Shown: one piece after another, positions 1-64,000 of the stretch
How positions within the stretch are numbered: position 1 is the stretch's first letter
Layout of the letters: each line of letters starts with the position of its first letter
NCBI GenBank assembly: GCA_938003545.1
Contig: CALKXY010000004.1
Location: forward strand, 62,001-126,000
DNA from: an uncultured Caulobacterales bacterium
GTDB lineage: Bacteria; Pseudomonadota; Alphaproteobacteria; Caulobacterales; Maricaulaceae
Length of the DNA: 64,000 nt
Reading direction: 5' to 3'
Notes under the pieces: model-generated
Told to the model about the DNA's origin: nothing
What the model saw: only the letters and a program-made list of their open reading frames with translations
The model's database searches: none
Made by a program: the position numbers and the translations under genes

Positions 1-186
1 GGACGTCTGGCGCAGCATTTTACCTTTTGGCTGCAATATCATGATCTTCGATATGGCACGGCCCCCGAAAAACGCTTGATCGATCAAGGCGTCTTCATGA
101 CCCTCATCCAAATTACGCCCTATTGGCGCAATGGCGAGGGCTATGCGGAGTTGCTGAGCGAATTTGCGAGCGGGAAGATCGACTGA
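1..186 (+). CDS. C-terminal fragment of an unrecognised protein (5' end outside window)
   Basis: Frame 1 is open from the first base to a TGA at 184-186, giving 61 residues that include FWLQYHDLRYG and TPYWRNGEGYAELL. I do not recognise a family from this tail. The stop shares its last base with the start of the next gene (TGATG), so the two are probably translationally coupled and in one operon. Reading is limited by the missing N-terminus; no function is proposed. Confidence 0.6.
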   Translation, partial: GRLAQHFTFWLQYHDLRYGTAPEKRLIDQGVFMTLIQITPYWRNGEGYAELLSEFASGKID

Positions 187-914
187 TGCAAGGCGTGTTT
201 TATTGCCATGGCTTACCGGGGTCTGCGGCAGAAATTGAAACCCTTATTCCTGAAGGGGGCGATGCTCCGCATGTGCTGGCACCACTAGACTTTGATGGAT
301 TTGATGCGGCGGCAGTGAATGCCGCAGAGGATGGTGTTCATCTGATTGGCTTTTCTTGCGGCGCAATGACGGCAATAATGATTGCGGCGACCCGCCCGAA
401 CCTCGTGTCCAAACTCACTTTGATTGCCCCTGCAGCTCCGCTGGAACTTGGAAATTTTCTGCCTGACATGGCGGGTAAACCTGTCTTTGAAATCGCAAAA
501 CGAGGGCGTCTGCATTTTCAAGCCTTTACAGCCATGCAACGCTTAGGTGTGGCTCTTGCACCAAAGAAGGTGGTTGATGCGATGTTCCACGGCAGCCCTG
601 ACGCGGATATGAACTTACTTGAAGATCTTAATTTTCTGGAGACAGTAAGGCTTGGGCTAAAGCAATCTTTGGGCCGAGATAGTCGAGCTTATCGAGAGGC
701 GATTCACACTTATGTGAATCCTTGGGCGCATCACCTCAAGGACATCAGGTGCCCCATTACACTCCATCACGGAACATTGGATAATTGGGCGCCTATTGAA
801 ATGTCTCATGCAATTCAAAGTCAGCTGAAGTCACATGTAGACTTCATTTCGCATGAAGGTTTGGGGCATTATTCTACTTTGCACACAACTCTGCCTCGTG
901 CGCTCCGAGGCTAG
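186..914 (+). CDS. alpha/beta hydrolase
   Basis: A 242-residue alpha/beta-hydrolase-fold protein, probably a cytosolic esterase or lipase-like enzyme of unknown substrate. Seen in sequence: an oxyanion-loop motif HGLPGS at residues 8-13, the nucleophile elbow GFSCG at 55-59 (Ser57), an acid residue in HGTLDNW (Asp199) and a C-terminal histidine in GLGHYS (His228), in the usual order for the family. The reading frame is open further upstream, but the ATG at 186 overlaps the previous stop and directly starts the first beta strand, so it is preferred. No signal peptide is visible. The family assignment is firm; the substrate cannot be inferred from context. Confidence 0.85.
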   Translation: MQGVFYCHGLPGSAAEIETLIPEGGDAPHVLAPLDFDGFDAAAVNAAEDGVHLIGFSCGAMTAIMIAATRPNLVSKLTLIAPAAPLELGNFLPDMAGKPVFEIAKRGRLHFQAFTAMQRLGVALAPKKVVDAMFHGSPDADMNLLEDLNFLETVRLGLKQSLGRDSRAYREAIHTYVNPWAHHLKDIRCPITLHHGTLDNWAPIEMSHAIQSQLKSHVDFISHEGLGHYSTLHTTLPRALRG

Positions 915-1053
915 AGGCTGAACTCACACCTTGCTTTGTGCCTGAAATAATGGCTCGTTCAGACACCGCACATATTCCCGAGATTTGGGACGCATACCCA
1001 CAGCACGCGATTTTGCGTGTACGCGTGGGCGCGGTCTGTCAGAAAGACACATC

Positions 1054-1176
1054 ATGGCCAAAGGTAAAAGTTCCCGCAAAGAAGTGAAAAAGCCGAAAAA
1101 AGAAAAAGTCAAAACCAATGCAGCAGCAGACTCAAATAAAGCCGGCACAACGATCGCCGGAAAGAAAATGAATTAG
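1054..1176 (+). CDS. small lysine-rich protein, 40 residues
   Basis: A 40-residue, very basic protein starting MAKGKSSRKEVKKPKKEK, with a neutral second half ending in AGKKMN. Similar short MAKG...KKPKK proteins occur as conserved hypotheticals in many alphaproteobacteria (recollection, not searched). The upstream frame is open to 985, but the ATG at 1054 starts the recognisable MAKG sequence. A strong hairpin follows a few bases after the stop. The composition suggests nucleic-acid contact or a disordered protein; no function is established. Confidence 0.6.
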   Translation: MAKGKSSRKEVKKPKKEKVKTNAAADSNKAGTTIAGKKMN

Positions 1177-1180
1177 GTTA

Positions 1181-1209
1181 AATAAGAGGCGCATTTTGCG
1201 CCTCTTATT
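1181..1209. terminator. 12-bp perfect hairpin, probable bidirectional terminator
   Basis: Two 12-base arms (1181-1192 and 1198-1209) pair perfectly around a 5-base ATTTT loop. The outer pairs are A/T-rich, so either strand carries a short A or T flank. It lies 4 bases after the stop of the small basic protein and could also end transcription of the opposite-strand gene at 1285-1527. Confidence 0.7.
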
Positions 1210-1284
1210 GGTTCAACCCGAGCCCGTCGAGCTCGAAATAAAGCGTAGAGTTTAAACCTCAAAACTCAGATATGCAACTCCGCC

Positions 1285-1527
1285 CTAATGCAAACGCACC
1301 ATCAGCGCGGTTAAGAGATGTCCGACGAAAACAGCGAGTAATAATAGTCCCGCAAGTTTCCATTTTGGCAACCGCCGCGTTGTGCTGGCCGCATTTAACG
1401 TCATGTATTTTTCAACGAGACTACGGATTAAGCCGCTCACACTTTCGCCCTCTTGTTGGGCGAGTTTCGTGAGGGTTTGCTTTTCTTCTTGTGAGACTCG
1501 GATTTCAACTTTTTCAGTGCGTTTCAT
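1285..1527 (-). CDS. ribbon-helix-helix-like protein with C-terminal membrane segment
   Basis: An 80-residue protein. Residues 1-45 (EKVEIRVSQEEKQTLTKLAQ then GESVSGLIRSLVEKYM) match the beta-helix-helix pattern of CopG/Arc-type DNA-binding or antitoxin proteins. Residues about 58-77 form a strongly hydrophobic helix after a basic RRLPKWK patch, predicting an inner-membrane anchor with the N-terminal domain in the cytoplasm. No toxin partner is adjacent. A membrane-tethered RHH domain is unusual; the hydrophobic stretch is clear in the sequence, the topology is inference. Confidence 0.6.
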   Translation of the reverse strand: MKRTEKVEIRVSQEEKQTLTKLAQQEGESVSGLIRSLVEKYMTLNAASTTRRLPKWKLAGLLLLAVFVGHLLTALMVRLH

Positions 1528-1722
1528 GAGTGTGCCTTTCGTGTTGAGGCGATAGCTGTGCGCTGGCCATGAAATTCACAAGCCATTTCGTGTCAGGATA
1601 GGCCATGTTTCGTGTCATGACAGATGGGATATTGGGTCGGGTTTGAAGGTGACGCATTAGGTTTTGAATTAAATCCTTGTTTTGTAAAAATAATAATCTT
1701 TCTACTTCAATGCTATACTATG

Positions 1723-2165
1723 AAAACCAAGAGAATGATCCTTGGTCCCAAAACCTATGATACGGTACACAGGTTCTTTCGGACACGGGACAGGTGAGAC
1801 GTCGCTTGCTGGTATCGGAGGACGGTGGGGTTGAGCGTTTGGCTTTGACAGGCTGGAGTGTGCCGGACCTTTTGCGATGAGAGTTGACCGCTGGGCGTCA
1901 ACCGGGGCCTTGGGATTTACACCCTGAGTGTCTGACCGGTACGCTCAACTGCGGGACCCCCAACCGTTGCATCAAAAACCATTGCCGCGTGGTATGCACA
2001 TGTTGGACTGACATCCCAGCGCGTGCGGTATTTGCGTAAAACAATTTTTCTATTCTGGTATTCCATCGTGAATATCGACCACGCGGACTGTCCCACCTTT
2101 CGGGCATCGCATTAATCGGCAGTCACCCATGTTGAAACCCTAGTTTCAAGGGGGGCTGTGAGCGT
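1723..2165 (-). ncRNA. element E1: putative ~400-nt structured RNA
   Basis: The region holds no convincing gene, and the minus strand is homologous to the plus strand at about 21010-21399 (E2). Plus-strand 1766-1795 is the exact reverse complement of 21325-21354 (30 nt), with many other shared blocks. On the minus strand a long-range helix pairs 2088-2094 with 1787-1793 (GGGACAG/CTGTCCC). A small hairpin at 2059-2074 has a 5-bp stem altered compensatorily in E2. The 3' end is a 6-bp stem (1727-1732 with 1740-1745) followed by T4, like an intrinsic terminator. An extra 7-bp hairpin at 2132-2149 is seen only here. I cannot match it to tmRNA, RNase P RNA, 6S or SRP RNA. Direction and RNA nature are inferred. 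Confidence 0.5.
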
Positions 2166-2190
2166 TGCCCCTTGTTTCAAACACATCTGA

Positions 2191-3261
<1,071 letters not shown>

Positions 3262-3287
3262 ATTTTACGATTATCATTACATGTATC

Positions 3288-3312
3288 AAAGCGCCCTACG
3301 GGGCGCTTTTTT
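3288..3312 (+). terminator. intrinsic terminator after mdh
   Basis: AAAGCGCCC (3288-3296) pairs with GGGCGCTTT (3301-3309) across a TACG loop, followed by a T run to 3312. Confidence 0.9.
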
Positions 3313-3445
3313 GTTTGTGATGGGGGATGAATTTACGTTTTCATAATAAGAATAACTACCTCAAGTCGTGGATTTGTTATTGCGGTCGAATACTGATTAG
3401 GGTTACCAGTGAGTTAATGGTGCGGTAACTTAGACGGGAATTTTG

Positions 3446-6400
3446 ATGGCAATTAGAGATGGCGACGCAGGCGACAACGTACTTGTAGGCACGAATAGTG
3501 CTGATACGATCAGCGGGTTCGGCGGCAATGATGAACTTTCCGGTCTCGGCGGTAATGACCTACTCTTGGGCGGGGCAGGAAATGATCTGTTGGACGGGGG
3601 CTCCGGCACCAACACGCTTACGGGCGGGACTGGCATCGACACATTTGCAATCTCGGCGAGGCAGAGCCAATTCAACACAATTACCGACTTTGAAGACGGA
3701 ACTGACCTAATTGACTTGAGTGCAATGGGCGTGAGTTCATTTTCGCAGGTGCTTGAATATTTAACGGAGAGTGCTGGCGATACGTATTTCAGGACTGAAT
3801 GGGCTGACTTTAGCTCAGGGGATAATGAAACACTTCGGATAAACAACATCGACATTGGCGACTTATCTGCAGCGGATTTCATTTTCGAAACGACGACGGC
3901 GAGTCAAACGATCAACATTACATCGAGCGGAACCTCTGATGTCTTTGGCGGATTGGGCGATGATGACATTACGGGCAGCACCGGTAATGAGACCATCAAT
4001 GCAGGCGAAGGTAATGACACCATCAATGCGGGCCGAGGGACAAACCTTATCCGTAGTGACATCGGCGCTGATACGATAGAGATTTCCTCGCGCGGAACAC
4101 AATTTACGACAATCGCAGATTTCGAAGATGGCGTCGATATTATCGACATTAGCTCATGGGGTGTGAGTAGCTTCTCGCAACTCTTGCACTACATCACCGA
4201 AAATTCTGGAGACGCGCTCATTTCTACAGAATGGGCCGACTTTAGTTCTGGGGACAATGAACGTCTTCTGCTTCGGGATTTCGATGCCGGCGATCTCTCT
4301 GCTGCGGATTTCATTTTCCGCACAAGTACGTCAGGCCAAACGATAAATGTTACATCTAGCGGAACCTCTGATGTCTTCGGCGGATTGGGCGATGATGATA
4401 TTACGGGCGGCACTGGCAATGAAACGATCAATGCTGGCGAAGGCAATGACACCATCAATGCGGGCCGAGGGACAAACCTAATCCGAAGCGATATCGGCGC
4501 TGACACGATAGAGATTTCCTTCCGGGGCTCACAATCCACAACGATTGCAGATTTTGAAGATGGCGTTGACATTATCGACCTCAGCGACTGGGGTGTCAGC
4601 AGTTTCGATCAGCTTCAGCATTATCTGAGCGAGAGTGCGGGCGACACGACCCTATCTACGGAATGGGCCGACTTTAGCTCTGGTGACAATGAAGAGCTTG
4701 TCTTTGTTGATACAAATTTGAGCGATTTATCTGCGGATGACTTCGTGTTCCGCACAAGCACATTTGCTCAAACCATCAATATTACCTCATCAGGGACTTC
4801 AGACGTATTTGCAGGTAGGGGTGATGACGACATCACTGGCAGCACTGGCAATGAAACGATCAATGCTGGAGAGGGCGATGACATCATCAACGCGGGGCGC
4901 GGTACGAACCTCATCCGTAGCGAAGATGGTTCTGACACAATTGAGATTTCATTCCGGGGTGCCCAGTCAACGACGATCGCAGATTTTGTATCAGGCGAAG
5001 ATATCATTGATTTGAGCGATTGGTTCATCGGCAGCTTTGACCAGCTGTTACCATTCCTGAGCGAAAGCAATGGAGATGTTCTTATCTCAACACAGTGGCA
5101 AAATTTCAGTTCCAATTTTAATGAAACATTGACGATTGAAAACACGACTATCAGTGCATTGAGCGCGGCTGATTTCGACTTTAACAGCAGCACCTCAGGG
5201 CGAACGCTTTCGAATTCCTCCAGCGGCAGAACTACGCTTTTTGGCGGCCTTGGCGATGACGAAATTACCGGTGGATCCGGACGGACCACGATCAGTGGTG
5301 GTGATGGCGACGACGTTATGAATGGCGGCCGTGGCAATGATGTTCTCATTGGCGGAGTTGGATCTGACGAAGCCTTTGGCGGTGACGATAATGATTTGAT
5401 TCTGTTTCAAAACGCGTCGGAACTTTCTGTCGGTAATGAAATTATCGATGGCGGTGATGATTTTGATCGGATCGAAGTTTCTGGCGCGGATGATAATTAT
5501 GATCTTCGCGGCTCGACGATTGCCTCAATTGAGGGCTTGACCATAAGTGAAGCGGACGCGCTCGTGCAGATCAATGCGATACAAGTCGGCGGTGGTGGTC
5601 TCGACGACGCGCTTGCGGTTGTTGGGGACGCTGCGGTTGGAACTGTGCAATCCATTGAAGTCTTCATGGCTTCTGACTCGAACCTCGATATATCAGGCTG
5701 GACGTTCAGTGAATGGAACGCGGAAGATACAATTGATATCATCGGCGATAGCAGTGCTGAAACAATTATCGGTTCCTCCGTCAGCGATACAATCAATAGT
5801 TCGGATGGCGCTGATACTGTTGAAGGCGGCGCTGGTAATGACCTTTTACGCGGCGGCGCAGGCAATGATGATCTTGACGGCGGTGCAGATTCGGATCGCC
5901 TAGAAGGCGGCACAGGTAATGATACGCTCTTTGGCGGAACGGGCGGCGACATTCTCGTCGGTGGTTCAGGCAATGATACACTCGATGGATGGACGGGCTT
6001 TGATACCGTTCTTTACACGGGGTTATCGACGGGTGTGACGGTCGATTTGGCGCTCACGACGGCGCAAAACACAGTTGGTGCCGGTATTGATACGCTTGTT
6101 CGTATCGAGAACCTTATTGCCTCTGGTCAAAATGATACGCTCTTGGGCACATCTAACCGTAACCGCGTAGAGGGCGGCGCAGGTGATGACACTATTGATG
6201 GTCGCGGCGGAAATGACACGCTGCTTGGCGGTAGCGGGAATGATGTACTGACGGGCGGTACGGGTGCAGACCGTCTTATTGGCGGTACTGGGAATGACGA
6301 CTTGTTTGGTGGAACTGAGCGTGATCGCTTGGAGGGCGGCTCTGGAAATGACGACCTCTTTGGCGGTGACGGTGTTGATCGTCTGCTCGGCGGCGACGGC

Positions 6401-6778
6401 AATGATTTGCTCGTGGGCGGCGAAGGCACAGACTTCCTCTTTGGCGGTGCAGGCGCAGATCGTTTTGATTATAATTCAGTAGATGATTCGAATGTCGGGC
6501 CTTTTAACCGTGATGAAATCAGGGACTTTAACTCTGCTGAAGGCGACAAAATTGATGTCTTGGGCATTGACGCTGACATAAATATTGCAGGCAATCAGGC
6601 GTTTAATCTGATCAACGGTAGCTTCACAGGAACCGCAGGTGAAATCATGATCCAAAGCCTCGTGCGTTCCGGCGTGGATGTTCAACTCGTCAGTTTTGAC
6701 GTGGACGGCGACGCTAGGGCTGACATGCAGCTTTGGGTCCTCACCAGTGAATTAGATGCAGACGACTTCGTGCTATAA
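3446..6778 (+). CDS. RTX-type calcium-binding repeat protein, probably secreted by type I secretion
   Basis: A 1110-residue, strongly acidic protein without an N-terminal signal peptide. GG-x-G-x-D-type nonapeptides occur at about residues 20-60, 592-650 and 770-1010, the hallmark of hemolysin-type beta-rolls that fold on Ca2+ outside the cell. Between them lies a modular array: units of exactly 144 residues (154-297, 298-441, 442-585) preceded by a diverged first copy, each with short GG-type repeats followed by a TTIADFEDG-like strand and a WADFSSGDNE motif. The last ~100 residues resemble the serralysin C-terminal region and end in DADDFVL, compatible with an uncleaved type I signal. No protease, lipase or ABC exporter gene is adjacent. 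The role may be adhesion or S-layer-like; that is inference. Confidence 0.85.
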   Translation: MAIRDGDAGDNVLVGTNSADTISGFGGNDELSGLGGNDLLLGGAGNDLLDGGSGTNTLTGGTGIDTFAISARQSQFNTITDFEDGTDLIDLSAMGVSSFSQVLEYLTESAGDTYFRTEWADFSSGDNETLRINNIDIGDLSAADFIFETTTASQTINITSSGTSDVFGGLGDDDITGSTGNETINAGEGNDTINAGRGTNLIRSDIGADTIEISSRGTQFTTIADFEDGVDIIDISSWGVSSFSQLLHYITENSGDALISTEWADFSSGDNERLLLRDFDAGDLSAADFIFRTSTSGQTINVTSSGTSDVFGGLGDDDITGGTGNETINAGEGNDTINAGRGTNLIRSDIGADTIEISFRGSQSTTIADFEDGVDIIDLSDWGVSSFDQLQHYLSESAGDTTLSTEWADFSSGDNEELVFVDTNLSDLSADDFVFRTSTFAQTINITSSGTSDVFAGRGDDDITGSTGNETINAGEGDDIINAGRGTNLIRSEDGSDTIEISFRGAQSTTIADFVSGEDIIDLSDWFIGSFDQLLPFLSESNGDVLISTQWQNFSSNFNETLTIENTTISALSAADFDFNSSTSGRTLSNSSSGRTTLFGGLGDDEITGGSGRTTISGGDGDDVMNGGRGNDVLIGGVGSDEAFGGDDNDLILFQNASELSVGNEIIDGGDDFDRIEVSGADDNYDLRGSTIASIEGLTISEADALVQINAIQVGGGGLDDALAVVGDAAVGTVQSIEVFMASDSNLDISGWTFSEWNAEDTIDIIGDSSAETIIGSSVSDTINSSDGADTVEGGAGNDLLRGGAGNDDLDGGADSDRLEGGTGNDTLFGGTGGDILVGGSGNDTLDGWTGFDTVLYTGLSTGVTVDLALTTAQNTVGAGIDTLVRIENLIASGQNDTLLGTSNRNRVEGGAGDDTIDGRGGNDTLLGGSGNDVLTGGTGADRLIGGTGNDDLFGGTERDRLEGGSGNDDLFGGDGVDRLLGGDGNDLLVGGEGTDFLFGGAGADRFDYNSVDDSNVGPFNRDEIRDFNSAEGDKIDVLGIDADINIAGNQAFNLINGSFTGTAGEIMIQSLVRSGVDVQLVSFDVDGDARADMQLWVLTSELDADDFVL
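3905..5200 (+). repeat. three in-frame tandem 432-bp repeat units within the RTX gene
   Basis: Corresponding bases recur at 3905, 4337, 4769 and 5201, a period of exactly 432 bp (144 codons). Units 1 and 2 are nearly identical over their first halves; unit 3 is more diverged, and the sequence before 3905 holds the distal half of an older copy. The pattern indicates internal duplication of a protein module with period kept in frame. Confidence 0.85.
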
Positions 6779-6784
6779 AATCTG

Positions 6785-6827
6785 CCCGAGTCGTTCCTTC
6801 TAAAGTGGAAGCGACGGCTCGGGTTTT
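6785..6827 (+). terminator. intrinsic terminator after the RTX gene
   Basis: CCCGAG (6785-6790) pairs with CTCGGG (6818-6823); inner GTCG/CGAC extends the imperfect stem; TTTT follows at 6824-6827. Confidence 0.8.
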
Positions 6828-6862
6828 GCTAATGTAGAAAATCGTGCTGAGAACATGGTCGG

Positions 6863-6949
6863 AGGACGGGAAGGGATTCGAACCCCCGAAGGACTTGCAT
6901 CCTTACTGGATTTCGAATCCAGCGCTTTCAACCGCTCAGCCACCCGTCC
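6863..6949 (-). tRNA. tRNA-Ser (anticodon CGA)
   Basis: Read on the minus strand: 7-bp acceptor GGACGGG/CCCGTCC, D arm beginning TGGCTGAGCGGTTGAA, anticodon stem CTGGA/TCCAG enclosing loop TTCGAAA (anticodon CGA, codon UCG), a long variable arm (AAGGAT...GTCCTT) typical of class II tRNAs, and a T arm with GTTCGAATC. The base after the acceptor is T and the following bases are not a complete CCA, so the CCA end must be added enzymatically. Confidence 0.93.
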
Positions 6950-7025
6950 GTGCCGTGCCTTAGGCGGCGGCGGATAAAACGTCATATCATTTGGAGCAAG
7001 CAGAATTTGCCGTTAGAGCTTTAAT

Positions 7026-7547
7026 ATGGCTGTGATTTTAGAGACCGAACGTTTGATCTTGCGACATGTTGATCCTGCGGCTGATTTCGATGACTGGGCC
7101 GATTGTTTTGGCGATAGAGATACGATGCGCGGGCTTGGCGGTGGACCAGGTATGAGCCGCGCTCAGGCGTGGCGGAATATGGCGACCGTGATTGGGCATC
7201 AGGATATTCGCGGATACAGCTTTTATTCAGTGATTGAGAAAGCAACAAACCAATGGGTGGGCCGCATCGGGCCGTGGAACCCTGAAGGCTGGCCCGCGCC
7301 AGAAATAGGGTGGGTAATACATCGAAATCACTGGCGCAAAGGCTTTGCGAAGGAAGCCGCCGAGGCCTGTATTGCATTTGCCTTCGAGACCCTGGGGTGG
7401 GATCAGGTTGTCCATACGATTGCGATGGATAATGACGCGAGTATCAAGACAGCCGAGTCGCTCGGCTCTCGCTTGCTTTACACGATTGATAATGTGCCTG
7501 CGATTTCAGATGAGCCGCATTTCGTTTATGGTCAGGACAAAGCCTGA
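7026..7547 (+). CDS. GNAT-family N-acetyltransferase (RimJ/RimL type)
   Basis: A 173-residue protein with the Acetyltransf_3 layout: N-terminal LETERLILRHV strand, a central PEIGWVIHRNHWRKGFAKEA segment that matches the acetyl-CoA pyrophosphate loop (R/Q-x-x-G-x-G/A), and a C-terminal NDASIKTAESLGSRL helix. It should transfer an acetyl group from acetyl-CoA to an amine, but the substrate (ribosomal protein N-terminus, drug or metabolite) cannot be told. It stands between the tRNA-Ser and sucC with gaps on both sides, so is probably expressed alone. The Shine-Dalgarno is weak; the start aligns with the family. Confidence 0.85.
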   Translation: MAVILETERLILRHVDPAADFDDWADCFGDRDTMRGLGGGPGMSRAQAWRNMATVIGHQDIRGYSFYSVIEKATNQWVGRIGPWNPEGWPAPEIGWVIHRNHWRKGFAKEAAEACIAFAFETLGWDQVVHTIAMDNDASIKTAESLGSRLLYTIDNVPAISDEPHFVYGQDKA

Positions 7548-7783
7548 AATGGGGGCAATCCTCGATATCTGTAAGGGTCATATTGAACGCCACTAACGGA
7601 CGGTAACGGGGGTGTTTTTTGGAACCCTCCTTATGCTCGGACGAAGAATGTGAATGTTATGCTTCGGTGAAGCTCAACTCTCGCATGACAAACATGCGTG
7701 AGCGGTATGACTGTCAGGTTGCGGTGCGCTTTTTGGTCGTTATAAGACGGACAACATTTCACAGCTCATGCGGAACTTCATAC

Positions 7784-8977
7784 ATGAATATCCACGAATA
7801 TCAGGGCAAAGCTGTCCTAAAATCCATCGGTGCTCCCGTTAGCGAAGGCATTGCGATCTTCAATGCGTCAGAGGCCAAGGCTGCAGCAGAAAAGCTCGGG
7901 GGGCCGCTCTGGGTCGTTAAATCGCAAATCCACGCAGGTGGACGCGGCAAAGGCAAATTTATTGGCGCACCTGCGGATGCCAAAGGCGGCGTGCGTTTGG
8001 CGTTCTCCGTTGAAGATGTCGTCAAGAATTCAGAAGAAATGCTCGGCGAATATCTCGTGACAGAGCAAACCGATGAAAAAGGTAAGCAAGTCAACCGTCT
8101 CTACATCGAGCATGGCTCCGACATTGACCGCGAACTTTATCTCTCGATTATTATCAATCGCGAAACGTCGCGCGTGTCTTTCATCGTCTCCACAGAAGGC
8201 GGCATGGACATCGAGGCTGTTGCGCATGACACGCCAGAAAAAGTGATCAATTTCGACATCGACCCCGCAACAGGGTGGATGCCGCATCATGGGCGTACAC
8301 TTTCCAAAGCTCTGGACCTGAAAGGCGATCTCGCCAAGCAAGCTGGCAAGCTCGGCAAAATTCTCTATGAAGGCTTCCTCGCCAAAGACATGGCGATGAT
8401 GGAAATTAACCCATTGATCGTCACAGAAGATCAACGCTTGCATTGCCTAGACGCGAAAATCAGTTTCGATGCCAATGCGCTCTTCCGTCATCCTGATATT
8501 GCAGAACTTCGCGACGAGACAGAAGAAGATGCCAAAGAAATCGAAGCCCAAAAGTTTGACCTTTCCTATGTCGCCCTCGACGGCAACATTGGCTGTATGG
8601 TCAACGGCGCAGGTCTTGCGATGTCGACAATGGACATTATCAAACTTTACGGTGCAGAACCTGCGAACTTCCTCGACGTTGGCGGCGGTGCGACGAAAGA
8701 GAACATCGTTGCAGCGTTCAAAATTTTGACGTCTGACGACAAGGTCGAAGGCATCCTGATCAATATTTTCGGCGGTATCATGAAATGTGACATCATCGCC
8801 CAAGGCGCTGTTGACGCTGTCAAAGAAGTCGGTCTTGAAGTGCCGCTCGTCGTGCGCCTCGAAGGCACGAATGTCGAAGCCGGTAAAGAGATCATCAAAA
8901 ACTCAGGTCTGAACGTGATTGCCGCAGACGACCTAGACGATGCAGCACAGAAAATTGTTGCCGCGGTGAAAGGCTAA
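7784..8977 (+). CDS. sucC: succinyl-CoA synthetase (ADP-forming) beta subunit
   Basis: Forms the nucleotide-binding subunit of succinyl-CoA ligase, making ATP or GTP from succinyl-CoA in the TCA cycle. At 397 residues it has the family's usual length. Visible are the start [19 protein letters not shown], an N-terminal ATP-grasp domain with [14 protein letters not shown], and the C-terminal CoA-ligase domain with [10 protein letters not shown] around residues 326-335. The frame stays open upstream to 7619, but the family start is at 7784. sucD follows after 4 bases. The ~235-bp leader is unusually long and holds a small GCATG/CATGC hairpin near 7683-7697; no known riboswitch was recognised. 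Confidence 0.97.
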
Positions 8978-8981
8978 GAGA

Positions 8982-9866
8982 ATGTCAGTCCTAATCAACA
9001 AAGACACAAAGATCATCACGCAAGGTATGACCGGTAAAACGGGTACATTCCATACTGAGCAGGCGATTGCCTATGGTTCAAAAATGGTCGGCGGCGTAAC
9101 GCCTGGTAAAGGCGGAACCACCCATTTGGACCTCCCAAACTTTGATACAGTTGCCGAAGCGAAACATGCAACGGGCGCGACGGCCTCAGTCGTCTATGTT
9201 CCGCCGCGTTTTGCAGCGGATTCCATCATGGAAGCGATCGACGCGGAAATGGAACTTATCATTGCGATCACAGAGGGTATTCCTGTTGCAGATATGATCC
9301 CCGTCAAACGCGCGCTTGTCGGCTCTAAGTCTCGCCTCATCGGTCCGAACTGCCCTGGCGTTTTGACCCCAGATGAGTGCAAAATCGGTATCATGCCGGG
9401 TAAAATTTTCAAAAAAGGGACCTGTGGCGTGGTTTCACGTTCTGGTACGCTTACATATGAAGCTGTGTTCCAAACCACACAGGTTGGCCTTGGTCAGACA
9501 ACAGCTATTGGTATTGGCGGTGACCCGATCAATGGCACGAACTTTATCGATTGCCTCGAATTGTTCCTCCATGATGATGACACAAAGCAGATCATCATGA
9601 TCGGCGAAATCGGCGGCTCAGCAGAAGAAGAAGCGGCTGAATATATCGCGCATATGGCGAAAAAAGGCATCTCCAAGCCAATGGTTGGCTTCATCGCAGG
9701 CCGCACAGCGCCTCCGGGCCGTACAATGGGCCATGCCGGCGCGATTGTGTCTGGCGGCAAAGGCGGCGCAGAAGACAAGATCGCTGCTATGGAAAAAGCA
9801 GGCATTCGTGTTTCTGCGTCTCCAGCGAAATTGGGCGTCACAATGATGGATGTGTTGAACGGCTAA
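8982..9866 (+). CDS. sucD: succinyl-CoA synthetase alpha subunit
   Basis: Alpha subunit carrying the phosphohistidine and CoA site of succinyl-CoA ligase; pairs with SucC encoded 4 bp upstream. The 294-residue protein begins [19 protein letters not shown] (Rossmann CoA-binding domain), contains [11 protein letters not shown] and [10 protein letters not shown], and has the active-site His at residue 251 in [23 protein letters not shown] supplies the glutamate that contacts the phosphohistidine. Co-transcribed with sucC; a hairpin terminator after it suggests partial uncoupling from sucAB. Confidence 0.97.
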
Positions 9867-9890
9867 CGTGTCCAAATATTTACGTAGAGG

Positions 9891-9939
9891 GCCGCTTGAT
9901 GCATTTCGCGAAAACGCGATGTGTGTGAGGCGGCTTTTT
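9891..9939 (+). terminator. extended hairpin with T-tail between sucD and sucA
   Basis: GCCGC (9891-9895) pairs with GCGGC (9930-9934); an inner TCGCG/CGCGA stem with an AAAA loop sits inside; T5 follows. It would end or attenuate the sucCD transcript, implying sucA has its own promoter in the remaining ~130 bp. Confidence 0.75.
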
Positions 9940-10069
9940 GTGTATTTTGACACATTTTCTATTCTCACCCGTAATTGAACTATCAAACCTGAAATCTGCC
10001 AATGACAGTGTGTTTACACACTGCTAGAGCAAAGATCGAATTTACCGCCAGCAGGCAAGGCTATCCAGC

Positions 10070-13030
10070 ATGACCGAGCGTTCTGAACAGAACCAAGACC
10101 TCCTCGATACACTCTTTTTAGATGGTGGGAACGCCAGCTATTTAGAGCAGATGCAGGCGCAATATGCCGATGATCCGAATAGTGTTGATCCGTCATTTCG
10201 CGCTTATTTTGCGTCACTTGGCGAAGATCGTGCAAACGCTAAAAAGAATGCGGATGGTCCTGTTTGGAAACGTAATGCTTACGCATCTGATCCAACACCT
10301 GAGCTGACATCGGCCTTGACGAGCGATTGGGGTGATGGACCTGCGGCGGTTGAGAGTAAAGTTAAAGCGGCTAACCCAAACTTGTCCGGTGTTGAAGCCA
10401 AGCTCGCCGCGAAGGACTCGCTGCATGCGTTGATGCTTATTCGTGCCTATCGCGTGCGAGGGCATCTGATTGCGAATTTAGACCCGCTGGGCCTGAAAAC
10501 ACCTGATGTTCATCCTGAACTTGATCCAGCCACCTATGGGTTCGGTCCAACCGATATGGACCGTGAGATCTTTATCGATGGTGTGCTTGGGCTTGAATAT
10601 GCCACGCTTAAGACGATTTTAGAAATCCTGAAACGTACCTATTGCGAAACGCTTGGTGTGCAATTCATGCAAGTCTCTGATCCAGAGGAGAAAGCTTGGA
10701 TTCAAGAACGCCTTGAGGGGCCTGAAAAGGAAATTAGCTTCTCTAAAGAGGGCCGCCTCGCGATCTTGCAGAAACTCGTCGAAGGCGAAACGTTTGAGCA
10801 GCTCATCCATAAACGCTACCCTGGCACGAAACGCTTTGGTCTTGACGGCGCAGAGAGCCTTTTGCCCGCACTTGAACAAATCATTAAACGTGGTGGCCAA
10901 TTGGGCCTCAAAGACATCAACTTCGGTATGCCGCATCGTGGACGTTTGAACGTTATGGCGTCGGTTATGCAGAAACCTTATTCTGCGATTTTCTACGAAT
11001 TTCTTGGCGGCGTGGCCGCAGGATCTGAAGATTTTGGGTCTGGCGATGTGAAATATCATCTTGGCGTCTCGGATGACCGCGAATTTGACGGTAATAAAGT
11101 TCATCTCTCGCTCGCGCCAAATCCATCCCATTTGGAAGTCGTCGCTCCCGTTGTTATGGGTAAGACGCGCGCGAAACAGCAGATGGCGTCGGGTACATAT
11201 CAGTCGCATAATCCCGAAGAAGTCATGGCTGTTATTTTGCATGGCGATTCTGCTTTCGCAGGCCAAGGCGTTGTTATGGAATGTTTCCAGATGAGCCAGC
11301 TTGTCGGCTATCGTACGGGCGGCACAATTCATGTGATCGTAAATAACCAAATCGGATTTACGACAACACCTGATGAATATCGTTCGGGTCAATATTGTTC
11401 TGACGTGGCCTTTATGGTCGAAGCCCCTGTTTTTCACGTCAATGGCGATGATCCTGAAGCTGTTGTTTTCGCTGCGCGTGTGGCGACGGAATATCGCCAA
11501 AAATTTGGCAAAGATGTCGTGCTCGATATTATTTGTTATCGCCGTTACGGCCATAATGAAGGTGACGACCCGTCCTTCACGCAACCGCTCATGTATCAAG
11601 CGATCAACGGCCGCCCGACAACGCGTCAGATTTATGCGGAACGCCTTATCGCCCAAGGCGACATGAGCGAAGCCGATGCGCAGAAACGCATGGATGATTT
11701 TTACGCCAAACTCGATAAAGATTTCGAGGACGCGAAATCCTATAAAACGAAACAGCCCGATTGGCTGCAGGGTGTTTGGCAGGGTATGTCGTTGCCGACC
11801 GCAAAAGATGGCAAGCGCGGGGGTGATACCGCCGTGGATATCTCACGTTTGAAAGAAATTGGTGAGTCGATTACGACGGCACCAAATTCGCTCAATATGC
11901 ACCGCACGCTTAAACGCATTGTCAAAGCGCGGGCAGATAAAATTGGTAAACAGGCCGATATTGACTGGGGCCTTGCGGAACATCTCGCCTTCGGTACGTT
12001 AATCACAGAGGGGCATCCCGTCCGTTTGTCTGGCCAAGATTCCGAACGCGGGACATTCTCGCAGCGTCAGTCGAATTTTGTCGATCAGAAGACTGAAGAG
12101 AAATACACGCCGCTGAATAAACTCGATCCAGATCAAGAATATTATCAAGTCTTGAATTCGCATTTGTCAGAAGAAGCCGTGCTGGGCTTTGAATATGGAT
12201 TTTCCGGTGCTGCGCCGCATGCCCTTACGATTTGGGAAGCGCAATTTGGCGATTTCGCCAATGGCGCGCAGGTTATGGTGGATCAATTCATCAGCTCCGC
12301 AGAACAGAAATGGCTGCGCATGTCTGGTCTCGTAATGCTTTTGCCGCATGGATATGAAGGACAAGGGCCGGAGCATTCCTCCGCACGTCTCGAACGCTAT
12401 CTTCAAATGTGCGCCGAGGATAATATGCAGGTGACGAATATCTCTACACCCGCGAATTATTTTCATGCACTGCGCCGTCAGGTGAAACGAAAGTTCCGCA
12501 AGCCGCTCATTAATATGAGTCCTAAATCTCTCCTGCGTCACAAACTATGTGTGTCGACATTCGAGGAAATGGGGCCGGGCAGTGAGTTCCATCGACTGCT
12601 TTGGGATGATGCACATTATAAACCTGAAGTGAGCCAAATTAAATTGGCAGCGGATAGCAAGATTAAACGCGTCATTCTCTGTTCCGGGAAAGTTTATTAC
12701 GACTTGTTCGAAGAGCGTGAGAAAAACGGACGCAACGATATCTACCTCCTGCGTGTTGAGCAATTTTATCCTTACCCAGATGATGCTATCCAGTTGGAAC
12801 TGAAACGTTTCAAAAACGCGGACATCGTATGGTGCCAGGAAGAACCAAAAAATATGGGTGGATGGAGCTTTATTGAGCCTTTCATCGAAGAAAGCCTGAT
12901 TGCGATTGGTGCGAAAAATACGCGTGCGCGCTATGTTGGTCGCGCCGCCGCCGCATCTACGGCTACTGGTATCAGCACAAAACATAAAAAAGAGCAGCAA
13001 GCCATCCTTGATGATGCGTTCGCGAAATAG
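10070..13030 (+). CDS. sucA: 2-oxoglutarate dehydrogenase E1 component
   Basis: Thiamine-diphosphate-dependent decarboxylase that starts the conversion of 2-oxoglutarate to succinyl-CoA. The 986-residue length is normal for alphaproteobacterial OdhA. Seen: the N-terminal peptide with NASYLEQMQAQYADDPNSVD that binds E2, FGMPHRGRLNVMAS, the substrate/TPP region HGDSAFAGQGVVMEC, the Mg-TPP motif HVNGDDPEAV near residue 457, and the C-terminal transketolase-like half with EAQFGDFANGAQV and LLPHGYEGQGPEHSSAR. An AAGG-containing Shine-Dalgarno lies about 10 bases before the ATG. sucB follows after 10 bases in the same operon. Confidence 0.97.
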   Translation: MTERSEQNQDLLDTLFLDGGNASYLEQMQAQYADDPNSVDPSFRAYFASLGEDRANAKKNADGPVWKRNAYASDPTPELTSALTSDWGDGPAAVESKVKAANPNLSGVEAKLAAKDSLHALMLIRAYRVRGHLIANLDPLGLKTPDVHPELDPATYGFGPTDMDREIFIDGVLGLEYATLKTILEILKRTYCETLGVQFMQVSDPEEKAWIQERLEGPEKEISFSKEGRLAILQKLVEGETFEQLIHKRYPGTKRFGLDGAESLLPALEQIIKRGGQLGLKDINFGMPHRGRLNVMASVMQKPYSAIFYEFLGGVAAGSEDFGSGDVKYHLGVSDDREFDGNKVHLSLAPNPSHLEVVAPVVMGKTRAKQQMASGTYQSHNPEEVMAVILHGDSAFAGQGVVMECFQMSQLVGYRTGGTIHVIVNNQIGFTTTPDEYRSGQYCSDVAFMVEAPVFHVNGDDPEAVVFAARVATEYRQKFGKDVVLDIICYRRYGHNEGDDPSFTQPLMYQAINGRPTTRQIYAERLIAQGDMSEADAQKRMDDFYAKLDKDFEDAKSYKTKQPDWLQGVWQGMSLPTAKDGKRGGDTAVDISRLKEIGESITTAPNSLNMHRTLKRIVKARADKIGKQADIDWGLAEHLAFGTLITEGHPVRLSGQDSERGTFSQRQSNFVDQKTEEKYTPLNKLDPDQEYYQVLNSHLSEEAVLGFEYGFSGAAPHALTIWEAQFGDFANGAQVMVDQFISSAEQKWLRMSGLVMLLPHGYEGQGPEHSSARLERYLQMCAEDNMQVTNISTPANYFHALRRQVKRKFRKPLINMSPKSLLRHKLCVSTFEEMGPGSEFHRLLWDDAHYKPEVSQIKLAADSKIKRVILCSGKVYYDLFEEREKNGRNDIYLLRVEQFYPYPDDAIQLELKRFKNADIVWCQEEPKNMGGWSFIEPFIEESLIAIGAKNTRARYVGRAAAASTATGISTKHKKEQQAILDDAFAK

Positions 13031-13040
13031 GGTCTGAATC

Positions 13041-14549
13041 ATGACAGATATCACAATTCCAAATGTTGGCGAAAGTGTCAGCGAAGTCACCATCGCGCAG
13101 TGGTTTAAAGCGGTCGGTGATACGGTCAAAAAAGATGAACCGCTCGTTGAACTGGAAACAGATAAGGCGGCACAGGAGCTTGTGTCTCCTGAGGATGGTG
13201 TCTTGGAAGAAATTCTGGTCGCTGAAGGTGAAAATGCGGAGATCGGGAAATTGATCGCGCGTCTAGGCTCTGGTTCAGGCGGTGCTAAGGCCGCTCCCGC
13301 TGAAGAAGCCAAAGAGACCGAAACGAAAGCCGCTCCTGCAGGTTCGGCGGGGGCGTCTATGAATATAGATGTGCCAAATGTCGGTGAAAGTGTCTCCGAA
13401 GTGACTGTTGCGTCTTGGATGAAACAGCCAGGTGAGGCCGTTGCAAAAGATGAAGCCATTGTAGAGCTGGAAACAGACAAGGCTGCGCAAGAACTCGTCG
13501 CGCCTGCGGACGGCGTCATGGGCGAGCATTTGGTCGCCGAGGGCGAAGTTGCGCTTGTCGGGCAGACGATTGCAACGCTTCTGACGGGGGCTTCTGGTGG
13601 AGATACTGCAACGGCAGAACCTGCAGCTTCGACGCCTGCTGCAGTAAATTCAGGCGACGCGATTGCCATGCCTGCTGCTGCCAAAATCATGCGCGAAAAT
13701 GGTCTGGATGCGTCTTCTATTTCAGGTACGGGTAAAGATGGCCGGATCACGAAAGCTGACGCACTGGCTGCGAAAGCAAACCCTCCGAAAGCTAAACCTG
13801 CAGCCTCTGCACCTAAGCCAGCCGCCCCGAAAACGCCGCGAAATGATGGACCGCGCGAAGACCGCGTGCGCATGACGCGTATTCGTCAAACCATCGCGCG
13901 CCGCCTGAAAGATGCACAAAATACGGCTGCGATGCTAACGACATATAATGAGGCGGATATGTCCGCAATCATGGCGATGCGCAGCGAATATAAAGAGCTA
14001 TTCATCAAGCGTCATGGTGTGAAGCTCGGCTTTATGTCCTTCTTCGTGAAGGCTTGTGTTCAGGCCCTAAAAGACGTCCCAAGCGTGAACGCAGAGATTG
14101 ACGGAACAGACATCATCTACAAAAATTTCTACGACATCAGCATTGCTGTCGGCACAGAAAAAGGTCTTGTTGTTCCCGTACTTCGCGATTGCGACGAGCT
14201 TTCACTCGGCGGGATTGAAAAAGGCATTGGTGCGCTTGGTGCAAAGGCCCGCGATGGTCAACTATCTATGGATGACATGTCTGGCGGCACGTTCACGATC
14301 TCAAATGGCGGTGTTTATGGCTCGCTTATGTCATCACCGATCCTAAATCCTCCACAATCTGGTATTTTGGGGATGCATAAAATTCAGAAGCGTCCCGTTG
14401 TTATCAATGACGAGATGGTTATCCGTCCAATGATGTATCTTGCACTCTCTTATGATCATCGCATCGTTGATGGTAAAGAAGCCGTCACATTCCTTGTCCG
14501 CGTGAAAGAATGCCTCGAGGATCCAGAACGTATGCTTCTCGACCTTTAA
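13041..14549 (+). CDS. sucB: 2-oxoglutarate dehydrogenase E2 (dihydrolipoyl succinyltransferase) with two lipoyl domains
   Basis: Core of the 2-oxoglutarate dehydrogenase complex. Unlike the common ~400-residue SucB with one lipoyl domain, this 502-residue protein has two: residues 1-76 (ETDKA, Lys42) and 107-182 (ETDKA, Lys147), joined by Ala/Pro/Glu-rich linkers. The E1/E3-binding domain is at about 209-243 ([20 protein letters not shown]) and the catalytic domain at ~275-502 with YDHRIVDG (His473, Asp477). The two lipoyl domains are alike in sequence, indicating internal duplication. The identity as succinyl- rather than acetyltransferase rests on [10 protein letters not shown] and the position next to sucA. 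Confidence 0.96.
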
Positions 14550-14642
14550 CCACTTATTAGGTCTGGTTCCTAAATCAGACCTAAGACTTTTCTGCGATAG
14601 AGCTCCCGTGTTTGTAATGAACATGAGGAACGGGAGACTCAA

Positions 14643-15131
14643 ATGACAGCAGTTGATATTACAGCAGTGCCTTTAGGCGAAAAAGACACTTCACCTCTGA
14701 ATGGCTCAGCCTTAGAGCAGCGTATGCTTGGTATTATGGCTGCATTTGCCGTGACATGGGGATTGCTCTGTCTTTTAGCGTTCACATTGGGTCAGATCGC
14801 ATCCCCCGAAGAACTTGCTCTGCAATATTCTCCTAGACAATTGGCTTATTTGGAAGCGACCCCTGCTTGGGTCGCCTTTTCAAAAGCTATGACTGCAATT
14901 GGCCTGTTATGCGGCGCCGTTTATCTGCTTCTGCGCAAGAAAAGTGCCTATCATTGGTTCATGATTTCACTGGTTGGTACGTTGCTGACCATGGTTGATT
15001 CATTGCTTCGTGATGGGTTTCACGTTTTGGGCGGTATGAATTCCGGTGTGAACCTCGGAATGATAATTGTTGGGATATTCCTATTTTGGGCGTCATATTC
15101 AGCTTATTACGAGGGACAGCTCGAAGCCTAA
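14643..15131 (+). CDS. integral membrane protein, four TM helices (paralogue A)
   Basis: A 162-residue protein with about four hydrophobic helices (residues ~30-50, 77-97, 103-125, 134-155) after a polar N-terminus. It shares with the next gene the pattern YSPRQLAYLEATPAWVAFSK...GLLCGAVYLLLRKKSAY, so the two are paralogues. A GGGAG Shine-Dalgarno precedes the ATG. Its place between sucB and lpd is shared context only; no catalytic motif is visible and no function is proposed. I recall similar small membrane proteins as hypotheticals in alphaproteobacteria. Confidence 0.75.
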   Translation: MTAVDITAVPLGEKDTSPLNGSALEQRMLGIMAAFAVTWGLLCLLAFTLGQIASPEELALQYSPRQLAYLEATPAWVAFSKAMTAIGLLCGAVYLLLRKKSAYHWFMISLVGTLLTMVDSLLRDGFHVLGGMNSGVNLGMIIVGIFLFWASYSAYYEGQLEA

Positions 15132-15183
15132 TTAGACTTTCACGGTCATTTGGCTTAGTCTTCCCCTGAAATGGGGGAGTATA

Positions 15184-15624
15184 ATGTCTGAAAAATATTC
15201 CGCAAAACTACCGTTCAAATTCTGGATTATCAGTGTTCTCTTCTTGCTCTGGAATCTTGTTGGGATTGCGCAATATCTCGCATCTGTCACGGCGACGCCT
15301 GAGAGCTTAGCCGCGCAAAGCTACTCGGGTGAGCAAATTGAGTTTTTGCTGACTGTTCCTGCACTCTATGCCTCAGTCTTTGCATTGGCCGTCTGGTCGG
15401 GACTTTTGGCCGCTATACTTTTACTTCTCCGCCGGAAATGGGCGGTCCCTATTTTTTTGATCAGTCTGTTATTTGTTATACTCAGCTATGGGTTCGACAT
15501 TTTGAGTGGGGCCTTTAACCTTCTTGGCGTCGGTTATTTTGGCATCATGAGTTTTGTAACGATTATATCTGTTGTCCAATACATCTTTGCACGTAAGTTT
15601 CGCGGGCGCGGCTGGTTGCGTTAG
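15184..15624 (+). CDS. integral membrane protein, four TM helices (paralogue B)
   Basis: A 146-residue paralogue of the previous gene: YSGEQIEFLLTVPALYASVF followed by GLLAAILLLLRRKWAVPIFL aligns with its central two helices. Four hydrophobic segments are visible (about 12-31, 57-81, 86-104, 112-133), with a basic C-terminus (ARKFRGRGWLR) that should be cytoplasmic. The start has a strong GGGGAG 6 bases upstream. The pair arose by tandem duplication; function unknown. It is followed by ~105 bp before lpd. Confidence 0.75.
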   Translation: MSEKYSAKLPFKFWIISVLFLLWNLVGIAQYLASVTATPESLAAQSYSGEQIEFLLTVPALYASVFALAVWSGLLAAILLLLRRKWAVPIFLISLLFVILSYGFDILSGAFNLLGVGYFGIMSFVTIISVVQYIFARKFRGRGWLR

Positions 15625-15730
15625 GGCGCTAAGAGACAAAACGTGCCGCGTTTCCTCTCATTGCTGCGTTGATATTCGCGTTTAGCGAGCCTATTTACAA
15701 AATAAGATTTACCCCTGACAGGATATCCTC

Positions 15731-17116
15731 ATGGTAGAACAATATGACGTCATCATTATTGGTGGCGGACCCGGCGGTTATAATTGCGCGATCCGATGTG
15801 GGCAGCTTGGCCTAAAGGTCGCGTGCATAGAAACACGTAAGACACTTGGCGGCACATGTTTGAACGTTGGCTGCATTCCTTCGAAAGCCTTGCTACATGC
15901 GACGGCGCTTTATGAGACCGCGCAGAAAGATTTCCCTGCCATGGGCTTAAAGGCCACGGTTGAAGCCGACATTCCTGCGATGATCGAGAGTAAAAACAAA
16001 GTTGTCACGGGGCTTACGCAAGGTATCGAATATTTGTTCAAGAAGAACAATGTCGAACACATCACGGGCTTTGGTACAATTAAAGCCAAAGGCGAGGTCG
16101 AGGTCGACGGCAAGGTCTATAAGACGAAAAATATCGTTATTGCGACAGGCTCTGAAGTTGCTGCGCTTCCAGGTGTCGCGATTGACGAGAAGACGATCGT
16201 CTCTTCGACGGGCGCATTGGATCTACAAGACGTGCCTGAAAGCCTCCTCGTTATCGGCGGCGGCGTTATTGGACTGGAACTAGGGTCTGTTTGGCGTCGT
16301 CTCGGGTCCAAGGTCACAGTCGTTGAATATATGCCGTCCATCATGGTGAACTCTGACAAGGAAATTCAGAAGGCCGCCCTTCGTATGTTTAAAAAGCAAG
16401 GCGTGAAGTTTGAGCTCTCTCGCAAAGTTATGGGCGTTGAAAAAACTAAGTCTGGCTTAACCGTCAAGACCGAAGCCGCTGCGGGTGGAAAGCCGAAGGA
16501 TATTGAGGCTGATGTTGTTCTTGTTTGTATCGGGCGGAACGCATTTACGAAAAATCTGGGCCTCGAAAATGTTGGGATTGAAACAGACAAACGCGGCAAG
16601 GTTCTTCATGATCATTGGAAGACTTCGGTTGAAGGTATTTGGGCGATTGGTGACGTCATTGACGGACCTATGCTGGCGCATAAAGCCGAAGAAGAAGGCG
16701 CCGCCGTTGCAGAGTCCATCGCTGGGCAATCTGGACATGTGAATTATGCAGTCATTCCAGATGTGGTGTATACGCATCCTGAAATCGCGAGTGTCGGTCA
16801 AACTGAAGAACAGCTGAAAGAGGCTGGTATTCCGTTTAAGCGCGGTAAGTTCCCTTTTACCGCAAACTCGCGGGCGCGCTGTAATCATGAAGCCGAAGGT
16901 TTTGTGAAAATCTTAGCGCATGCCGAAACAGATGAAATTCTTGGGGCCCATATTTTGGGCCCACTCGCAGGCGACCTGATCCATGAGATCGCGGTTGCGA
17001 TGGAATTTAAAGCTGCCAGCGAAGATTTAGCGCGAATCTGTCATGCCCATCCAACAGTTTCCGAAGCTGTTCGCCAAGCCGCGATGGACGTCGAAGGCTG
17101 GGCGATGCAGATGTAA
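15731..17116 (+). CDS. lpd: dihydrolipoyl dehydrogenase (E3)
   Basis: FAD- and NAD-dependent reoxidation of dihydrolipoamide for the 2-oxoglutarate dehydrogenase complex, and possibly others. The 461-residue protein has the FAD motif GGGPGGYNCA (11-20), the redox disulfide GGTCLNVGCIPSK (Cys43, Cys48), the NAD motif IGGGVIGLELGSV, the second FAD motif AIGDVIDGPMLAHKAEEEG, and the C-terminal active-site HAHPTVSE (His440). An AGGATA Shine-Dalgarno precedes the ATG. It closes the sucAB cluster and is ended by a bidirectional terminator shared with the convergent OYE gene. Confidence 0.97.
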   Translation: MVEQYDVIIIGGGPGGYNCAIRCGQLGLKVACIETRKTLGGTCLNVGCIPSKALLHATALYETAQKDFPAMGLKATVEADIPAMIESKNKVVTGLTQGIEYLFKKNNVEHITGFGTIKAKGEVEVDGKVYKTKNIVIATGSEVAALPGVAIDEKTIVSSTGALDLQDVPESLLVIGGGVIGLELGSVWRRLGSKVTVVEYMPSIMVNSDKEIQKAALRMFKKQGVKFELSRKVMGVEKTKSGLTVKTEAAAGGKPKDIEADVVLVCIGRNAFTKNLGLENVGIETDKRGKVLHDHWKTSVEGIWAIGDVIDGPMLAHKAEEEGAAVAESIAGQSGHVNYAVIPDVVYTHPEIASVGQTEEQLKEAGIPFKRGKFPFTANSRARCNHEAEGFVKILAHAETDEILGAHILGPLAGDLIHEIAVAMEFKAASEDLARICHAHPTVSEAVRQAAMDVEGWAMQM

Positions 17117-17177
17117 GGGATGGTTTTTAGCCAGATTGATATCTAATCTGACGCAAACCTCATTCAACTATCGAAAT

Positions 17178-17204
17178 AAAACCCCACTCATTGAGTGGGG
17201 TTTT
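17178..17204. terminator. bidirectional terminator between lpd and the OYE gene
   Basis: Perfect inverted repeat of AAAACCCCACTC and its complement around an ATT loop, with A and T flanks so that it works on both strands between convergent genes. Confidence 0.9.
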
Positions 17205-17210
17205 GTGTTT

Positions 17211-18317
17211 TTAATAGAGCGTTGCGAGGGCTTTACCGTCATAGCTTTTCAGCTCATCAAAACGCCCGTCTTTCACTTTTGTCGCCCAGTGCGGATCTTG
17301 GAGGAGGGCACGTCCTACGGCGACCATATCAAATTCACCTTTTTCCATACGCTCGAATAATTCGTCCAATGATGCGGCCTCTGCACCTTTACCTTGGAAG
17401 GCTTCAAAGAAATCTCCATTTAGTCCAACAGACCCGACAGTAATTGTAGGCTTGCCCGTCAATTTTTTTACCCAACCCGCGAGGTTGAGATGCGCATCTC
17501 CGTCTTGTTCTGGAAACTCTGGTTCCCAGAAACGACGTTGCGAACAATGTAAAACATCGACGCCAGCATCGACAAAGACCTTTAGAAAGGCTTCTAGTTT
17601 TGCGGGCGTATCTGCCAGACGTGCTGTATATTCTTGCTGTTTCCATTGAGAGAACCGCAGAATGATCGGCATATCGTCGCCAATGGCTTTACGGCATTCG
17701 GAAATAATTTCACCGGCGAAAGTGGCGCGATCATTTAAATCACCGCCATATTTATCTTCGCGCTGGTTCATGACGCCCCAGAAAAATTGATCAATCAGAT
17801 AGCCATGCGCGCCGTGAATTTCGATGGCATCAAAGCCCAAGTCCTTCGCATGTCCTGCCGAACGCGCGAAGCTATTGACCATATCGGCAACGTCTTGGTC
17901 TGTCGGTGCAGGCAGAACGGTTTTACCTGTATGTGTTACGCCCGATGGACTGTCGGATTGCGCCTCTGGATTATGGCCTGTGCCTGGTTTTCTAACCATC
18001 CCGACGTGCCAAAGCTGCGGCGCAATTTTCCCCGGTGTCTTCGCCACTGCGTCTGCAACGGCCTTCCAGCCAGCCAAGGACTCCTTACCATGAAACTTGG
18101 GGTAGTTGGGATCATTGGCGGAGCCAGGGCGGTCAACAACGGTACCTTCAGTGATGATTAAACCTACATCGCTATTTGCACGGCGTTCATAATAGTCGAC
18201 AACATTTTGGCCCGGTACGCCATCAGGCGAAAAACTACGAGTCATCGGCGCCATGACAATCCGGTTGGGCAACGTCATTCCCCGAACGGAAAATGGGGAA
18301 AATAATACGTTAGACAT
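17211..18317 (-). CDS. NADH:flavin oxidoreductase / old yellow enzyme family
   Basis: A 368-residue FMN-dependent TIM-barrel ene-reductase-like protein. Start MSNVLFSPFSVRGMTLPNRI is typical, with MAPMTRSFSPDGVPG, QLWHVG (101-106), and the substrate-anion-binding pair in EIHGAHGYLIDQF (His168, His171). It should reduce activated C=C bonds with NAD(P)H; the physiological substrate is unknown. The ATG at 18317 has a GGAG 6-9 bases upstream and is preferred over in-frame codons up to 18428. It is the last gene of an operon with the winged-helix regulator and the membrane protein upstream, so its expression is likely controlled by the operators at 19333-19379. Confidence 0.9.
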   Translation of the reverse strand: MSNVLFSPFSVRGMTLPNRIVMAPMTRSFSPDGVPGQNVVDYYERRANSDVGLIITEGTVVDRPGSANDPNYPKFHGKESLAGWKAVADAVAKTPGKIAPQLWHVGMVRKPGTGHNPEAQSDSPSGVTHTGKTVLPAPTDQDVADMVNSFARSAGHAKDLGFDAIEIHGAHGYLIDQFFWGVMNQREDKYGGDLNDRATFAGEIISECRKAIGDDMPIILRFSQWKQQEYTARLADTPAKLEAFLKVFVDAGVDVLHCSQRRFWEPEFPEQDGDAHLNLAGWVKKLTGKPTITVGSVGLNGDFFEAFQGKGAEAASLDELFERMEKGEFDMVAVGRALLQDPHWATKVKDGRFDELKSYDGKALATLY

Positions 18318-18367
18318 GTCGATCTCCTGAATTTCAGAGATCAACATGGAGGCTATTCCAGTAAAGC

Positions 18368-18688
18368 TCAACCATCCGATATCGAATGACCGAGCAGCGT
18401 TTTCATTGCCTCGAGATAACGAATCCACGCTTTGCGCCCTGTAGGCGTTAAATGAACCAGCGTTTGCGGCCGCTTGCCATTATACCCTTTTTCTTGCCGC
18501 ACATATCCAGCCGTTTCCAACTTGGTTAGATGTGTCGATAAATTGCCGTTCGTCGCGCCTGTTTTGTCGATTAATTCTGGAAAGCTGGCGGGGTTCACAG
18601 CGGAGAGGTATGCGATAACACCGAGGCGCAACCGTCCGTGAATGACGTCATCCACGGCGTCCAAATTAATATCGGGTTTGCCTTCCAT
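18368..18688 (-). CDS. winged-helix transcriptional regulator
   Basis: A 106-residue protein with a single winged-helix domain: DDVIHGRLRLGVIAYLS (helix 1), FPELIDKTGATNGNLSTHLT (helix-turn-helix), YVRQEKGYNGKRPQTLVHLT (wing) and a C-terminal helix KAWIRYLEAMKTLL for dimerisation. This is the HTH_34-type architecture of small repressors usually paired with a membrane protein. Its ATG follows one base after the stop of the upstream membrane protein gene (TAAAATG), so the two are translationally coupled. It probably binds the two AGTTTG-N5-CAAACT palindromes in front of its operon (inference from position and symmetry). Confidence 0.88.
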   Translation of the reverse strand: MEGKPDINLDAVDDVIHGRLRLGVIAYLSAVNPASFPELIDKTGATNGNLSTHLTKLETAGYVRQEKGYNGKRPQTLVHLTPTGRKAWIRYLEAMKTLLGHSISDG

Positions 18689-18689
18689 T

Positions 18690-19301
18690 TTAGGCCGCCT
18701 TCCGAATAGATAGAATGGATGGGATAATAATTGTAACAATTGAGCCGATTGCAGCAATTAAATAGATAATGTTGTCCCCGTAAAAACTCATTGTAATGGC
18801 GGCGAGGGCGAAACCGCTAAATGCGGCAAAATGCAACCAACCATGTCCTGTGAGTTTGGCTGTCACGCCATAGGCTAGCCCCTGTCCTGCAAACCCGAAA
18901 ATTAGGACAAGTGTCCATAATTCGTAATTACCTGTGCCAAGAATTTGATTGAGTAAAATACCGACGGCGAGCGAGCCCAGAGCGGCTGCAAACATGATCC
19001 ATACATAGTGTTCAACACGATTGCTGATGGATGATGCGCCCGGTTTTTTGCCAATTTTTCGCCCTAAAACCGCGCTGCCTATACCGCCGATAACTGCAAA
19101 ACTGATCCATAGAAAGCCGAGTGACGAAAATGAAATGGCCAAAGCTTGTGTGATAATCATATAATGTATGGCGAAGGTCGCCGTGAGTAAGATGCCCCAC
19201 ATTAATCCAATTGGCCCGCCGACTAAGGGCGTATCTGCGCCTTCGCGGGCAATGCGACTGGCGTCTTCCAGATCTGCCATCAGTGTTTCAACTTTAGTCA
19301 T
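18690..19301 (-). CDS. six-TM membrane protein coupled to the winged-helix regulator
   Basis: A 203-residue protein. An N-terminal cytoplasmic stretch (MTKVETLMADLEDASRIARE) precedes about six hydrophobic helices grouped in pairs; a KKPGASSISNR loop lies in the middle. It is not a recognised transporter. Small membrane proteins of this kind are often encoded directly before HTH_34-type regulators, suggesting a stress or ligand-sensing unit. The ATG at 19301 has GGAG at a good distance; in-frame codons up to 19343 are disfavoured as they would run into the operator region. Confidence 0.8.
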   Translation of the reverse strand: MTKVETLMADLEDASRIAREGADTPLVGGPIGLMWGILLTATFAIHYMIITQALAISFSSLGFLWISFAVIGGIGSAVLGRKIGKKPGASSISNRVEHYVWIMFAAALGSLAVGILLNQILGTGNYELWTLVLIFGFAGQGLAYGVTAKLTGHGWLHFAAFSGFALAAITMSFYGDNIIYLIAAIGSIVTIIIPSILSIRKAA

Positions 19302-19332
19302 TCTACGTCTCCTATAACTTCGAATTAAAAAT

Positions 19333-19351
19333 AAGTTTGACATACAAACTT
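19333..19351. promoter_or_regulatory. palindromic operator 1
   Basis: AAGTTTG (19333-19339), 5-base spacer, CAAACTT (19345-19351): a perfect 7-bp inverted repeat in the space between divergent genes. It contains a TTGACA-like -35 (on the plus strand 19337-19342). Likely bound by the winged-helix protein encoded downstream; not tested. Confidence 0.7.
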
Positions 19352-19360
19352 GTTTTTGTC

Positions 19361-19379
19361 TAGTTTGAAATGCAAACTA
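19361..19379. promoter_or_regulatory. palindromic operator 2
   Basis: TAGTTTG (19361-19367), 5-base spacer, CAAACTA (19373-19379), the same AGTTTG-N5-CAAACT core as operator 1, 28 bp centre to centre. Two matching sites suggest cooperative binding and control of both divergent transcripts. Confidence 0.7.
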
Positions 19380-19398
19380 AATTACAAAGGAGACGAAA

Positions 19399-19944
19399 AT
19401 GTTTGTTACTATAGAAAAAATAAAACCAACGAAAGGCGTTGAAAGCTGCGTTAAACTCAAGTCCATCGGCTTAGCTAGCGCGATAACATTGGTCAGTGCC
19501 ATGACCTTTGTTTCGCCTAGCTTTGCCGCAGATGCGCCAGAGTGGAAACAAAAACGCGGGGACATTCCTGTTGTTGTGACGCTGACGGATGTTGTTCCCG
19601 CCAGTAAATCAGAGGGGAAAACAGGTGGTCCAATTTATGTGTCAATCCAAACACGTAAAGATTATTCCTCCATGAAAGGTTTTGGCGGTGTGATTAAGGC
19701 CGCGGAGGCGGGTGTTATGACGGCGACGCATCACGTTGATACGCCGGGCGAATATGCGGTGAGTATTTGGCATGATCGCGATGATGATGGTCGGTTTTCT
19801 ATGACGGATAGCTATGAAGTCTTAGACAGTTGGGGTGCGTCCGGTACGCCGCCCACAGATACTAAAACTACATTTGATGATGTGAAAATCTCTGTTCCGA
19901 ATATGGGAACGAATGTCACGATTAATATGGTTAACCCTAATTAA
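19399..19944 (+). CDS. secreted DUF2141-like protein
   Basis: A 181-residue protein with an N-terminal signal peptide: basic start, hydrophobic GLASAITLVSAMTFVS, cleavage likely after PSFA. The mature part carries VVTLTDVV, YVSIQTRKDYSS, GEYAVSIWHDRDDDGRF and a C-terminal TTFDDVKISVPN, which resembles DUF2141 periplasmic beta-sandwich proteins; the DRDDDG loop could bind Ca2+. GGAG precedes the ATG. It diverges from the membrane-protein/regulator/OYE operon across two operators, so it is probably co-regulated with them. Function unknown; family match is moderate. Confidence 0.8.
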   Translation: MFVTIEKIKPTKGVESCVKLKSIGLASAITLVSAMTFVSPSFAADAPEWKQKRGDIPVVVTLTDVVPASKSEGKTGGPIYVSIQTRKDYSSMKGFGGVIKAAEAGVMTATHHVDTPGEYAVSIWHDRDDDGRFSMTDSYEVLDSWGASGTPPTDTKTTFDDVKISVPNMGTNVTINMVNPN

Positions 19945-19968
19945 TCGAACTCCATGTTTGAAAATATG

Positions 19969-19997
19969 ATCCCTAGTCTTTTGACTGGGGATTTTTG
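19969..19997 (+). terminator. intrinsic terminator
   Basis: 10-bp stem ATCCCTAGTC/GACTGGGGAT (19969-19978 with 19983-19992, one G-U pair), loop TTTT, then a T run. Confidence 0.88.
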
Positions 19998-20022
19998 TAT
20001 TCTAATTAAGAGCTTATGTGAG

Positions 20023-20952
20023 CTACGCGCGAGGGTGAGCGCCCGCGTGAATGTCGATGAGTCGAGCCGCATCAACATCGGTATAACGTTGCGTTGTTGA
20101 AAGGCTTTCATGCCCTAAAAGCTGTTGAATGGTACGTAAATTCCCGCCGCCTGCTAATAAATGCGTCGCGAAACTATGACGTAGAGCATGGGGCGTTGCT
20201 GTTTCGGGCAGGCCTAAGGCGCTACGCAATCGCCGGACTTCGGCTTGAATGATTTCAGGCCTTAACACGCCGCCGCGCGCGCCGCGAAAAATGGGTGCGT
20301 CAGGACCGAGTTGATACGGCGTTAGGCGCATATATTCAGCCACAGCTTCGGCAACGATGGGCAAAATCGGGACGAGGCGCGTTTTCCCGCCTTTACCCGT
20401 GAGCATGATTTGCCGCGCTAAAGGGACATCTCTTCCTGTTAAAGATAAGGCTTCGGCGATACGTAGGCCCGCACCGTAACATAGGGCTAACACCGCTTGA
20501 TTTCGTGCGGAAATCCATGGATCGCCAGGGCTGTTCAGGGGTTTATTTACGATCTTCAAGGCTTCGGCGGCGCTCACGGCTTTGGGAAGTGGACGTTTGA
20601 CACGTGGCCCGCGGATCAGCGGTAGGGCCGCATTAGGCGCATCCCAACGACGTTCAATATATCGATAAAATGTACGAACCGCTGATAAATGTCTTTGAAT
20701 GGAGGCGGCAGATAAGGGTTGATTTCCACGTCGTCGTTGCGCCAAATAGGCTCGAAATCCACGTGCCTCAACGCCAATAATATCAGGTAATGTAATGTCT
20801 GTTTCTAAATAACCTGCGAGAAATCCCAAATATTCAGAGATATCACTCTGATAGGCTTCGCAGGTTTTTTCAGCTAAACGTCGTTCACCGCGTAGGTGAT
20901 CAATGAAGAGGTTTAAGACCTCGAGGGCCGGAATTTTCTGCAAGGCAAGCAT
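20023..20952 (-). CDS. xerC: tyrosine recombinase XerC
   Basis: Site-specific recombinase that resolves chromosome dimers at dif together with XerD. The 309-residue protein has the SAM-like core-binding domain (residues ~10-105) and the catalytic domain with Arg164 (GAGLRIAEAL), Lys187 (TGKGGKTR), His255 and Arg258 (TPHALRHSFATHLL), His281 and nucleophile Tyr290 (GHESLSTTQRYT). All six residues are present, so it should be active. It reads as XerC rather than a phage integrase because of its compact length and ARQ/MLTGKGGK motif. The RNA-like element E2 begins about 60 bp from its 5' end on the other strand. Confidence 0.92.
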   Translation of the reverse strand: MLALQKIPALEVLNLFIDHLRGERRLAEKTCEAYQSDISEYLGFLAGYLETDITLPDIIGVEARGFRAYLAQRRRGNQPLSAASIQRHLSAVRTFYRYIERRWDAPNAALPLIRGPRVKRPLPKAVSAAEALKIVNKPLNSPGDPWISARNQAVLALCYGAGLRIAEALSLTGRDVPLARQIMLTGKGGKTRLVPILPIVAEAVAEYMRLTPYQLGPDAPIFRGARGGVLRPEIIQAEVRRLRSALGLPETATPHALRHSFATHLLAGGGNLRTIQQLLGHESLSTTQRYTDVDAARLIDIHAGAHPRA

Positions 20953-21009
20953 AGGAACATCGTGTCGGATTACGGTTAAGATTAAGTATCACGCAGGCAA
21001 AAACGTCTG

Positions 21010-21399
21010 CAGCCCCATATCAATTAAGTGGGAAACTGCCGAATAATGGGATGCCCGATTAAGTGGGACAGTCCGCGTGGTGGTCTTCGCGATGGAGGAC
21101 CAAAATAGAAAAGTTGTTTTACGCAAAGACCGCACGCGCTGGGATGTAAGTCCAACACATGCATACCACGCGGCAGCGGTTTTTGACGAAGCGGCCTGTT
21201 TGTCCCTGCAGTTAGGCCATTAGACCAAGCAGTCGGCTCTCACTCCAAAAGGTCCGGCACACGTCTGGCTCTCACACCAAACCGCTCAACCCCACCGTCT
21301 CTCGGTACCAGAAGGTGAGCTCCTACCTGTCCCGTGTCCGAAAGAACCTGTGTATCGTATCACAGCTTTTGGACCCGAGGATCATTCTCTTGGATTTTT
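21010..21399 (+). ncRNA. element E2: second copy of the putative structured RNA
   Basis: Plus-strand homologue of the minus strand of E1. Seen: CCGCGTGG (21073-21080) pairs with CCACGCGG (21166-21173) enclosing a hairpin 21084-21099 whose stem TCTTC/GAGGA replaces TATTC/GAATA of E1 (A-U to C-G, and U-A to U-G) while its loop is nearly unchanged. A long-range GGGACAG/CTGTCCC helix links 21065-21071 with 21327-21333. The 3' end is a 6-bp stem (21375-21380 with 21388-21393) followed by ATTTTT, like a terminator. The frame that is open in E1 contains stops here, so it is not coding. Transcription and boundaries are inferred. Confidence 0.5.
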
Positions 21400-21520
21400 C
21401 TGTAAGGTGTTGAAAACTATAGATTTTTCATTTTCCGAACCGAGGATGCAGTTTGAAACGCTTGGAAGTCACGAAAAAGTGTGTATGGGAAGAGCAATTG
21501 TATTAAATTGGGAGATTGAA

Positions 21521-21970
21521 ATGCAAACGAAACTTATTCTTACGGCGCTTGTTGGCGCTACATTGGTTTTCACAGGCTGCAAGGCTGCCGACGAAGCCGT
21601 TAACAAAACAAAAGACGCTGCTGCCGCAACAGCTGATAAAGCTAAAGATGTTGCGTCTGATGCCAAAGACGGTGTGGAAGCTGCTGCTGACAAAACAGGT
21701 GCTGCCATGAGCGATGCTGCAGACAAAGCTGGCGAAATGGCCTCTGATGCTAAAGATGGTGTCGAAGCTGCAGCGGATAAAGCTGGTGAAATGGCAACTG
21801 ATGTCAAAGATGGCGTTGAAGGCGTTGCCGATAAAACGGGTGCTGCTATGAATGATGCGGCCAAAAAGGCGAGCGATGTTGGCTCAGACACAAAATACAA
21901 AGCCAAAAAAGCTGGCGACGCCATGAAAGACGCTGCTGAGAAAGTCGAAAAAGCTGTCGACGATAAGTAG
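21521..21970 (+). CDS. LEA-like repetitive lipoprotein
   Basis: A 149-residue protein with a lipoprotein signal (LVGATLVFTGC, lipid-modified Cys at residue 19). The mature part is almost only Ala, Asp, Lys, Gly and Glu, in repeated units such as DAKDGVEAAADK, DKAGEMASDAKDGVE and DKTGAAM. This is the 11-residue amphipathic repeat style of group-3 LEA and related stress proteins, disordered in water and helical on drying or at membranes. The ATG at 21521 has GGGAG upstream; the longer frame back to 21350 would enter E2. It likely protects the envelope under desiccation or osmotic stress (inference from composition). Confidence 0.85.
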   Translation: MQTKLILTALVGATLVFTGCKAADEAVNKTKDAAAATADKAKDVASDAKDGVEAAADKTGAAMSDAADKAGEMASDAKDGVEAAADKAGEMATDVKDGVEGVADKTGAAMNDAAKKASDVGSDTKYKAKKAGDAMKDAAEKVEKAVDDK

Positions 21971-21975
21971 CTGTT

Positions 21976-22000
21976 TGAGGCTCCATATTTAGGAGCCTCA
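21976..22000 (+). other. 9-bp perfect hairpin after the lipoprotein gene
   Basis: TGAGGCTCC (21976-21984) and GGAGCCTCA (21992-22000) around ATATTTA. There is no T run, so it may stabilise the 3' end rather than terminate. Confidence 0.6.
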
Positions 22001-22013
22001 CAGACCTAAGTTT

Positions 22014-22044
22014 AAAGGCGTTACTTTCGGGTAACGCCTTTTTT
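22014..22044 (+). terminator. intrinsic terminator
   Basis: AAAGGCGTTAC (22014-22024) pairs with GTAACGCCTTT (22031-22041), loop TTTCGG, T6 tail. Confidence 0.92.
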
Positions 22045-22077
22045 ATGGCAGAGTTTTAGGCTGGAAAGGGGTTCAGT

Positions 22078-22461
22078 CTACTTTTTGAAAGGCTTTGGGA
22101 TTTCGCCTCCTGTTAATTCGCCATCCTTATTTTTATCACGTTCACCGAATGCCCAAATGTAAACATTGACGACTTCGTCGATGGAGAGTGATCCGTCACC
22201 ATTCGAGTCAAAGCGGGATAAGGATGATGTGCGATAATCGCTCGCAGATTTTCCGACCCACTCTTCAGTTGAAAAAACACCATCTTTATTTTTGTCTCGT
22301 TGAAGCTGATCTTTTTCACCGTTGAAGATAACGAATTCTTCTAATGAAATTTTACCGTTTCCATCTGTATCTGCAGCTGGTTTCAAGGCGGCATACGCTG
22401 GAGCCATGAAGGCGAGCATTGTTATGGTCGAAACAAAAGTGCCTGAAATTAGTTTTTTCAT
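22078..22461 (-). CDS. secreted EF-hand protein
   Basis: A 127-residue protein with a signal peptide (KKLISGTFVSTITMLAFMAP, cleavage probably after AYA). Four canonical calcium loops are visible: DTDGNGKISLEE, DKNKDGVFSTEE, DSNGDGSLSIDE and DKNKDGELTGGE. It should be a periplasmic Ca2+-binding protein, buffer or sensor. The ATG at 22461 has GGAG at proper spacing; the frame up to 22509 lacks one. It converges on the LEA-like lipoprotein gene. Confidence 0.88.
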   Translation of the reverse strand: MKKLISGTFVSTITMLAFMAPAYAALKPAADTDGNGKISLEEFVIFNGEKDQLQRDKNKDGVFSTEEWVGKSASDYRTSSLSRFDSNGDGSLSIDEVVNVYIWAFGERDKNKDGELTGGEIPKPFKK

Positions 22462-22803
22462 AATAATTTTCTCCAGATTATCGTCATTTAATTTGGTGCG
22501 TAGCTTCAACTATCTTCAGCTTATGGACGGCTTTATCCTTACTTATTAGTATCTATATAAACATCATATGTGTCAATAATGTCAAATTTTCATAAGTTGA
22601 AGCCGTTTGAGAGGCCCTAATTGAAGGGTCTTTTCGTTGCGGAAGAGGTTTGCATTCAAAGCCTGAGGTGCATCGAGCCGTGAAAAAACGCAGGTTTAAT
22701 GACTGTAAATTTCTGTGCTCTGCGGCAACACTACCGCCAATCATCCGTTGACATATTAACGCCGAAGCCTAGCTTGCGCGCAGATTAAAAGAGGGACAGT
22801 TTA
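22462..22803. promoter_or_regulatory. intergenic region with candidate sdh promoter
   Basis: About 340 bp without a supportable gene. A TTGACA box at 22748-22753 followed 16-17 bp later by TAGCTT (22770-22775) could be the sdhC promoter; the -10 match is poor. GAGGGA at 22790-22795 is the sdhC ribosome-binding site. The A/T-rich left part presumably carries the promoter of the EF-hand gene. Confidence 0.35.
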
Positions 22804-23193
22804 ATGTCATCGGAATGGAATGATCCGCGGCCTATGGCGCCGCATTTGCAGGTTTGGCGCTGGCATGGGGCTATGCTGAGTTCGATCTTGCATCGCGCAA
22901 GTGCCATTATTTGTTATGTTGCGTTATTTTTGGTCGCAGCGGGCCTCTTGGTCCTCGCACTGACAGGTAAATTGCCGCTCGCGGGTTTGGTTTTCTCGCC
23001 GCTTGGCGCAATTGGCCTCTTTGTTTTCCTCTTTGCTTTTCTATTCATGGCCGTTGCGCAACTGCGTCACGCGATTTGGAACCGAGGTTCAATGTTGGAC
23101 CCGCAGAAAAATAACCTGTTATCCTATGTGATGGTCGGCGTATCTCTCATCACATCTTTGATCATTACACTTTTGATCTCAGGAGTTTTATAA
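22804..23193 (+). CDS. sdhC: succinate dehydrogenase cytochrome b-type subunit SdhC
   Basis: A 129-residue, three-helix membrane anchor of complex II. Family features are clear: DPRPMAPHLQVWRW, SSILHRASA (quinone-site Ser and Arg, residues 26-34) and QLRHAIWNRG (86-95). In E. coli SdhC the haem b ligand is the first His of an H-x6-H motif (H84, H91); here the corresponding residue is Met82 (FMAVAQLRH), while His89 matches the second. So the usual haem ligand looks absent (see findings). First gene of sdhCDA; sdhD starts at its last base. Confidence 0.9.
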   Translation: MSSEWNDPRPMAPHLQVWRWHGAMLSSILHRASAIICYVALFLVAAGLLVLALTGKLPLAGLVFSPLGAIGLFVFLFAFLFMAVAQLRHAIWNRGSMLDPQKNNLLSYVMVGVSLITSLIITLLISGVL

Positions 23194-23537
23194 TGAGCGC
23201 CGGAACAGCAAATCACAGTGCGTCCCATCAGAAGATTCATACCCTAACGGGGTGGGGCGTTATCATCGGTTTACCATTTGCGATTTTATCTGTCGCAGGT
23301 TCAGTATCAACTGGGCCGCAAGGTATCCTTGATTGGCTCTCTTCGCCGATTGGTGGACTTGGTTTTCTTGCCTTTTTTACGGCTGCAATCTGGTATTGTA
23401 AGCTAGAGATGGACGAAGTCATCATGGATTACTTCGGTGGCAAGCTGCGCTCATTTGGCCTGTTGAAGAATAAAGTCGTCGCCTTCATTTTGTGGGCCGC
23501 TGTGGCGTTTGCCGTCATTAAACTCGCATTCCTTTAG
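23193..23537 (+). CDS. sdhD: succinate dehydrogenase membrane anchor SdhD
   Basis: A 114-residue protein with three predicted helices, overlapping sdhC by one base. The segment AAIWYCKLEMDEVIMDYF aligns with the E. coli HAWIGMWQVLTDYV helix: Asp79-Tyr80 match the quinone-site DY, but the axial haem His71 of E. coli falls on Tyr68 (with Cys69 beside it). No histidine occurs in any hydrophobic segment; the only ones are in the N-terminal tail (H8, H12, H16). Position between sdhC and sdhA fixes its identity although the sequence is diverged. Confidence 0.88.
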   Translation: MSAGTANHSASHQKIHTLTGWGVIIGLPFAILSVAGSVSTGPQGILDWLSSPIGGLGFLAFFTAAIWYCKLEMDEVIMDYFGGKLRSFGLLKNKVVAFILWAAVAFAVIKLAFL

Positions 23538-23546
23538 GACTTCATC

Positions 23547-25355
23547 ATGACTGCTAAGAAAACAGCCCAAAAGACCGAGTGGATTGATCACACATATGAC
23601 GTCGTTGTCGTCGGCGCGGGGGGCTCTGGCCTACGGGCGACGCTGGGCGCGGCGCAATCGGGCCTCAAAACGGCCTGTGTCACAAAAGTTTTTCCAACAC
23701 GCTCGCATACGGTTGCGGCACAGGGCGGTATTGCCGCCTCATTGGGTAATATGGGCGCAGATGATTGGCGCTGGCACATGTATGACACAGTCAAAGGGTC
23801 TGATTGGCTCGGTGACCAAGACTCTATTGAATATCTCTGCCGCGAAGCCCCAAAGGCGGTTTACGAGCTAGAACATTGGGGGATGCCGTTCTCGCGTACC
23901 GAAGACGGTAAAATCTATCAACGTCCTTTCGGCGGCATGATGCAGAATATGGGCGAGGGTCCAGAAGCGCAACGTACCTGCGCGGCGGCTGACCGTACGG
24001 GTCACGCCATGTTGCATACGCTTTATGGCCAAGCTCTTCGTAATGAAGCTGAATTCTTTATCGAATATTTTGCACTCGACCTGATTATGGAAGATGGCGT
24101 TTGTCGGGGTATGACGGCTTGGAAATTAGACGACGGCACATTGCATCGCTTCCGCGCGCAGACCGTTATCCTTGCAACAGGTGGTTATGGCCGCGTGTTC
24201 TTCTCTGCGACGTCGGCACATACTTGCACAGGCGATGGCAATGCTATGGTCCTGCGGGCTGGTTTGCCCGTTCAGGATATGGAGTTCATTCAATTCCATC
24301 CGACAGGCATCTACGGTGCAGGTTGTTTGATCACTGAAGGCTCACGCGGAGAGGGCGGTTATCTGACTAACTCCGAGGGCGAGCGGTTCATGGAACGTTA
24401 TGCACCCTCCGCGAAAGATCTCGCTTCGCGCGATGTTGTCTCGCGCGCGATGACAATTGAAATTCGCGAAGGTCGCGGTGTGGGCCCGAATAAGGATCAC
24501 ATCTTCCTTCATCTCGATCATCTTGACCCTGCTGTTCTGGCTGAACGTCTGCCGGGTATTTCAGAGACAGCGAAAATCTTCGCTAATGTCGATGTAAACA
24601 AAGAGCCAATTCCAGTGCTACCGACGTGCCATTATAATATGGGCGGCATTCAGACCAATTATCATGGCGAAGTTCTGACGCTCAAAGACGGTAATCCAGA
24701 CAGTGTTGTCCCCGGCTTGATGGCAGTGGGCGAAGCGGCCTGTGTGTCCGTGCATGGTGCGAACCGTCTCGGGTCGAACTCGCTGATTGATCTGGTGGTC
24801 TTTGGCCGCGCGGCGGGTCTGCGGGTTAAAGAGACATGCACGGCGAATATGGATCAGAAGCCTCTAGCCGCAAATGCGGGCGAGGAGTCGATCGCGCGTT
24901 TGAACAAATTCCGCAACGCGGATGGGACCAAGAAAACAGCCGATATCCGCCTCAACCTGCAAAAGGCGATGCAAGAACATTGCGCCGTTTTCCGCACGGA
25001 AGAGAGCCTTGCGGAAGGTGTTGAAAAAGTCACTGCGATTGCTGAACATATCAAAGATGTGTCCGTCACGGATCGCACATTGGTCTGGAATACGGACCTT
25101 ATGGAAACGCTAGAACTTGACAATTTGATCGCCCAAGCACGTGTCACCATGGCCTCTGCGGATAACCGCAAGGAATCGCGCGGCGCCCATGCACATGAGG
25201 ATTATCCAGACCGTATCGACGCGGAATGGATGAAGCATACCCTCGCATGGTATGACGGCGAAACGAACAAAGTGAAAATCGACTACCGCCCGGTCCATGA
25301 CTACACAATGACCGACGGGATTGATTATATTGAGCCTAAGAAACGGGTTTATTAG
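23547..25355 (+). CDS. sdhA: succinate dehydrogenase flavoprotein subunit
   Basis: Catalytic FAD subunit oxidising succinate to fumarate at the cytoplasmic face of the inner membrane. The 602-residue length is normal. Seen: [15 protein letters not shown] (FAD motif, ~19-33), the covalent-FAD histidine in [12 protein letters not shown] (His54), [11 protein letters not shown], the active-site region [12 protein letters not shown] and [12 protein letters not shown], and the C-terminal Sdh_C domain with [13 protein letters not shown]. It closes the sdhCDA operon; sdhB is not the next gene but lies 6.5 kb away. Confidence 0.97.
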
Positions 25356-25377
25356 GCGTCAGGTATTTGAACAAATT

Positions 25378-25401
25378 AAGGCTCCGAAAGGAGCCTTTTT
25401 T
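25378..25401 (+). terminator. intrinsic terminator after sdhA
   Basis: AAGGCTCC (25378-25385), loop GAAA, GGAGCCTT (25390-25397), T run to 25401. It formally ends the sdhCDA transcript before sdhB. Confidence 0.92.
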
Positions 25402-25531
25402 GTTGACTTGAGTGTTCTGAAACAAGGTTCGTAACACTAGCCTCAAGCTCTCTGATCCGTGTTAGGCGCTCAAGGTTTTAATATGAAAAGTGGTTTTAAA
25501 CAGACGCCACCGTTAATGCGGGGAAGAGAAC

Positions 25532-26893
25532 TTACTCCGCCGCTACCTTCCAAGCGTTCTGCTCCGCGCCCGCTACATCATATTGCAAACGCACCGTAAA
25601 TGAGCTGCCTGTGCCGAGGTCGCTTCTGACATTTAGCTCGCCGCCCATATGCTCTGCCAATCCGCGGGCGAGGGTTAGGCCGAGACCTGTGCCGCCGTGG
25701 CGACGTTTGATTGACCCATCTTGTTGTGTGAAGCGGTCAAAAATGCGGATGCTGTCTTCAGGGGCAATGCCGATGCCTGTGTCGGTCACGACAAGCAGCA
25801 AAGCGGCGCGGCCTTGCGCATCTGCGCCGCCATGAACAGACAGTTCGATGGCTCCCGCATCTGTAAATTTCACGGCATTATCCAAGAGCGCATTGATGAT
25901 TTGCGCCGTTCTCACCTTATCGCCGATCAGCATAGCTGGGACAGTTGGTGCAAAGCGCGTTGTGCAGACAATGCCTTTGGTTGCGGCAAGGGCGGCATAT
26001 GGTTTCATGGCGGCGGTTAATGTCGTGCGGAGGTCGAAAGGGGAGTCATCTAATATGACTCGACCTGCTTCCAATTGCGAGAAGAGGAGTACATTGCCGA
26101 TGATTGTTTGAAGGTCGCGACCAGAGTCGCGAATGATCGTGGTTAGCTCTCTCTGGTCTTCATTCAGATCGGTTTCTTCGAGAATATCATTCATGCCGAT
26201 GATACCGTTCATGGGTGTGCAAAGCTCATGGCTCATGGTCGCAAGAAAGTCCGTTTTGGCGCGGTCCGAATTTTGCGCCTCGATAATGCCAGCCTCTAAG
26301 TCTCCAAAGGCTTCATGCATATTTTTGGAGAAAAATGCGCCAACCATTGTGATGAGAACGGTCGCCAAGCTCGCTTGCACGGCACGTTGAAAATTCCGAT
26401 CCGTGAATTTTTCAACATCAAATACTGGCGTATAACTGTAATTTGAACTGACCCACCATAAGGCCCAAACGATTATCAGGCACGATACGCCAAATACACT
26501 GGTTGCGCGCCAGCCACAGATAAAACCATTCACAACGATGCCAAGAACCAAGAATGGTAACAGGGCTGAATTTATTCCTGTATTTTGGTTCAAGGCCGAT
26601 GACATTGTTGCTAAGATGATCAGGACAGAGAATATCGCAGCATATATTTGGAAACGTTTGGTGATCCGTAAGAAGAAAATTGTCACGAGAACCAAGATGC
26701 AGGCAATAACAGATATGGCGTGATCAAAGGTCAATCCGCCATAAGAATAGAGCATCGTGAGTTGGTTGATGATCTGTGTCGCAACAAAGGCCAAGCCAAT
26801 GATGTAAACCGCGCGCGCGCGCATCAGCTCGCTCTTGCTGGTGATACGATCAATGCGTAAAAAGCGTTCGAAGCGATTGAATTCGGTAATCAT
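25532..26893 (-). CDS. membrane sensor histidine kinase
   Basis: A 453-residue orphan histidine kinase. About six hydrophobic helices (residues ~28-190) form a membrane sensor. The dimerisation/phosphoacceptor segment is FLATMSHELCTPMNGIIG with His222; the position that is usually Arg in SHELRTP is Cys here. The ATPase domain has the N box NALLDNAVKFTDAG, DTGIGIAP, FDRFTQQDGS and GGTGLGLTLARGL. It has no receiver domain and no response regulator gene beside it. Orientation is opposite to the sdh genes on both sides, so it is an independent transcript. Confidence 0.9.
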   Translation of the reverse strand: MITEFNRFERFLRIDRITSKSELMRARAVYIIGLAFVATQIINQLTMLYSYGGLTFDHAISVIACILVLVTIFFLRITKRFQIYAAIFSVLIILATMSSALNQNTGINSALLPFLVLGIVVNGFICGWRATSVFGVSCLIIVWALWWVSSNYSYTPVFDVEKFTDRNFQRAVQASLATVLITMVGAFFSKNMHEAFGDLEAGIIEAQNSDRAKTDFLATMSHELCTPMNGIIGMNDILEETDLNEDQRELTTIIRDSGRDLQTIIGNVLLFSQLEAGRVILDDSPFDLRTTLTAAMKPYAALAATKGIVCTTRFAPTVPAMLIGDKVRTAQIINALLDNAVKFTDAGAIELSVHGGADAQGRAALLLVVTDTGIGIAPEDSIRIFDRFTQQDGSIKRRHGGTGLGLTLARGLAEHMGGELNVRSDLGTGSSFTVRLQYDVAGAEQNAWKVAAE

Positions 26894-26982
26894 GCAGACG
26901 GTCTAAGGGAACAAGGTTAGTATCTCGTTGAGATTGTAGCTTTTTACTTATTTTTTTAAATAACGACGTTAAATTTGTCGAT

Positions 26983-28110
26983 CTAACGCTCATTTCTGGA
27001 TGGAAAACAGGTCGTCCACCCTTTTCTGAATAATTTTTGTCCTGGGGTTTCAATGCCGTAATGCAGAGCCGTTCCTAATAGAGCCGTGGCGATTAAAAAC
27101 AGGCCTGACACAACAAAAAGATTGCCATCCGTACCAAAAATTTCTGCTCGGGCTCGGAAAAACTGTAGAAGCGGCATGTGCCCCAAATAAATTGAATAGC
27201 TGATGAGCCCAAGGAATGTAAAAGGCTTCATCGACAAGGCCTGTCTGAGAAGGGAATGCTGCCCTACACTCAACAAGGCCAGTAAAAGCGCGAAGAGCAA
27301 GATAGCGATATAATCGGAATCGCTGTTCACGCCGTCAAACGCGATAATGTAAATGATGCCGTAGAGAAGGGCGAGCTCAACGCAGGACTTACCCCCCCAA
27401 CCCCAAAGTTTCGATCCCCATCGCTCCATACCTGAATCGACAATCATTACGAGTTTATAGACGAGGACTCCTAAAAATATGCCTGCAAATCCACGCATAA
27501 GACCGGTGTTGAAAAGGATTGCGATCTGGTCCGTATGGGCACGCGTACCAGCAAAGCTACCTAGGACGTGCTCCAACATGGCATAGATACCGATAACGCT
27601 CAGTGATAAAATAGCTAAAAGTCCAGTCTGTTTATTTGGATGTTTTGCGAGGCGCATTAATATGAAAAACAGACAAATATTGACCCAAAATTCGACGGAT
27701 ATTGACCAAGACGGGTAATTCCACGTCAGACCGTTCTGAAGCCCTAAGTTCTGCAGTAAGAAGATGTTTTTGAAAAAGGACACTAAGCGACTCTCGCCGT
27801 TCCACTCAGGGAAGAGTCTGAACTCTCCCGTCGCCATAAATTGAGATAAGGCATAGGCCGCGAGAAAGAGAAACATGGTGAAAACATGGAGTGGCCACAG
27901 CCGAGCCAAACGTGAGCCAATGAACTGCGTTAGTGTCAAATTTTCTACGCGCGGTAGATAAACATAGGCCAGAATAAAGCCCGACAGCACGAAAAAGAAA
28001 TCCACCGCGAGATACCCGCCGGGGAAAAAGACGATTTTATTAAAGTGATAGAGGGCAATCATCAACGCAAAGAGGCCACGTAACCCGTCGATATAGGCTA
28101 ATCTACGCAT
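26983..28110 (-). CDS. acyltransferase 3 family membrane protein (OafA/YrhL type)
   Basis: A 375-residue polytopic inner-membrane protein of the Acyl_transf_3 family, which O-acylates surface sugars. The N-terminal signature is complete: YIDGLRGLFALMIALYHF (catalytic-type Arg and His), then GYLAVDFFFVLSGFILAYVY and SRLARLWPLHVFTMFL. Around ten hydrophobic helices follow. No SGNH domain is fused. The target polysaccharide or lipid is unknown, and no glycan cluster is adjacent. Identity to family is firm. Confidence 0.9.
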   Translation of the reverse strand: MRRLAYIDGLRGLFALMIALYHFNKIVFFPGGYLAVDFFFVLSGFILAYVYLPRVENLTLTQFIGSRLARLWPLHVFTMFLFLAAYALSQFMATGEFRLFPEWNGESRLVSFFKNIFLLQNLGLQNGLTWNYPSWSISVEFWVNICLFFILMRLAKHPNKQTGLLAILSLSVIGIYAMLEHVLGSFAGTRAHTDQIAILFNTGLMRGFAGIFLGVLVYKLVMIVDSGMERWGSKLWGWGGKSCVELALLYGIIYIIAFDGVNSDSDYIAILLFALLLALLSVGQHSLLRQALSMKPFTFLGLISYSIYLGHMPLLQFFRARAEIFGTDGNLFVVSGLFLIATALLGTALHYGIETPGQKLFRKGWTTCFPSRNER

Positions 28111-28182
28111 AATTTTCGGTCCCCTACCGATATTTGATGCCTCACACTTGTTTCAGCTCCGAGGCGAGCATACCCATAGACT

Positions 28183-29490
28183 ATGAACAACCTCTTCCAA
28201 TCTGCGGGCCTTGAAGCGTCCGCACCCAAGCCTCTGGCCGAAGCTCTACGTCCTGCTGCTTTAGAGGATGTCGTCGGTCAATCGCATTTGATCGGGCCCG
28301 AGGGACCAATCGGGCGGATGCTGGGGCAGGGGCGGCTATCCTCCATGATACTGTGGGGACCGCCCGGCGTTGGTAAGACGACAATTGCACGGTTGCTCGC
28401 TGATAAAGCGGACTTGGAATTTGTGCAATTATCTGCGGTTTTTTCTGGCGTGGCCGATTTGCGCAAAGCCTTTGAAGCTGCGCGGGCACGGCGGGAGTCT
28501 GGGCGAGGAACCTTGTTATTCGTTGACGAAATTCACCGCTTTAACCGCGCGCAACAAGATGGTTTCTTGCCCTATGTTGAGGAAGGGGTTGTGACGCTTG
28601 TCGGGGCGACGACGGAAAATCCGAGCTTCGAACTTAACGGCGCTTTGCTCTCTCGCGCGCAAGTTTTTGTGCTGAACCGTTTGGACGAGGCCGCCTTACG
28701 GGGGTTGCTGGACCGCGCCGAAGATCATATCGGACGAATGCTGCCTTTGGACGAAAGCGGACGCGACACACTCATTGGATTTGCCGATGGAGATGGACGG
28801 TATCTTTTGACGCTCGCGGATGAGGTGTTCTTAGCCGGGGAGACAATACTGGATTCGGCGGGCGTTGCAGCAGTATTACAAAAACGCGCGCCAGCCTATG
28901 ACAAGTCACGGGATGAGCATTACAACATCATCTCCGCGCTGCATAAATCTATGCGTGGCTCTGACCCTGATGCGGCACTTTATTGGTATGCACGCATGAT
29001 TACGGGCGGCGAAGACCCGCGTTATATTGCGCGCCGCCTGATTAGGTTTGCGTCGGAAGATATTGGCCTGGCTGATCCAACGGCCCTTATGATCGCAAGC
29101 GAAGCCGCGCGGGCTTATGAGCGTTTGGGTAGCCCCGAGGGGGACCTTTCGTTGGCCCATGCCGTTGTTCATCTGGCGACAGCGCCGAAATCCGTGGGTG
29201 TTTATGCTGGATATAAAGCGGCGATGAAATCCGCCAAAGCGACGGGGAGCCTCCCGCCGCCCAAACATATTTTGAATGCTCCAACTAAGTTGATGAAAGA
29301 CATTGGCTATGGCGAGGGCTACGCTTATGATCCATCAACAGAGACAGGGTTTTCAGGTCAGAATTATTTCCCCGACGACATGCCGCGCGAAGTTTTCTAT
29401 GCGCCAAAAGGCGATGGCCGTGAAGCGCCAATCAAAGTAAAGCTGGAAGCTTGGGCCAAGATTAGGGCGTCGAAGCCCGAGACGCCTTAA
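28183..29490 (+). CDS. rarA: replication-associated recombination protein A (AAA ATPase)
   Basis: RarA/MgsA, a clamp-loader-like AAA+ ATPase acting at stalled replication forks and single-strand-DNA ends. The 435-residue protein has LRPAALEDVVGQSHLIG, Walker A GPPGVGKTT (59-67), Walker B LLFVDEIHRFNRAQQD, sensor 1 GATTENPSFELN, and the C-terminal tetramerisation region with DPDAALYWYARMITGGEDP and YAYDPSTETGFSGQNYFPD, a RarA hallmark. The start is close to the divergent acyltransferase gene. Independent transcript. Confidence 0.95.
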   Translation: MNNLFQSAGLEASAPKPLAEALRPAALEDVVGQSHLIGPEGPIGRMLGQGRLSSMILWGPPGVGKTTIARLLADKADLEFVQLSAVFSGVADLRKAFEAARARRESGRGTLLFVDEIHRFNRAQQDGFLPYVEEGVVTLVGATTENPSFELNGALLSRAQVFVLNRLDEAALRGLLDRAEDHIGRMLPLDESGRDTLIGFADGDGRYLLTLADEVFLAGETILDSAGVAAVLQKRAPAYDKSRDEHYNIISALHKSMRGSDPDAALYWYARMITGGEDPRYIARRLIRFASEDIGLADPTALMIASEAARAYERLGSPEGDLSLAHAVVHLATAPKSVGVYAGYKAAMKSAKATGSLPPPKHILNAPTKLMKDIGYGEGYAYDPSTETGFSGQNYFPDDMPREVFYAPKGDGREAPIKVKLEAWAKIRASKPETP

Positions 29491-29734
29491 CTGCGTCAAT
29501 GATGTCTTGATTTAAAACGAAGCGAGGATTCATCTTTGCTTTGAAAACTGCGCGATACCCTGTGGCCCGCTATGGCTAAAGCCCGATGCTGCCTGACAGT
29601 TCGTTAAACCTAAACCCATGGTGATGGGTGTAAAGCTATTTCGCATATCAATCCTCGCTTGAACCTATGCAGCGGCATAGGGTTTTGCAAATCGGTGCTT
29701 TGCATTGCAGGGCTAAACTCGCTAGCCATTTCAC

Positions 29735-30571
29735 ATGACAGATTTTAAAACACTCTTGATCGCCCGCGATGCGGAAAACTCTGCTGTTGCAATCCTGACG
29801 CTGAACCGTCCCGAAGCGATGAATAGTTTTAATTTTCTGATGCACCGTGAGTTGCAACGGGCGTATAAAGAACTTGATGCAGATAGCTCGGTCCGGGTGA
29901 TCGTTGTGACGGGCGCTGGCCGTGCATTTTGTGCGGGTGCGGATATTTCCAATGGTTTTAGCTCCGCAGGACTAGATACCGCGCCGACGATACATGAAGG
30001 TGTGTCGCGTGATGCAGGCGGCGAGTTAGTTCTAGACATGTTCAAAATCGACACCCCGATCATCGGTGCCATCAACGGCCACGCGGTCGGGATCGGCGCG
30101 ACGATGACGATGGCTATGGATTTACGGATTTGTTCAGAAAAAACGAAATGGGCTTTTCCTTTTGCGCGCCGTGGGATTGTCTTTGACGGGGCCGCGAGTT
30201 GGTTCCTGCCGCGGCTTGTAGGATGGGCGAAAGCCAATGAATGGATTTTAAAAGCTGACGTAATTTCACCTGATGAGATGTATCGCGCGGGATATGTTAG
30301 TGAAATCCACCCGACCGATGCTGTGCTCGCGCGCGCGGTTGAACTTGCCCGAGACATTGCTGCAAATTGCTCGCCGACATCTACAGCTAATAATAAACGC
30401 CTGCTACGCAATTCTATGATGGGTTACGGTCTGTTGGATGAGGCGGCTTTCACTGCGCACATTGAGGAAAGTAAACTATTAAATGCCGCATTTATAAGCG
30501 AAGATTGCCAAGAGGGTGTGAAAGCCTTTCTTGAAAAACGTGCGCCTATATTCGCCGACCGCAAAGCCTAA
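29735..30571 (+). CDS. enoyl-CoA hydratase/isomerase family protein
   Basis: A 278-residue crotonase-fold enzyme. Seen: TLNRPEAMNSFNFLMHREL, the oxyanion-hole segment GAGRAFCAGADIS, AINGHAVGIGATMTMAMDLR with the second backbone NH, and FARRGIVFDGAASWFLPRLVG, where Asp occupies the position often used as the second acid. This arrangement is common in 1,2-epoxyphenylacetyl-CoA isomerase-like and short-chain hydratase paralogues, so the substrate is open. About 245 bp upstream carry no gene. Likely role in fatty-acid or aromatic acyl-CoA breakdown, consistent with ETF-QO elsewhere in the window. Confidence 0.9.
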   Translation: MTDFKTLLIARDAENSAVAILTLNRPEAMNSFNFLMHRELQRAYKELDADSSVRVIVVTGAGRAFCAGADISNGFSSAGLDTAPTIHEGVSRDAGGELVLDMFKIDTPIIGAINGHAVGIGATMTMAMDLRICSEKTKWAFPFARRGIVFDGAASWFLPRLVGWAKANEWILKADVISPDEMYRAGYVSEIHPTDAVLARAVELARDIAANCSPTSTANNKRLLRNSMMGYGLLDEAAFTAHIEESKLLNAAFISEDCQEGVKAFLEKRAPIFADRKA

Positions 30572-30599
30572 CTTAAACTTCACGACACTGGAGCCACCT

Positions 30600-31337
30600 A
30601 TGTTTAATCAAATCGACAGACGCCTTGTCCTTCTTGGCTTGGCTGCAACGCCGCTAGCGGCCTGTGAAACTCTGGACCCGACTGTCCTTGATGGTATTCT
30701 GAGCGGGACTGGTGGAACGGGCTTGTCCTCTGCTGAGGTGGCTTTGGGCCTCAAGGCGGCTCTGGATAATGGTGTCGGCAATGCACTCTTGAATGTTGGC
30801 GTTTTAAATGGCTTCCTTGGAAATGATATTGTTCGTATTCCTTTGCCGAAAGTGTTGCAGGACGTTCAATCCTACCTCGCACCGATTGGTGCTGATGCTT
30901 TGCTTGTCGATCTGCAAACGCAGCTTAACCGCGGGGCAGAAAAAGCGGCTCCCGTTGCAAAAGATATTTTCCTAAGTGCCGTGCGTGGCCTAACGATCAC
31001 GGATGCCTTTGATATTTTGCGTGGTCCAGACACTGCTGCAACAGAGTATTTACGCGGCCGTACGACGAGTCGCTTGGGACAGTTATTTGCCCCGATCATG
31101 GAAAATGCTTTGAATCAGACAGGTGCCTTGCGCCTTGTCGATGATGTGTCCTCACAGCTGCGCGCTGTTCCTTTTGCGCCGAACTTGGGCGCGAATGCGC
31201 GGACGGATTTGATCGATCATGGCGTAGAATATGGTCTAAATGGCGTGTTTCACTTTATTGGTGAAGAGGAAAAAGCCATTCGTGCGAATCCAGCTAAACG
31301 CACATCAGATATACTGAGGCGGGTTTTTGGAGCTTAA
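30600..31337 (+). CDS. DUF4197-family lipoprotein
   Basis: A 245-residue protein beginning MFNQIDRRLVLLGLAATPLA followed by AACE, giving a plausible lipobox (Cys22). The mature sequence matches the DUF4197 pattern: GLSSAEVALGLKAALDNGVG, VRIPLPKVLQDV, AAPVAKDIFLSAVRGLTITD, LRGPDTAATEYLRGRTTSRL, and a C-terminal GLNGVFHFIGEEEKAIRANP. GGAG precedes the ATG at 30600, which is preferred over codons in the preceding gene. Function of DUF4197 is unknown; it is probably periplasmic and anchored to a membrane. Confidence 0.88.
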   Translation: MFNQIDRRLVLLGLAATPLAACETLDPTVLDGILSGTGGTGLSSAEVALGLKAALDNGVGNALLNVGVLNGFLGNDIVRIPLPKVLQDVQSYLAPIGADALLVDLQTQLNRGAEKAAPVAKDIFLSAVRGLTITDAFDILRGPDTAATEYLRGRTTSRLGQLFAPIMENALNQTGALRLVDDVSSQLRAVPFAPNLGANARTDLIDHGVEYGLNGVFHFIGEEEKAIRANPAKRTSDILRRVFGA

Positions 31338-31480
31338 AATTCGAACTTATACGCGTTTGGACGACAAAAATTGAAATTAATTAAGAATTAACTTTTGCTT
31401 CAGGTGAAAATGTGGTGGAAATATTCCACGCGATCGTTTCACCCGCCCCTTTTTGAAACGAGAGCGCGAGGAAATTGATA

Positions 31481-31774
31481 ATGCGCCCCACGCAGAAACT
31501 TGGCGATTTGATCGCTACACATATGTTCGTGCCTGGACATGTGAAACCCGCCCGAGCGGAAACAAATTTTGTAATGTCTGGTCTGCGGGCGGCAACGTCT
31601 GCTAGCTTGATCAACCGCCGTAAAATTTTGTCTGACGTGTCGGATGTTTTAAATTGCAGACCTGAAGAATTGGACTTTATGTTCTCTGACTTTGCGATGC
31701 CGATTACTTCGCCTGCTAATTACGAAGTCATGGTCCCAGATTTCCAAAGCGTTCTTCTAGCCGCTGCAGAATAG
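31481..31774 (+). CDS. small uncharacterised protein
   Basis: A 97-residue frame starting MRPTQKLGDLIATHMFVPGH with a GAGG Shine-Dalgarno 10 bases upstream. It contains ATSASLINRRKILSDVSDVL and NCRPEELDFMFSDFAM; no signal peptide, membrane segment or known motif was recognised. A competing opposite-strand frame at 31381-31614 is less convincing because it lacks a ribosome-binding site and a plausible protein sequence. Treat as hypothetical. Confidence 0.45.
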   Translation: MRPTQKLGDLIATHMFVPGHVKPARAETNFVMSGLRAATSASLINRRKILSDVSDVLNCRPEELDFMFSDFAMPITSPANYEVMVPDFQSVLLAAAE

Positions 31775-31928
31775 CTTGATCAAAGTGCCTTGTCGGTAAT
31801 TATCGCCTGTTTGTAGCTCTAAGGCTCTGTATTAGCGGCGCAGTATGTCGCGTGGGAAACTTCTTGGGTTCATGCGCGTTAGTGTCTATATCCACATTTC
31901 GAAATTCAAATACGGATAACGTTCCCAA

Positions 31929-32708
31929 ATGGTCCAGCTTACACTTCCCAAGAATTCCAAAGTCCGCAAGGGCAAGACATGGAAAGCGAAAGCAGGCGCG
32001 ACGCGTCTGAAAACGTTCAAGATTTATCGCTACGACCCGACAGATGGCGGGAATCCATATTGGGATACATATCAGATTGATTTGGACGAATGCGGCCCAA
32101 TGGTCTTGGATGCGCTGTTCAAAATTAAGAATGAAATTGACCCAACACTGGCGTTTCGTCGGTCTTGCCGCGAAGGGGTCTGCGGATCCTGCGCGATGAA
32201 CATCGGCGGACGGAACACTTTGGCATGTACCAAAGGTATCGACGAAATGAAGGGCGGCACGGTGACGATTTCGCCGCTACCGCATATGCCTGTTGTGCGC
32301 GACTTGGTTCCAGATTTGTCGAACTTCTACAAACAATATGCATCAATCGAGCCGTGGCTCCATACTTCGACCCCGTTACCAACGGAAGAAATCAAACAAA
32401 CGCCTGAAGATCGCACAAAATTGGATGGTTATTACGAGTGTATCCTCTGCGCATCTTGCTCAACGTCTTGCCCGTCCTATTGGTGGAATGGCGACCGTTA
32501 CCTCGGCCCTGCCGCCTTGCTGCAAGCCTATCGTTGGTTGGTAGATAGCCGTGATGATGCGACTGCAGAGCGTCTCGAAAAACTTGATGACCCGTTCAAA
32601 CTCTATCGCTGCCATACCATCATGAACTGCGCAAACGTCTGTCCAAAAGGACTGAACCCGGCAAAAGCGATTGCAGAAGTCAAAAAAATGATGGTCGAAA
32701 GAGCTTAA
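31929..32708 (+). CDS. sdhB: succinate dehydrogenase iron-sulfur subunit
   Basis: Electron-transfer subunit of complex II, 259 residues. The 2Fe-2S ligands are Cys80, Cys85, Cys88 and Cys100 ([13 protein letters not shown]...TLAC); the 4Fe-4S/3Fe-4S domain has [12 protein letters not shown] and [17 protein letters not shown]. All cluster ligands are present. It is monocistronic and lies 6.5 kb downstream of sdhCDA, separated by a terminator and six other genes, so coordinated expression would need a second promoter. A 12-bp stem terminator follows. Confidence 0.97.
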
Positions 32709-32760
32709 CAAGCTGCTTTGACTAGCCGAGTTAATCGGCTCCAAAATCAAACGAAATACG

Positions 32761-32793
32761 AAACGCCTTCAACTTAAATTGGGGGCGTTTTTT
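32761..32793 (+). terminator. intrinsic terminator after sdhB
   Basis: A 12-bp stem (32761-32772 with 32779-32790, two G-U pairs), loop CTTAAA, T tail. Confidence 0.9.
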
Positions 32794-32876
32794 ACCTATT
32801 TTGGACGTAAGAAACTTTATGTCTGCAGATTGATCACGTAGGTCAAGGGAACACATGTTGGAATCTGGAGGTTCGT

Positions 32877-34496
32877 ATGCGTTTGACTTTGGCTTTGTAT
32901 ACCCTTTTTCTGACGGCTTGCACGCAGGCGCAACCTACCGAAAACCCCTTTGGTGTTTCGCCTAGCGACTATGCGAATGTTGTAGAAGCTAAGTACGTAG
33001 CAAAAAATTGGGTTGCGAAGACGTTGCCTGAGTTGTCAGACGCCTTGGCCGCAGGGGAGTTGACATCTGTTACACTCACCCAAGCCTATATTGATCGTAT
33101 CAATGCCGTAGATCGCAACGGTCCGACTTTACAAGCTGTTCTCGCTTTGAACCCTGATGCGATGGTGCAAGCTAAAGCGTCAGATATGCGACGAGCCCGT
33201 GGACAGTCGTTAGGTCCTATGGATGGTATTCCTGTTCTTCTAAAAGATAATATAGAAACATTAGACGAGGTTGCCACGACAGCAGGTTCTTATGCGCTGG
33301 CAGAAAATATTACGAAGCGCGACAGCCCGTTGGTGGAAGGCCTGCGCGCGCAAGGGGCGGTTATTCTCGGTAAAACAAATCTATCGCAATGGGCGAACTT
33401 TCGATCAAATGAGAGTGTCTCTGGGTGGTCCGCGCTAGGTGGGCAAGTTCGTAATCCTCATATGTTGGACCGCAGCCCGTGTGGGAGTTCATCCGGTTCT
33501 GCCGTTGCGGCGGCGGCATCTTTGGCCGCAGGCACGGTCGGTACGGAAACAAACGGGTCAGTCATCTGTCCTGCCAATGTAAACGGTGTTGTCGGGTTCA
33601 AGCCGACAGTTGGTCTCGTGAGTCAAAAGTATATTGTCCCCATTAGTTCTAGCCAAGATACGGCAGGTCCCATTACGAAGTCTGTTCGCGGAGCTGCGCT
33701 CCTGTTGGACGCGATGGATAATCAAGACGTTGATTATACCGAGGTGTTGGATGCAGGTTCATTATCTGGCGTACGTGTCGGAATCATGCGGTTTGCGGAA
33801 GGTTCTAACGACGATATTAAAGCGCGTTTCAATGATAGCTTGGATATCATGAAAGCGTCAGGCGCTTTACTCGTTGATATTGATAATTTTTCGTTAGGCG
33901 TAGAAAATTACGGCCAGAAATCCCTCGATGTTTTACTTTATGAATTCAAAGCGGGTATGAATGACTATCTAGCGGATACCCCGCCTACCGTCACGGTGCG
34001 CAGCCTCGAGAAACTCATATCATTTAATGACAACGAACCGCGAGAGATAAGCGTTTTTGATCAAGATTTGTTCCAAGCTGCCCAAGCAAAGGGTTCTTTG
34101 ACAGATTCGGCTTATCAGTCTGCTCGGGCTGAAGTCTTGATCGGCACGGGTCCAAACGGCATTGATCGACTGATGCTAGACAATCAAGTTGATATGTTAG
34201 TGAGTCCTTCTGGCCCTGTTGCATCTCGCGTTGATCCTATAAATGGTGATGTTTGGCCAAGTTGGGCTGGCGCTGGCTATCTCGCGGCTGTTGCGGGATA
34301 TCCGCATATCACAGTGCCGATGGGTGATGTTCACGGAGTCCCTATAGGGCTATCAATCATGGCGGGCAAAGGCCAAGATGCGGAGGTTCTATCTTATGGC
34401 TATGCGTTTGAGCAATCCAGCGGACTGCGCGTAGACCCTAAATATCTGCGCAATGCTGAAGACCGCCCAGAATTGGTAAAGGCTATGCGACCTTAA
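32877..34496 (+). CDS. amidase signature family lipoprotein
   Basis: A 539-residue secreted amidase. The start MRLTLALYTLFLTAC gives a short lipoprotein signal (Cys15). The catalytic Ser-cisSer-Lys triad is visible: VLLKDNIET (Lys), the glycine/serine-rich CGSSSGSAVAAAA (cis-Ser) and TETNGSVICPAN (nucleophile Ser). The C-terminal AGYLAAVAGYPHITVPMG is typical. Substrate is unknown; envelope-located amidases of this kind may hydrolyse peptide or aryl amides. Its last four bases overlap the end of the convergent acyltransferase gene. Confidence 0.9.
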   Translation: MRLTLALYTLFLTACTQAQPTENPFGVSPSDYANVVEAKYVAKNWVAKTLPELSDALAAGELTSVTLTQAYIDRINAVDRNGPTLQAVLALNPDAMVQAKASDMRRARGQSLGPMDGIPVLLKDNIETLDEVATTAGSYALAENITKRDSPLVEGLRAQGAVILGKTNLSQWANFRSNESVSGWSALGGQVRNPHMLDRSPCGSSSGSAVAAAASLAAGTVGTETNGSVICPANVNGVVGFKPTVGLVSQKYIVPISSSQDTAGPITKSVRGAALLLDAMDNQDVDYTEVLDAGSLSGVRVGIMRFAEGSNDDIKARFNDSLDIMKASGALLVDIDNFSLGVENYGQKSLDVLLYEFKAGMNDYLADTPPTVTVRSLEKLISFNDNEPREISVFDQDLFQAAQAKGSLTDSAYQSARAEVLIGTGPNGIDRLMLDNQVDMLVSPSGPVASRVDPINGDVWPSWAGAGYLAAVAGYPHITVPMGDVHGVPIGLSIMAGKGQDAEVLSYGYAFEQSSGLRVDPKYLRNAEDRPELVKAMRP

Positions 34497-35350
34497 AGCT
34501 GTTCGACCGTTTTTCGGATTTGAGCCGTCGCTATATCGGCGTTTTTGGGAAGTGTTTCAGGTAAGATTTTCTCGCCGAAGGTTAATTTAAAAACCTGCCG
34601 CTTCTTATTCAGCAGCTCGTGAAACAAGGTGATGTCACGCAGCTCCGAATTTAACTGTGCAAACAGATAATAGAGCGTCGAATTTCGAGCTTTGATGTTG
34701 AGCGGTATAACAGGCGCTTTATATTTGCGTGCAAGCATGGCGGCGCTACTTTCCCACGGCTTGTCCGTCAATCCGCGCCAGGTGAGTTTGGCCAGAGCGC
34801 CAGATGGAAAAATGACGACGCAGCGCCCGTCTTGCAAGGCCGTCTTTACGGATAAAAGCGTATCGCGCGCTTTAGCGTGGCTACGTTTATCCTTTACCCA
34901 TTCCACGGGGATGATGATGTCTTCTCCCTTTGGAATCACGCGCAAAGCATCGGCATTCGCCATAAAGAGGTGGTCTGGACGGCGTTCGCGGATAGCTTGA
35001 AACACAGCCAACCCATCGGCCAACCCTGTGGGGTGATTGGCTATGACGACACAGGCGCCTTTGCGCGGCAGATTTGAGAGACCGACAACGGCTGTGCGAG
35101 GGTTTATGTGGCGAGAGACGCGCTGGAACGCTTGATGCCCCGTAAGCGGTCGAATCGTATCTGCAAGAAACACCGCCGCATCATACGCTAGCATACGATA
35201 TAAAAGCGGCTTTACAGCCTGAAACAGGCGGGGGTGCGCGATGAGGCGAGGGGCGCGTTCCGCGATTAATTCTTCAACAATATGCACAGCCGCATATTGA
35301 CCAATGCCGCCTGTAATTCCAAGGGAAGATAATCTCTGCTGTGTTATCAA
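34493..35350 (-). CDS. lysophospholipid acyltransferase-like protein
   Basis: A 285-residue PlsC-type acyltransferase. The active-site block reads VVIANHPTGLADGLAVFQ: the His is followed by five, not four, residues before Asp, a variant of the usual NHX4D I have seen in HPTGxADG-type homologues. Later blocks GRCVVIFPSGALAK (EGTRS-equivalent) and YKAPVIPLNIKARNS match the family. No clear membrane helix is present; peripheral attachment is likely. It may acylate ornithine or glycerol lipids. Convergent overlap with the amidase gene by four bases. Confidence 0.8.
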   Translation of the reverse strand: MITQQRLSSLGITGGIGQYAAVHIVEELIAERAPRLIAHPRLFQAVKPLLYRMLAYDAAVFLADTIRPLTGHQAFQRVSRHINPRTAVVGLSNLPRKGACVVIANHPTGLADGLAVFQAIRERRPDHLFMANADALRVIPKGEDIIIPVEWVKDKRSHAKARDTLLSVKTALQDGRCVVIFPSGALAKLTWRGLTDKPWESSAAMLARKYKAPVIPLNIKARNSTLYYLFAQLNSELRDITLFHELLNKKRQVFKLTFGEKILPETLPKNADIATAQIRKTVEQL

Positions 35351-35387
35351 TTACCCTATTTTAAGACCTATATCAAAAAGGCCGCTT

Positions 35388-35888
35388 ATGACCCGACCCA
35401 CGACTGTTCTCTTCCTCTGCACAGGGAATTCCGCACGCTCCATTTTGTCAGAAGCTTTGCTTAATGATTTAGGGCGTAATGAAGATGGTAGCTCTCGATT
35501 TTTGGCGTGGTCCGCAGGGTCACAGCCTAGTGGGCAGCCGCATCCTGAAGGTTTAGCTGAGCTTGAAAAACAGGGCCATGCCACGGCGCTTTATCGATCA
35601 AAAAGTTGGGATGAATTCGCAAAGGTCGGTGCGCCCGAATTCGATATTATCGTAACGGTTTGCGATAATGCTGCGGCGGAAGTCTGTCCGGTGTTTTTCG
35701 GCCCTGGGCTGAAGGTGCATTGGCCGCAAGCTGACCCTGCTCACATAGAGCCGCTTTCTGCGCGTCAGGCCGCCTTTGCGCGGACCTACCGCATTTGCAA
35801 AGCGCGGATTGAGGCGTTAATGGCGCTGTCCGCGAAAGAGCTAACGGATCAAGCCGAGGTTCAGGCGATTGCTAAGATCGATATTTAA
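35388..35888 (+). CDS. arsC: arsenate reductase, low-molecular-weight phosphatase type
   Basis: A 166-residue thioredoxin-coupled arsenate reductase fold. The P-loop VLFLCTGNSARSILSEA has Cys11 and Arg17 (C-x5-R), and the resolving cysteines are Cys92 and Cys100 (VTVCDNAAAEVC), as in ArsC of the LMW-PTP class. It reduces arsenate to arsenite for export. No arsB/acr3 or arsR is adjacent, so it works alone here or with a distant exporter. The start at 35388 is chosen because the Cys loop follows as in the family; the frame upstream overlaps the divergent gene. Confidence 0.9.
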   Translation: MTRPTTVLFLCTGNSARSILSEALLNDLGRNEDGSSRFLAWSAGSQPSGQPHPEGLAELEKQGHATALYRSKSWDEFAKVGAPEFDIIVTVCDNAAAEVCPVFFGPGLKVHWPQADPAHIEPLSARQAAFARTYRICKARIEALMALSAKELTDQAEVQAIAKIDI

Positions 35889-35921
35889 TCGAGACTTACT
35901 GACTGAAAACTAAGCAATAAA

Positions 35922-35947
35922 AAAGCCGCTCTAAATGGAGCGGCTTT
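35922..35947. terminator. bidirectional terminator between arsC and the MscS-like gene
   Basis: AAAGCCGCTC (35922-35931), loop TAAATG, GAGCGGCTTT (35938-35947), with further A's on the left; serves both convergent genes. Confidence 0.9.
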
Positions 35948-35969
35948 CTCTATTTATATGTGAAGTGCT

Positions 35970-37214
35970 TTACTTCTTAGGCGGTGCAGCGCGCTTTACA
36001 GGTGCTTTACGAGCTGGTGCGGCTTTAGGCGCATCACCGAGCTTTTTGAAGTCTGCTGCTGGCATTGTCTTGTTCAAGACTTTTGAGGCCCAGTCACGTC
36101 CACCCCAACCGAAGGCGATAGCCGCAGCAACAGCTGCTGAAATCACGAAGGCGGAGAAAGCAACAGGTACGATTTGACCAGCTGGGTCGAGGGAGTTGAG
36201 GCCCAAGAACACGAAGAGGATCATCGCTGCATATTTAACGAAGTTCGCAATGCGCGGGCTCATCATAGTTGCCATGAAACGGCCCATGAAGTTGGCCAAG
36301 AAGACGCCAATTGCGATCAATACAGCTGCGCGAAGCAAGCTACCACCGAAACTTTGGACTGTACCAAAGGCTTCTGTAAGGCTGTCGTTACCCAGGATAT
36401 CGACTGCGGCGGAGACGCCAATGACGAGGATGATCAAGAATGCAACATAACCAGCAGATTTTGATGGCGACGTTTTGAGGCCTTCACCATCGTCAAGTGA
36501 CATGACTTCGTTGATTGAGCTGTCGAAGCCTAGGCTTGCGAGTAAGTTCTGCAGGAAGTTCGAAACGAAACGACCAATGAAGATTGACGCAGCAAGAACA
36601 ACAGCAGCAGCAACAAGGGCTGGCAGATAGCTAAGGAAGCCATTCAGCATAGCTGAGAGCGGCTCAGAGACGGATGCGATGTTCAAAATGTCCAAAGCTG
36701 CGATTGCAACAGGCACAATGATCAGAACGAAAACGACTTTACCAAGCAGGCTTGCGATTGAGCCCGTTGATCCAGTTGCTGATGTGACGCCCGTTTTGGA
36801 CACCAAATTATCGACTTGTGCGGCTTCAGCGACAGATGTCACGGCCGTGCCAGCGACCTTGGCGATGATGAAACCGATAAAGGCTGTGAAACCTGCACCG
36901 ATCAGGCTTGGTACAACAGCACTGATGTTGTCGAAGAGATTTTCGACGGGACCGAAGTATGACCCCATGCCCACACGTGAAAGTGTCAGGAAGAGTGTGT
37001 AGAGAATGGCAAGCCAGAAAACAGCTTTACCGATAGAGCTACCGATGTTGCCGCCAGTAGTGGCTGCACGCTTACCAAGACCTGTGCGGTTGATGGCACC
37101 GCTGACAAGGCCACGAAGAACGTAGGAGATAATAACGCCTACGACGAGGATAACCGCAGCGGCTACCCATTTTTCCCAGCCGTCACCGGCCATCATTTGA
37201 TCAAAAAATTCCAT
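35970..37214 (-). CDS. mechanosensitive-channel-like membrane protein
   Basis: A 414-residue protein built from repeated hydrophobic helix pairs of the 'conserved TM helix' type (PF05552), e.g. FDNISAVVPSLIGAGFTAFIGF and LSYLPALVAAAVVLAASIFIGRF, spaced by acidic loops (SVAEAAQVDNLV, SLDDGEG). About ten membrane helices are visible. The C-terminal tail is rich in Lys, Pro and Ala (KKLGDAPKAAPARKAPVKRA) and should be cytoplasmic. The true MscS beta domain is not obvious, so 'channel' is by family association. Probably senses membrane tension or osmotic change. Confidence 0.8.
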   Translation of the reverse strand: MEFFDQMMAGDGWEKWVAAAVILVVGVIISYVLRGLVSGAINRTGLGKRAATTGGNIGSSIGKAVFWLAILYTLFLTLSRVGMGSYFGPVENLFDNISAVVPSLIGAGFTAFIGFIIAKVAGTAVTSVAEAAQVDNLVSKTGVTSATGSTGSIASLLGKVVFVLIIVPVAIAALDILNIASVSEPLSAMLNGFLSYLPALVAAAVVLAASIFIGRFVSNFLQNLLASLGFDSSINEVMSLDDGEGLKTSPSKSAGYVAFLIILVIGVSAAVDILGNDSLTEAFGTVQSFGGSLLRAAVLIAIGVFLANFMGRFMATMMSPRIANFVKYAAMILFVFLGLNSLDPAGQIVPVAFSAFVISAAVAAAIAFGWGGRDWASKVLNKTMPAADFKKLGDAPKAAPARKAPVKRAAPPKK

Positions 37215-37439
37215 TTGGTTTACGTCCCTCCAGACATGTAGGCATAGTCGCGGACGTTCCGCGAATTAACAGCCCCTTAAAGATTACTGTAGCGTAATAC
37301 TAGATTAACAGCTCATGAACAACAGAGTTCCCTTAGTTGACGACTTTTCTATACATTGCTCAACTTAGCTCCTGACATCGTGTTTACGTTTTTCATCTGA
37401 CGCGTTGACGAGAGCGAATAGCTCCGTCAAAGCGCCCTT

Positions 37440-37538
37440 ATGCAACCCGCTCCGATACGAAATAAGCCTTTGTTTTATGGCCTTGTGATTCTGAGCTTTG
37501 GCCTTCTTGCGCTCGCCGTCATTCTATTGTCCGTCTGA
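37440..37538 (+). CDS. 32-residue single-pass membrane peptide upstream of zapE
   Basis: ATG at 37440 to TGA at 37536-37538 encodes MQPAPIRNKPLFYGLVILSF followed by a second hydrophobic stretch ending in LLSV. A basic N-terminus (R7, K9) before a 20+-residue uninterrupted hydrophobic helix predicts an inner-membrane peptide with the N-terminus in the cytoplasm. It ends only two bases before the zapE ATG, so it could be translationally coupled to it. No strong Shine-Dalgarno is seen. Length makes it easily missed; coding status is not proven. Confidence 0.5.
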   Translation: MQPAPIRNKPLFYGLVILSFGLLALAVILLSV

Positions 37539-37540
37539 TT

Positions 37541-38677
37541 ATGGGGCCTGTTCAAACCAGATTAGAGCAGCGGATACGCGATGGTGTCTTAATCCGTGAT
37601 GCAGAGCAGGTCGAAGCGGCTATAGCTTTGGATGATCGTCTTGTCGCTTTAGCAGAGTATGAACCCCAGAAAGGTGGAGTTTTAGGCCGCTTTTTTGGCG
37701 GACGTGAAACTGTCCCCCGCGGCCTTTATATGTATGGCGGGGTGGGACGTGGAAAATCCATGTTGATGGATTGGTTTTTTGAAGCCGCAGATTTCGCGCC
37801 GAAACACCGCACACATTTTCATGCCTTTATGCTGGATATCCACGCGCGTATAAATGCGTGGCGTAAGTTGGATAAAGACGGTCGCCGTTCGAGCCCGCAT
37901 CATGTGCGCGGCGCAGGCGATGACCCGATTGCCCCCGTCGCACGGTCAATCGCCAGTGAGGCAAAGCTACTGTGTTTCGACGAATTCCATGTCACGGACA
38001 TCACGGACGCTATGATCTTATCGCGTCTGTTTGAGGCGCTTTGGGTAAATGAAGGCGTCGTTGTTATCGCAACATCGAATCGCGCGCCGGATGATTTATA
38101 TAAAAATGGACTGAATCGCGGCCTGTTTATGCCCTTTATAAAGATGATGCCTGATCATTTGCTGATTCATTCTTTTGAGGGCGATACGGATCATCGTTTG
38201 CGCGCACTGACGGCGGCTCCAATTTATCACGTGCCTTTGGGGGCGAAAGCCGACACTGAAATAACCGGCGCATGGGAGAGGCTGACGCGCGGCGCATCGC
38301 CTGCGGCCATGGATTTACATGTGCAGGGGCGAATGCTGACATTTCCGAAAACCGCGCGGGGCGTGTTGTGGAGTGACTTTACTTTTCTCTGCGAAGAAAA
38401 TCGTAGCCCAGCAGAATATCTCGAACTTGCGCAAGCGTTTCAGACCGTCATCGTTGAAAACGTCCCGCAGATGAGCGCGGATATGCGAAATGCAGCCAAG
38501 CGGTTCGTGACACTTATTGATGCACTTTACGAAACACGTACCAAACTTGTTATGAGTGCAGCGGTAGAGCCAGATGATCTTTATGATCGTGGTGACGGGG
38601 CATTTGAATTTGAACGCACAGTGAGTCGTCTTATGGAAATGCGTACAGAAGAATATTTGGGCCAAGAAAAAACATAG
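37541..38677 (+). CDS. zapE: cell division protein ZapE (AFG1-like ATPase)
   Basis: A 378-residue P-loop ATPase of the ZapE/AFG1 family, linked to Z-ring control and, in mitochondria, to respiratory-chain quality control. Seen: GLYMYGGVGRGKSMLMDWFF with Walker A at 66-73, the family block HFHAFMLDIHARI, Walker B LLCFDEFHVTDITDAM (143 onwards), ATSNRAPDDLYKNGLNR, and the C-terminal MRNAAKRFVTLIDALYE. Length and order match ZapE. Preceded by a 32-residue membrane peptide. Confidence 0.95.
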   Translation: MGPVQTRLEQRIRDGVLIRDAEQVEAAIALDDRLVALAEYEPQKGGVLGRFFGGRETVPRGLYMYGGVGRGKSMLMDWFFEAADFAPKHRTHFHAFMLDIHARINAWRKLDKDGRRSSPHHVRGAGDDPIAPVARSIASEAKLLCFDEFHVTDITDAMILSRLFEALWVNEGVVVIATSNRAPDDLYKNGLNRGLFMPFIKMMPDHLLIHSFEGDTDHRLRALTAAPIYHVPLGAKADTEITGAWERLTRGASPAAMDLHVQGRMLTFPKTARGVLWSDFTFLCEENRSPAEYLELAQAFQTVIVENVPQMSADMRNAAKRFVTLIDALYETRTKLVMSAAVEPDDLYDRGDGAFEFERTVSRLMEMRTEEYLGQEKT

Positions 38678-38708
38678 TCAAATTCCAGAGACGAAATGAG
38701 TTAAAAGC

Positions 38709-39299
38709 TCAGGGCTTTCCGAAACTCCACCGATGCGCAGGACTGCGCCCTAACGAATCGACAGCTGCTCGGTGCGCCTTTGTTGGGTAGCCTTTATGCC
38801 CCGCCCAGCCATAGCCGGGGAATCGTTCATCGGCTTCGGCCATGAGTCTGTCGCGTGTTACTTTTGCCACGATAGACGCGGCGGCAATGGAGAGGCATTT
38901 CGCGTCTCCTTTCACGATTGCGTGAGCGTCGCAAAGGAGATTGGGTGGTAAGCGATTGCCGTCAATTAAGGCGTAATCGACTGTAATACTTAAGTTTTCA
39001 ATCGCGCGCCGCATGGCCTCCATAGAGGCCCAAAGGATATTAATGCGATCAATTTCGGCAGGTTCCGCAATGCCAATTCCGATTTTTGCATTTTGGGTCA
39101 AAACATTCAGGAGTCGTTCACGCGCCGAGTGGGAAAGGGCCTTACTGTCGTTCAGGCCTTCTGGAATATTTTCTGGGTCCAAGATGACGGCGGCCGCAAC
39201 AACTGGTCCCGCAAGGGGTCCGCGTCCTGCCTCATCTACCCCGCAAATAATTTGGTCTTGATGCGCGCCAGCTTGGGTTTCGAAATTGAAATCAGGCAT
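38709..39299 (-). CDS. rnhB: ribonuclease HII
   Basis: Removes ribonucleotides from RNA:DNA hybrids and single ribonucleotides in DNA. The 196-residue protein has the catalytic GVDEAGRGPLAGPVVAAAV (Asp22, Glu23), YALIDGNRLPP, and SIAAASIVAKVTRD with later acidic residues (MAEADERFPGYGW), plus the KGYPTKAHRAAV tail diagnostic for HII. MPDFNFETQ at 39299 is chosen as start because the frame upstream reads poorly. Opposite strand to the flanking genes. Confidence 0.95.
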   Translation of the reverse strand: MPDFNFETQAGAHQDQIICGVDEAGRGPLAGPVVAAAVILDPENIPEGLNDSKALSHSARERLLNVLTQNAKIGIGIAEPAEIDRINILWASMEAMRRAIENLSITVDYALIDGNRLPPNLLCDAHAIVKGDAKCLSIAAASIVAKVTRDRLMAEADERFPGYGWAGHKGYPTKAHRAAVDSLGRSPAHRWSFGKP

Positions 39300-39380
39300 A
39301 TTTGGGCCGCATTTTGGTAAGAAGGTTGAACTGGCACAGCACATGCAAAAAACGCAGGTGCAGGGTTTATTAGGAGCATG

Positions 39381-39399
39381 AAGGTCTGCTAAAGACCTT
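39381..39399. other. short hairpin in leader of secreted protein gene
   Basis: AAGGTCT (39381-39387) and AGACCTT (39393-39399) pair around GCTAA, 25 bases before the next ATG. It could be the end of another transcript or a 5'-UTR structure. Confidence 0.5.
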
Positions 39400-39423
39400 T
39401 AACGGTTTATGAAGGAGCATTCC

Positions 39424-39834
39424 ATGTCCAAACTTAAAATCGCCGGCGCAACACTCGCACTGGTTTTCGCAGCATCAGGCGCAGCTTTCGCACAAGACGC
39501 AGATGCCGAACTTATGAAGACGCCAAGCTCAGAAGGCGTTGTCACTGACTCTGCGTCTTGTGAATATGAAGGTGGCTCCGTGATGGATCTAACAGACGGT
39601 AAAATCTGTTTCATTCCTATTCGCGGCGTATCTGCCAATACGGCCAATTACGACGGTAAAGGTCTCGGCGTTATTCGCTGTACTGGAAATGGTGCATTCC
39701 CGAATGAAATCATTGAGCCAGGCGGTCAGTATTGCCGCGTTTATCTTGGTGCAAAAGCTAAGAAGAAGACACGCGCAGAACTCGAAGCTGAATTGGCTGC
39801 GATGACGGAAGCCGAGTTGAACGCAACAAACTAG
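39424..39834 (+). CDS. small secreted protein of unknown function
   Basis: A 136-residue protein with a clear signal peptide (LKIAGATLALVFAASGAAFA, cleavage before QDAD). The mature part has four cysteines (SASCEYEG, DGKICFIP, GVIRCTGNG, GQYCRVYL) likely forming two disulfides in the periplasm, and a charged C-terminal helix (KKKTRAELEAELAAMTEAEL). The ATG at 39424 has GAAGGAG upstream; an ATG five codons earlier overlaps that site. No family was recognised. Confidence 0.75.
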   Translation: MSKLKIAGATLALVFAASGAAFAQDADAELMKTPSSEGVVTDSASCEYEGGSVMDLTDGKICFIPIRGVSANTANYDGKGLGVIRCTGNGAFPNEIIEPGGQYCRVYLGAKAKKKTRAELEAELAAMTEAELNATN

Positions 39835-39857
39835 GTTTTAGTTGACACAAAAATTTG

Positions 39858-39889
39858 AAGCTCGGCACCCCAGTTGTCGGGCTTTTTTT
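39858..39889 (+). terminator. intrinsic terminator
   Basis: 10-bp stem AAGCTCGGCA/TGTCGGGCTT (39858-39867 with 39875-39884), loop CCCCAGT, T7 tail. Confidence 0.9.
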
Positions 39890-39910
39890 GTGGCTATATC
39901 GTTTTAGAGA

Positions 39911-40603
39911 TTGCAGAGCGTCGCTGTGCTGGCTGTTATTATTCCGACATTAAATGCTGAAACCTGCCTTCCGTCATTATTGGTGGGAACAAAAGACGTG
40001 CGCCTTGTGATCAGTGACGGGGGCTCGGTGGACCAGACCTTAGATTTGGCGCTATCATCTGGCGCGGTATTGGCTTGCGGGCCACCTGGGCGCGGCGCAC
40101 AAATGGCACGCGGCGCAGATTTAGCTGGAGCCGCAGATGATGTTACGGCTTATCTCTTCTTACATGCGGATTGTGCGTTACCTGCAGGATGGCTGGCGGC
40201 AGTTGAAACGGCGCTCAAGGTTCAGAACACAGCCTGGTATTTTCGCTATTCTCCAGATCAAACAGGTCCAGGTGTGACGTGGTTGCGATTCATTGTGTGG
40301 CTGCGGGGATGGGCATGGCGACTGCCTTATGGCGATCAAGGGCTCCTGATACCACGCGAAATGTATGAGGCGATAGGTGGATATGATCCCGATAAACCCT
40401 TGTTCGAAGACGTAGATATTGTGGATCGCGTCAAATCTAAATTTGGGCGCAAGGCTCTACAAAAACTCCCCATCTCGCTGCATACGGATATTTCTGATCA
40501 TATGCGCGAAGGTGTTTGGACGCGGGGGTGGCGTAATTTCCGCCTATTGAAAGCCTATAGACGAGGCGAGTCCGTCGCCAATTTATTGCGGAGATATGGC
40601 TGA
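39911..40603 (+). CDS. family 2 glycosyltransferase-like protein (TIGR04283 type)
   Basis: A 230-residue GT-A-fold protein: AVIIPTLNAETCLPSLL, LVISDGGSVDQT (nucleotide-sugar site), PPGRGAQMARGADLA, LFLHADCALP (DxD-equivalent), GDQGLLIPREMYEAIGGYD and FEDVDIVDRVK. These are the marks of TIGR04283 proteins, which often sit next to TIGR04282, as here. No ATG fits; the start is TTG 39911 or GTG 39926, neither with a strong ribosome-binding site. Its stop overlaps the next start (TGATG), showing operon coupling. Confidence 0.85.
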   Translation: MQSVAVLAVIIPTLNAETCLPSLLVGTKDVRLVISDGGSVDQTLDLALSSGAVLACGPPGRGAQMARGADLAGAADDVTAYLFLHADCALPAGWLAAVETALKVQNTAWYFRYSPDQTGPGVTWLRFIVWLRGWAWRLPYGDQGLLIPREMYEAIGGYDPDKPLFEDVDIVDRVKSKFGRKALQKLPISLHTDISDHMREGVWTRGWRNFRLLKAYRRGESVANLLRRYG

Positions 40604-41175
40604 TGCGCCCGACACTCTTTATTGTTGCGAAAGCGCCTATCATGGGCCGCGCCAAAACGCGCTTGGCGGCTGATATTGGGCCGGTTCACGCGAAACGCCT
40701 TTACCGCGCGATGATGGCGCAAGTCCTACGGCAGGTTCGTGACCCGCGCTGGGATACGGTTCTGGCTGTCACGCCGCCGCATTTGTTGGGGCATGTACCG
40801 GATTGGGATGGCGTTGTGCAAATTCCGCAAGTTTCAGGATCACTCACGCCGCGCCTGGCAGCTTTATTCGCGCGCAAGGGGCCTACGCTGACGATTGGAA
40901 CGGATTGTCCACAGGTCGATGCAACGGATATTGCAGCCGCCTTTCGGGGGTTGAAGTCTTATAAACATGTTTTTGGCCCAGCCAGCGATGGCGGATTTTG
41001 GCTTATGGGTGCAAATGGCCCGCTTCCTAGGGCGTTCTTTGATGGCGTACGGTGGTCGCATAAAGACACGCTGTCAGATGTGACAGATCGCACGGACGGT
41101 CGGTTTGGTGTCCTACGCATGTTGACGGATGTTGATGACCTCGCGGCGCTACGTCTGTATCGCCGCTCGCTTTAA
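40603..41175 (+). CDS. DUF2064/TIGR04282 nucleotidyl-transferase-like protein
   Basis: A 190-residue GT-A-like protein: LFIVAKAPIMGRAKTRLAAD resembles the nucleotide-binding signature of sugar nucleotidyltransferases, followed by TLTIGTDCPQVDATDIAAAF and VFGPASDGGFWLMG. This is the TIGR04282 (DUF2064) pattern. The tandem TIGR04283-TIGR04282 pair is widespread and has been tied to glycosyl transfer, but substrates are undetermined. Overlaps the preceding gene by one base. Confidence 0.88.
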   Translation: MRPTLFIVAKAPIMGRAKTRLAADIGPVHAKRLYRAMMAQVLRQVRDPRWDTVLAVTPPHLLGHVPDWDGVVQIPQVSGSLTPRLAALFARKGPTLTIGTDCPQVDATDIAAAFRGLKSYKHVFGPASDGGFWLMGANGPLPRAFFDGVRWSHKDTLSDVTDRTDGRFGVLRMLTDVDDLAALRLYRRSL

Positions 41176-41180
41176 TGCCT

Positions 41181-41972
41181 TTAAGGTTTAGGCTCTACGG
41201 GTTCAGCATCTGCCAATAAGGCCAATGTCGCGTCGACCAAAGACAAGTTCGCGCCTTTGCCGTGACCCGGTACAACAATTTGCGTTTTAGGGTATGTCGC
41301 CTTGACCCACGCCAAGCTCTTGCTCCATTCGGATAAATTCGCGTCTTCAACATTACCTAATGTTTTAACGCCTGCGCCGCGCACGGCGCATCCTGCATAG
41401 AGAACACCAGCAGATGGGACGTAAACGACAAGATTGTCAGAGGCGTGGCCATGACCCGGATATGCCACTTCAAGATTGCCGACTTTTGTGCGGGACTTCG
41501 GGGCTTTTAACGCGGCTACAGATGTATTTGGTGCAGGAAATCCAGCCTTCGCCGCGAGGGCAGGCGTGTCGGGGTGTGTGAAGACTTGTACCCCTTGCCA
41601 TTCCGCTGCGTCCACGCCCGCTGTGCGGTCGGCATGGTGGTGGGTGACGATTAATTTTGTGACGGGTTTTCCTGTCTCAATACGGACTTTCTCGAGTAGA
41701 GAGATTGTTGCTAACTCGCCCCATGCGCCGTCAACCAATGTCACATCATCGCCATCGACAACGACCAAACCGTTGGATGGAATTGGGCTTTGACCTGGCA
41801 AAGTATAATGGGTTGTGTGCACCCAAACATTATCTGCGATTTTGGAAAGGGTGACGGGATAATCTGCCTGCACTTTGGTCAAAAATGTATCTTCAGCTTT
41901 AGGCGTTGGTGCATCAGACCCGCTGCAGGCCGCAAGAACGAAAGCTGACAGGATGAGGGACTGTTTCAACAT
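41181..41972 (-). CDS. subclass B1-like metallo-beta-lactamase, predicted lipoprotein
   Basis: A 263-residue protein with a lipoprotein signal (SLILSAFVLAAC, Cys16) and an MBL domain that has the B1 zinc set: His111, His113 and Asp115 in THHHADRTAG, His176 in GHASDNLVVYVP, Cys195 in LYAGCAVRG and His237 in VVPGHG. The order and the Cys ligand separate B1 from B2/B3 and from glyoxalase-II-like hydrolases. TLGNVEDANLSEW also matches B1 enzymes. Periplasmic, membrane-anchored hydrolysis of beta-lactams is the likely activity. No mobile element is next to it, so it looks intrinsic. The ATG at 41972 has AAGG upstream. Confidence 0.85.
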   Translation of the reverse strand: MLKQSLILSAFVLAACSGSDAPTPKAEDTFLTKVQADYPVTLSKIADNVWVHTTHYTLPGQSPIPSNGLVVVDGDDVTLVDGAWGELATISLLEKVRIETGKPVTKLIVTHHHADRTAGVDAAEWQGVQVFTHPDTPALAAKAGFPAPNTSVAALKAPKSRTKVGNLEVAYPGHGHASDNLVVYVPSAGVLYAGCAVRGAGVKTLGNVEDANLSEWSKSLAWVKATYPKTQIVVPGHGKGANLSLVDATLALLADAEPVEPKP

Positions 41973-42034
41973 GAGAAACCTTATTTTGAAAATGGGTAAT
42001 CTGTTGCGCTGATATAGCGGCGCGGGGTGGAAAC

Positions 42035-42793
42035 TTAAAGGCTGAGTAGTTTTTCTCGTAAGTTCAATAAATCTCGCCAAGCGTCTTTTTTCAATTCGGG
42101 GCGGCGGAGAAGAAAGGCGGGGTGGTAAAGGGGTAGGGTAGGGTAGGTTTTATCAGCTATTGTCACATCCTGCCATTCGCCATGATTTTTCATGATACCC
42201 GTTACACCCGTCAGAGCGGTCATTGAAATCCCGCCGACCAACAGCAAGACTTTCGGCTGGGCGAGCTCAATATGTTTTTCTAAGAAAGGCCTACACAGAG
42301 CTAAATCTTCTGCTGTCGGGTTACGATTTTTCGGCAAGCGCCAATTTATAACATTGGTCGCGTAAAAATCATCCTCGCCCAGTGCAATCGCACCTAACAT
42401 GCGATCAAGTAACTGGCCTGCGGGGCCAATGAACGGCTTGCCTTGAATATCTTCTTCTCGGCCAGGGGCTTCGCCAATGACCATTAAATCGGCATCAGGG
42501 TTTCCCCGTGCAAAGACAGGTTGCCGCGCGGTATCCGACAATGCGCCAGCATCATAGGCCTGCATGGCCTCGCGTAACTCATCTAAGGTTCGAACTTTGG
42601 ATAAGTCGGGCGCTTTCAATTGGGCCGTGTGCGTATTTGATTTTGCTGCCTGCGGCGAGGCTGGCTGTGAGCGTGAAGCTGTTTTTGCCAGGGGACGTAT
42701 CTTAGCGCGAACGGGTTTTGCGGGCGGCACATTTGGCACGTCCACGCCCATTTCAGCGTACCAATCTAACAAAGAGCGAAGCGCAGCATCCAT
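42035..42793 (-). CDS. uracil-DNA glycosylase, family 4-like
   Basis: A 252-residue protein with a low-complexity N-terminal ~65 residues and a UDG-fold domain: VIGEAPGREEDIQGKPFIGP (motif A, from 106), NVINWRLPKNRNPT, LLLVGGISMTALTG and the C-terminal LYHPAFLLR. It removes uracil from DNA in base excision repair. Family 4 enzymes usually bind a 4Fe-4S cluster through four cysteines; this sequence has only one Cys (ALCRPF), so the cluster is apparently absent. The gene starts close to the divergent region of the RimB-RimK gene. Confidence 0.88.
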   Translation of the reverse strand: MDAALRSLLDWYAEMGVDVPNVPPAKPVRAKIRPLAKTASRSQPASPQAAKSNTHTAQLKAPDLSKVRTLDELREAMQAYDAGALSDTARQPVFARGNPDADLMVIGEAPGREEDIQGKPFIGPAGQLLDRMLGAIALGEDDFYATNVINWRLPKNRNPTAEDLALCRPFLEKHIELAQPKVLLLVGGISMTALTGVTGIMKNHGEWQDVTIADKTYPTLPLYHPAFLLRRPELKKDAWRDLLNLREKLLSL

Positions 42794-42904
42794 TAGATGA
42801 AAGCCTTTATGGGCTGGACGTCAATGTAGGAACTCTTCGTCCCCAGCCCATTTTGGGAAGCCGCCGTGACATAAAGCCGAGGGATATGTGTCAGGTTAGT
42901 CACT

Positions 42905-44308
42905 CTATTTTGCTGTTGTCTTGAATACAGTGCGGACATTGGCTTCGATGCAACCAATAATTTCCGCCGCGATGTCTTTGCCTGTGGCTTTGGTGATGCC
43001 TTCCAAGCCGGGAGATGAGTTGACTTCCAAGATTTTAGGCCCGTCTTTTGATCGTAAAATATCGACACCTGCGACTTTTAATTTCAAGATTTTCGCGGCC
43101 TTTATTGCGGTGCGCCGTTCCTCTTTACTTAATCGTACTTTTTTCACGCTACCGCCTTGGTGCACATTGGAACGGAATTCGCCGGGTTGCGCGGTGCGCA
43201 TCATCGCGCCGACAACTTTGCCGTCTATAACGAAACAGCGCAGGTCAGAACCGCCTGCTTCTTTGACGAATTCTTGTACCAAGAAATGCGCATTGAGGCC
43301 GCGAAAGGCGTCAATGATGGCGCTGGCTGCGGAACGTGTTTCTGCTAGGACAACGCCTTTACCTTGCGTGGATTCCAAAAGTTTCACTACGACGGGTGCG
43401 CCGCCGACTAAATCCAAAATCCCCTTTGTGTCATGTGAGGATTTCGCGAACGCCGTAACGGGCATGCCAAGGCCGTGCTGGCTTAATACTTGATGTGATA
43501 ATAATTTGTCTCGGCTGGCGCCAATGGGTTGCGCATTGTTTAGGCAGAACACACCCATAGCCTCGAATTGCCGAACCACGGCCATTCCGTAAAAGGTTAG
43601 CCGCGTCCCGATGCGGGGGATAATAGCGTCGTAACGCGGCAGAGGTGCGCCATCGTAAAACACTTCGGGCTTGTGTGCGTTGATCGACATGTAACAACGC
43701 GAGGTGTAAATCATATCAACAACATGACCGCGCGCTTCGGCGGCGCGGACCATTTCTGTATTTGAGTAATTATTTGGTTCTTGGGTGAGAATGCCGATGC
43801 GCAGCGGGCGCAGAGGAATCGATCGCTTCCCTTGCTTGCGTTTGTAAATATCGTAGCTGAGAACAGGTTGCTGAAATGAGAGCGTTGGGACGACGGACAC
43901 ATCCTCGCGCAAGGCCGAGCGGCCCAGCAACATACGATATCCCATCGTTTCTCGGTTTGTCAGGGAGAGTTCAATCGGCCAGCTTCTACCGCCAACTTTG
44001 ATCGTCGCGCTAACAATATAGCGAAGCTCCGTCGACCCATTGGACGATGTAACGCTACGGCGGTCTAAAACTTTGGCGGAACACACAACTTCCAGTGTCG
44101 GGTCTGCCGGGTCAGGATGCATGATAAACCGGACTTGTGGGTTTTTATCTGTGCCGAAGGGCTCAATCGCGACGGCATGCAGCGCCGATGTGCGCGCACC
44201 TGTGTCAACTTTTGCCTTAATCGCAGGTAAGGAAAGCCCGGGCAGGGAAACCCATTCTTCCCAGCCTAAAGTTTGCATGGCTGGTCCGGTCGTGTCAAAA
44301 TCGCTCAT
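42905..44308 (-). CDS. rimK: RimB-RimK fusion: retropepsin-like protease domain plus ATP-grasp glutamate ligase
   Basis: A 467-residue two-domain protein. The N-terminal ~150 residues match the 'ATP-dependent zinc protease' family (PF05618): LPAIKAKVDTGARTSALHA with the DTGA motif (Asp35) and GYRMLLGRSALR. The C-terminal ~300 residues are RimK: LRIGILTQEPNNYSNTEMVR, YDAIIPRIGTRLTFYGMAVV, ESTQGKGVVLAE, QEFVKEAGGSDLRCFVIDG and ILEVNSSPGLEGI (ATP-grasp, Mg ligands). RimK adds glutamates to ribosomal protein S6 C-terminus; RimB is a protease partner. Separate genes in Pseudomonas, fused here. Frame is uninterrupted. Confidence 0.92.
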   Translation of the reverse strand: MSDFDTTGPAMQTLGWEEWVSLPGLSLPAIKAKVDTGARTSALHAVAIEPFGTDKNPQVRFIMHPDPADPTLEVVCSAKVLDRRSVTSSNGSTELRYIVSATIKVGGRSWPIELSLTNRETMGYRMLLGRSALREDVSVVPTLSFQQPVLSYDIYKRKQGKRSIPLRPLRIGILTQEPNNYSNTEMVRAAEARGHVVDMIYTSRCYMSINAHKPEVFYDGAPLPRYDAIIPRIGTRLTFYGMAVVRQFEAMGVFCLNNAQPIGASRDKLLSHQVLSQHGLGMPVTAFAKSSHDTKGILDLVGGAPVVVKLLESTQGKGVVLAETRSAASAIIDAFRGLNAHFLVQEFVKEAGGSDLRCFVIDGKVVGAMMRTAQPGEFRSNVHQGGSVKKVRLSKEERRTAIKAAKILKLKVAGVDILRSKDGPKILEVNSSPGLEGITKATGKDIAAEIIGCIEANVRTVFKTTAK

Positions 44309-44427
44309 TGCGGTTGGCGGAGTCCTGTTTTCAGTGTTGATGCGGCGGAACGGGCGCTTGTCGGGCGCGGATCGACGGGCTAGAGATACGACAGATTAAA
44401 CCTGACGACTAGGGCCGAACAAAAACA

Positions 44428-46131
44428 ATGCACAATCTCGACCAAACAAGCGCCGCTTTTACGGCAGATGAAACGCCAGTCGAACGGGAGAGCATGGAAT
44501 ATGATGTCGTCATTGTTGGCGCGGGGCCTGCGGGTCTGTCCGCTGCGATCCGGCTGAAGCAAAATAATCCTGAAACAACCGTGGTTGTCCTTGAGAAAGG
44601 GTCCGAAGTTGGCGCGCATATCTTATCTGGCGCTGTACTTGATCCTATTGGCTTAAAAGAATTGTTCCCTGATTTCGCGACAATGGCGGGATGCCCAGTT
44701 AAAACTGAAGTAAAAGCCGATAAATTCTATATCTATGGCCCCGCTGGCGCCATGCGCGTACCTGAATTTGTTCTCCCGCCCTTGATGCATAATCACGGAA
44801 ATTACATTGTCTCGATGGCGAATACTTGCCGTTGGCTTGCAGAACAGGCTGAAGGCTTAGGCGTTGAAATTTTCCCGGGCATGGCCTGTTCTGCGCTGGT
44901 CTACCGCGAAGATGGCTCTGTCAAAGGTGTCGTAGCGGGTGAATTTGGCTTCCAAAAAGATGGGTCCAAAGGCCCTGGATATGAGCCTGGTATGGAATTA
45001 CATGGTAAATATGTCATGCTCGGCGAGGGCGCGCGCGGCTCGCTCTCCAAGGTCGCAATTGCGAAATATAATCTGGATGAGGGCGCGCAGCCGTCAAAAT
45101 TCGGTCTCGGCATGAAAGAAATCTGGGACATTGATCCCGCCAAACATAGCGAAGGCACCGTCGTGCATTCTGCAGGTTGGCCATTAGGTTGGAAGCAAGG
45201 CGGCGGATCATTCATCTATCACGCGGAAAACAACCAAGTCTTCGTCGGTATGATCGTGGACCTAAACTACGAAAACCCGCACCTATATCCTTATATGGAA
45301 TTTCAAAAGTGGAAGACCCATCCTGATGTTGCTGATCTTTTGGAAGGCGGCAAACGTGTCGCTTATGGCGCGCGCGTTGTGACCAAGGGCGGTATCCAAG
45401 CCGTTCCACAAGTCGCGTTTCCTGGCGGGACTTTGCTCGGCTGTACGGCAGGTCTTGTGAATTTACCGCGTATCAAAGGTAATCATAATGCGATGCTTTC
45501 GGGTATTCACGCTGCGGACGCGGCGACAAAGGCCATGGCGTCTGGCAGGTCGGGGGATACGCTGACGGAATATGATGACATGCTGCATGATGGTCCGATT
45601 GGTGAAGACTTACGCCCTGTTCGTAATGTCGCGCCGCTGAATGGTCGTTTCGGTCCGTTCCTAGGCGGAATGTTGATGGGCGGCATGGATATGTGGGCTG
45701 CGAGTATTCTGAAACTCAACCCATTCGGCACGCTCAGCCATAAAAAAGATGATGCAGGGTCTACGAAGAAAGCGGCGAAGTATAAGCCGATTGAATACCC
45801 AAAACCCGATGGTGTTTTGACCTTTGACCGTTTGACGAATGTATCTTTCACGGCGACGAACCACGGCGAAGATCAACCAAGTCATCTGCGCCTGATCGAT
45901 AGTTCTATTCCGATCAATGTGAATTTACCCGAATTTGATGAACCTGCCGTGCGCTATTGTCCTGCAGGTGTGTATGAGGTTCTGACCGATGATGACGGGT
46001 CCAATCCGCGGTTCAACATCAATGCGCAGAACTGCATACATTGCAAAACTTGCGATATTAAAGACCCATCGCGTAATATCGTTTGGACAGTGCCCGAAGG
46101 CGGCGGCGGTCCTAATTATCCAAATATGTAG
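44428..46131 (+). CDS. electron transfer flavoprotein-ubiquinone oxidoreductase
   Basis: A 567-residue inner-membrane-associated flavoprotein passing electrons from ETF to ubiquinone. Seen: YDVVIVGAGPAGLSAAIRLK (FAD), LSGAVLDPIGLKELFP, GEGARGSLSK, GWPLGWKQGGGSFIYH, and the C-terminal 4Fe-4S domain with the four cysteines CPAGVYE...NCIHCKTCDIKDP. Length and motif order match ETF-QO/FixC-type eukaryote-like enzymes. Divergent from the RimB-RimK gene. Likely supports fatty-acid and amino-acid oxidation. Confidence 0.95.
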   Translation: MHNLDQTSAAFTADETPVERESMEYDVVIVGAGPAGLSAAIRLKQNNPETTVVVLEKGSEVGAHILSGAVLDPIGLKELFPDFATMAGCPVKTEVKADKFYIYGPAGAMRVPEFVLPPLMHNHGNYIVSMANTCRWLAEQAEGLGVEIFPGMACSALVYREDGSVKGVVAGEFGFQKDGSKGPGYEPGMELHGKYVMLGEGARGSLSKVAIAKYNLDEGAQPSKFGLGMKEIWDIDPAKHSEGTVVHSAGWPLGWKQGGGSFIYHAENNQVFVGMIVDLNYENPHLYPYMEFQKWKTHPDVADLLEGGKRVAYGARVVTKGGIQAVPQVAFPGGTLLGCTAGLVNLPRIKGNHNAMLSGIHAADAATKAMASGRSGDTLTEYDDMLHDGPIGEDLRPVRNVAPLNGRFGPFLGGMLMGGMDMWAASILKLNPFGTLSHKKDDAGSTKKAAKYKPIEYPKPDGVLTFDRLTNVSFTATNHGEDQPSHLRLIDSSIPINVNLPEFDEPAVRYCPAGVYEVLTDDDGSNPRFNINAQNCIHCKTCDIKDPSRNIVWTVPEGGGGPNYPNM

Positions 46132-46224
46132 CTTCATCATTATTAGGCCTGATCACGCAAAAAGTGACACAGGTTTACCTCATCGTTGCTTGCCTCCACG
46201 CCGCGCTCGTCGCAGAAAGCCGTC

Positions 46225-47940
46225 ATGAAACGTCGTCTGATTTCCCTGACCCTCGCGGCTGTGCTGGCCCTATCTTGTCAAAGCGGGGATGTGGCGCTGG
46301 CCGCACCTGATGCATCTGATTTATCCAGCCTTTACGGTAATTATCTCGCTGGAAGTTACGCGCAGGAAATCGAAGACCGCGCGGCGCAACAGAAATATTT
46401 CACGAATGCCTTTGAGCAACAGCCCGAAGATATTCGTATTGGACGCCGCGCGATTGTTTCTGCGATAGAGACGGGTGATATGGCGGCGGCTGTCAAGCTG
46501 TCGGAAAAAATACGCAAAACGAATAAATCTGAATCTATGGCCCGTGCTGTCTTGGGGGTTGACGCCTATCGCCGTGGACGTGAGTCGCGCGCACTAAAGT
46601 ATTTTTCAGGCAAATCTGAAGACATCACAATGACTTTGCTGATGCAGTTGGTAAAGGGCTGGGTTGAAGCCGGCGAAAAAGACTTTGAGGCTGCGCGTGC
46701 CACTTTTGCCGATTTAAATGGCGGTGAATATTTCGAAGCCTTGGCTGAATTACAGCTCGCTAAAATTGATGCTTTAGAAGGCAATGCCGAGGCTGCGCTT
46801 GAGCGTCTGGATGCCGTCGATGAAAGCGGCGTCTCTGGCGTTGAAGCTTTGCTTACCCGTGTTCGCATTCTCGATAAAATAGATCGCCAAGATGAGGCTA
46901 TCTCGGCAATTAAAGAGATTCTGAAAACCAATAAGGGGCTCTCTATTGGCCCAGTTGGAGATTATTTAGATCGGCTGGAAGCGGGCAAATCCATACCGCA
47001 AGTGAGCATTAAAGGTGAGGCAGCACGCGCCGTGACAGACCCTGCTTATGGGTTTTTCGCCCGCAACCGATCCATGGACGGCGCAGAACTTTATTTGCGG
47101 TTTGCCCTTTGGCTTGATCCAAAAAACACCAAATCTTCAATCTGGCTCGGGTCTATTTTGGAAGATCAAGGGGAGGTTGGGCAGCAGAATGCCTATGAGC
47201 TTTACACGGCTATAGGTGAGGTTGACCCTTACTATGTCTCGGCGCAGCTTAACTTGGCAAACATTCATTTTAACCGCGAAGCCGACGACAAAGCGATCAG
47301 CGTTCTTGAGGCGTTGAATGATCGTGAGCAATCCGTTCTCACGCGCGAGAGTTTGGGGCGCGCCCGATTTTTTCGTGAAAATTACGACGAAGCTTTGCCG
47401 TTTTATCAGGCCTTGGTCGACTCGCTCTCGGATGAAGAGATCATGGCGAATATCGAACCCTTGCGGTTTCGCGCCATTATATATGAACGTTTAGGGCGTT
47501 GGCCCGAAGCTGAAGCTGATTTCAAACGCGTGCTGAAACTCGTGCCGGATGATGTCGATACGTTGAACTATCTTGGCTACACATGGGTTGATCGCGGTGA
47601 AAACCTCACTGAGGCGTTTGATATGATCCGCGCAGCGGTGAAACAACAACCGCAATCTGGCGCAATCGTGGATAGTCTCGGCTGGGCACATTATAAGCTG
47701 GGTGAATATAAACAGGCGCGCGAAAAACTTGAAGATGCTGTGGCGCTATCCCCGTCCTCTGCCACGATCATTGACCATCTGGGCGATGTCTATTGGAAAT
47801 TGGGACGGAAACGCGAAGCGGGATTTCAGTGGAAGCGTGCATTAGAATTTGACCCAACAGATGAAGAACGCGAGACCATTAATATTAAGCTCGAAGGTGG
47901 TTTGGACGCCGTGCCTGTCACGCCAAAAACCTTGCCTTAA
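46225..47940 (+). CDS. tetratricopeptide-repeat lipoprotein
   Basis: A 571-residue protein starting MKRRLISLTLAAVLALSC, with a lipobox-like LALSC (Cys18). The rest is helical with several TPR-type units, clearest at the C-terminus (VDTLNYLGYTWVDRGENLTE, AIVDSLGWAHYKLGEYKQAR, ATIIDHLGDVYWKLGRKREA). Such proteins are often outer-membrane or periplasmic scaffolds, e.g. for envelope assembly. The ATG at 46225 starts the signal; codons upstream to 46186 are unlikely. ispE starts directly after its stop. Confidence 0.88.
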   Translation: MKRRLISLTLAAVLALSCQSGDVALAAPDASDLSSLYGNYLAGSYAQEIEDRAAQQKYFTNAFEQQPEDIRIGRRAIVSAIETGDMAAAVKLSEKIRKTNKSESMARAVLGVDAYRRGRESRALKYFSGKSEDITMTLLMQLVKGWVEAGEKDFEAARATFADLNGGEYFEALAELQLAKIDALEGNAEAALERLDAVDESGVSGVEALLTRVRILDKIDRQDEAISAIKEILKTNKGLSIGPVGDYLDRLEAGKSIPQVSIKGEAARAVTDPAYGFFARNRSMDGAELYLRFALWLDPKNTKSSIWLGSILEDQGEVGQQNAYELYTAIGEVDPYYVSAQLNLANIHFNREADDKAISVLEALNDREQSVLTRESLGRARFFRENYDEALPFYQALVDSLSDEEIMANIEPLRFRAIIYERLGRWPEAEADFKRVLKLVPDDVDTLNYLGYTWVDRGENLTEAFDMIRAAVKQQPQSGAIVDSLGWAHYKLGEYKQAREKLEDAVALSPSSATIIDHLGDVYWKLGRKREAGFQWKRALEFDPTDEERETINIKLEGGLDAVPVTPKTLP

Positions 47941-48783
47941 ATGATGTCAGGGGGTGAAACGGTCAAAGAAGAACTGGCGCGGGCCAAAGTTAATTTGACT
48001 CTGCATGTCGGCGCAGCGCGCGCAGATGGATATCACCCTTTGGATAGTCTCGTCGTCTTTGCCGATTTCGGGGATAGGCTTTGGTTTGAACCTGCGGATG
48101 AAAACCGCCTGACAATTCGCGGCGCGGATGAGCTGCCGACGGATGGATCAAACCTCATTTCACGTGCGATGGGCATGGCGAAAGCCCCGCCGCACCATAT
48201 CATATTAGACAAGCAACTGCCTATATCTGCTGGCCTTGGCGGCGGCAGCGCAAATGCAGGCGCAGTTCTGCGGGCTTTCCCATCTGAACGTTCTGATGAT
48301 GATCTGGCGTATAAACTTGGGGCAGATATTCCTGTTTGTCGTCTGTCCAAGACCGCGATGATGAGGGGTATTGGCGAAGATGTGACAGTGCAGCCTGGCT
48401 TGGGACAGGTTTCCGCCGTGCTGGTTAATCCTGGGGTTGCTGTATCTACGGGTAAAATTTTTAAGGTGATGGACAGCGCGCCGCGACCCGCCGACCCGCG
48501 CGCAACATTTCTATCGGGTGATTTATTATCTCGCGCTTTGGCGGGTGAGAATGACATGCAAGATGCGGCCATTTCCCAAGCGCCAGTCATTGCAGATGTT
48601 CTCCGCGCATTGGCGCAGCATCAGGGGTGTGAATTGGCGCGTATGTCTGGGTCTGGCGCGACATGTTTTGGCATTTTCCGTTCGGATGCGCAGGCTCAAG
48701 ATGTAGCGCAAACCCTTTCGATGACACATCCCGATTGGTGGGTGCAGGCCTGTCGTTTGGGCGATGATGAGACGACTGCGTAA
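47941..48783 (+). CDS. ispE: 4-diphosphocytidyl-2-C-methyl-D-erythritol kinase
   Basis: GHMP kinase of the MEP isoprenoid pathway. The 280-residue protein has AKVNLTLHVGAARADGYHPL (Lys15 region), the ATP motif PISAGLGGGSANAG (94-107), YKLGADIPVC with the catalytic Asp, and the C-terminal ARMSGSGATCFGIF. It starts exactly after the TPR gene stop (two ATGs in a row) and its stop overlaps the next gene's start (TAATG), so three genes are coupled. Confidence 0.95.
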   Translation: MMSGGETVKEELARAKVNLTLHVGAARADGYHPLDSLVVFADFGDRLWFEPADENRLTIRGADELPTDGSNLISRAMGMAKAPPHHIILDKQLPISAGLGGGSANAGAVLRAFPSERSDDDLAYKLGADIPVCRLSKTAMMRGIGEDVTVQPGLGQVSAVLVNPGVAVSTGKIFKVMDSAPRPADPRATFLSGDLLSRALAGENDMQDAAISQAPVIADVLRALAQHQGCELARMSGSGATCFGIFRSDAQAQDVAQTLSMTHPDWWVQACRLGDDETTA

Positions 48784-49823
48784 TGTTGGCGCAAAACGCA
48801 TGGCTTTGGGCGCAAATTGGGGCTTTGGCTTTTTTCGCTAGCCTTGCCGTCGCTGGCTTTATGTGCGCGGCTGGCCTCGGCGATGCCTCTGACGGGCGCT
48901 CTGCTCATAACGGCATTGTCCCGACATCGGGCGGCGTTGGATTTATAGCAAGTTTTGGTTTGGCCTTGTGTGGATTGGCTCTGCTGTTCCCTAATCTTGC
49001 GCTTTCACGCGGTTTTGCACCCGTGATGGCGTTAGTCTTCGCTGTGGGCCTTTTGGGTTTAGTTGATGATGTCTTGACCCTTGGGCCAAAGTTGAAGTTT
49101 GGAATCATGCTGGTGATTTGCGGTGCGGCGGTTTCATCCATTGGTGCACCTGAAAGCCTGCCGTTTTTGAACGCACCGATAAAACTCGCGCCTGTGGTTG
49201 GATTTGTTGGCGCGATGCTCTGGATATTTGTCGTGATGAATGCAGTGAATTTTATGGACGGCGCAAATGGGATGATGAGCTTATCTCTGGTGATCGCAAA
49301 TTTCGCCCTATTTGGAGCGGGATTGATCGGTGGATCGCCAACAACTTTGCTTCTGTCTGGCCTGTCTATGATGGCAATTCTTGGGTTTTTACCTTATAAC
49401 TTGAGGCAAAAAGCGCGCGTTTTTTCTGGCGATGTGGGCTCGCTCAGCCTCGCCTTTATCTTTGCGGTGACGGTTTTGTTTTTGGTTGCGGAAACGCCCG
49501 ACAAGACACTACATCTCATTGGACCTGTTTTGATTTTACCGATTTTGGCGGATGTTCTACTCACCTTGATACGGCGTGTGCGTAATCGAGAGAATATTCT
49601 ACAATCGCATAATACACATCTTTATCAGCGTATAATTCAGAGTGGGCGGAGCCATTTAGCGGTCAGTGGATTTTACGCCTTGGCGGGATTGATCTGCGCA
49701 AATGTCGTTGTCATTGGCTCGGCCAAAGGCTGGTTTGATACGATACATATTCCCCTGATGTTGGTGGGCGCGAGCGTCGCGATGTATTTTCTAATCAGCC
49801 GTAGTCTGCCTGATGGGCGTTAG
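48783..49823 (+). CDS. glycosyltransferase family 4 (WecA/MraY-like phosphoglycosyl transferase)
   Basis: A 346-residue integral membrane protein with about ten helices. The catalytic motifs are AHNGIVPTSGGVGF (early loop), LGLVDDVLTL (Asp95-Asp96), NAVNFMDGANGM (156-163), FSGDVGSLSLAF and the late SHNTHLYQRII loop with histidines. It transfers a sugar-1-phosphate, probably GlcNAc-1-P, to undecaprenyl phosphate, starting O-antigen or capsule assembly. MraY is unlikely because the gene is not in the dcw cluster. Last four bases overlap the convergent prenyl synthase gene. Confidence 0.88.
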   Translation: MLAQNAWLWAQIGALAFFASLAVAGFMCAAGLGDASDGRSAHNGIVPTSGGVGFIASFGLALCGLALLFPNLALSRGFAPVMALVFAVGLLGLVDDVLTLGPKLKFGIMLVICGAAVSSIGAPESLPFLNAPIKLAPVVGFVGAMLWIFVVMNAVNFMDGANGMMSLSLVIANFALFGAGLIGGSPTTLLLSGLSMMAILGFLPYNLRQKARVFSGDVGSLSLAFIFAVTVLFLVAETPDKTLHLIGPVLILPILADVLLTLIRRVRNRENILQSHNTHLYQRIIQSGRSHLAVSGFYALAGLICANVVVIGSAKGWFDTIHIPLMLVGASVAMYFLISRSLPDGR

Positions 49824-50866
49824 CTAATTCGCGCGACAACAAATCCAGCGAGATCTTTTAGCGTATCGCGCAGGGAGGATTGCGGGAACACATTCAACGC
49901 ATCCGCTGCATCTTTGGAATACTGCTTCGCGAGGTCCATTGTAGATTCCAATGCGCCCGATGCGCGTAGTATTGAGACGGCTTTTTCTAAATCCATATCT
50001 TGCTGATCATGATCAACAATAACGCGGCGCCAAAAGACTTTGTCTTCTTCGCTTGCGCCTTTGAGTGCGCGAATAACGGGTAGGGTCATTTTGCCTTCAC
50101 GGAAATCATCGCCGATTGATTTCCCCAGTGCGCTCGCCATACCGCCATAATCTAGCGCGTCATCGACGAGCTGAAAGGCGAGGCCGAGCTTGAGCCCGTA
50201 TTCACGTAAAGCATTTCGTTCAGCCGCAGGACGTTCCGCAATCACAGGCGCGACTTCGGTGGCAGCTGCGAACAGTGCCGCCGTCTTGGCCTCGATCACG
50301 CGCATATAGTCGTCTTCGGTCATGGCCAGATTACGTAGGGCTGCGAGTTGCTGTACTTCGCCTTCGGCAATGACCGAGGAGGCGTTGGACAAAATGCCCA
50401 AGGCTTCCATTGATCCGGTTTCCACCATCAAATTGAAAGACCGTGCAAAGAGGAAGTCGCCAACTAGGATCGATGCACTATTGCCCCAGATCAGATTTGC
50501 AGGCTTTTTTCCGCGGCGTAGCGCGCTCTCGTCCACGACATCATCATGAAGCAGGGTGGCGGAATGGATAAATTCGACAGCGGCCGCCAATTTGTGATGA
50601 GCGGTACCGCCCGCTGAAAATGTAGAATATTCACAGAGCTGCGCAGCGGTAATCGTCAATAGGGGCCGTAGGCGTTTACCGCCTGCGCCGACCAAATGCT
50701 CCGCCAGGTCAGGAATGAGGCCCACAGAGGATTGCATGCGCTCCAAAATGAGAGCGTCAACGGCGGCCATATCCTCACCTGTTAAATCCCAAAGGGCCTG
50801 TGCCGGGGAGAGGGCGGCGTCTTGCCGAATTTGTGCGGGTGCATTCACGTGCGGGGAGACCACCAT
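49820..50866 (-). CDS. ispB: polyprenyl diphosphate synthase (octaprenyl/decaprenyl type)
   Basis: Trans-prenyltransferase making the ubiquinone side chain. Seen: GGKRLRPLLTI, the first Asp-rich motif LLHDDVVDES (108-112 DDVVD), GNSASILVGDFLFARSFNLM, and the second Asp-rich motif FQLVDDALDYGG. From the ATG at 50866 the protein is 348 residues; an upstream ATG at 50956 would add a poorly conserved 30-residue tail, so 50866 is preferred, with moderate certainty because no good Shine-Dalgarno is seen for either. Chain length cannot be told from sequence alone. Confidence 0.9.
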   Translation of the reverse strand: MVVSPHVNAPAQIRQDAALSPAQALWDLTGEDMAAVDALILERMQSSVGLIPDLAEHLVGAGGKRLRPLLTITAAQLCEYSTFSAGGTAHHKLAAAVEFIHSATLLHDDVVDESALRRGKKPANLIWGNSASILVGDFLFARSFNLMVETGSMEALGILSNASSVIAEGEVQQLAALRNLAMTEDDYMRVIEAKTAALFAAATEVAPVIAERPAAERNALREYGLKLGLAFQLVDDALDYGGMASALGKSIGDDFREGKMTLPVIRALKGASEEDKVFWRRVIVDHDQQDMDLEKAVSILRASGALESTMDLAKQYSKDAADALNVFPQSSLRDTLKDLAGFVVARIS

Positions 50867-51027
50867 TTTATTGTTAGTGCCTACGTAATGCGCGGCGACG
50901 CGCGCGGCAAGCCGATTCACTGCGGCGCATTGCGGCGTTGCATATATGCAAGGCAATGCCCAACTCTAATTGAACGGGTCCTCGGTCACTCAGAGTGGTC
51001 ATACCCATAGCAAAAATTGAGTTATCT

Positions 51028-51324
51028 ATGCTTTGCCTGATCCGAACGATGAATCCTGTGACGCTTAGTTTCGCGCAAGCTGTGCTGAAAGATGCGGGGA
51101 TTGAGAGTTTTCTCTTCGACGTGAACGCGTCCGTTTTGGATGGATCGACGATCATTGTCCGAAAACGGCTCATGATTATCGATGAAGATGAGGCCGATGC
51201 GAAAGAATTGCTAGAAGCCGCAGGGATTGGTAATGAGTTGACCGAAGTCCAGAAGTCTAAGCCTCACATCAAAAGCACATTTCTGTCAGATATCTTGCGA
51301 TTGCTGGGGTTAAAGTCGAAGTAG
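51028..51324 (+). CDS. DUF2007 domain protein (copy 1)
   Basis: A 98-residue protein beginning MLCLIRTMNPVTLSFAQAVL, with GIESFLFDVNASVLDGSTII and KRLMIIDEDEADAKELLEAA: the DUF2007 'putative prokaryotic signal transducing protein' pattern. Start at 51028 matches the start of its downstream paralogue; the upstream GTG is less likely. The extra ~25-residue C-terminal tail (KPHIKSTFLSDILRLLGLK) is not in copy 2. Diverges from the prenyl synthase gene; role unknown. Confidence 0.85.
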   Translation: MLCLIRTMNPVTLSFAQAVLKDAGIESFLFDVNASVLDGSTIIVRKRLMIIDEDEADAKELLEAAGIGNELTEVQKSKPHIKSTFLSDILRLLGLKSK

Positions 51325-51329
51325 AGTCT

Positions 51330-51554
51330 ATGAAATGTATTCTCACAACGAATAATCCAGCCACGCTCAACTTTGCTGAAGTAATTTTGAAAGAAGCGGG
51401 CATCGATTATTTCGTACTCGATCAAAATATGAGCATCCTAGAGCCAGGCATAATGATCCCGCGCCGTCTCATGGTCATAGATGAGGACGAAAGCGCGGCA
51501 AGGCGGCAATTGGGTCTGGCAGGTATGGAGAAGGATTTGATGGCGGTGGATTAG
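51330..51554 (+). CDS. DUF2007 domain protein (copy 2)
   Basis: A 74-residue paralogue of the preceding protein: MKCILTTNNPATLNFAEVIL, GIDYFVLDQNMSILEPG and RRLMVIDEDESAARRQLGLA align throughout. Gap to copy 1 is 5 bp, so the two are co-transcribed and arose by tandem duplication. DUF2007 proteins are small, ACT-like in fold, and often encoded singly; a tandem pair suggests hetero-oligomer or divergence of ligand specificity (inference). Confidence 0.85.
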   Translation: MKCILTTNNPATLNFAEVILKEAGIDYFVLDQNMSILEPGIMIPRRLMVIDEDESAARRQLGLAGMEKDLMAVD

Positions 51555-51646
51555 AGGTCTTCTTCTCGCCGTTTACGGGGTAAAGAAGGCTTTTCTTTAC
51601 GATATGTGTGCTTGAAAAAATGCCCATCTGGCATAAACAGCCGCCT

Positions 51647-52540
51647 ATGACCGCCGAACCGAAACAACCGCTCTCCTTTCAAGGCTTGATCCTCAGGCTA
51701 CAAGCCTATTGGGCCGAGCAGGGCTGTGTGATTTTGCAGCCTTTTGATACTGAAGTCGGCGCGGGCACTTTGCATCCAGCAACCGTGTTGCGCTCGCTGG
51801 GGCCAAAGCCGTGGAATTGCGCCTATGTGCAGCCATCACGTCGCCCTGCGGATGGCCGCTATGGCGAAAACCCGAACCGCTTGCAGCATTACTACCAGTT
51901 TCAAGTCATCATGAAGCCAAACCCTGAAAACCTACAGGACCTCTATCTCGGCTCGCTTGACGCCATCGGCATTGACCGCGATCTGCATGATATTCGGTTC
52001 GTCGAAGATGACTGGGAAAACCCTACGGTCGGCGCATGGGGCCTCGGCTGGGAAGTCTGGTGCGACGGTATGGAAGTCAGCCAATATACATATTTTCAGC
52101 AGGTTGGCGGACAAGACCTTGATCTCGTATCAGGCGAGCTAACCTATGGCCTCGAACGCCTTGCCATGTATGTGCAGGGCGTCGAGAGCGTCTATGATCT
52201 GCGGTATAATGATCATGGCGTCAGCTATGGCGACGTTTTCCACCGCAATGAAGTCGAGCAATCGACCTATAATTTCGAACATTCAGACGTGGATAAAATC
52301 CGCCAGAAATTCGAATTTGCCGAAGCGGAATGCAAAGCCTTGCTCGCGCTAGAAAACCCGCTCCCATTGCCCGCTTATGAGCATGCCTTGAAGGCCTCGC
52401 ATTTGTTTAACCTGCTCGATGCGCGCGGCGTCGTTTCGCCTACGCAGCGCCAAGAATACATCAAACGTGTGCGGGATTTAGCCAAAGGTAGCGCCGAAGC
52501 CTATGCCGCGAGTGAAGCAGTTGAGCGTAATTCTGCCTGA
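51647..52540 (+). CDS. glyQ: glycyl-tRNA synthetase alpha subunit
   Basis: Catalytic subunit of the bacterial alpha2-beta2 glycyl-tRNA synthetase, 297 residues. Seen: [56 protein letters not shown] (class II motif 2), [20 protein letters not shown] and [14 protein letters not shown] (motif 3). The ATG at 51647 precedes the conserved region as in homologues; a GTG at 51608 is improbable. The usual glyQ-glyS neighbourhood is interrupted by a lipoprotein gene. Confidence 0.96.
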
Positions 52541-52563
52541 TGATATTTGATTAAATCCGAATG

Positions 52564-52589
52564 TAAGCCTTTCGTGTAAGCCTTTCGTA
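52564..52589 (+). repeat. tandem 13-bp duplication
   Basis: TAAGCCTTTCGTG at 52564-52576 is followed at once by TAAGCCTTTCGTA at 52577-52589, in the spacer after glyQ. Probably a replication-slippage duplication; no other signal seen. Confidence 0.75.
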
Positions 52590-52631
52590 ATGAGTTTTGA
52601 GTGTGTGCCGAAATTTCTAGATGGAAATAAC

Positions 52632-53207
52632 ATGACGAAGAAAATGAATATTTTAAAAACGCTCTCTATCCTTGCTGTGGTGACGACATTTGCGGGGTGC
52701 CAGCAATCATCCACTGCGCTTGAGCCTATTACGGTGCTTGCCGCGCCCGCTTCGGATGATGCTGAGACGTTAGATTTAACAAAACTTCGCGATGGATTTC
52801 CGATTATCGCGGAAATGGTTTTACCTGCTAAACCTGCGCGCTGCGGTTTGTCTAAAGCCAATCGTTTCGGGGCAGAAGCAAATGCACCTGCGCAAGATTT
52901 CGCTTCGCGATATGTATTTTCATATCAAGGTGTTGATGAAGCGACAGGTGAACCGCTCTATCGGGTCGGCATTAATGGTGTCGTACGGACGGTTAAACAA
53001 TCAGGCTCCGCTGACCGAGATCAGAAAAAAGTGCGCTATTACAAGACAATCGATGCCCCCGAAGTTGAAGTCTTGGTTGCCATCGAATCCGGCGGAAACG
53101 ACACGAAATTTACTGGAATTGTTGGCCGTATTAAGGCTTGGGATGCGGGCGTACCTTTGATGTGCGGCTATAATAGAATTGAGGTCGTGGGAGACTGCGA
53201 CCTGTAG
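52632..53207 (+). CDS. uncharacterised lipoprotein between glyQ and glyS
   Basis: A 191-residue protein with lipoprotein signal KTLSILAVVTTFAGCQQSS (lipobox FAGC). Mature sequence has DLTKLRDGFPIIAEMVLPAK, ARYVFSYQ-like strands and three later cysteines (ARCGLSK, LMCGYNR, GDCDL). No family recognised. The ATG at 52632 begins the signal; an earlier frame to 52590 adds residues without sense. Its position inside the glyQ-glyS pair, 13 bp before glyS, implies co-transcription but no known functional link. Confidence 0.75.
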   Translation: MTKKMNILKTLSILAVVTTFAGCQQSSTALEPITVLAAPASDDAETLDLTKLRDGFPIIAEMVLPAKPARCGLSKANRFGAEANAPAQDFASRYVFSYQGVDEATGEPLYRVGINGVVRTVKQSGSADRDQKKVRYYKTIDAPEVEVLVAIESGGNDTKFTGIVGRIKAWDAGVPLMCGYNRIEVVGDCDL

Positions 53208-53219
53208 AGCGAAAAGATT

Positions 53220-55478
53220 ATGGCCGAATTCCTATTTGAAATCCTGTCTGAAGAAATCCCAGCGCGCATGCAAGTGCGGGCGGGCGCAGACCTGAAAAAA
53301 CTCCTATTGGCTGGCTTAGAAAAAGCTGGACTGACCGTTGAAAATATACGGGTTCTGACAGGGCCTCGACGCCTGACATTTGTGGCTGATTTGCCGCTGC
53401 GTTCACCCGATGTGAGCGAAGAACGCAAAGGTCCGCGTGTTGGCTCGCCGGAACGCGCCCTTGGTGGATTTATGAAGGCCGCAGGCCTCTCTGATATTTC
53501 CGAAGCTGAAATCCGCACGGACCCTAAAAAAGGCGAGTTTTACGTCGCTGTGATCGAGAGCGCAGGCCGGGATACGGATGCGATTCTTCAAGAGGTGATC
53601 CCAGAGGTTATGGGCAATTTCCCATGGCCGAAGTCGATGAAATCGGCAGGCTCGACGTTCCGCTGGGTGCGGCCTCTACGCGGGCTTTTGGTCCTGCTGG
53701 GCGGCGCGATTGTTGATGTGACAGTGGGCGGCATTCAATCGTCAAATACGACATTGGGCCATCGCCGCCACGGCGCGGGACCTTTCGTGATTTCCTCGTT
53801 TAAAGATTATACCGACACGCTCGAAGGCAAAGGCCATGTGCGGTTATCGCATGAGGACCGCAAAGCCGTTATTAAATCTAAAGCCACGGCACTCTGCGCG
53901 GAAAAAGGCTTGGAGCTGGTCGAAGACGAAGGTTTGTTGAACGAAGTCGCGGGCCTGACGGAATGGCCTGTTGTGTTGCTCGGCGATATGGATGCGGGCT
54001 TCTTGAACTTGCCAGATGAAGTCATTCGCCTGACGCTGAAATCCCATCAAAAGACATTTACTGTGCGCGATCCTAAAACGGGTGATCTTGCGGCGCATTT
54101 TATCATCGTCGCGAACCAAATCGCGCCAGATGGCGGCGATATGATCAAGGCGGGGAATGGAAAAGTCATCTCTGCGCGTCTCTCCGATGCGGTGTTCTTC
54201 CAGACCGAAGACGCGAAGCTGAAATTGATCGATTATTACGATAAACTCGATACGGTTGTGTTCCACAAGAAGCTCGGCACGATCCGCGATAAGGCCGAAC
54301 GCGTGGCAGCTTTGGCCCACGAACTCGCGCCTAAAGTGGGTGCTGACCCTGATTTGGCAGAACAAGCGGCGAAGCTCGCGAAATGTGATTTGGTCACGCA
54401 GACAGTGATCGAGGCGACCTCGCTCCAGGGGCAAATCGGACGCCTGATGTTTGAGAGAGAGGCGGGATTAAATAATAATTCCGTTCATTCCCGCGAAGGC
54501 GGGAATCCAGAGCGCAAAGCTCCGGCCTCTGACGCTCTGGACCCCACCCTTCGGTGGGGTGATCGGGAAAATAATAGCGTCGCAACGGCAATTGAAGACC
54601 ATTATAAACCCCAAGGCCCAAGTGACGCGGTCCCAACTGACCCTGTCGCGATTGCCGTCGCACTCGCAGATAAACTCGATACGCTGGTCGGGTTCTGGGC
54701 GATTGATGAAAAGCCAACAGGGAGCAAAGACCCATTTGCGTTGAGACGTGCTGCACTGGGTGTAGTTCGGATTATTTTGGAGAATGATGTTCGGTTGAGG
54801 ATGGAGCCTTATTTGTGGCTTGCCACAAAAAAAATGCCTAAATCCGACGAAGTTCGAGCCAGGATTGATGGAATAGAACTTGTTGGAAGCGTCAAAAGTA
54901 AGGAGTTTAAAGAGGCTGCTCATGCCAGAGTTGATGTAGATGTTCATTCAACTGGTGCGTATATCTCAGACCTCCTCGCCTTCATCCTTGATCGCCTGAA
55001 AGTCTATCTCCGCGACCAAGCTATGCGCCACGACATCATCGACGCAGTCCTCGCAGATGGTTCAGACGACCTCGTCGCCATCGTCAACCGCGTCAAAGCC
55101 CTTCAAACCTTCATCACGACACCCGAAGGTGAAAACCTCCTCGCGGGTTACAAACGCGCGGCGAACATCCTCAAAGCCGAAGCCAAAAAAGGTGATTTGC
55201 CAACAGGCGAGGCGAATCGTCCTGCGAATGAACATGGCGCGAAAGTGTTCGATGCGCTGACGACGGCATCACCCGCCATCACGGCGGCACTCGAAAGCGA
55301 AGATTATGCGGCAGCCATGCGCGAACTCGCAAATCTACGTGAGCCTATTGATACATTTTTCACAGAGACGCAGATTATTTCAGATGACATCGCTGTCAAA
55401 GATAACAACCTTCGACTCCTGCGCATGATTAGTGATACGTCGCGGCAAATTGCAGATTTTGAGGCCATTCAAGGCTAA
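53220..55478 (+). CDS. glyS: glycyl-tRNA synthetase beta subunit with an in-frame palindromic-repeat insertion
   Basis: Beta subunit of GlyRS, 752 residues compared with about 690 in E. coli. Family blocks: AEFLFEILSEEIPARMQ, FVADLPLRSPDVSEERKGPR, WPKSMKSAGSTFRWVRPLRG, LADKLDTLVGFW, GSKDPFALRRAALGV and LRDQAMRHDIIDAVLA. Between LMFEREAG and DHYKPQGPSDAV lies an insert with HSREGGNPERKAP, translated from a multi-hairpin repeat (54471-54578), without frame break. A second stretch around 54790-54960 (YLWLATKKMPKSDEV) also looks longer than usual. The insertion falls in a tolerated loop just before the conserved editing/helical region. Probably functional. Confidence 0.93.
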   Translation: MAEFLFEILSEEIPARMQVRAGADLKKLLLAGLEKAGLTVENIRVLTGPRRLTFVADLPLRSPDVSEERKGPRVGSPERALGGFMKAAGLSDISEAEIRTDPKKGEFYVAVIESAGRDTDAILQEVIPEVMGNFPWPKSMKSAGSTFRWVRPLRGLLVLLGGAIVDVTVGGIQSSNTTLGHRRHGAGPFVISSFKDYTDTLEGKGHVRLSHEDRKAVIKSKATALCAEKGLELVEDEGLLNEVAGLTEWPVVLLGDMDAGFLNLPDEVIRLTLKSHQKTFTVRDPKTGDLAAHFIIVANQIAPDGGDMIKAGNGKVISARLSDAVFFQTEDAKLKLIDYYDKLDTVVFHKKLGTIRDKAERVAALAHELAPKVGADPDLAEQAAKLAKCDLVTQTVIEATSLQGQIGRLMFEREAGLNNNSVHSREGGNPERKAPASDALDPTLRWGDRENNSVATAIEDHYKPQGPSDAVPTDPVAIAVALADKLDTLVGFWAIDEKPTGSKDPFALRRAALGVVRIILENDVRLRMEPYLWLATKKMPKSDEVRARIDGIELVGSVKSKEFKEAAHARVDVDVHSTGAYISDLLAFILDRLKVYLRDQAMRHDIIDAVLADGSDDLVAIVNRVKALQTFITTPEGENLLAGYKRAANILKAEAKKGDLPTGEANRPANEHGAKVFDALTTASPAITAALESEDYAAAMRELANLREPIDTFFTETQIISDDIAVKDNNLRLLRMISDTSRQIADFEAIQG
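54471..54578. repeat. palindromic repeat element inserted within glyS
   Basis: Three consecutive hairpins: ATTCCCGC/GCGGGAAT (54487-54494 with 54499-54506), CCAGAGCG/CGCTCTGG (54507-54514 with 54533-54540), ACCCCACC/GGTGGGGT (54541-54548 with 54553-54560), flanked by A/T-rich ends (AATAATAATT and AAAATAATAG). The first hairpin has the ATTCCC...GGGAAT form of widespread intergenic repeats (dRS3/REP-like). Here it is translated as HSREGGNP in frame. Edges are approximate. Confidence 0.8.
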
Positions 55479-55556
55479 CGCCCTGCACCTCAAATTCGTG
55501 AGTTTACACTGCGTCTTCAAATTGAGAGGAGACGCGGAACAAAGACGAGGTACGTC

Positions 55557-58211
55557 ATGAGTAAGTGGGTCTATAACTTCGGCGGCGGTATCGCCGAAGG
55601 CGACACGTCCATGAAAAATCTATTGGGCGGGAAGGGCGCGAACTTGGCTGAAATGGCTAGTCTCGGCCTGCCTGTGCCGCCTGGGTTTACGCTGACGACG
55701 CAGGTCTGCACCTCTTATTACGAAAATAACGAAACCTATCCTGAAGATATGAATGCGCAGATCGCCGTTGGCCTCACGCAGATTGAAAAACTGACGGGTA
55801 AGACATTTGGCGATGCCAGCAATCCGTTGCTTGTCTCTGTTCGCTCTGGCGCGCGGGCCTCTATGCCGGGGATGATGGACACGGTTTTGAACCTTGGCCT
55901 GAATGACGAGACTGTTGAAGGTCTTGCGAAACTCTCGGGTGACCGCCGCTTTGCTCTCGATAGCTATCGCCGTTTTATCACGATGTATTCTGATGTCGTG
56001 CTGGGTGTGCATCACCACACCTATGAAGATATTCTCGAAAACCATAAAGATGATCAGGGATATACGCTCGACACGGAAATGACCGCTGGTGATTGGGATA
56101 CGGTTATCGCAGCGTTTAAAGATGCGACGAAACAGGCGCTCGGACGTGATTTCCCGCAGGACCCGCAAGATCAGTTGCAAGGCGCCGTCGACGCCGTCTT
56201 TGGTAGTTGGATGAATGACCGCGCGGTGGTCTATCGCCGCTTGAATGATATTCCTGCTGCATGGGGCACCGCTGTCAATGTGCAGGCGATGGTCTTTGGC
56301 AATATGGGCGAAACCTCTGCGACGGGCGTGGCCTTTACACGCGATCCGTCCACGGGCGAAAACGCCTATTACGGCGAATTTCTGATCAATGCGCAGGGCG
56401 AAGATGTAGTTGCAGGCATTCGCACGCCGCAAACCCTGACGAAAAAGGCCCGCGAAGACATGGGCGAAACCGCGCCGTCGATGGAAGAGGCGCTGCCAGA
56501 GGTTTACGCGCAACTCGCAGAGACCTTCGTCACGCTAGAGGGGCATTACTGCGACATGCAGGATATTGAGTTCACGGTAGAGGAGGGTGTCCTCTGGATG
56601 CTGCAAACGCGGACAGGTAAGCGTACGGCGCGTGCGGCGCTCAAGATCGCTGTTGATATGGCCGAAGCGGGCCAGATCACACGCGATGAAGCCCTGATGC
56701 GCGTTGATCCGCTGGCGCTGGACCAACTGCTCCATCCGACACTTAATCCTGATGCGCCGCGCGATATTATCGCGATGGGCCTGCCAGCGTCGCCTGGCGC
56801 AGCGATTGGCGAAGTTGTCTTCAATTCCGACGAAGCCGAGGCCAAAGCCAAGGCTGGAGATAAAGTCATCCTCGTGAGGATCGAAACAAGCCCTGAAGAT
56901 ATTCATGGCATGCACGCCGCCGAAGCGATTGTGACCGCGCGCGGGGGCATGACGTCGCATGCGGCGGTGGTTGCACGCGGTATGGGGACGCCTTGCGTCT
57001 CTGGCGCGGGCGGCATTCGCATCGACTATGAGGCGCAAGAATTCAACGTCACAGGCCGCGTCATCAAAGCGGGCGACATTGTCACCGTAGACGGCGCAAC
57101 AGGGCAAGTCTTTGCCGGCTCTGTGGATATGGTTCAGCCAGAACTCTCGGGCGATTTTGCCAAGGTTATGGCTTGGGCAGATGATGCGCGTACGCTGGGT
57201 ATTCGGACAAATGCGGAAACGCCATTGGACGTACAAACAGCTGTTGATTTCGGCGCGGAAGGCATTGGCCTTTGCCGCACGGAACACATGTTTTTCGAAG
57301 CGGACCGTCTCGCGAATTTCCGCGAAATGATCTTGGCGGAAAATATCGAAGGCCGAGAATTGGCGCTGGCTAAAATCCTACCCGTACAGCGCGATGATTT
57401 TGCAGCAATTTTCCGCATCATGAAAAACTTACCCTGCACGATCCGCTTGCTTGATCCACCTTTGCATGAGTTCTTGCCGCATACGGAAAAAGACATCGAA
57501 TCCGTTGCGAAAGAAATCAACGTGCCTGCGGGTGAATTAATGCGCCGTGCAAATGAGCTGCAAGAAAGCAATCCGATGCTTGGTCATCGCGGCTGTCGCC
57601 TCGGCATTTCCTATCCTGAAATTTACGAGATGCAGGCCCGTGCGATCTTCCAAGCGCAAGCCCTCGTGAAGGACGAAACAGGCGTGATGCCTGTCGCCGA
57701 AATCATGATACCGCTGGTGTCATCGGCAAAGGAGTTAGAAATTCTCAAGGGCCGAATTGATGCCATTGCCGCAGAGGTTGGATCGACGGAATATAACATC
57801 GGTACGATGATCGAACTACCCCGCGCCGCTTTGCGTGCGGGTGATATTGCGGAACATGCCGAATTTTTCAGCTTTGGGACGAATGATCTGACGCAGACAA
57901 CATTTGGCCTTTCGCGGGATGATGCGGGACGTTTCTTGCCCGATTATGTGGCTGCGGGCATCATCGAAAAAGACCCATTCGTGTCCCTTGATCAAGAGGG
58001 TGTTGGCGACCTGATTCAAATCGCAGTTGAGCGTGGTCAAGCGGCGCGCCCAGATATTAAACTCGGGATTTGCGGCGAACATGGCGGCGACCCATCTTCC
58101 ATTGATTTCTGTCACCGCGCAGGTTTGAACTATGTCTCTTGTTCGCCCTACCGCGTCCCAATTGCAAAGCTCTCTGCGGCGCAAGCGGCTATACGTATGA
58201 AGACGGCATAA
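55557..58211 (+). CDS. ppdK: pyruvate phosphate dikinase
   Basis: Interconverts pyruvate, ATP and phosphate with phosphoenolpyruvate, AMP and pyrophosphate; 884 residues, normal length. Seen: the N-terminal ATP-grasp with LLGGKGANLAEMASLGLPVP and SVRSGARASMPGMMDTVLNL, the phosphohistidine domain GGMTSHAAVVARGMGTPCVSG reduced to its core (His468), and the C-terminal PEP domain with GIGLCRTEHMF and LGICGEHGGDP (Cys839). It serves gluconeogenesis or PEP/pyruvate balance, matching fbp directly downstream. Confidence 0.95.
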   Translation: MSKWVYNFGGGIAEGDTSMKNLLGGKGANLAEMASLGLPVPPGFTLTTQVCTSYYENNETYPEDMNAQIAVGLTQIEKLTGKTFGDASNPLLVSVRSGARASMPGMMDTVLNLGLNDETVEGLAKLSGDRRFALDSYRRFITMYSDVVLGVHHHTYEDILENHKDDQGYTLDTEMTAGDWDTVIAAFKDATKQALGRDFPQDPQDQLQGAVDAVFGSWMNDRAVVYRRLNDIPAAWGTAVNVQAMVFGNMGETSATGVAFTRDPSTGENAYYGEFLINAQGEDVVAGIRTPQTLTKKAREDMGETAPSMEEALPEVYAQLAETFVTLEGHYCDMQDIEFTVEEGVLWMLQTRTGKRTARAALKIAVDMAEAGQITRDEALMRVDPLALDQLLHPTLNPDAPRDIIAMGLPASPGAAIGEVVFNSDEAEAKAKAGDKVILVRIETSPEDIHGMHAAEAIVTARGGMTSHAAVVARGMGTPCVSGAGGIRIDYEAQEFNVTGRVIKAGDIVTVDGATGQVFAGSVDMVQPELSGDFAKVMAWADDARTLGIRTNAETPLDVQTAVDFGAEGIGLCRTEHMFFEADRLANFREMILAENIEGRELALAKILPVQRDDFAAIFRIMKNLPCTIRLLDPPLHEFLPHTEKDIESVAKEINVPAGELMRRANELQESNPMLGHRGCRLGISYPEIYEMQARAIFQAQALVKDETGVMPVAEIMIPLVSSAKELEILKGRIDAIAAEVGSTEYNIGTMIELPRAALRAGDIAEHAEFFSFGTNDLTQTTFGLSRDDAGRFLPDYVAAGIIEKDPFVSLDQEGVGDLIQIAVERGQAARPDIKLGICGEHGGDPSSIDFCHRAGLNYVSCSPYRVPIAKLSAAQAAIRMKTA

Positions 58212-58220
58212 GGGCTCATC

Positions 58221-59141
58221 ATGTCTCTCAATTTTCAAAGTCAAAACTCTGACCTGAATGGTATTTACGCGGCGCTTTTTGCGGCGGGTGAGGCCATCTA
58301 TGCTGAATTGAAAAAGGGCGAAGGCCTGAAATTTGCAGCCAGTGGAAATGAATCTGGTGATGAACAAATTGAATTAGATATCATCGCGGATGAAGCCTTT
58401 TTCAAAACGCTCAGCCAAGATAAACATGTGCGCTATGTCGTGTCCGAAGAACGTCCGGGCCTCAGCAAGCTCTCCGACGGCCCTTACTCCATCGCGCTTG
58501 ATCCGCTGGACGGGTCCAAGGCTGCCTTGATCGGTATTCCGTCTGGTGCAATTTTTGGCATCTTTGAAAATGCAGACGTCGCGCAGGACTTTAATGGCAA
58601 CAATATTATTAGCGGCGGGTTTTTCGTTTTTGGGATGAACCTAGAGGTCTATTTCGCCGACGGTCCTGATGTTTACAAAGGCCTCTTTGATCAAGAGACG
58701 GGTACATGGGACGTCGTTGAACTGCCCGATGCGATGCCAAGCGCAGACATCCTTGCGATTAATGGCTCGAACCAATTGGTCTGGGATCAATGGTTGCAGG
58801 CTCATGTCTTATCCTTGCTCGACACAAAAAAGGGCACCGTAAAGCCGCATAATATGCGCTGGTTCGCCTCGATGGTGTCAGACATTAAACGCCTACTGCT
58901 GCAAGGCGGTGTTTTCGCCTATCCGTCGGCCAATCGTAAGGGCTATGACCAAGGGCATTTGCGCCTCGTCTATGAAGCCATCCCAATGTCATTTCTAATC
59001 CACGCGATGGGCGGGGCCTCCACGGATGGAGATATGTCTTTACTGAAAAAACCAGTGAATGACCTACACCAAAAAACGCCTGTCTTTATCGGGAATGCGG
59101 ATAAGATCGCAGAGATTGAAGCGGCGAAGCGCGGGGGATGA
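58221..59141 (+). CDS. fbp: fructose-1,6-bisphosphatase, class 1
   Basis: Gluconeogenic phosphatase, 306 residues. Metal-site motif SIALDPLDGSKAALIG (DPLDGS at 94-99), acidic residues in IELDIIADEAF and VVSEERPGL, substrate region GGVFAYPSANRKGYDQGHLR, and LVYEAIPMSFLIHAMGGAST with the class 1 pattern. LHQKTPVFIGN near the end is characteristic. It begins 9 bp after ppdK, so the two likely form a gluconeogenesis operon. Inositol monophosphatase is excluded by the FBPase-specific C-terminus. Confidence 0.88.
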   Translation: MSLNFQSQNSDLNGIYAALFAAGEAIYAELKKGEGLKFAASGNESGDEQIELDIIADEAFFKTLSQDKHVRYVVSEERPGLSKLSDGPYSIALDPLDGSKAALIGIPSGAIFGIFENADVAQDFNGNNIISGGFFVFGMNLEVYFADGPDVYKGLFDQETGTWDVVELPDAMPSADILAINGSNQLVWDQWLQAHVLSLLDTKKGTVKPHNMRWFASMVSDIKRLLLQGGVFAYPSANRKGYDQGHLRLVYEAIPMSFLIHAMGGASTDGDMSLLKKPVNDLHQKTPVFIGNADKIAEIEAAKRGG

Positions 59142-59169
59142 TGACGGCTTTGACGGGTTGAGATATTGC

Positions 59170-59427
59170 CTATTCGTCTGCGCCAGATAAATCTTGTGCT
59201 AACATCAACGCATTTCCGTCTGGATCATAGAATGTAGCGGTGCTGACCATCCCTTCGATAATATCTGTTTCCCCATCAAATTTAACACCAGCCTTTTCTA
59301 GATTACTCCGCGCGGTCCTAATATCTGAAAAGCCGAAGACAGGACCTGTGTTGCCTGGAACAGGCTCTGCCTGCTCACCAAGGCCTAGTGTGTCCCCTGG
59401 CGTCTTGGTTTCCGCATGATCGGCATG
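59170..59427 (-). pseudogene. degraded VOC/glyoxalase-family protein, C-terminal half
   Basis: The minus strand from 59427 to a TAG at 59170-59172 encodes ADHAETKTPGDTLGLGEQAE, then GPVFGFSDIRTARSNLEKAG and TATFYDPDGNALMLAQDLSG, the C-terminal half of a VOC protein. A TGA stands directly upstream in frame (59428-59430). The N-terminal half is partly visible in another frame just upstream (ETFSYFAKLSRKGPSC at about 59435-59485), so at least one frameshift has broken the gene, and no complete N-terminus was found. It marks the start of a decayed accessory patch. Confidence 0.7.
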
Positions 59428-59646
59428 TCACATGACGGGCCTTTGCGGGATAGCTTGGCAAAATAGCTGAAAGTTTCCCCAGACTTCGGTTTCGTGAGCC
59501 ATGCTGTTTTTAATGTCTTCTTTTGTAATGGTAGAAGCGGGCATTAGCTCAGAGGCCATAAACGCGCAAAGAAGAACACTCGCGCCATCGTAAGTTGATC
59601 CTCTCAAGCACTTGCTTCGATTCTTTCCGTAATCTATCATGCAGAG

Positions 59647-59744
59647 GAGCAATGGTGACTGAGTTTGGTTGAAGGTGGGCGGCTTCCGCAAGGTCCGCTC
59701 CTTAGGGGGAACCCGAGCGCAGGTTCGAATCCTGTCCATTGCTC
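59647..59744 (+). pseudogene. tRNA-like relic (class II tRNA shape)
   Basis: GAGCAATGG (59647-59655) pairs over 9 bp with CCATTGCTC (59736-59744); a T arm GCAGG-TTCGAAT-CCTGT adjoins it; a D-arm-like TGACTGAG...GGTTGAAGG and a variable-arm-like GGG-GGAA-CCC are present, as in tRNA-Ser. The anticodon arm is not canonical: no 5-bp stem with a 7-base loop can be drawn; GGGCGG/CCGCTC would leave a 12-base loop. It is therefore listed as a pseudo-tRNA, perhaps created by insertion or recombination at a tRNA site. Confidence 0.5.
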
Positions 59745-59762
59745 ACTTATAAGCCTCTCACC

Positions 59763-60002
59763 CCAGAGACCTATTTTGGGCAATACTGTTGAAAAACTCC
59801 ATTTTCACTTTCGACCCAAAAATTTCCGCGTCATAGAGATGTAATTAGAATTTTCATCCGAGGGGGTAGTGAATTTTCAAAGATGCAAATTCTAATGTAT
59901 CTGTGAGTTCAGATAACCAAGTTTAATCTTGGTTTTCGGAATTTTACTCTGATACGGAAAATTTGGCCATCTCCCATTTTGGAGTTTTCAACAGTATTGG
60001 GC
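59763..60002. mobile_element. MITE-like element, copy 1
   Basis: About 225 bp (59778-60002) with terminal inverted repeats starting GGGCAATACTGTTGAAAA and ending in the complementary form with one indel and one mismatch. No coding capacity. The 15 bases before it (59763-59777) also precede copy 2, so the duplicated segment is longer than the element. Internal CCAAG/CTTGG hairpin. Confidence 0.8.
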
Positions 60003-60048
60003 GATTTTAAGCCGCTGGTAATCTCGAAACCGCGAGAGTAGTTTGTTC

Positions 60049-60522
60049 ATGGCCTTCAAGTGCAGAATTAGTTATGAACCAACAATGGATTTGATTTCTG
60101 AAATTTGTGAAGCGTGGGGGTGGCTTGGATTTAATCCAGCTGAGGTCGTGGGCGAAAATGATTTTGGTAATCTTATTATTCGAGATGAAGATAACAAATA
60201 TTGGCGCTTATGCCCCGAAGAAGTTTACTGTGAAATCATTGCGAATAACCGACAGGAACTGGACAATCTCTCGAAAGACCAAACGTTTCTTGTAGATTTG
60301 TATATGTCAGAGCTTGTAGAAGCCGCAAAGGACAGTGTCGGTTCACTTGAAGAAGGCCGAAAGTATTGCCTCGTTCTTCCCGGCGTCCTTGGCGGCACTT
60401 ATGATACTTCGAATATAAGGTCTGTTCCTTTAATTGAGTTGGTTCGGTTTACTGGCGACTTAGGCAAACAAATTCGTGACCTCTCGGATGGCGAAAAGAT
60501 TCAGTTCGAAATAGTTGATTGA
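60049..60522 (+). CDS. DUF1851 (Tdi1-like immunity) domain protein
   Basis: A 157-residue acidic protein. EICEAWGWLGFNPAEVVGEN, FGNLIIRDEDNKYWRLCPEE and VYCEIIANN match the DUF1851 family, which includes the type VI secretion immunity protein Tdi1; YCLVLPGVLGGTY and GDLGKQIRDLSDGEKIQFEI complete it. The start may instead be ATG 60085 (MDLISEICEAWGW), which fits homologues I recall. No effector or secretion gene is near. It is bracketed by two MITE-like copies, suggesting acquisition with, or trapping between, these elements. Confidence 0.75.
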   Translation: MAFKCRISYEPTMDLISEICEAWGWLGFNPAEVVGENDFGNLIIRDEDNKYWRLCPEEVYCEIIANNRQELDNLSKDQTFLVDLYMSELVEAAKDSVGSLEEGRKYCLVLPGVLGGTYDTSNIRSVPLIELVRFTGDLGKQIRDLSDGEKIQFEIVD

Positions 60523-60553
60523 CCGCAAATACTAACGGATACTTCAAACCTTA

Positions 60554-60794
60554 CCAGAGACCTATTTTGGGCAATACTGTTGAAAAACTCCATTTTCACT
60601 TTCGACCCAAAAATTTCCGCGTCATAGAGATGTAATTAGAATTTTCATCCGAGCGGGTAGCAAATTTACAAAGATGCAAACCCTGATGCATCTGTGAGTT
60701 TAAATGACCAAGTTTAATCTTGGTTTTCGTAGTTTTGCGCTGATGCCAAAAATTTGGCCATCTCTCATTTTGGAGTTTTTCAACAGTATTGCCC
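60554..60794. mobile_element. MITE-like element, copy 2
   Basis: Direct repeat of copy 1. The element proper is 60569-60794 with perfect 24-bp terminal inverted repeats (first bases GGGCAATACTGTTGAAAA); the preceding 15 bases (60554-60568) are also identical to those before copy 1. Interior differs from copy 1 by scattered substitutions, so the copies are not very recent. Confidence 0.82.
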
Positions 60795-61424
60795 AACTTA
60801 AGACACTGAGCTAACGCCTCCTTTCAGAATTTAACGGGCACTTGAAACTTAATCCGCGTATCGCGCAAAATAAACACGTTTAGTTTCAATCGCTTATAAA
60901 AATATCAAGAGATGCGTCCTTGGGTACTGATTTCTGTGTCATTTATAAGATGTCTTCTTTCAACGGGCGGTCATGTGCACATTGACTTGGTCGGAAGGAA
61001 GCGGCGCTTGTCATTGGAGCTTTGGGTGTAATGCCCCGAAAGTTTGGGTGGCCTATCGCGAGCTGATTGAGCCTAGACTGTTCTGTTCGGCCGGTAGTGG
61101 AAAAAGGCGTCGTCGCGAGGGTCCCTATGGGGCCGAAAACCACATTGTTATTCCGGTTCCGCCGGGCCCTGAAATACCCTCGCGAACATCCCGTAAAACG
61201 GAACATTTTTCCAACGAAGACAACAGAGACCTAAGAGATACAGGAGCTAGACAGCTCCGAGGATAGCGAAGCCCCCGCCAGACGTTCCCGTAACATGAGG
61301 GGATAGAGGTATGGTTTATGCTCGCCTTTTTATACGCAGGCTAAATTGCTTTTAAGGGCTTACTACGTTCAAAAATTCTCATATCTGACATGACACTGTC
61401 ACATAAGCGGATTAGGCATGGGGT
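60795..61424. other. gene-poor spacer with a long imperfect hairpin
   Basis: About 630 bp without a convincing gene. CGCGAGGGT (61114-61122) pairs with ACCCTCGCG (61176-61184), and inner GGGGCC (61129-61134) with GGCCCT (61165-61170), giving a ~70-nt hairpin. Frames in the area (a plus-strand one starting MCTLTWSEGSG at 60973) do not continue like a known protein. It may be a decayed gene or a structured RNA; nothing decisive is visible. Confidence 0.4.
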
Positions 61425-62573
61425 ATGAAAACATTACTTCCCCTCTTGGCGACAGCCGCCGTTTCCGTTTGCCTTCTCGCCGCGTGCGAGACAACGCCTT
61501 CATCTGGAGCGCCCTCATCTGGAGCGCAGGCAATTGCGACGGGCGTGACACCTATGACATCTGCACCTTTGGACGCGTCCAAAGCCTTGACACGTATCGC
61601 CTTTGGGTCGTGTTTGAATGAAACCAAAGAGCAGGGCATCTGGGATGTGATCTCCGCTGAAAATGCCGATCTGTTCCTGTTTACGGGTGATAATGTTTAT
61701 GGCGATACATATTCGTCTGACCCGCGCTGGACCGACCCTAGCATGCCCAAAATGCGCCAGAGCTATAATACGCTCGCGGCTGTTCCTGAGTTCGCAAATT
61801 TCCGTGCAAAGACGCCGATGTTGACGACTTGGGATGACCATGATTACGGCGCGAATGATGCGGGGGCTTATTATCCATTCAAGGCCTTGGCCGAGCAGAT
61901 GTATTTGGATGCTTGGGCTGTACCTGCGACAGATGAACGCCGCAAACGCGATGGTGTCCATACATCCAAAATTATTGGCCCCGCTGGACAACGGGTGCAG
62001 GTCATCATGCTCGATACGCGGTTCTTCCGCACGGAATTACAGGCCACGGATGATCGCGGTGCCGCGGGTAAAGAACGCTATGTCCCCTTGGAAGGCGGTC
62101 ACGGCACAATGCTGGGAGCGGCGCAATGGGAGTGGTTGCAGGCTGAGTTAAAGAAGCCCGCAGATTTACGTTTGCTCGTCTCCTCCATTCAGGTTCATGC
62201 CGATGGACATGGATGGGAAGCGTGGCGGACAATGCCTGCGGAGCGGCAGAAGCTCTATGATATTATTGACGATAGCGGTGCAGAAGGTGTCGTCATTATT
62301 TCAGGTGATCGCCATTCTGGCTCTATTTACCGCCGAGATGATGTTACGGATTATCCGCTTTATGAGGTCACTGCGTCATCGCTGAATTTGCCGGCTTCCA
62401 CGTGGCGGGCGCAGAGCGGTGAGACGGGTATGGAAGACGGCCCATATCGCGTTCACCCGATGCAATTCGAGGTAAATTACGGCTTGATCGATGTAGATTG
62501 GGACAAGCGACAGGCCAGTTTGAAGGTTGTGAGCCCAAAGGGCGGCAATTTCGTCAATAATTTTGATTTTTAA
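61425..62573 (+). CDS. PhoD-like phosphatase/phosphodiesterase lipoprotein
   Basis: A 382-residue protein with lipoprotein signal (LLPLLATAAVSVCLLAAC, Cys21) and a short duplicated PSSGA linker (tandem TCATCTGGAGCG in the DNA). The metallophosphoesterase core shows RIAFGSCLNETKEQGIW, FLFTGDNVYGD, LTTWDDHDYGAND, and IISGDRHSGSIY, the PhoD order of metal ligands. It hydrolyses phosphomono- or diesters outside the cytoplasm, possibly for phosphate supply. The typical PhoD N-terminal domain and Tat signal are missing, so it belongs to the shorter PhoD-like group. Confidence 0.9.
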   Translation: MKTLLPLLATAAVSVCLLAACETTPSSGAPSSGAQAIATGVTPMTSAPLDASKALTRIAFGSCLNETKEQGIWDVISAENADLFLFTGDNVYGDTYSSDPRWTDPSMPKMRQSYNTLAAVPEFANFRAKTPMLTTWDDHDYGANDAGAYYPFKALAEQMYLDAWAVPATDERRKRDGVHTSKIIGPAGQRVQVIMLDTRFFRTELQATDDRGAAGKERYVPLEGGHGTMLGAAQWEWLQAELKKPADLRLLVSSIQVHADGHGWEAWRTMPAERQKLYDIIDDSGAEGVVIISGDRHSGSIYRRDDVTDYPLYEVTASSLNLPASTWRAQSGETGMEDGPYRVHPMQFEVNYGLIDVDWDKRQASLKVVSPKGGNFVNNFDF

Positions 62574-62637
62574 CGGCAGGATATAAAGGCCTGATCGCGC
62601 TGATATGAAATAGGTTTTTGAAAAGAATGCTTTTTAG

Positions 62638-62670
62638 ACAAGGTGTTAATAGGAGTTAACCTTGTTTTTT
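62638..62670 (+). terminator. intrinsic terminator after the PhoD-like gene
   Basis: ACAAGG/CCTTGT plus TTAA/TTAA with a TG bulge (62638-62649 with 62656-62665), loop TAGGAG, T6 tail. Confidence 0.8.
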
Positions 62671-62796
62671 CGATGAAAAAGGACATCTACCACCCGTTGC
62701 AAAAACGCCACAGATGCCAAGAAAGGCGCGTGAATTGCAATGGCTCACGGTGAAACACTTTGTTTACTTCGTGAAAACGGCTAGGGAGCGCGAATT

Positions 62797-63501
62797 ATGC
62801 GCAATGTGCAAAATATATCGGGCTGGCTGGGTGCTGTGGCCATGATTGCTGTCCTGACGGGCGTGATCTCTGCGATTAGCGGGAAAACTGCGGCGCAACG
62901 CGAGAATCTTGTTTGGGCGCAGGCCGCGGCTGATTTTCAATCTTTCGATATTGAAACACCTAGTTTTACAGAAGCTGCGTCGCCTCGACTTCGCGATGCT
63001 GCTGATATTCGCGCGCTATCCCCGCTGCGGATTGAGCACCGCCGTTGGGCAGAATCCCGCGCAGCAGAGCATCAATGCCTATCGGAAGCCGTCTATTACG
63101 AAGCGCGCTCTGAATCACGTTCTGGTCAATTGGCCGTCGCGGATGTCGTGAAGAACCGCGTGAAATCGAAACATTATCCGAATACGATTTGCGGCGTTGT
63201 ATATGAAGGCGCACATCGCCCCTTCGCGTGTCAGTTTTCTTTCGCTTGCGATGGGTCCATGGACCGCGCGCCGAAGGGAAAGACATGGGAGCGTTCCCAA
63301 GATATTGCACAGGTTTCGTTGACGGGGTTTGTCAAAGATTTGACGAAGAACTCGACGCATTATCACACGGTTCAAATCGAACCAAATTGGGCCAAAACAT
63401 TAGAATTTAAAGCCAAGATTGGTTTTCATAAATTCTACCGCCCAAGCTGGAGCGAGCGCAATACGACAAGTGTCGCAATCGCGATCGCGCCGCCGACTTA
63501 G
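62797..63501 (+). CDS. cell wall hydrolase, SleB/CwlJ family
   Basis: A 234-residue protein with an N-terminal hydrophobic segment (GWLGAVAMIAVLTGVISAIS) acting as signal or anchor, a polar linker, and a Hydrolase_2 domain: HQCLSEAVYYEARSESRSGQ (catalytic-type Glu), AVADVVKNRVKSKHYPNTIC, CQFSFACDGSMD and STHYHTVQIEPNWAK. Such proteins cleave peptidoglycan; in alphaproteobacteria they act in growth or division, not spore germination. Convergent with folD, with only 3 bp between the stop codons. Confidence 0.9.
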   Translation: MRNVQNISGWLGAVAMIAVLTGVISAISGKTAAQRENLVWAQAAADFQSFDIETPSFTEAASPRLRDAADIRALSPLRIEHRRWAESRAAEHQCLSEAVYYEARSESRSGQLAVADVVKNRVKSKHYPNTICGVVYEGAHRPFACQFSFACDGSMDRAPKGKTWERSQDIAQVSLTGFVKDLTKNSTHYHTVQIEPNWAKTLEFKAKIGFHKFYRPSWSERNTTSVAIAIAPPT

Positions 63502-63504
63502 GCT

Positions 63505-64000
63505 TTAGATATTTAAGACAGCGGGCCGTTCAATTCCGCGTCGATCACAGGCCGCCAAAACTGTATTCCGCAGTAAACATGCAATTGTCATTGGCCCAAC
63601 GCCGCCAGGAACAGGCGTGATGGCTCCAGCTACGGCGCGCGCAGGTTTGTAATCGACATCGCCGACAAGGCGGAATTTCCCAGGGCGCTTTACGCTTGGG
63701 ACGCGGTTGATTCCAATGTCGATCACGCAGGCTCCCGCTTTGATCCAATCGCTTTGTACCATTTGTGGGCGGCCCACAGCGGCGACCAAAATATCTGCGC
63801 TACGGCAGACATTCGGCAGGTTATCCGTACGGGAATGGGCAATGGTGACGGTGCAATTTTGTTCGAGAAACATCAACGCTGCGGGCTTGCCGACTAGAAT
63901 AGATCGACCCAACACGACGCAATGTTTTCCCGTCAGATCGCCCAGTGCGGTTTTGGCGAGGATGACGGACCCTGTTGGCGTGCAAGGCCGCAGTCCTGGT
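63505..64000 (-). CDS. folD: bifunctional methylenetetrahydrofolate dehydrogenase/cyclohydrolase, C-terminal part
   Basis: The minus-strand frame is open from the window edge to a TAA at 63505-63507. Residues read [20 protein letters not shown], then [57 protein letters not shown] and [19 protein letters not shown], the complete set of C-terminal FolD motifs for NADP binding. The N-terminal substrate domain lies outside the window. A GTG inside (63915) is not the real start. It supplies 10-formyl- and methylene-THF. Confidence 0.95.

What the first reader, a model, noticed from the sequence alone, without database searches (positions are those of the whole stretch)
1723..2165. A ~400-nt conserved, apparently non-coding structured element (E1) with a diverged second copy (E2)
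E1 (minus strand) and E2 (plus strand 21010-21399) share a 30-nt exact block and many others, a long-range GGGACAG/CTGTCCC helix, a CCGCGTGG/CCACGCGG helix and a terminator-like 3' hairpin. One hairpin stem changes from TATTC/GAATA to TCTTC/GAGGA, a compensatory pair change plus a wobble, while its loop stays nearly fixed. The frame open in E1 is broken in E2. This is what a large structured RNA looks like; I cannot place it in a known class (tmRNA, RNase P, 6S, SRP considered).
Basis: partly seen in the sequence, partly recalled or inferred. Interest (0 to 1): 0.8.

Follow-up and report, generated by a model that had tools for sequence, protein, structure and literature searches.

The report
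Dispersed structured RNA repeat family
The two sequences belong to a family of roughly 450-letter structured RNA elements, not found in the RNA catalogue we searched, scattered in dozens of copies through genomes of some marine bacteria; copies keep their places between species yet resemble one another most within a genome.

Summary
E1 and E2 are two of about 44 dispersed copies in this genome. The family is multi-copy in Litorimonas and found in four other genera of its bacterial family. No Rfam family matches. Covariation shows a structured RNA on the strand opposite to the one stated: E1 on +, E2 on -. The 'terminator hairpin' lies at the RNA's 5' side in a promoter-like block and is confined to this genome. 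The 5' hairpin's apex is palindromic in 106 of 106 copies, with about ten different sequences, suggesting kissing-loop dimers. Many places are shared between species, orientation kept, yet in none of 21 chosen pairs is the copy at the shared place the best match: concerted evolution. Modules recombine; one site is empty in a relative. Best reading: a dispersed, non-autonomous element whose only product is a structured RNA, homogenised by recombination. Transcription, mobiliser and function are unproven.

The parts
1665..2175 (+).
   Evidence: (shared extent among copies)
1672..1683 (+). upstream box AATCCTTGTTTT
   Evidence: a TCC box of this type in 84 of 102 copies at -115..-75 from the anchor (no shuffle made for this box)
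   Evidence: 95 of 102 copies have such a box at -50..-20, shuffled 13%
1754..1763 (+). CCTATGATAC, -10-like (CTRTG core)
   Evidence: 87 of 102 copies, shuffled 3%
1773..1823 (+). domain A: 5' hairpin, 16 pairs with covariation
1787..1793 (+). GGGACAG, bulged inside domain A, 5' half of the long-range pseudoknot
1798..1803 (+). apical palindrome GACGTC (putative kissing loop)
1823..1869 (+). middle stem with a variable arm (GGTTGAGCG..TGCCGGACC)
   Evidence: 19 own-genome copies (WC 88, GU 36, AC 2; inner arm WC 91, GU 35, AC 0)
1985..1992 (+). CCGCGTGG, 5' side of the domain B closing helix
1994..2027 (+). variable, exchangeable hairpin of domain B
2034..2043 (+). conserved GCGTAAAACA
   Evidence: 22 distinct versions: WC 99, GU 38, AC 7, other 10
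2079..2086 (+). CCACGCGG, 3' side of the domain B closing helix
2088..2094 (+). CTGTCCC, 3' half of the pseudoknot
2118..2163 (+). 3' domain with the GTTGAAAC..GTTTCAA hairpin
21005..21450 (-). E2, whole unit, ends set by eye; RNA strand is -
21297..21347 (-). E2 domain A hairpin
21327..21333 (-). E2 GGGACAG, pseudoknot 5' half
21317..21322 (-). E2 apical palindrome GAGCTC (differs from E1's GACGTC)
21251..21297 (-). E2 middle stem
21073..21173 (-). E2 domain B, CCGCGTGG (21166-21173) to CCACGCGG (21073-21080), with GGTCTTTGCGTAAAACA at 21115-21131 and hairpin 21082-21101
21065..21071 (-). E2 CTGTCCC, pseudoknot 3' half
21375..21386 (-). E2 promoter-like box AATGATCCTCGG

Best explanation
E1 and E2 are two of about 44 copies of a dispersed, non-autonomous genetic element whose only product is a structured RNA of about 400 nt, read from window + at E1 and window - at E2. 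Shown by computation: many intergenic copies; selection on RNA secondary structure with a long-range pairing; insertion places shared between species; presence or absence of the unit at one place; recombination of modules; greater likeness within genomes than between them at shared places. Inferred: each copy carries its own promoter; the RNA pairs with itself or sister copies through the palindromic apical loop; copies are kept alike by gene conversion; the RNA acts in trans (or serves the element's own upkeep) and not on the neighbouring gene. How new places are entered is unknown; no reverse transcriptase or Y1 transposase was found in the complete relative G013.
For: Copies. RNA-level selection: the RNA strand folds lower in 80 of 91 copies; consensus energies -58.7, -38.2, -37.9 against -23.9, -18.1, -14.3; 98.1% of cells paired, 161 G-U cells against 13 unpaired ones; 33 double changes against 7.1 shuffled; 136 against 30.2; long-range pairing. 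Orientation indifferent to genes: same direction in 56 of 92 on the RNA's 3' side, 55 of 101 on its 5' side (simple ORF calls). Shared places: 23 of 31 G013 copies have a concordant flank in G008, 10 both flanks, 1 discordant. Concerted evolution: mean scores within genomes 167, 110, 96 against 92, 88, 78 between; the copy at the shared place is best in 0 of 21 pairs. Empty site: G002 at the E2 place, occupied in G000, G008, G013, G012. Modules: two modules with two states each occur in all four combinations in each of three genomes; a swapped domain B in G003. No RVT_1 or Y1_Tnp in the 100%-complete G013 with at least 34 copies.
Against: No transcript data. Exact ends are not defined; no terminal inverted repeats or target-site duplications were recognised by eye, and no dedicated search was made. 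With G-U forbidden in folding, the strand bias is small: pooled GU 24/AC 9 on the RNA strand, 12/23 on the other, with nearly equal energies. The pseudoknot count rests mostly on an invariant core: shuffles already pair 60.2 of 64, and copies were chosen by having GTCC. Some residual likeness at shared places exists: in 5 of 21 pairs only 2 to 4 other cross-genome pairs score as high. Rare module combinations rest on one copy each in G000 and G013. Five of 16 element-bearing genomes do hold a reverse transcriptase. G000 and G008 are draft assemblies, and joins at repeats can be wrong.
Confidence: 0.68

Rival explanations
1. DNA-level repeat (MITE, REP or BOX/ERIC-like) whose hairpins matter as DNA, for example for a transposase or nucleoid protein; no RNA function.
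For: High copy number, intergenic, orientation-indifferent; palindromic apex; modular anatomy.
Against: G-U over A-C asymmetry on one strand and better folding of that strand in 80 of 91 copies; conserved promoter-like block at one end; Y1 transposase found in only 1 of 22 genomes; no inverted-repeat ends seen by eye.
Confidence: 0.15
2. Host-beneficial multicopy RNA gene family (such as a dosage-amplified regulatory or scaffold RNA) and not a selfish element; gene conversion keeps copies functional.
For: Places kept between species, structure kept, many neighbours are ordinary housekeeping families such as Ldh_1 (window), enolase, TypA/BipA, ribonucleotide reductase small chain.
Against: No match in 6 of 18 genus genomes, G001, G006, G007, G011, G014, G017, by blastn or by model (with filters that lose weak matches); copy number varies from a few to more than 40; presence/absence at a site.
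Confidence: 0.25
3. Cis-regulatory 5' leader (riboswitch- or attenuator-like) of the following gene, as at the malate/lactate dehydrogenase-family gene and the tyrosine-recombinase gene of the window.
For: At E1 and E2 the RNA runs towards those genes.
Against: Next gene in the same direction in only 56 of 92 cases; the 28 of 30 scanned neighbours with a Pfam family show no common function.
Confidence: 0.04
4. Degraded protein gene or transposon remnant.
For: Repeated, mosaic copies; one frame open over 330 nt in 18 of 96 copies.
Against: 78 of 96 copies have no open frame; compensatory changes; no room for a cargo gene in the 82 copies whose two domains lie within 307 nt (the rest were not resolved).
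Confidence: 0.02

Closest known systems
HEARO / IscB omega-RNA elements (recalled)
   Same: Large structured RNA, many dispersed copies in a genome, some without a protein gene (recalled).
   Different: No HEARO hit in any Rfam search made (that HEARO is in Rfam is recalled); no HNH-type nuclease among the 28 of 30 scanned G013 neighbours with a Pfam family.
BOX, ERIC and REP/BIME repeats (recalled; PMC12306157 on REP seen as search listing only)
   Same: Short intergenic repeats, modular, many copies.
   Different: About 450 nt, strand-specific RNA covariation with a long-range pairing; a Y1 transposase (RAYT-type partner, recalled) in only 1 of 22 genomes.
GOLLD, ROOL and OLE large ornate RNAs (PMC12286853, search listing with start of abstract)
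   Same: Large structured bacterial RNAs; those form homo-oligomers, and a palindromic apical loop here suggests self-pairing.
   Different: No Rfam match; here tens of dispersed copies with concerted evolution.
Mobile/repeat sequence candidates such as MRSC-65-2 (PMC11109978, three passages read)
   Same: Covarying motif, dozens of copies, orientation inconsistent with neighbouring genes.
   Different: MRSC-65-2 is a single long stem from diverse phyla, sometimes near a transposase gene; this is multi-domain and, in the genomes searched, confined to one bacterial family.

Membership tests
Any Rfam 15 family | covariance-model score above the curated cut-off | tested here: not met
   gathering, window and 20 own-genome loci; 17 further own loci not scanned; relaxed E-value
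HEARO / omega-RNA | matches the HEARO covariance model | tested here: not met
   no such hit (that HEARO is in Rfam is recalled)
REP/RAYT or IS200/IS605-derived elements | Y1 transposase (PF01797) in the host genome | tested here: not met
   1 of 22 genomes (G123); none in G000, G008, G013
Group II intron, retron or other RT-dependent element | reverse transcriptase (PF00078) in the host genome | tested here: not met
   absent from 11 of 16 element-bearing genomes, the 100%-complete G013 and G115 among them; present in 5 of 16 (G008, G010, G015, G016, G123) and in 2 of 6 element-free ones
Classical MITE | terminal inverted repeats and target-site duplication | tested here: inconclusive
   ends inspected by eye; none recognised, but exact ends are not defined
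Structured non-coding RNA | covariation beyond shuffled and slid controls | tested here: met
Structured non-coding RNA | transcript of the stated strand | not testable with these tools
   only promoter-like sequence seen
Cis-regulatory leader | consistent position and orientation before a gene of one function | tested here: not met
Homo-oligomeric RNA (GOLLD/ROOL-like) | RNA forms defined oligomers | not testable with these tools
   only the conserved palindromic loop
Phage- or plasmid-borne element | present in phage, plasmid or viral collections | tested here: not met
   Searches (18-mer exact in viral contigs; blastn of E1 in phages and plasmids): no match

The most novel reading that the evidence does not exclude
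A new kind of selfish or domesticated genetic element that encodes nothing but a self-dimerising RNA. Dozens of copies per genome keep their chromosomal addresses over species-level time while rewriting each other's sequence by recombination. The RNA's self-complementary apical loop, changed repeatedly but always palindromic, would be the device by which copies recognise their own kind.
Probability: 0.25. Interest if true: 0.92.

Novelty: new variant of a known kind. Interest (0 to 1): 0.78.

Why it matters
It adds a large, covariation-supported RNA family absent from Rfam 15, with about 40 natural variants in a single genome whose helices are exchanged as modules: an unusually rich natural experiment in RNA structure. 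It also offers a bacterial case of concerted evolution of dispersed RNA loci, and poses directly testable questions: is the RNA made, does it dimerise through the palindromic loop, and what moves or homogenises the copies in genomes without a detected reverse transcriptase or Y1 transposase.

Tried and rejected
Rfam at relaxed thresholds: nothing for E1; a 21-nt chance-level hit for E2; in 20 loci of distant relatives a sub-threshold cspA hit and a weak miRNA hit, neither overlapping the element as far as coordinates show. RNAalifold on the 77-row mixed alignment A2 gave only 9 pairs, 3 with double changes, because length variants misalign it; replaced by the cleaner A3. Cargo-gene search between the two domains: 85 of 108 copies gave a domain B hit, 82 within 307 nt and three over 1 kb away that I judged chance; 23 gave none, some of them cut by contig ends or with other domain B versions, so cargo is excluded only for the 82. 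Phages, plasmids and viral contigs: no match. Reverse transcriptase and Y1 transposase as partners: not supported. Leader hypothesis: rejected on orientation. A longer pairing of the sequence before TAAAACA with the 3' arm of the domain B hairpin (WC 394, GU 102, AC 13, other 51 over 56 distinct versions, 83 copies) competes with the local hairpin and is left open. A DnaA-box or named sigma-factor reading of the upstream boxes was considered from memory and not adopted.

Rows dropped or chosen: A3 uses 44 of 59 distinct extracted hairpins (left out: the six 64-nt versions, two truncated extractions and seven others), and 17 copies did not fit the extraction. A2 uses 77 of 105. A4 comes from 50 sources that I chose. 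The pseudoknot count uses the 64 copies in which GTCC followed a recognisable closing helix. The 21 shared-place pairs were picked by me, most with both flanks matching, some with one strong flank only. Pfam was run on 30 of 62 G013 neighbours.

Full report
Observation. Rfam has no match at gathering thresholds (for 20 own-genome loci; the window's two hits are tRNAs) and none worth keeping at relaxed ones. Many copies lie at contig ends, as expected of repeats.

Host and distribution. An 18-mer scan of named genomes gave 28 stretches: 12 in Litorimonas cladophorae KCTC 23968, 10 in two Caulobacterales MAGs, and 6 in unrelated organisms, where the element itself did not match by blastn. Three L. 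cladophorae contig lengths equal those of G013; five lengths of one MAG equal those of G008. NCBI places the genus in Robiginitomaculaceae, Maricaulales. The 20-mer is found 8 to 44 times in ten of 18 genus genomes. A covariance model of the 5' hairpin (R1) finds matches in 24 of 137 family genomes, 12 in the genus and 12 in four other genera; closer scans gave for example 24 in G059 and 9 in G117 at E<=0.01. A second model (R2) found matches in 19 of 398 sampled genomes of the order, all in the same family. Candidates scored per genome were capped and filters strict in both large searches, so copy counts are lower bounds and weak matches may be lost. Six genus members (G001, G006, G007, G011, G014, G017) have none by R1 or by blastn.

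Strand. So E1's RNA is on + and E2's on -.

Structure. Domain A: a hairpin of 16 pairs at window 1773-1823. On 44 distinct copies 98.1% of cells pair, with 33 double-changed cells against 7.1 in shuffles (0 of 500 as high), 5 pairs with double changes against 2.9 (9 of 500), and slid controls pair at 43-55%. On 46 distinct copies that include distant genera, 14 of 16 pairs show double changes, 136 cells against 30.2 (this alignment was fitted to the model). Its bulged GGGACAG can pair with CTGTCCC after domain B: 63 of 64 copies pair at the variable position, including AGGAC with GTCCT (4 copies); shuffles give 60.2 on average and 12 of 2000 reach 63, so the support within the genus is modest. 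Distant copies read by eye show for example TGGAC with GTCCA and GGGGC with GCCCC. Domain B is closed by CCGCGTGG/CCACGCGG, holds an exchangeable hairpin, a conserved GCGTAAAACA and a second hairpin. Upstream lies a conserved promoter-like block: a TCC box at -50..-20 in 95 of 102 copies and CTRTG at -30..-5 in 87 of 102, against 13% and 3% in shuffles. That it is a promoter is inference.

Palindromic apex. At the apex of domain A (centre within three positions) all 106 copies examined in three genomes have a palindrome of at least 4 nt and 85 one of at least 6 nt, with different sequences: GAGCTC, GACGTC, GGCC-type, AGCGCT, TGATCA, GTATAC, GGCGCC-type and others. Over a 30-nt segment, 76% of 59 distinct versions hold a palindrome of 6 nt or more against 36% in shuffles. 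In the wider set, 38 of 49 do against a shuffled mean of 11.0 and maximum of 19 of 49, adding AACGCGTT and GCGCGC. A hairpin arm closing on itself accounts for part of this, but keeping self-complementarity while the letters change suggests that the loop pairs with the same loop of another molecule; that is inference.

Place and sequence. Of 31 G013 copies, 23 have at least one flank matching the same side of a G008 copy in the same orientation, 10 have both, and 1 is discordant; for G000 against G013 it is 20 of 36, 3 with both, none discordant (19 of the 36 have both flanks held). The E1 place, before a malate/lactate dehydrogenase-family gene, also holds a copy in G013 and G012 by R2, and pieces cut by contig ends in G008 and G002 by blastn; the other 11 loci fetched show none. 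The E2 place, between a tyrosine-recombinase gene (Phage_integrase family, XerD-like by recall) and a small gene that looks like a lipoprotein (by eye; one search gives only a sub-threshold match), is occupied in G000, G008, G013 and G012 but empty in G002, where both genes flank a 176-bp gap. Yet copies at the same place are not especially alike: in 21 pairs that I chose, the copy at the shared place is the best cross-genome match in none, and mean similarity within genomes (167, 110, 96) exceeds that between genomes (92, 88, 78). Two modules with two states each occur in all four combinations in each of three genomes, the rarest once, and in G003 otherwise near-identical copies differ by a swapped domain B. 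This is concerted evolution, most simply by recombination between copies. Some flanks suggest exchange between copies (one flank of G000 L033 matches G013 L121, the other L137), but misassembly of drafts cannot be excluded.

Context. Next genes run with the RNA in 56 of 92 cases on its 3' side and 55 of 101 on its 5' side (simple ORF calls). Of 30 scanned neighbours in G013 (of 62), 28 have a Pfam family; they are mixed, without a common function and without a transposase. Reverse transcriptases occur in 7 of 22 genomes, 5 of 16 with and 2 of 6 without the element, and Y1 transposase in 1 of 22.

Verdict. The element is a structured, high-copy, RNA-type repeat family that is absent from Rfam 15 and was not found described in the paper searches made (listings, and three passages of PMC11109978). 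Its product, mobility and role remain to be shown by experiment.

Noticed in passing
L027, L030, L033, L036, L051, L052, L054 beyond the element's upstream end: A second dispersed repeat with a palindrome (CCATCCCAGCGCAGGCTGGGATCCAG type) follows several copies at about the same distance.
   Followed up: no
window 3443-6778 (+): Large open frame of 1111 aa with RTX calcium-binding nonapeptide repeats (HemolysinCabind, E 1e-70) and a Peptidase_M10_C match.
   Followed up: partly
window 6863-6949 (-) and 59649-59743 (+): Two tRNA genes.
   Followed up: no
window 20023-20952 (-): Tyrosine-recombinase (Phage_integrase family) gene directly beside E2; the neighbourhood is kept in three relatives with the element and in G002 without it, so no link to mobility was seen.
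   Followed up: partly
L051:5920-6170 (-): A short form that keeps the outer modules but has a different, shorter middle.
   Followed up: partly
G004 copies: Seven of the eight anchors found share one private version (CGTCCCGTGACCAAAAGAAC), a striking within-genome homogenisation.
   Followed up: partly
G000 L033 against G013 L121/L137; G000 L028 against G013 L109/L131: Flanks look exchanged between copies, as if chromosomal rearrangements had used the elements; draft assemblies, so uncertain.
   Followed up: partly
L189:683-1126 (-): Sub-threshold cspA thermoregulator match (38.5 bits, cut-off 78) just beyond an element copy.
   Followed up: no
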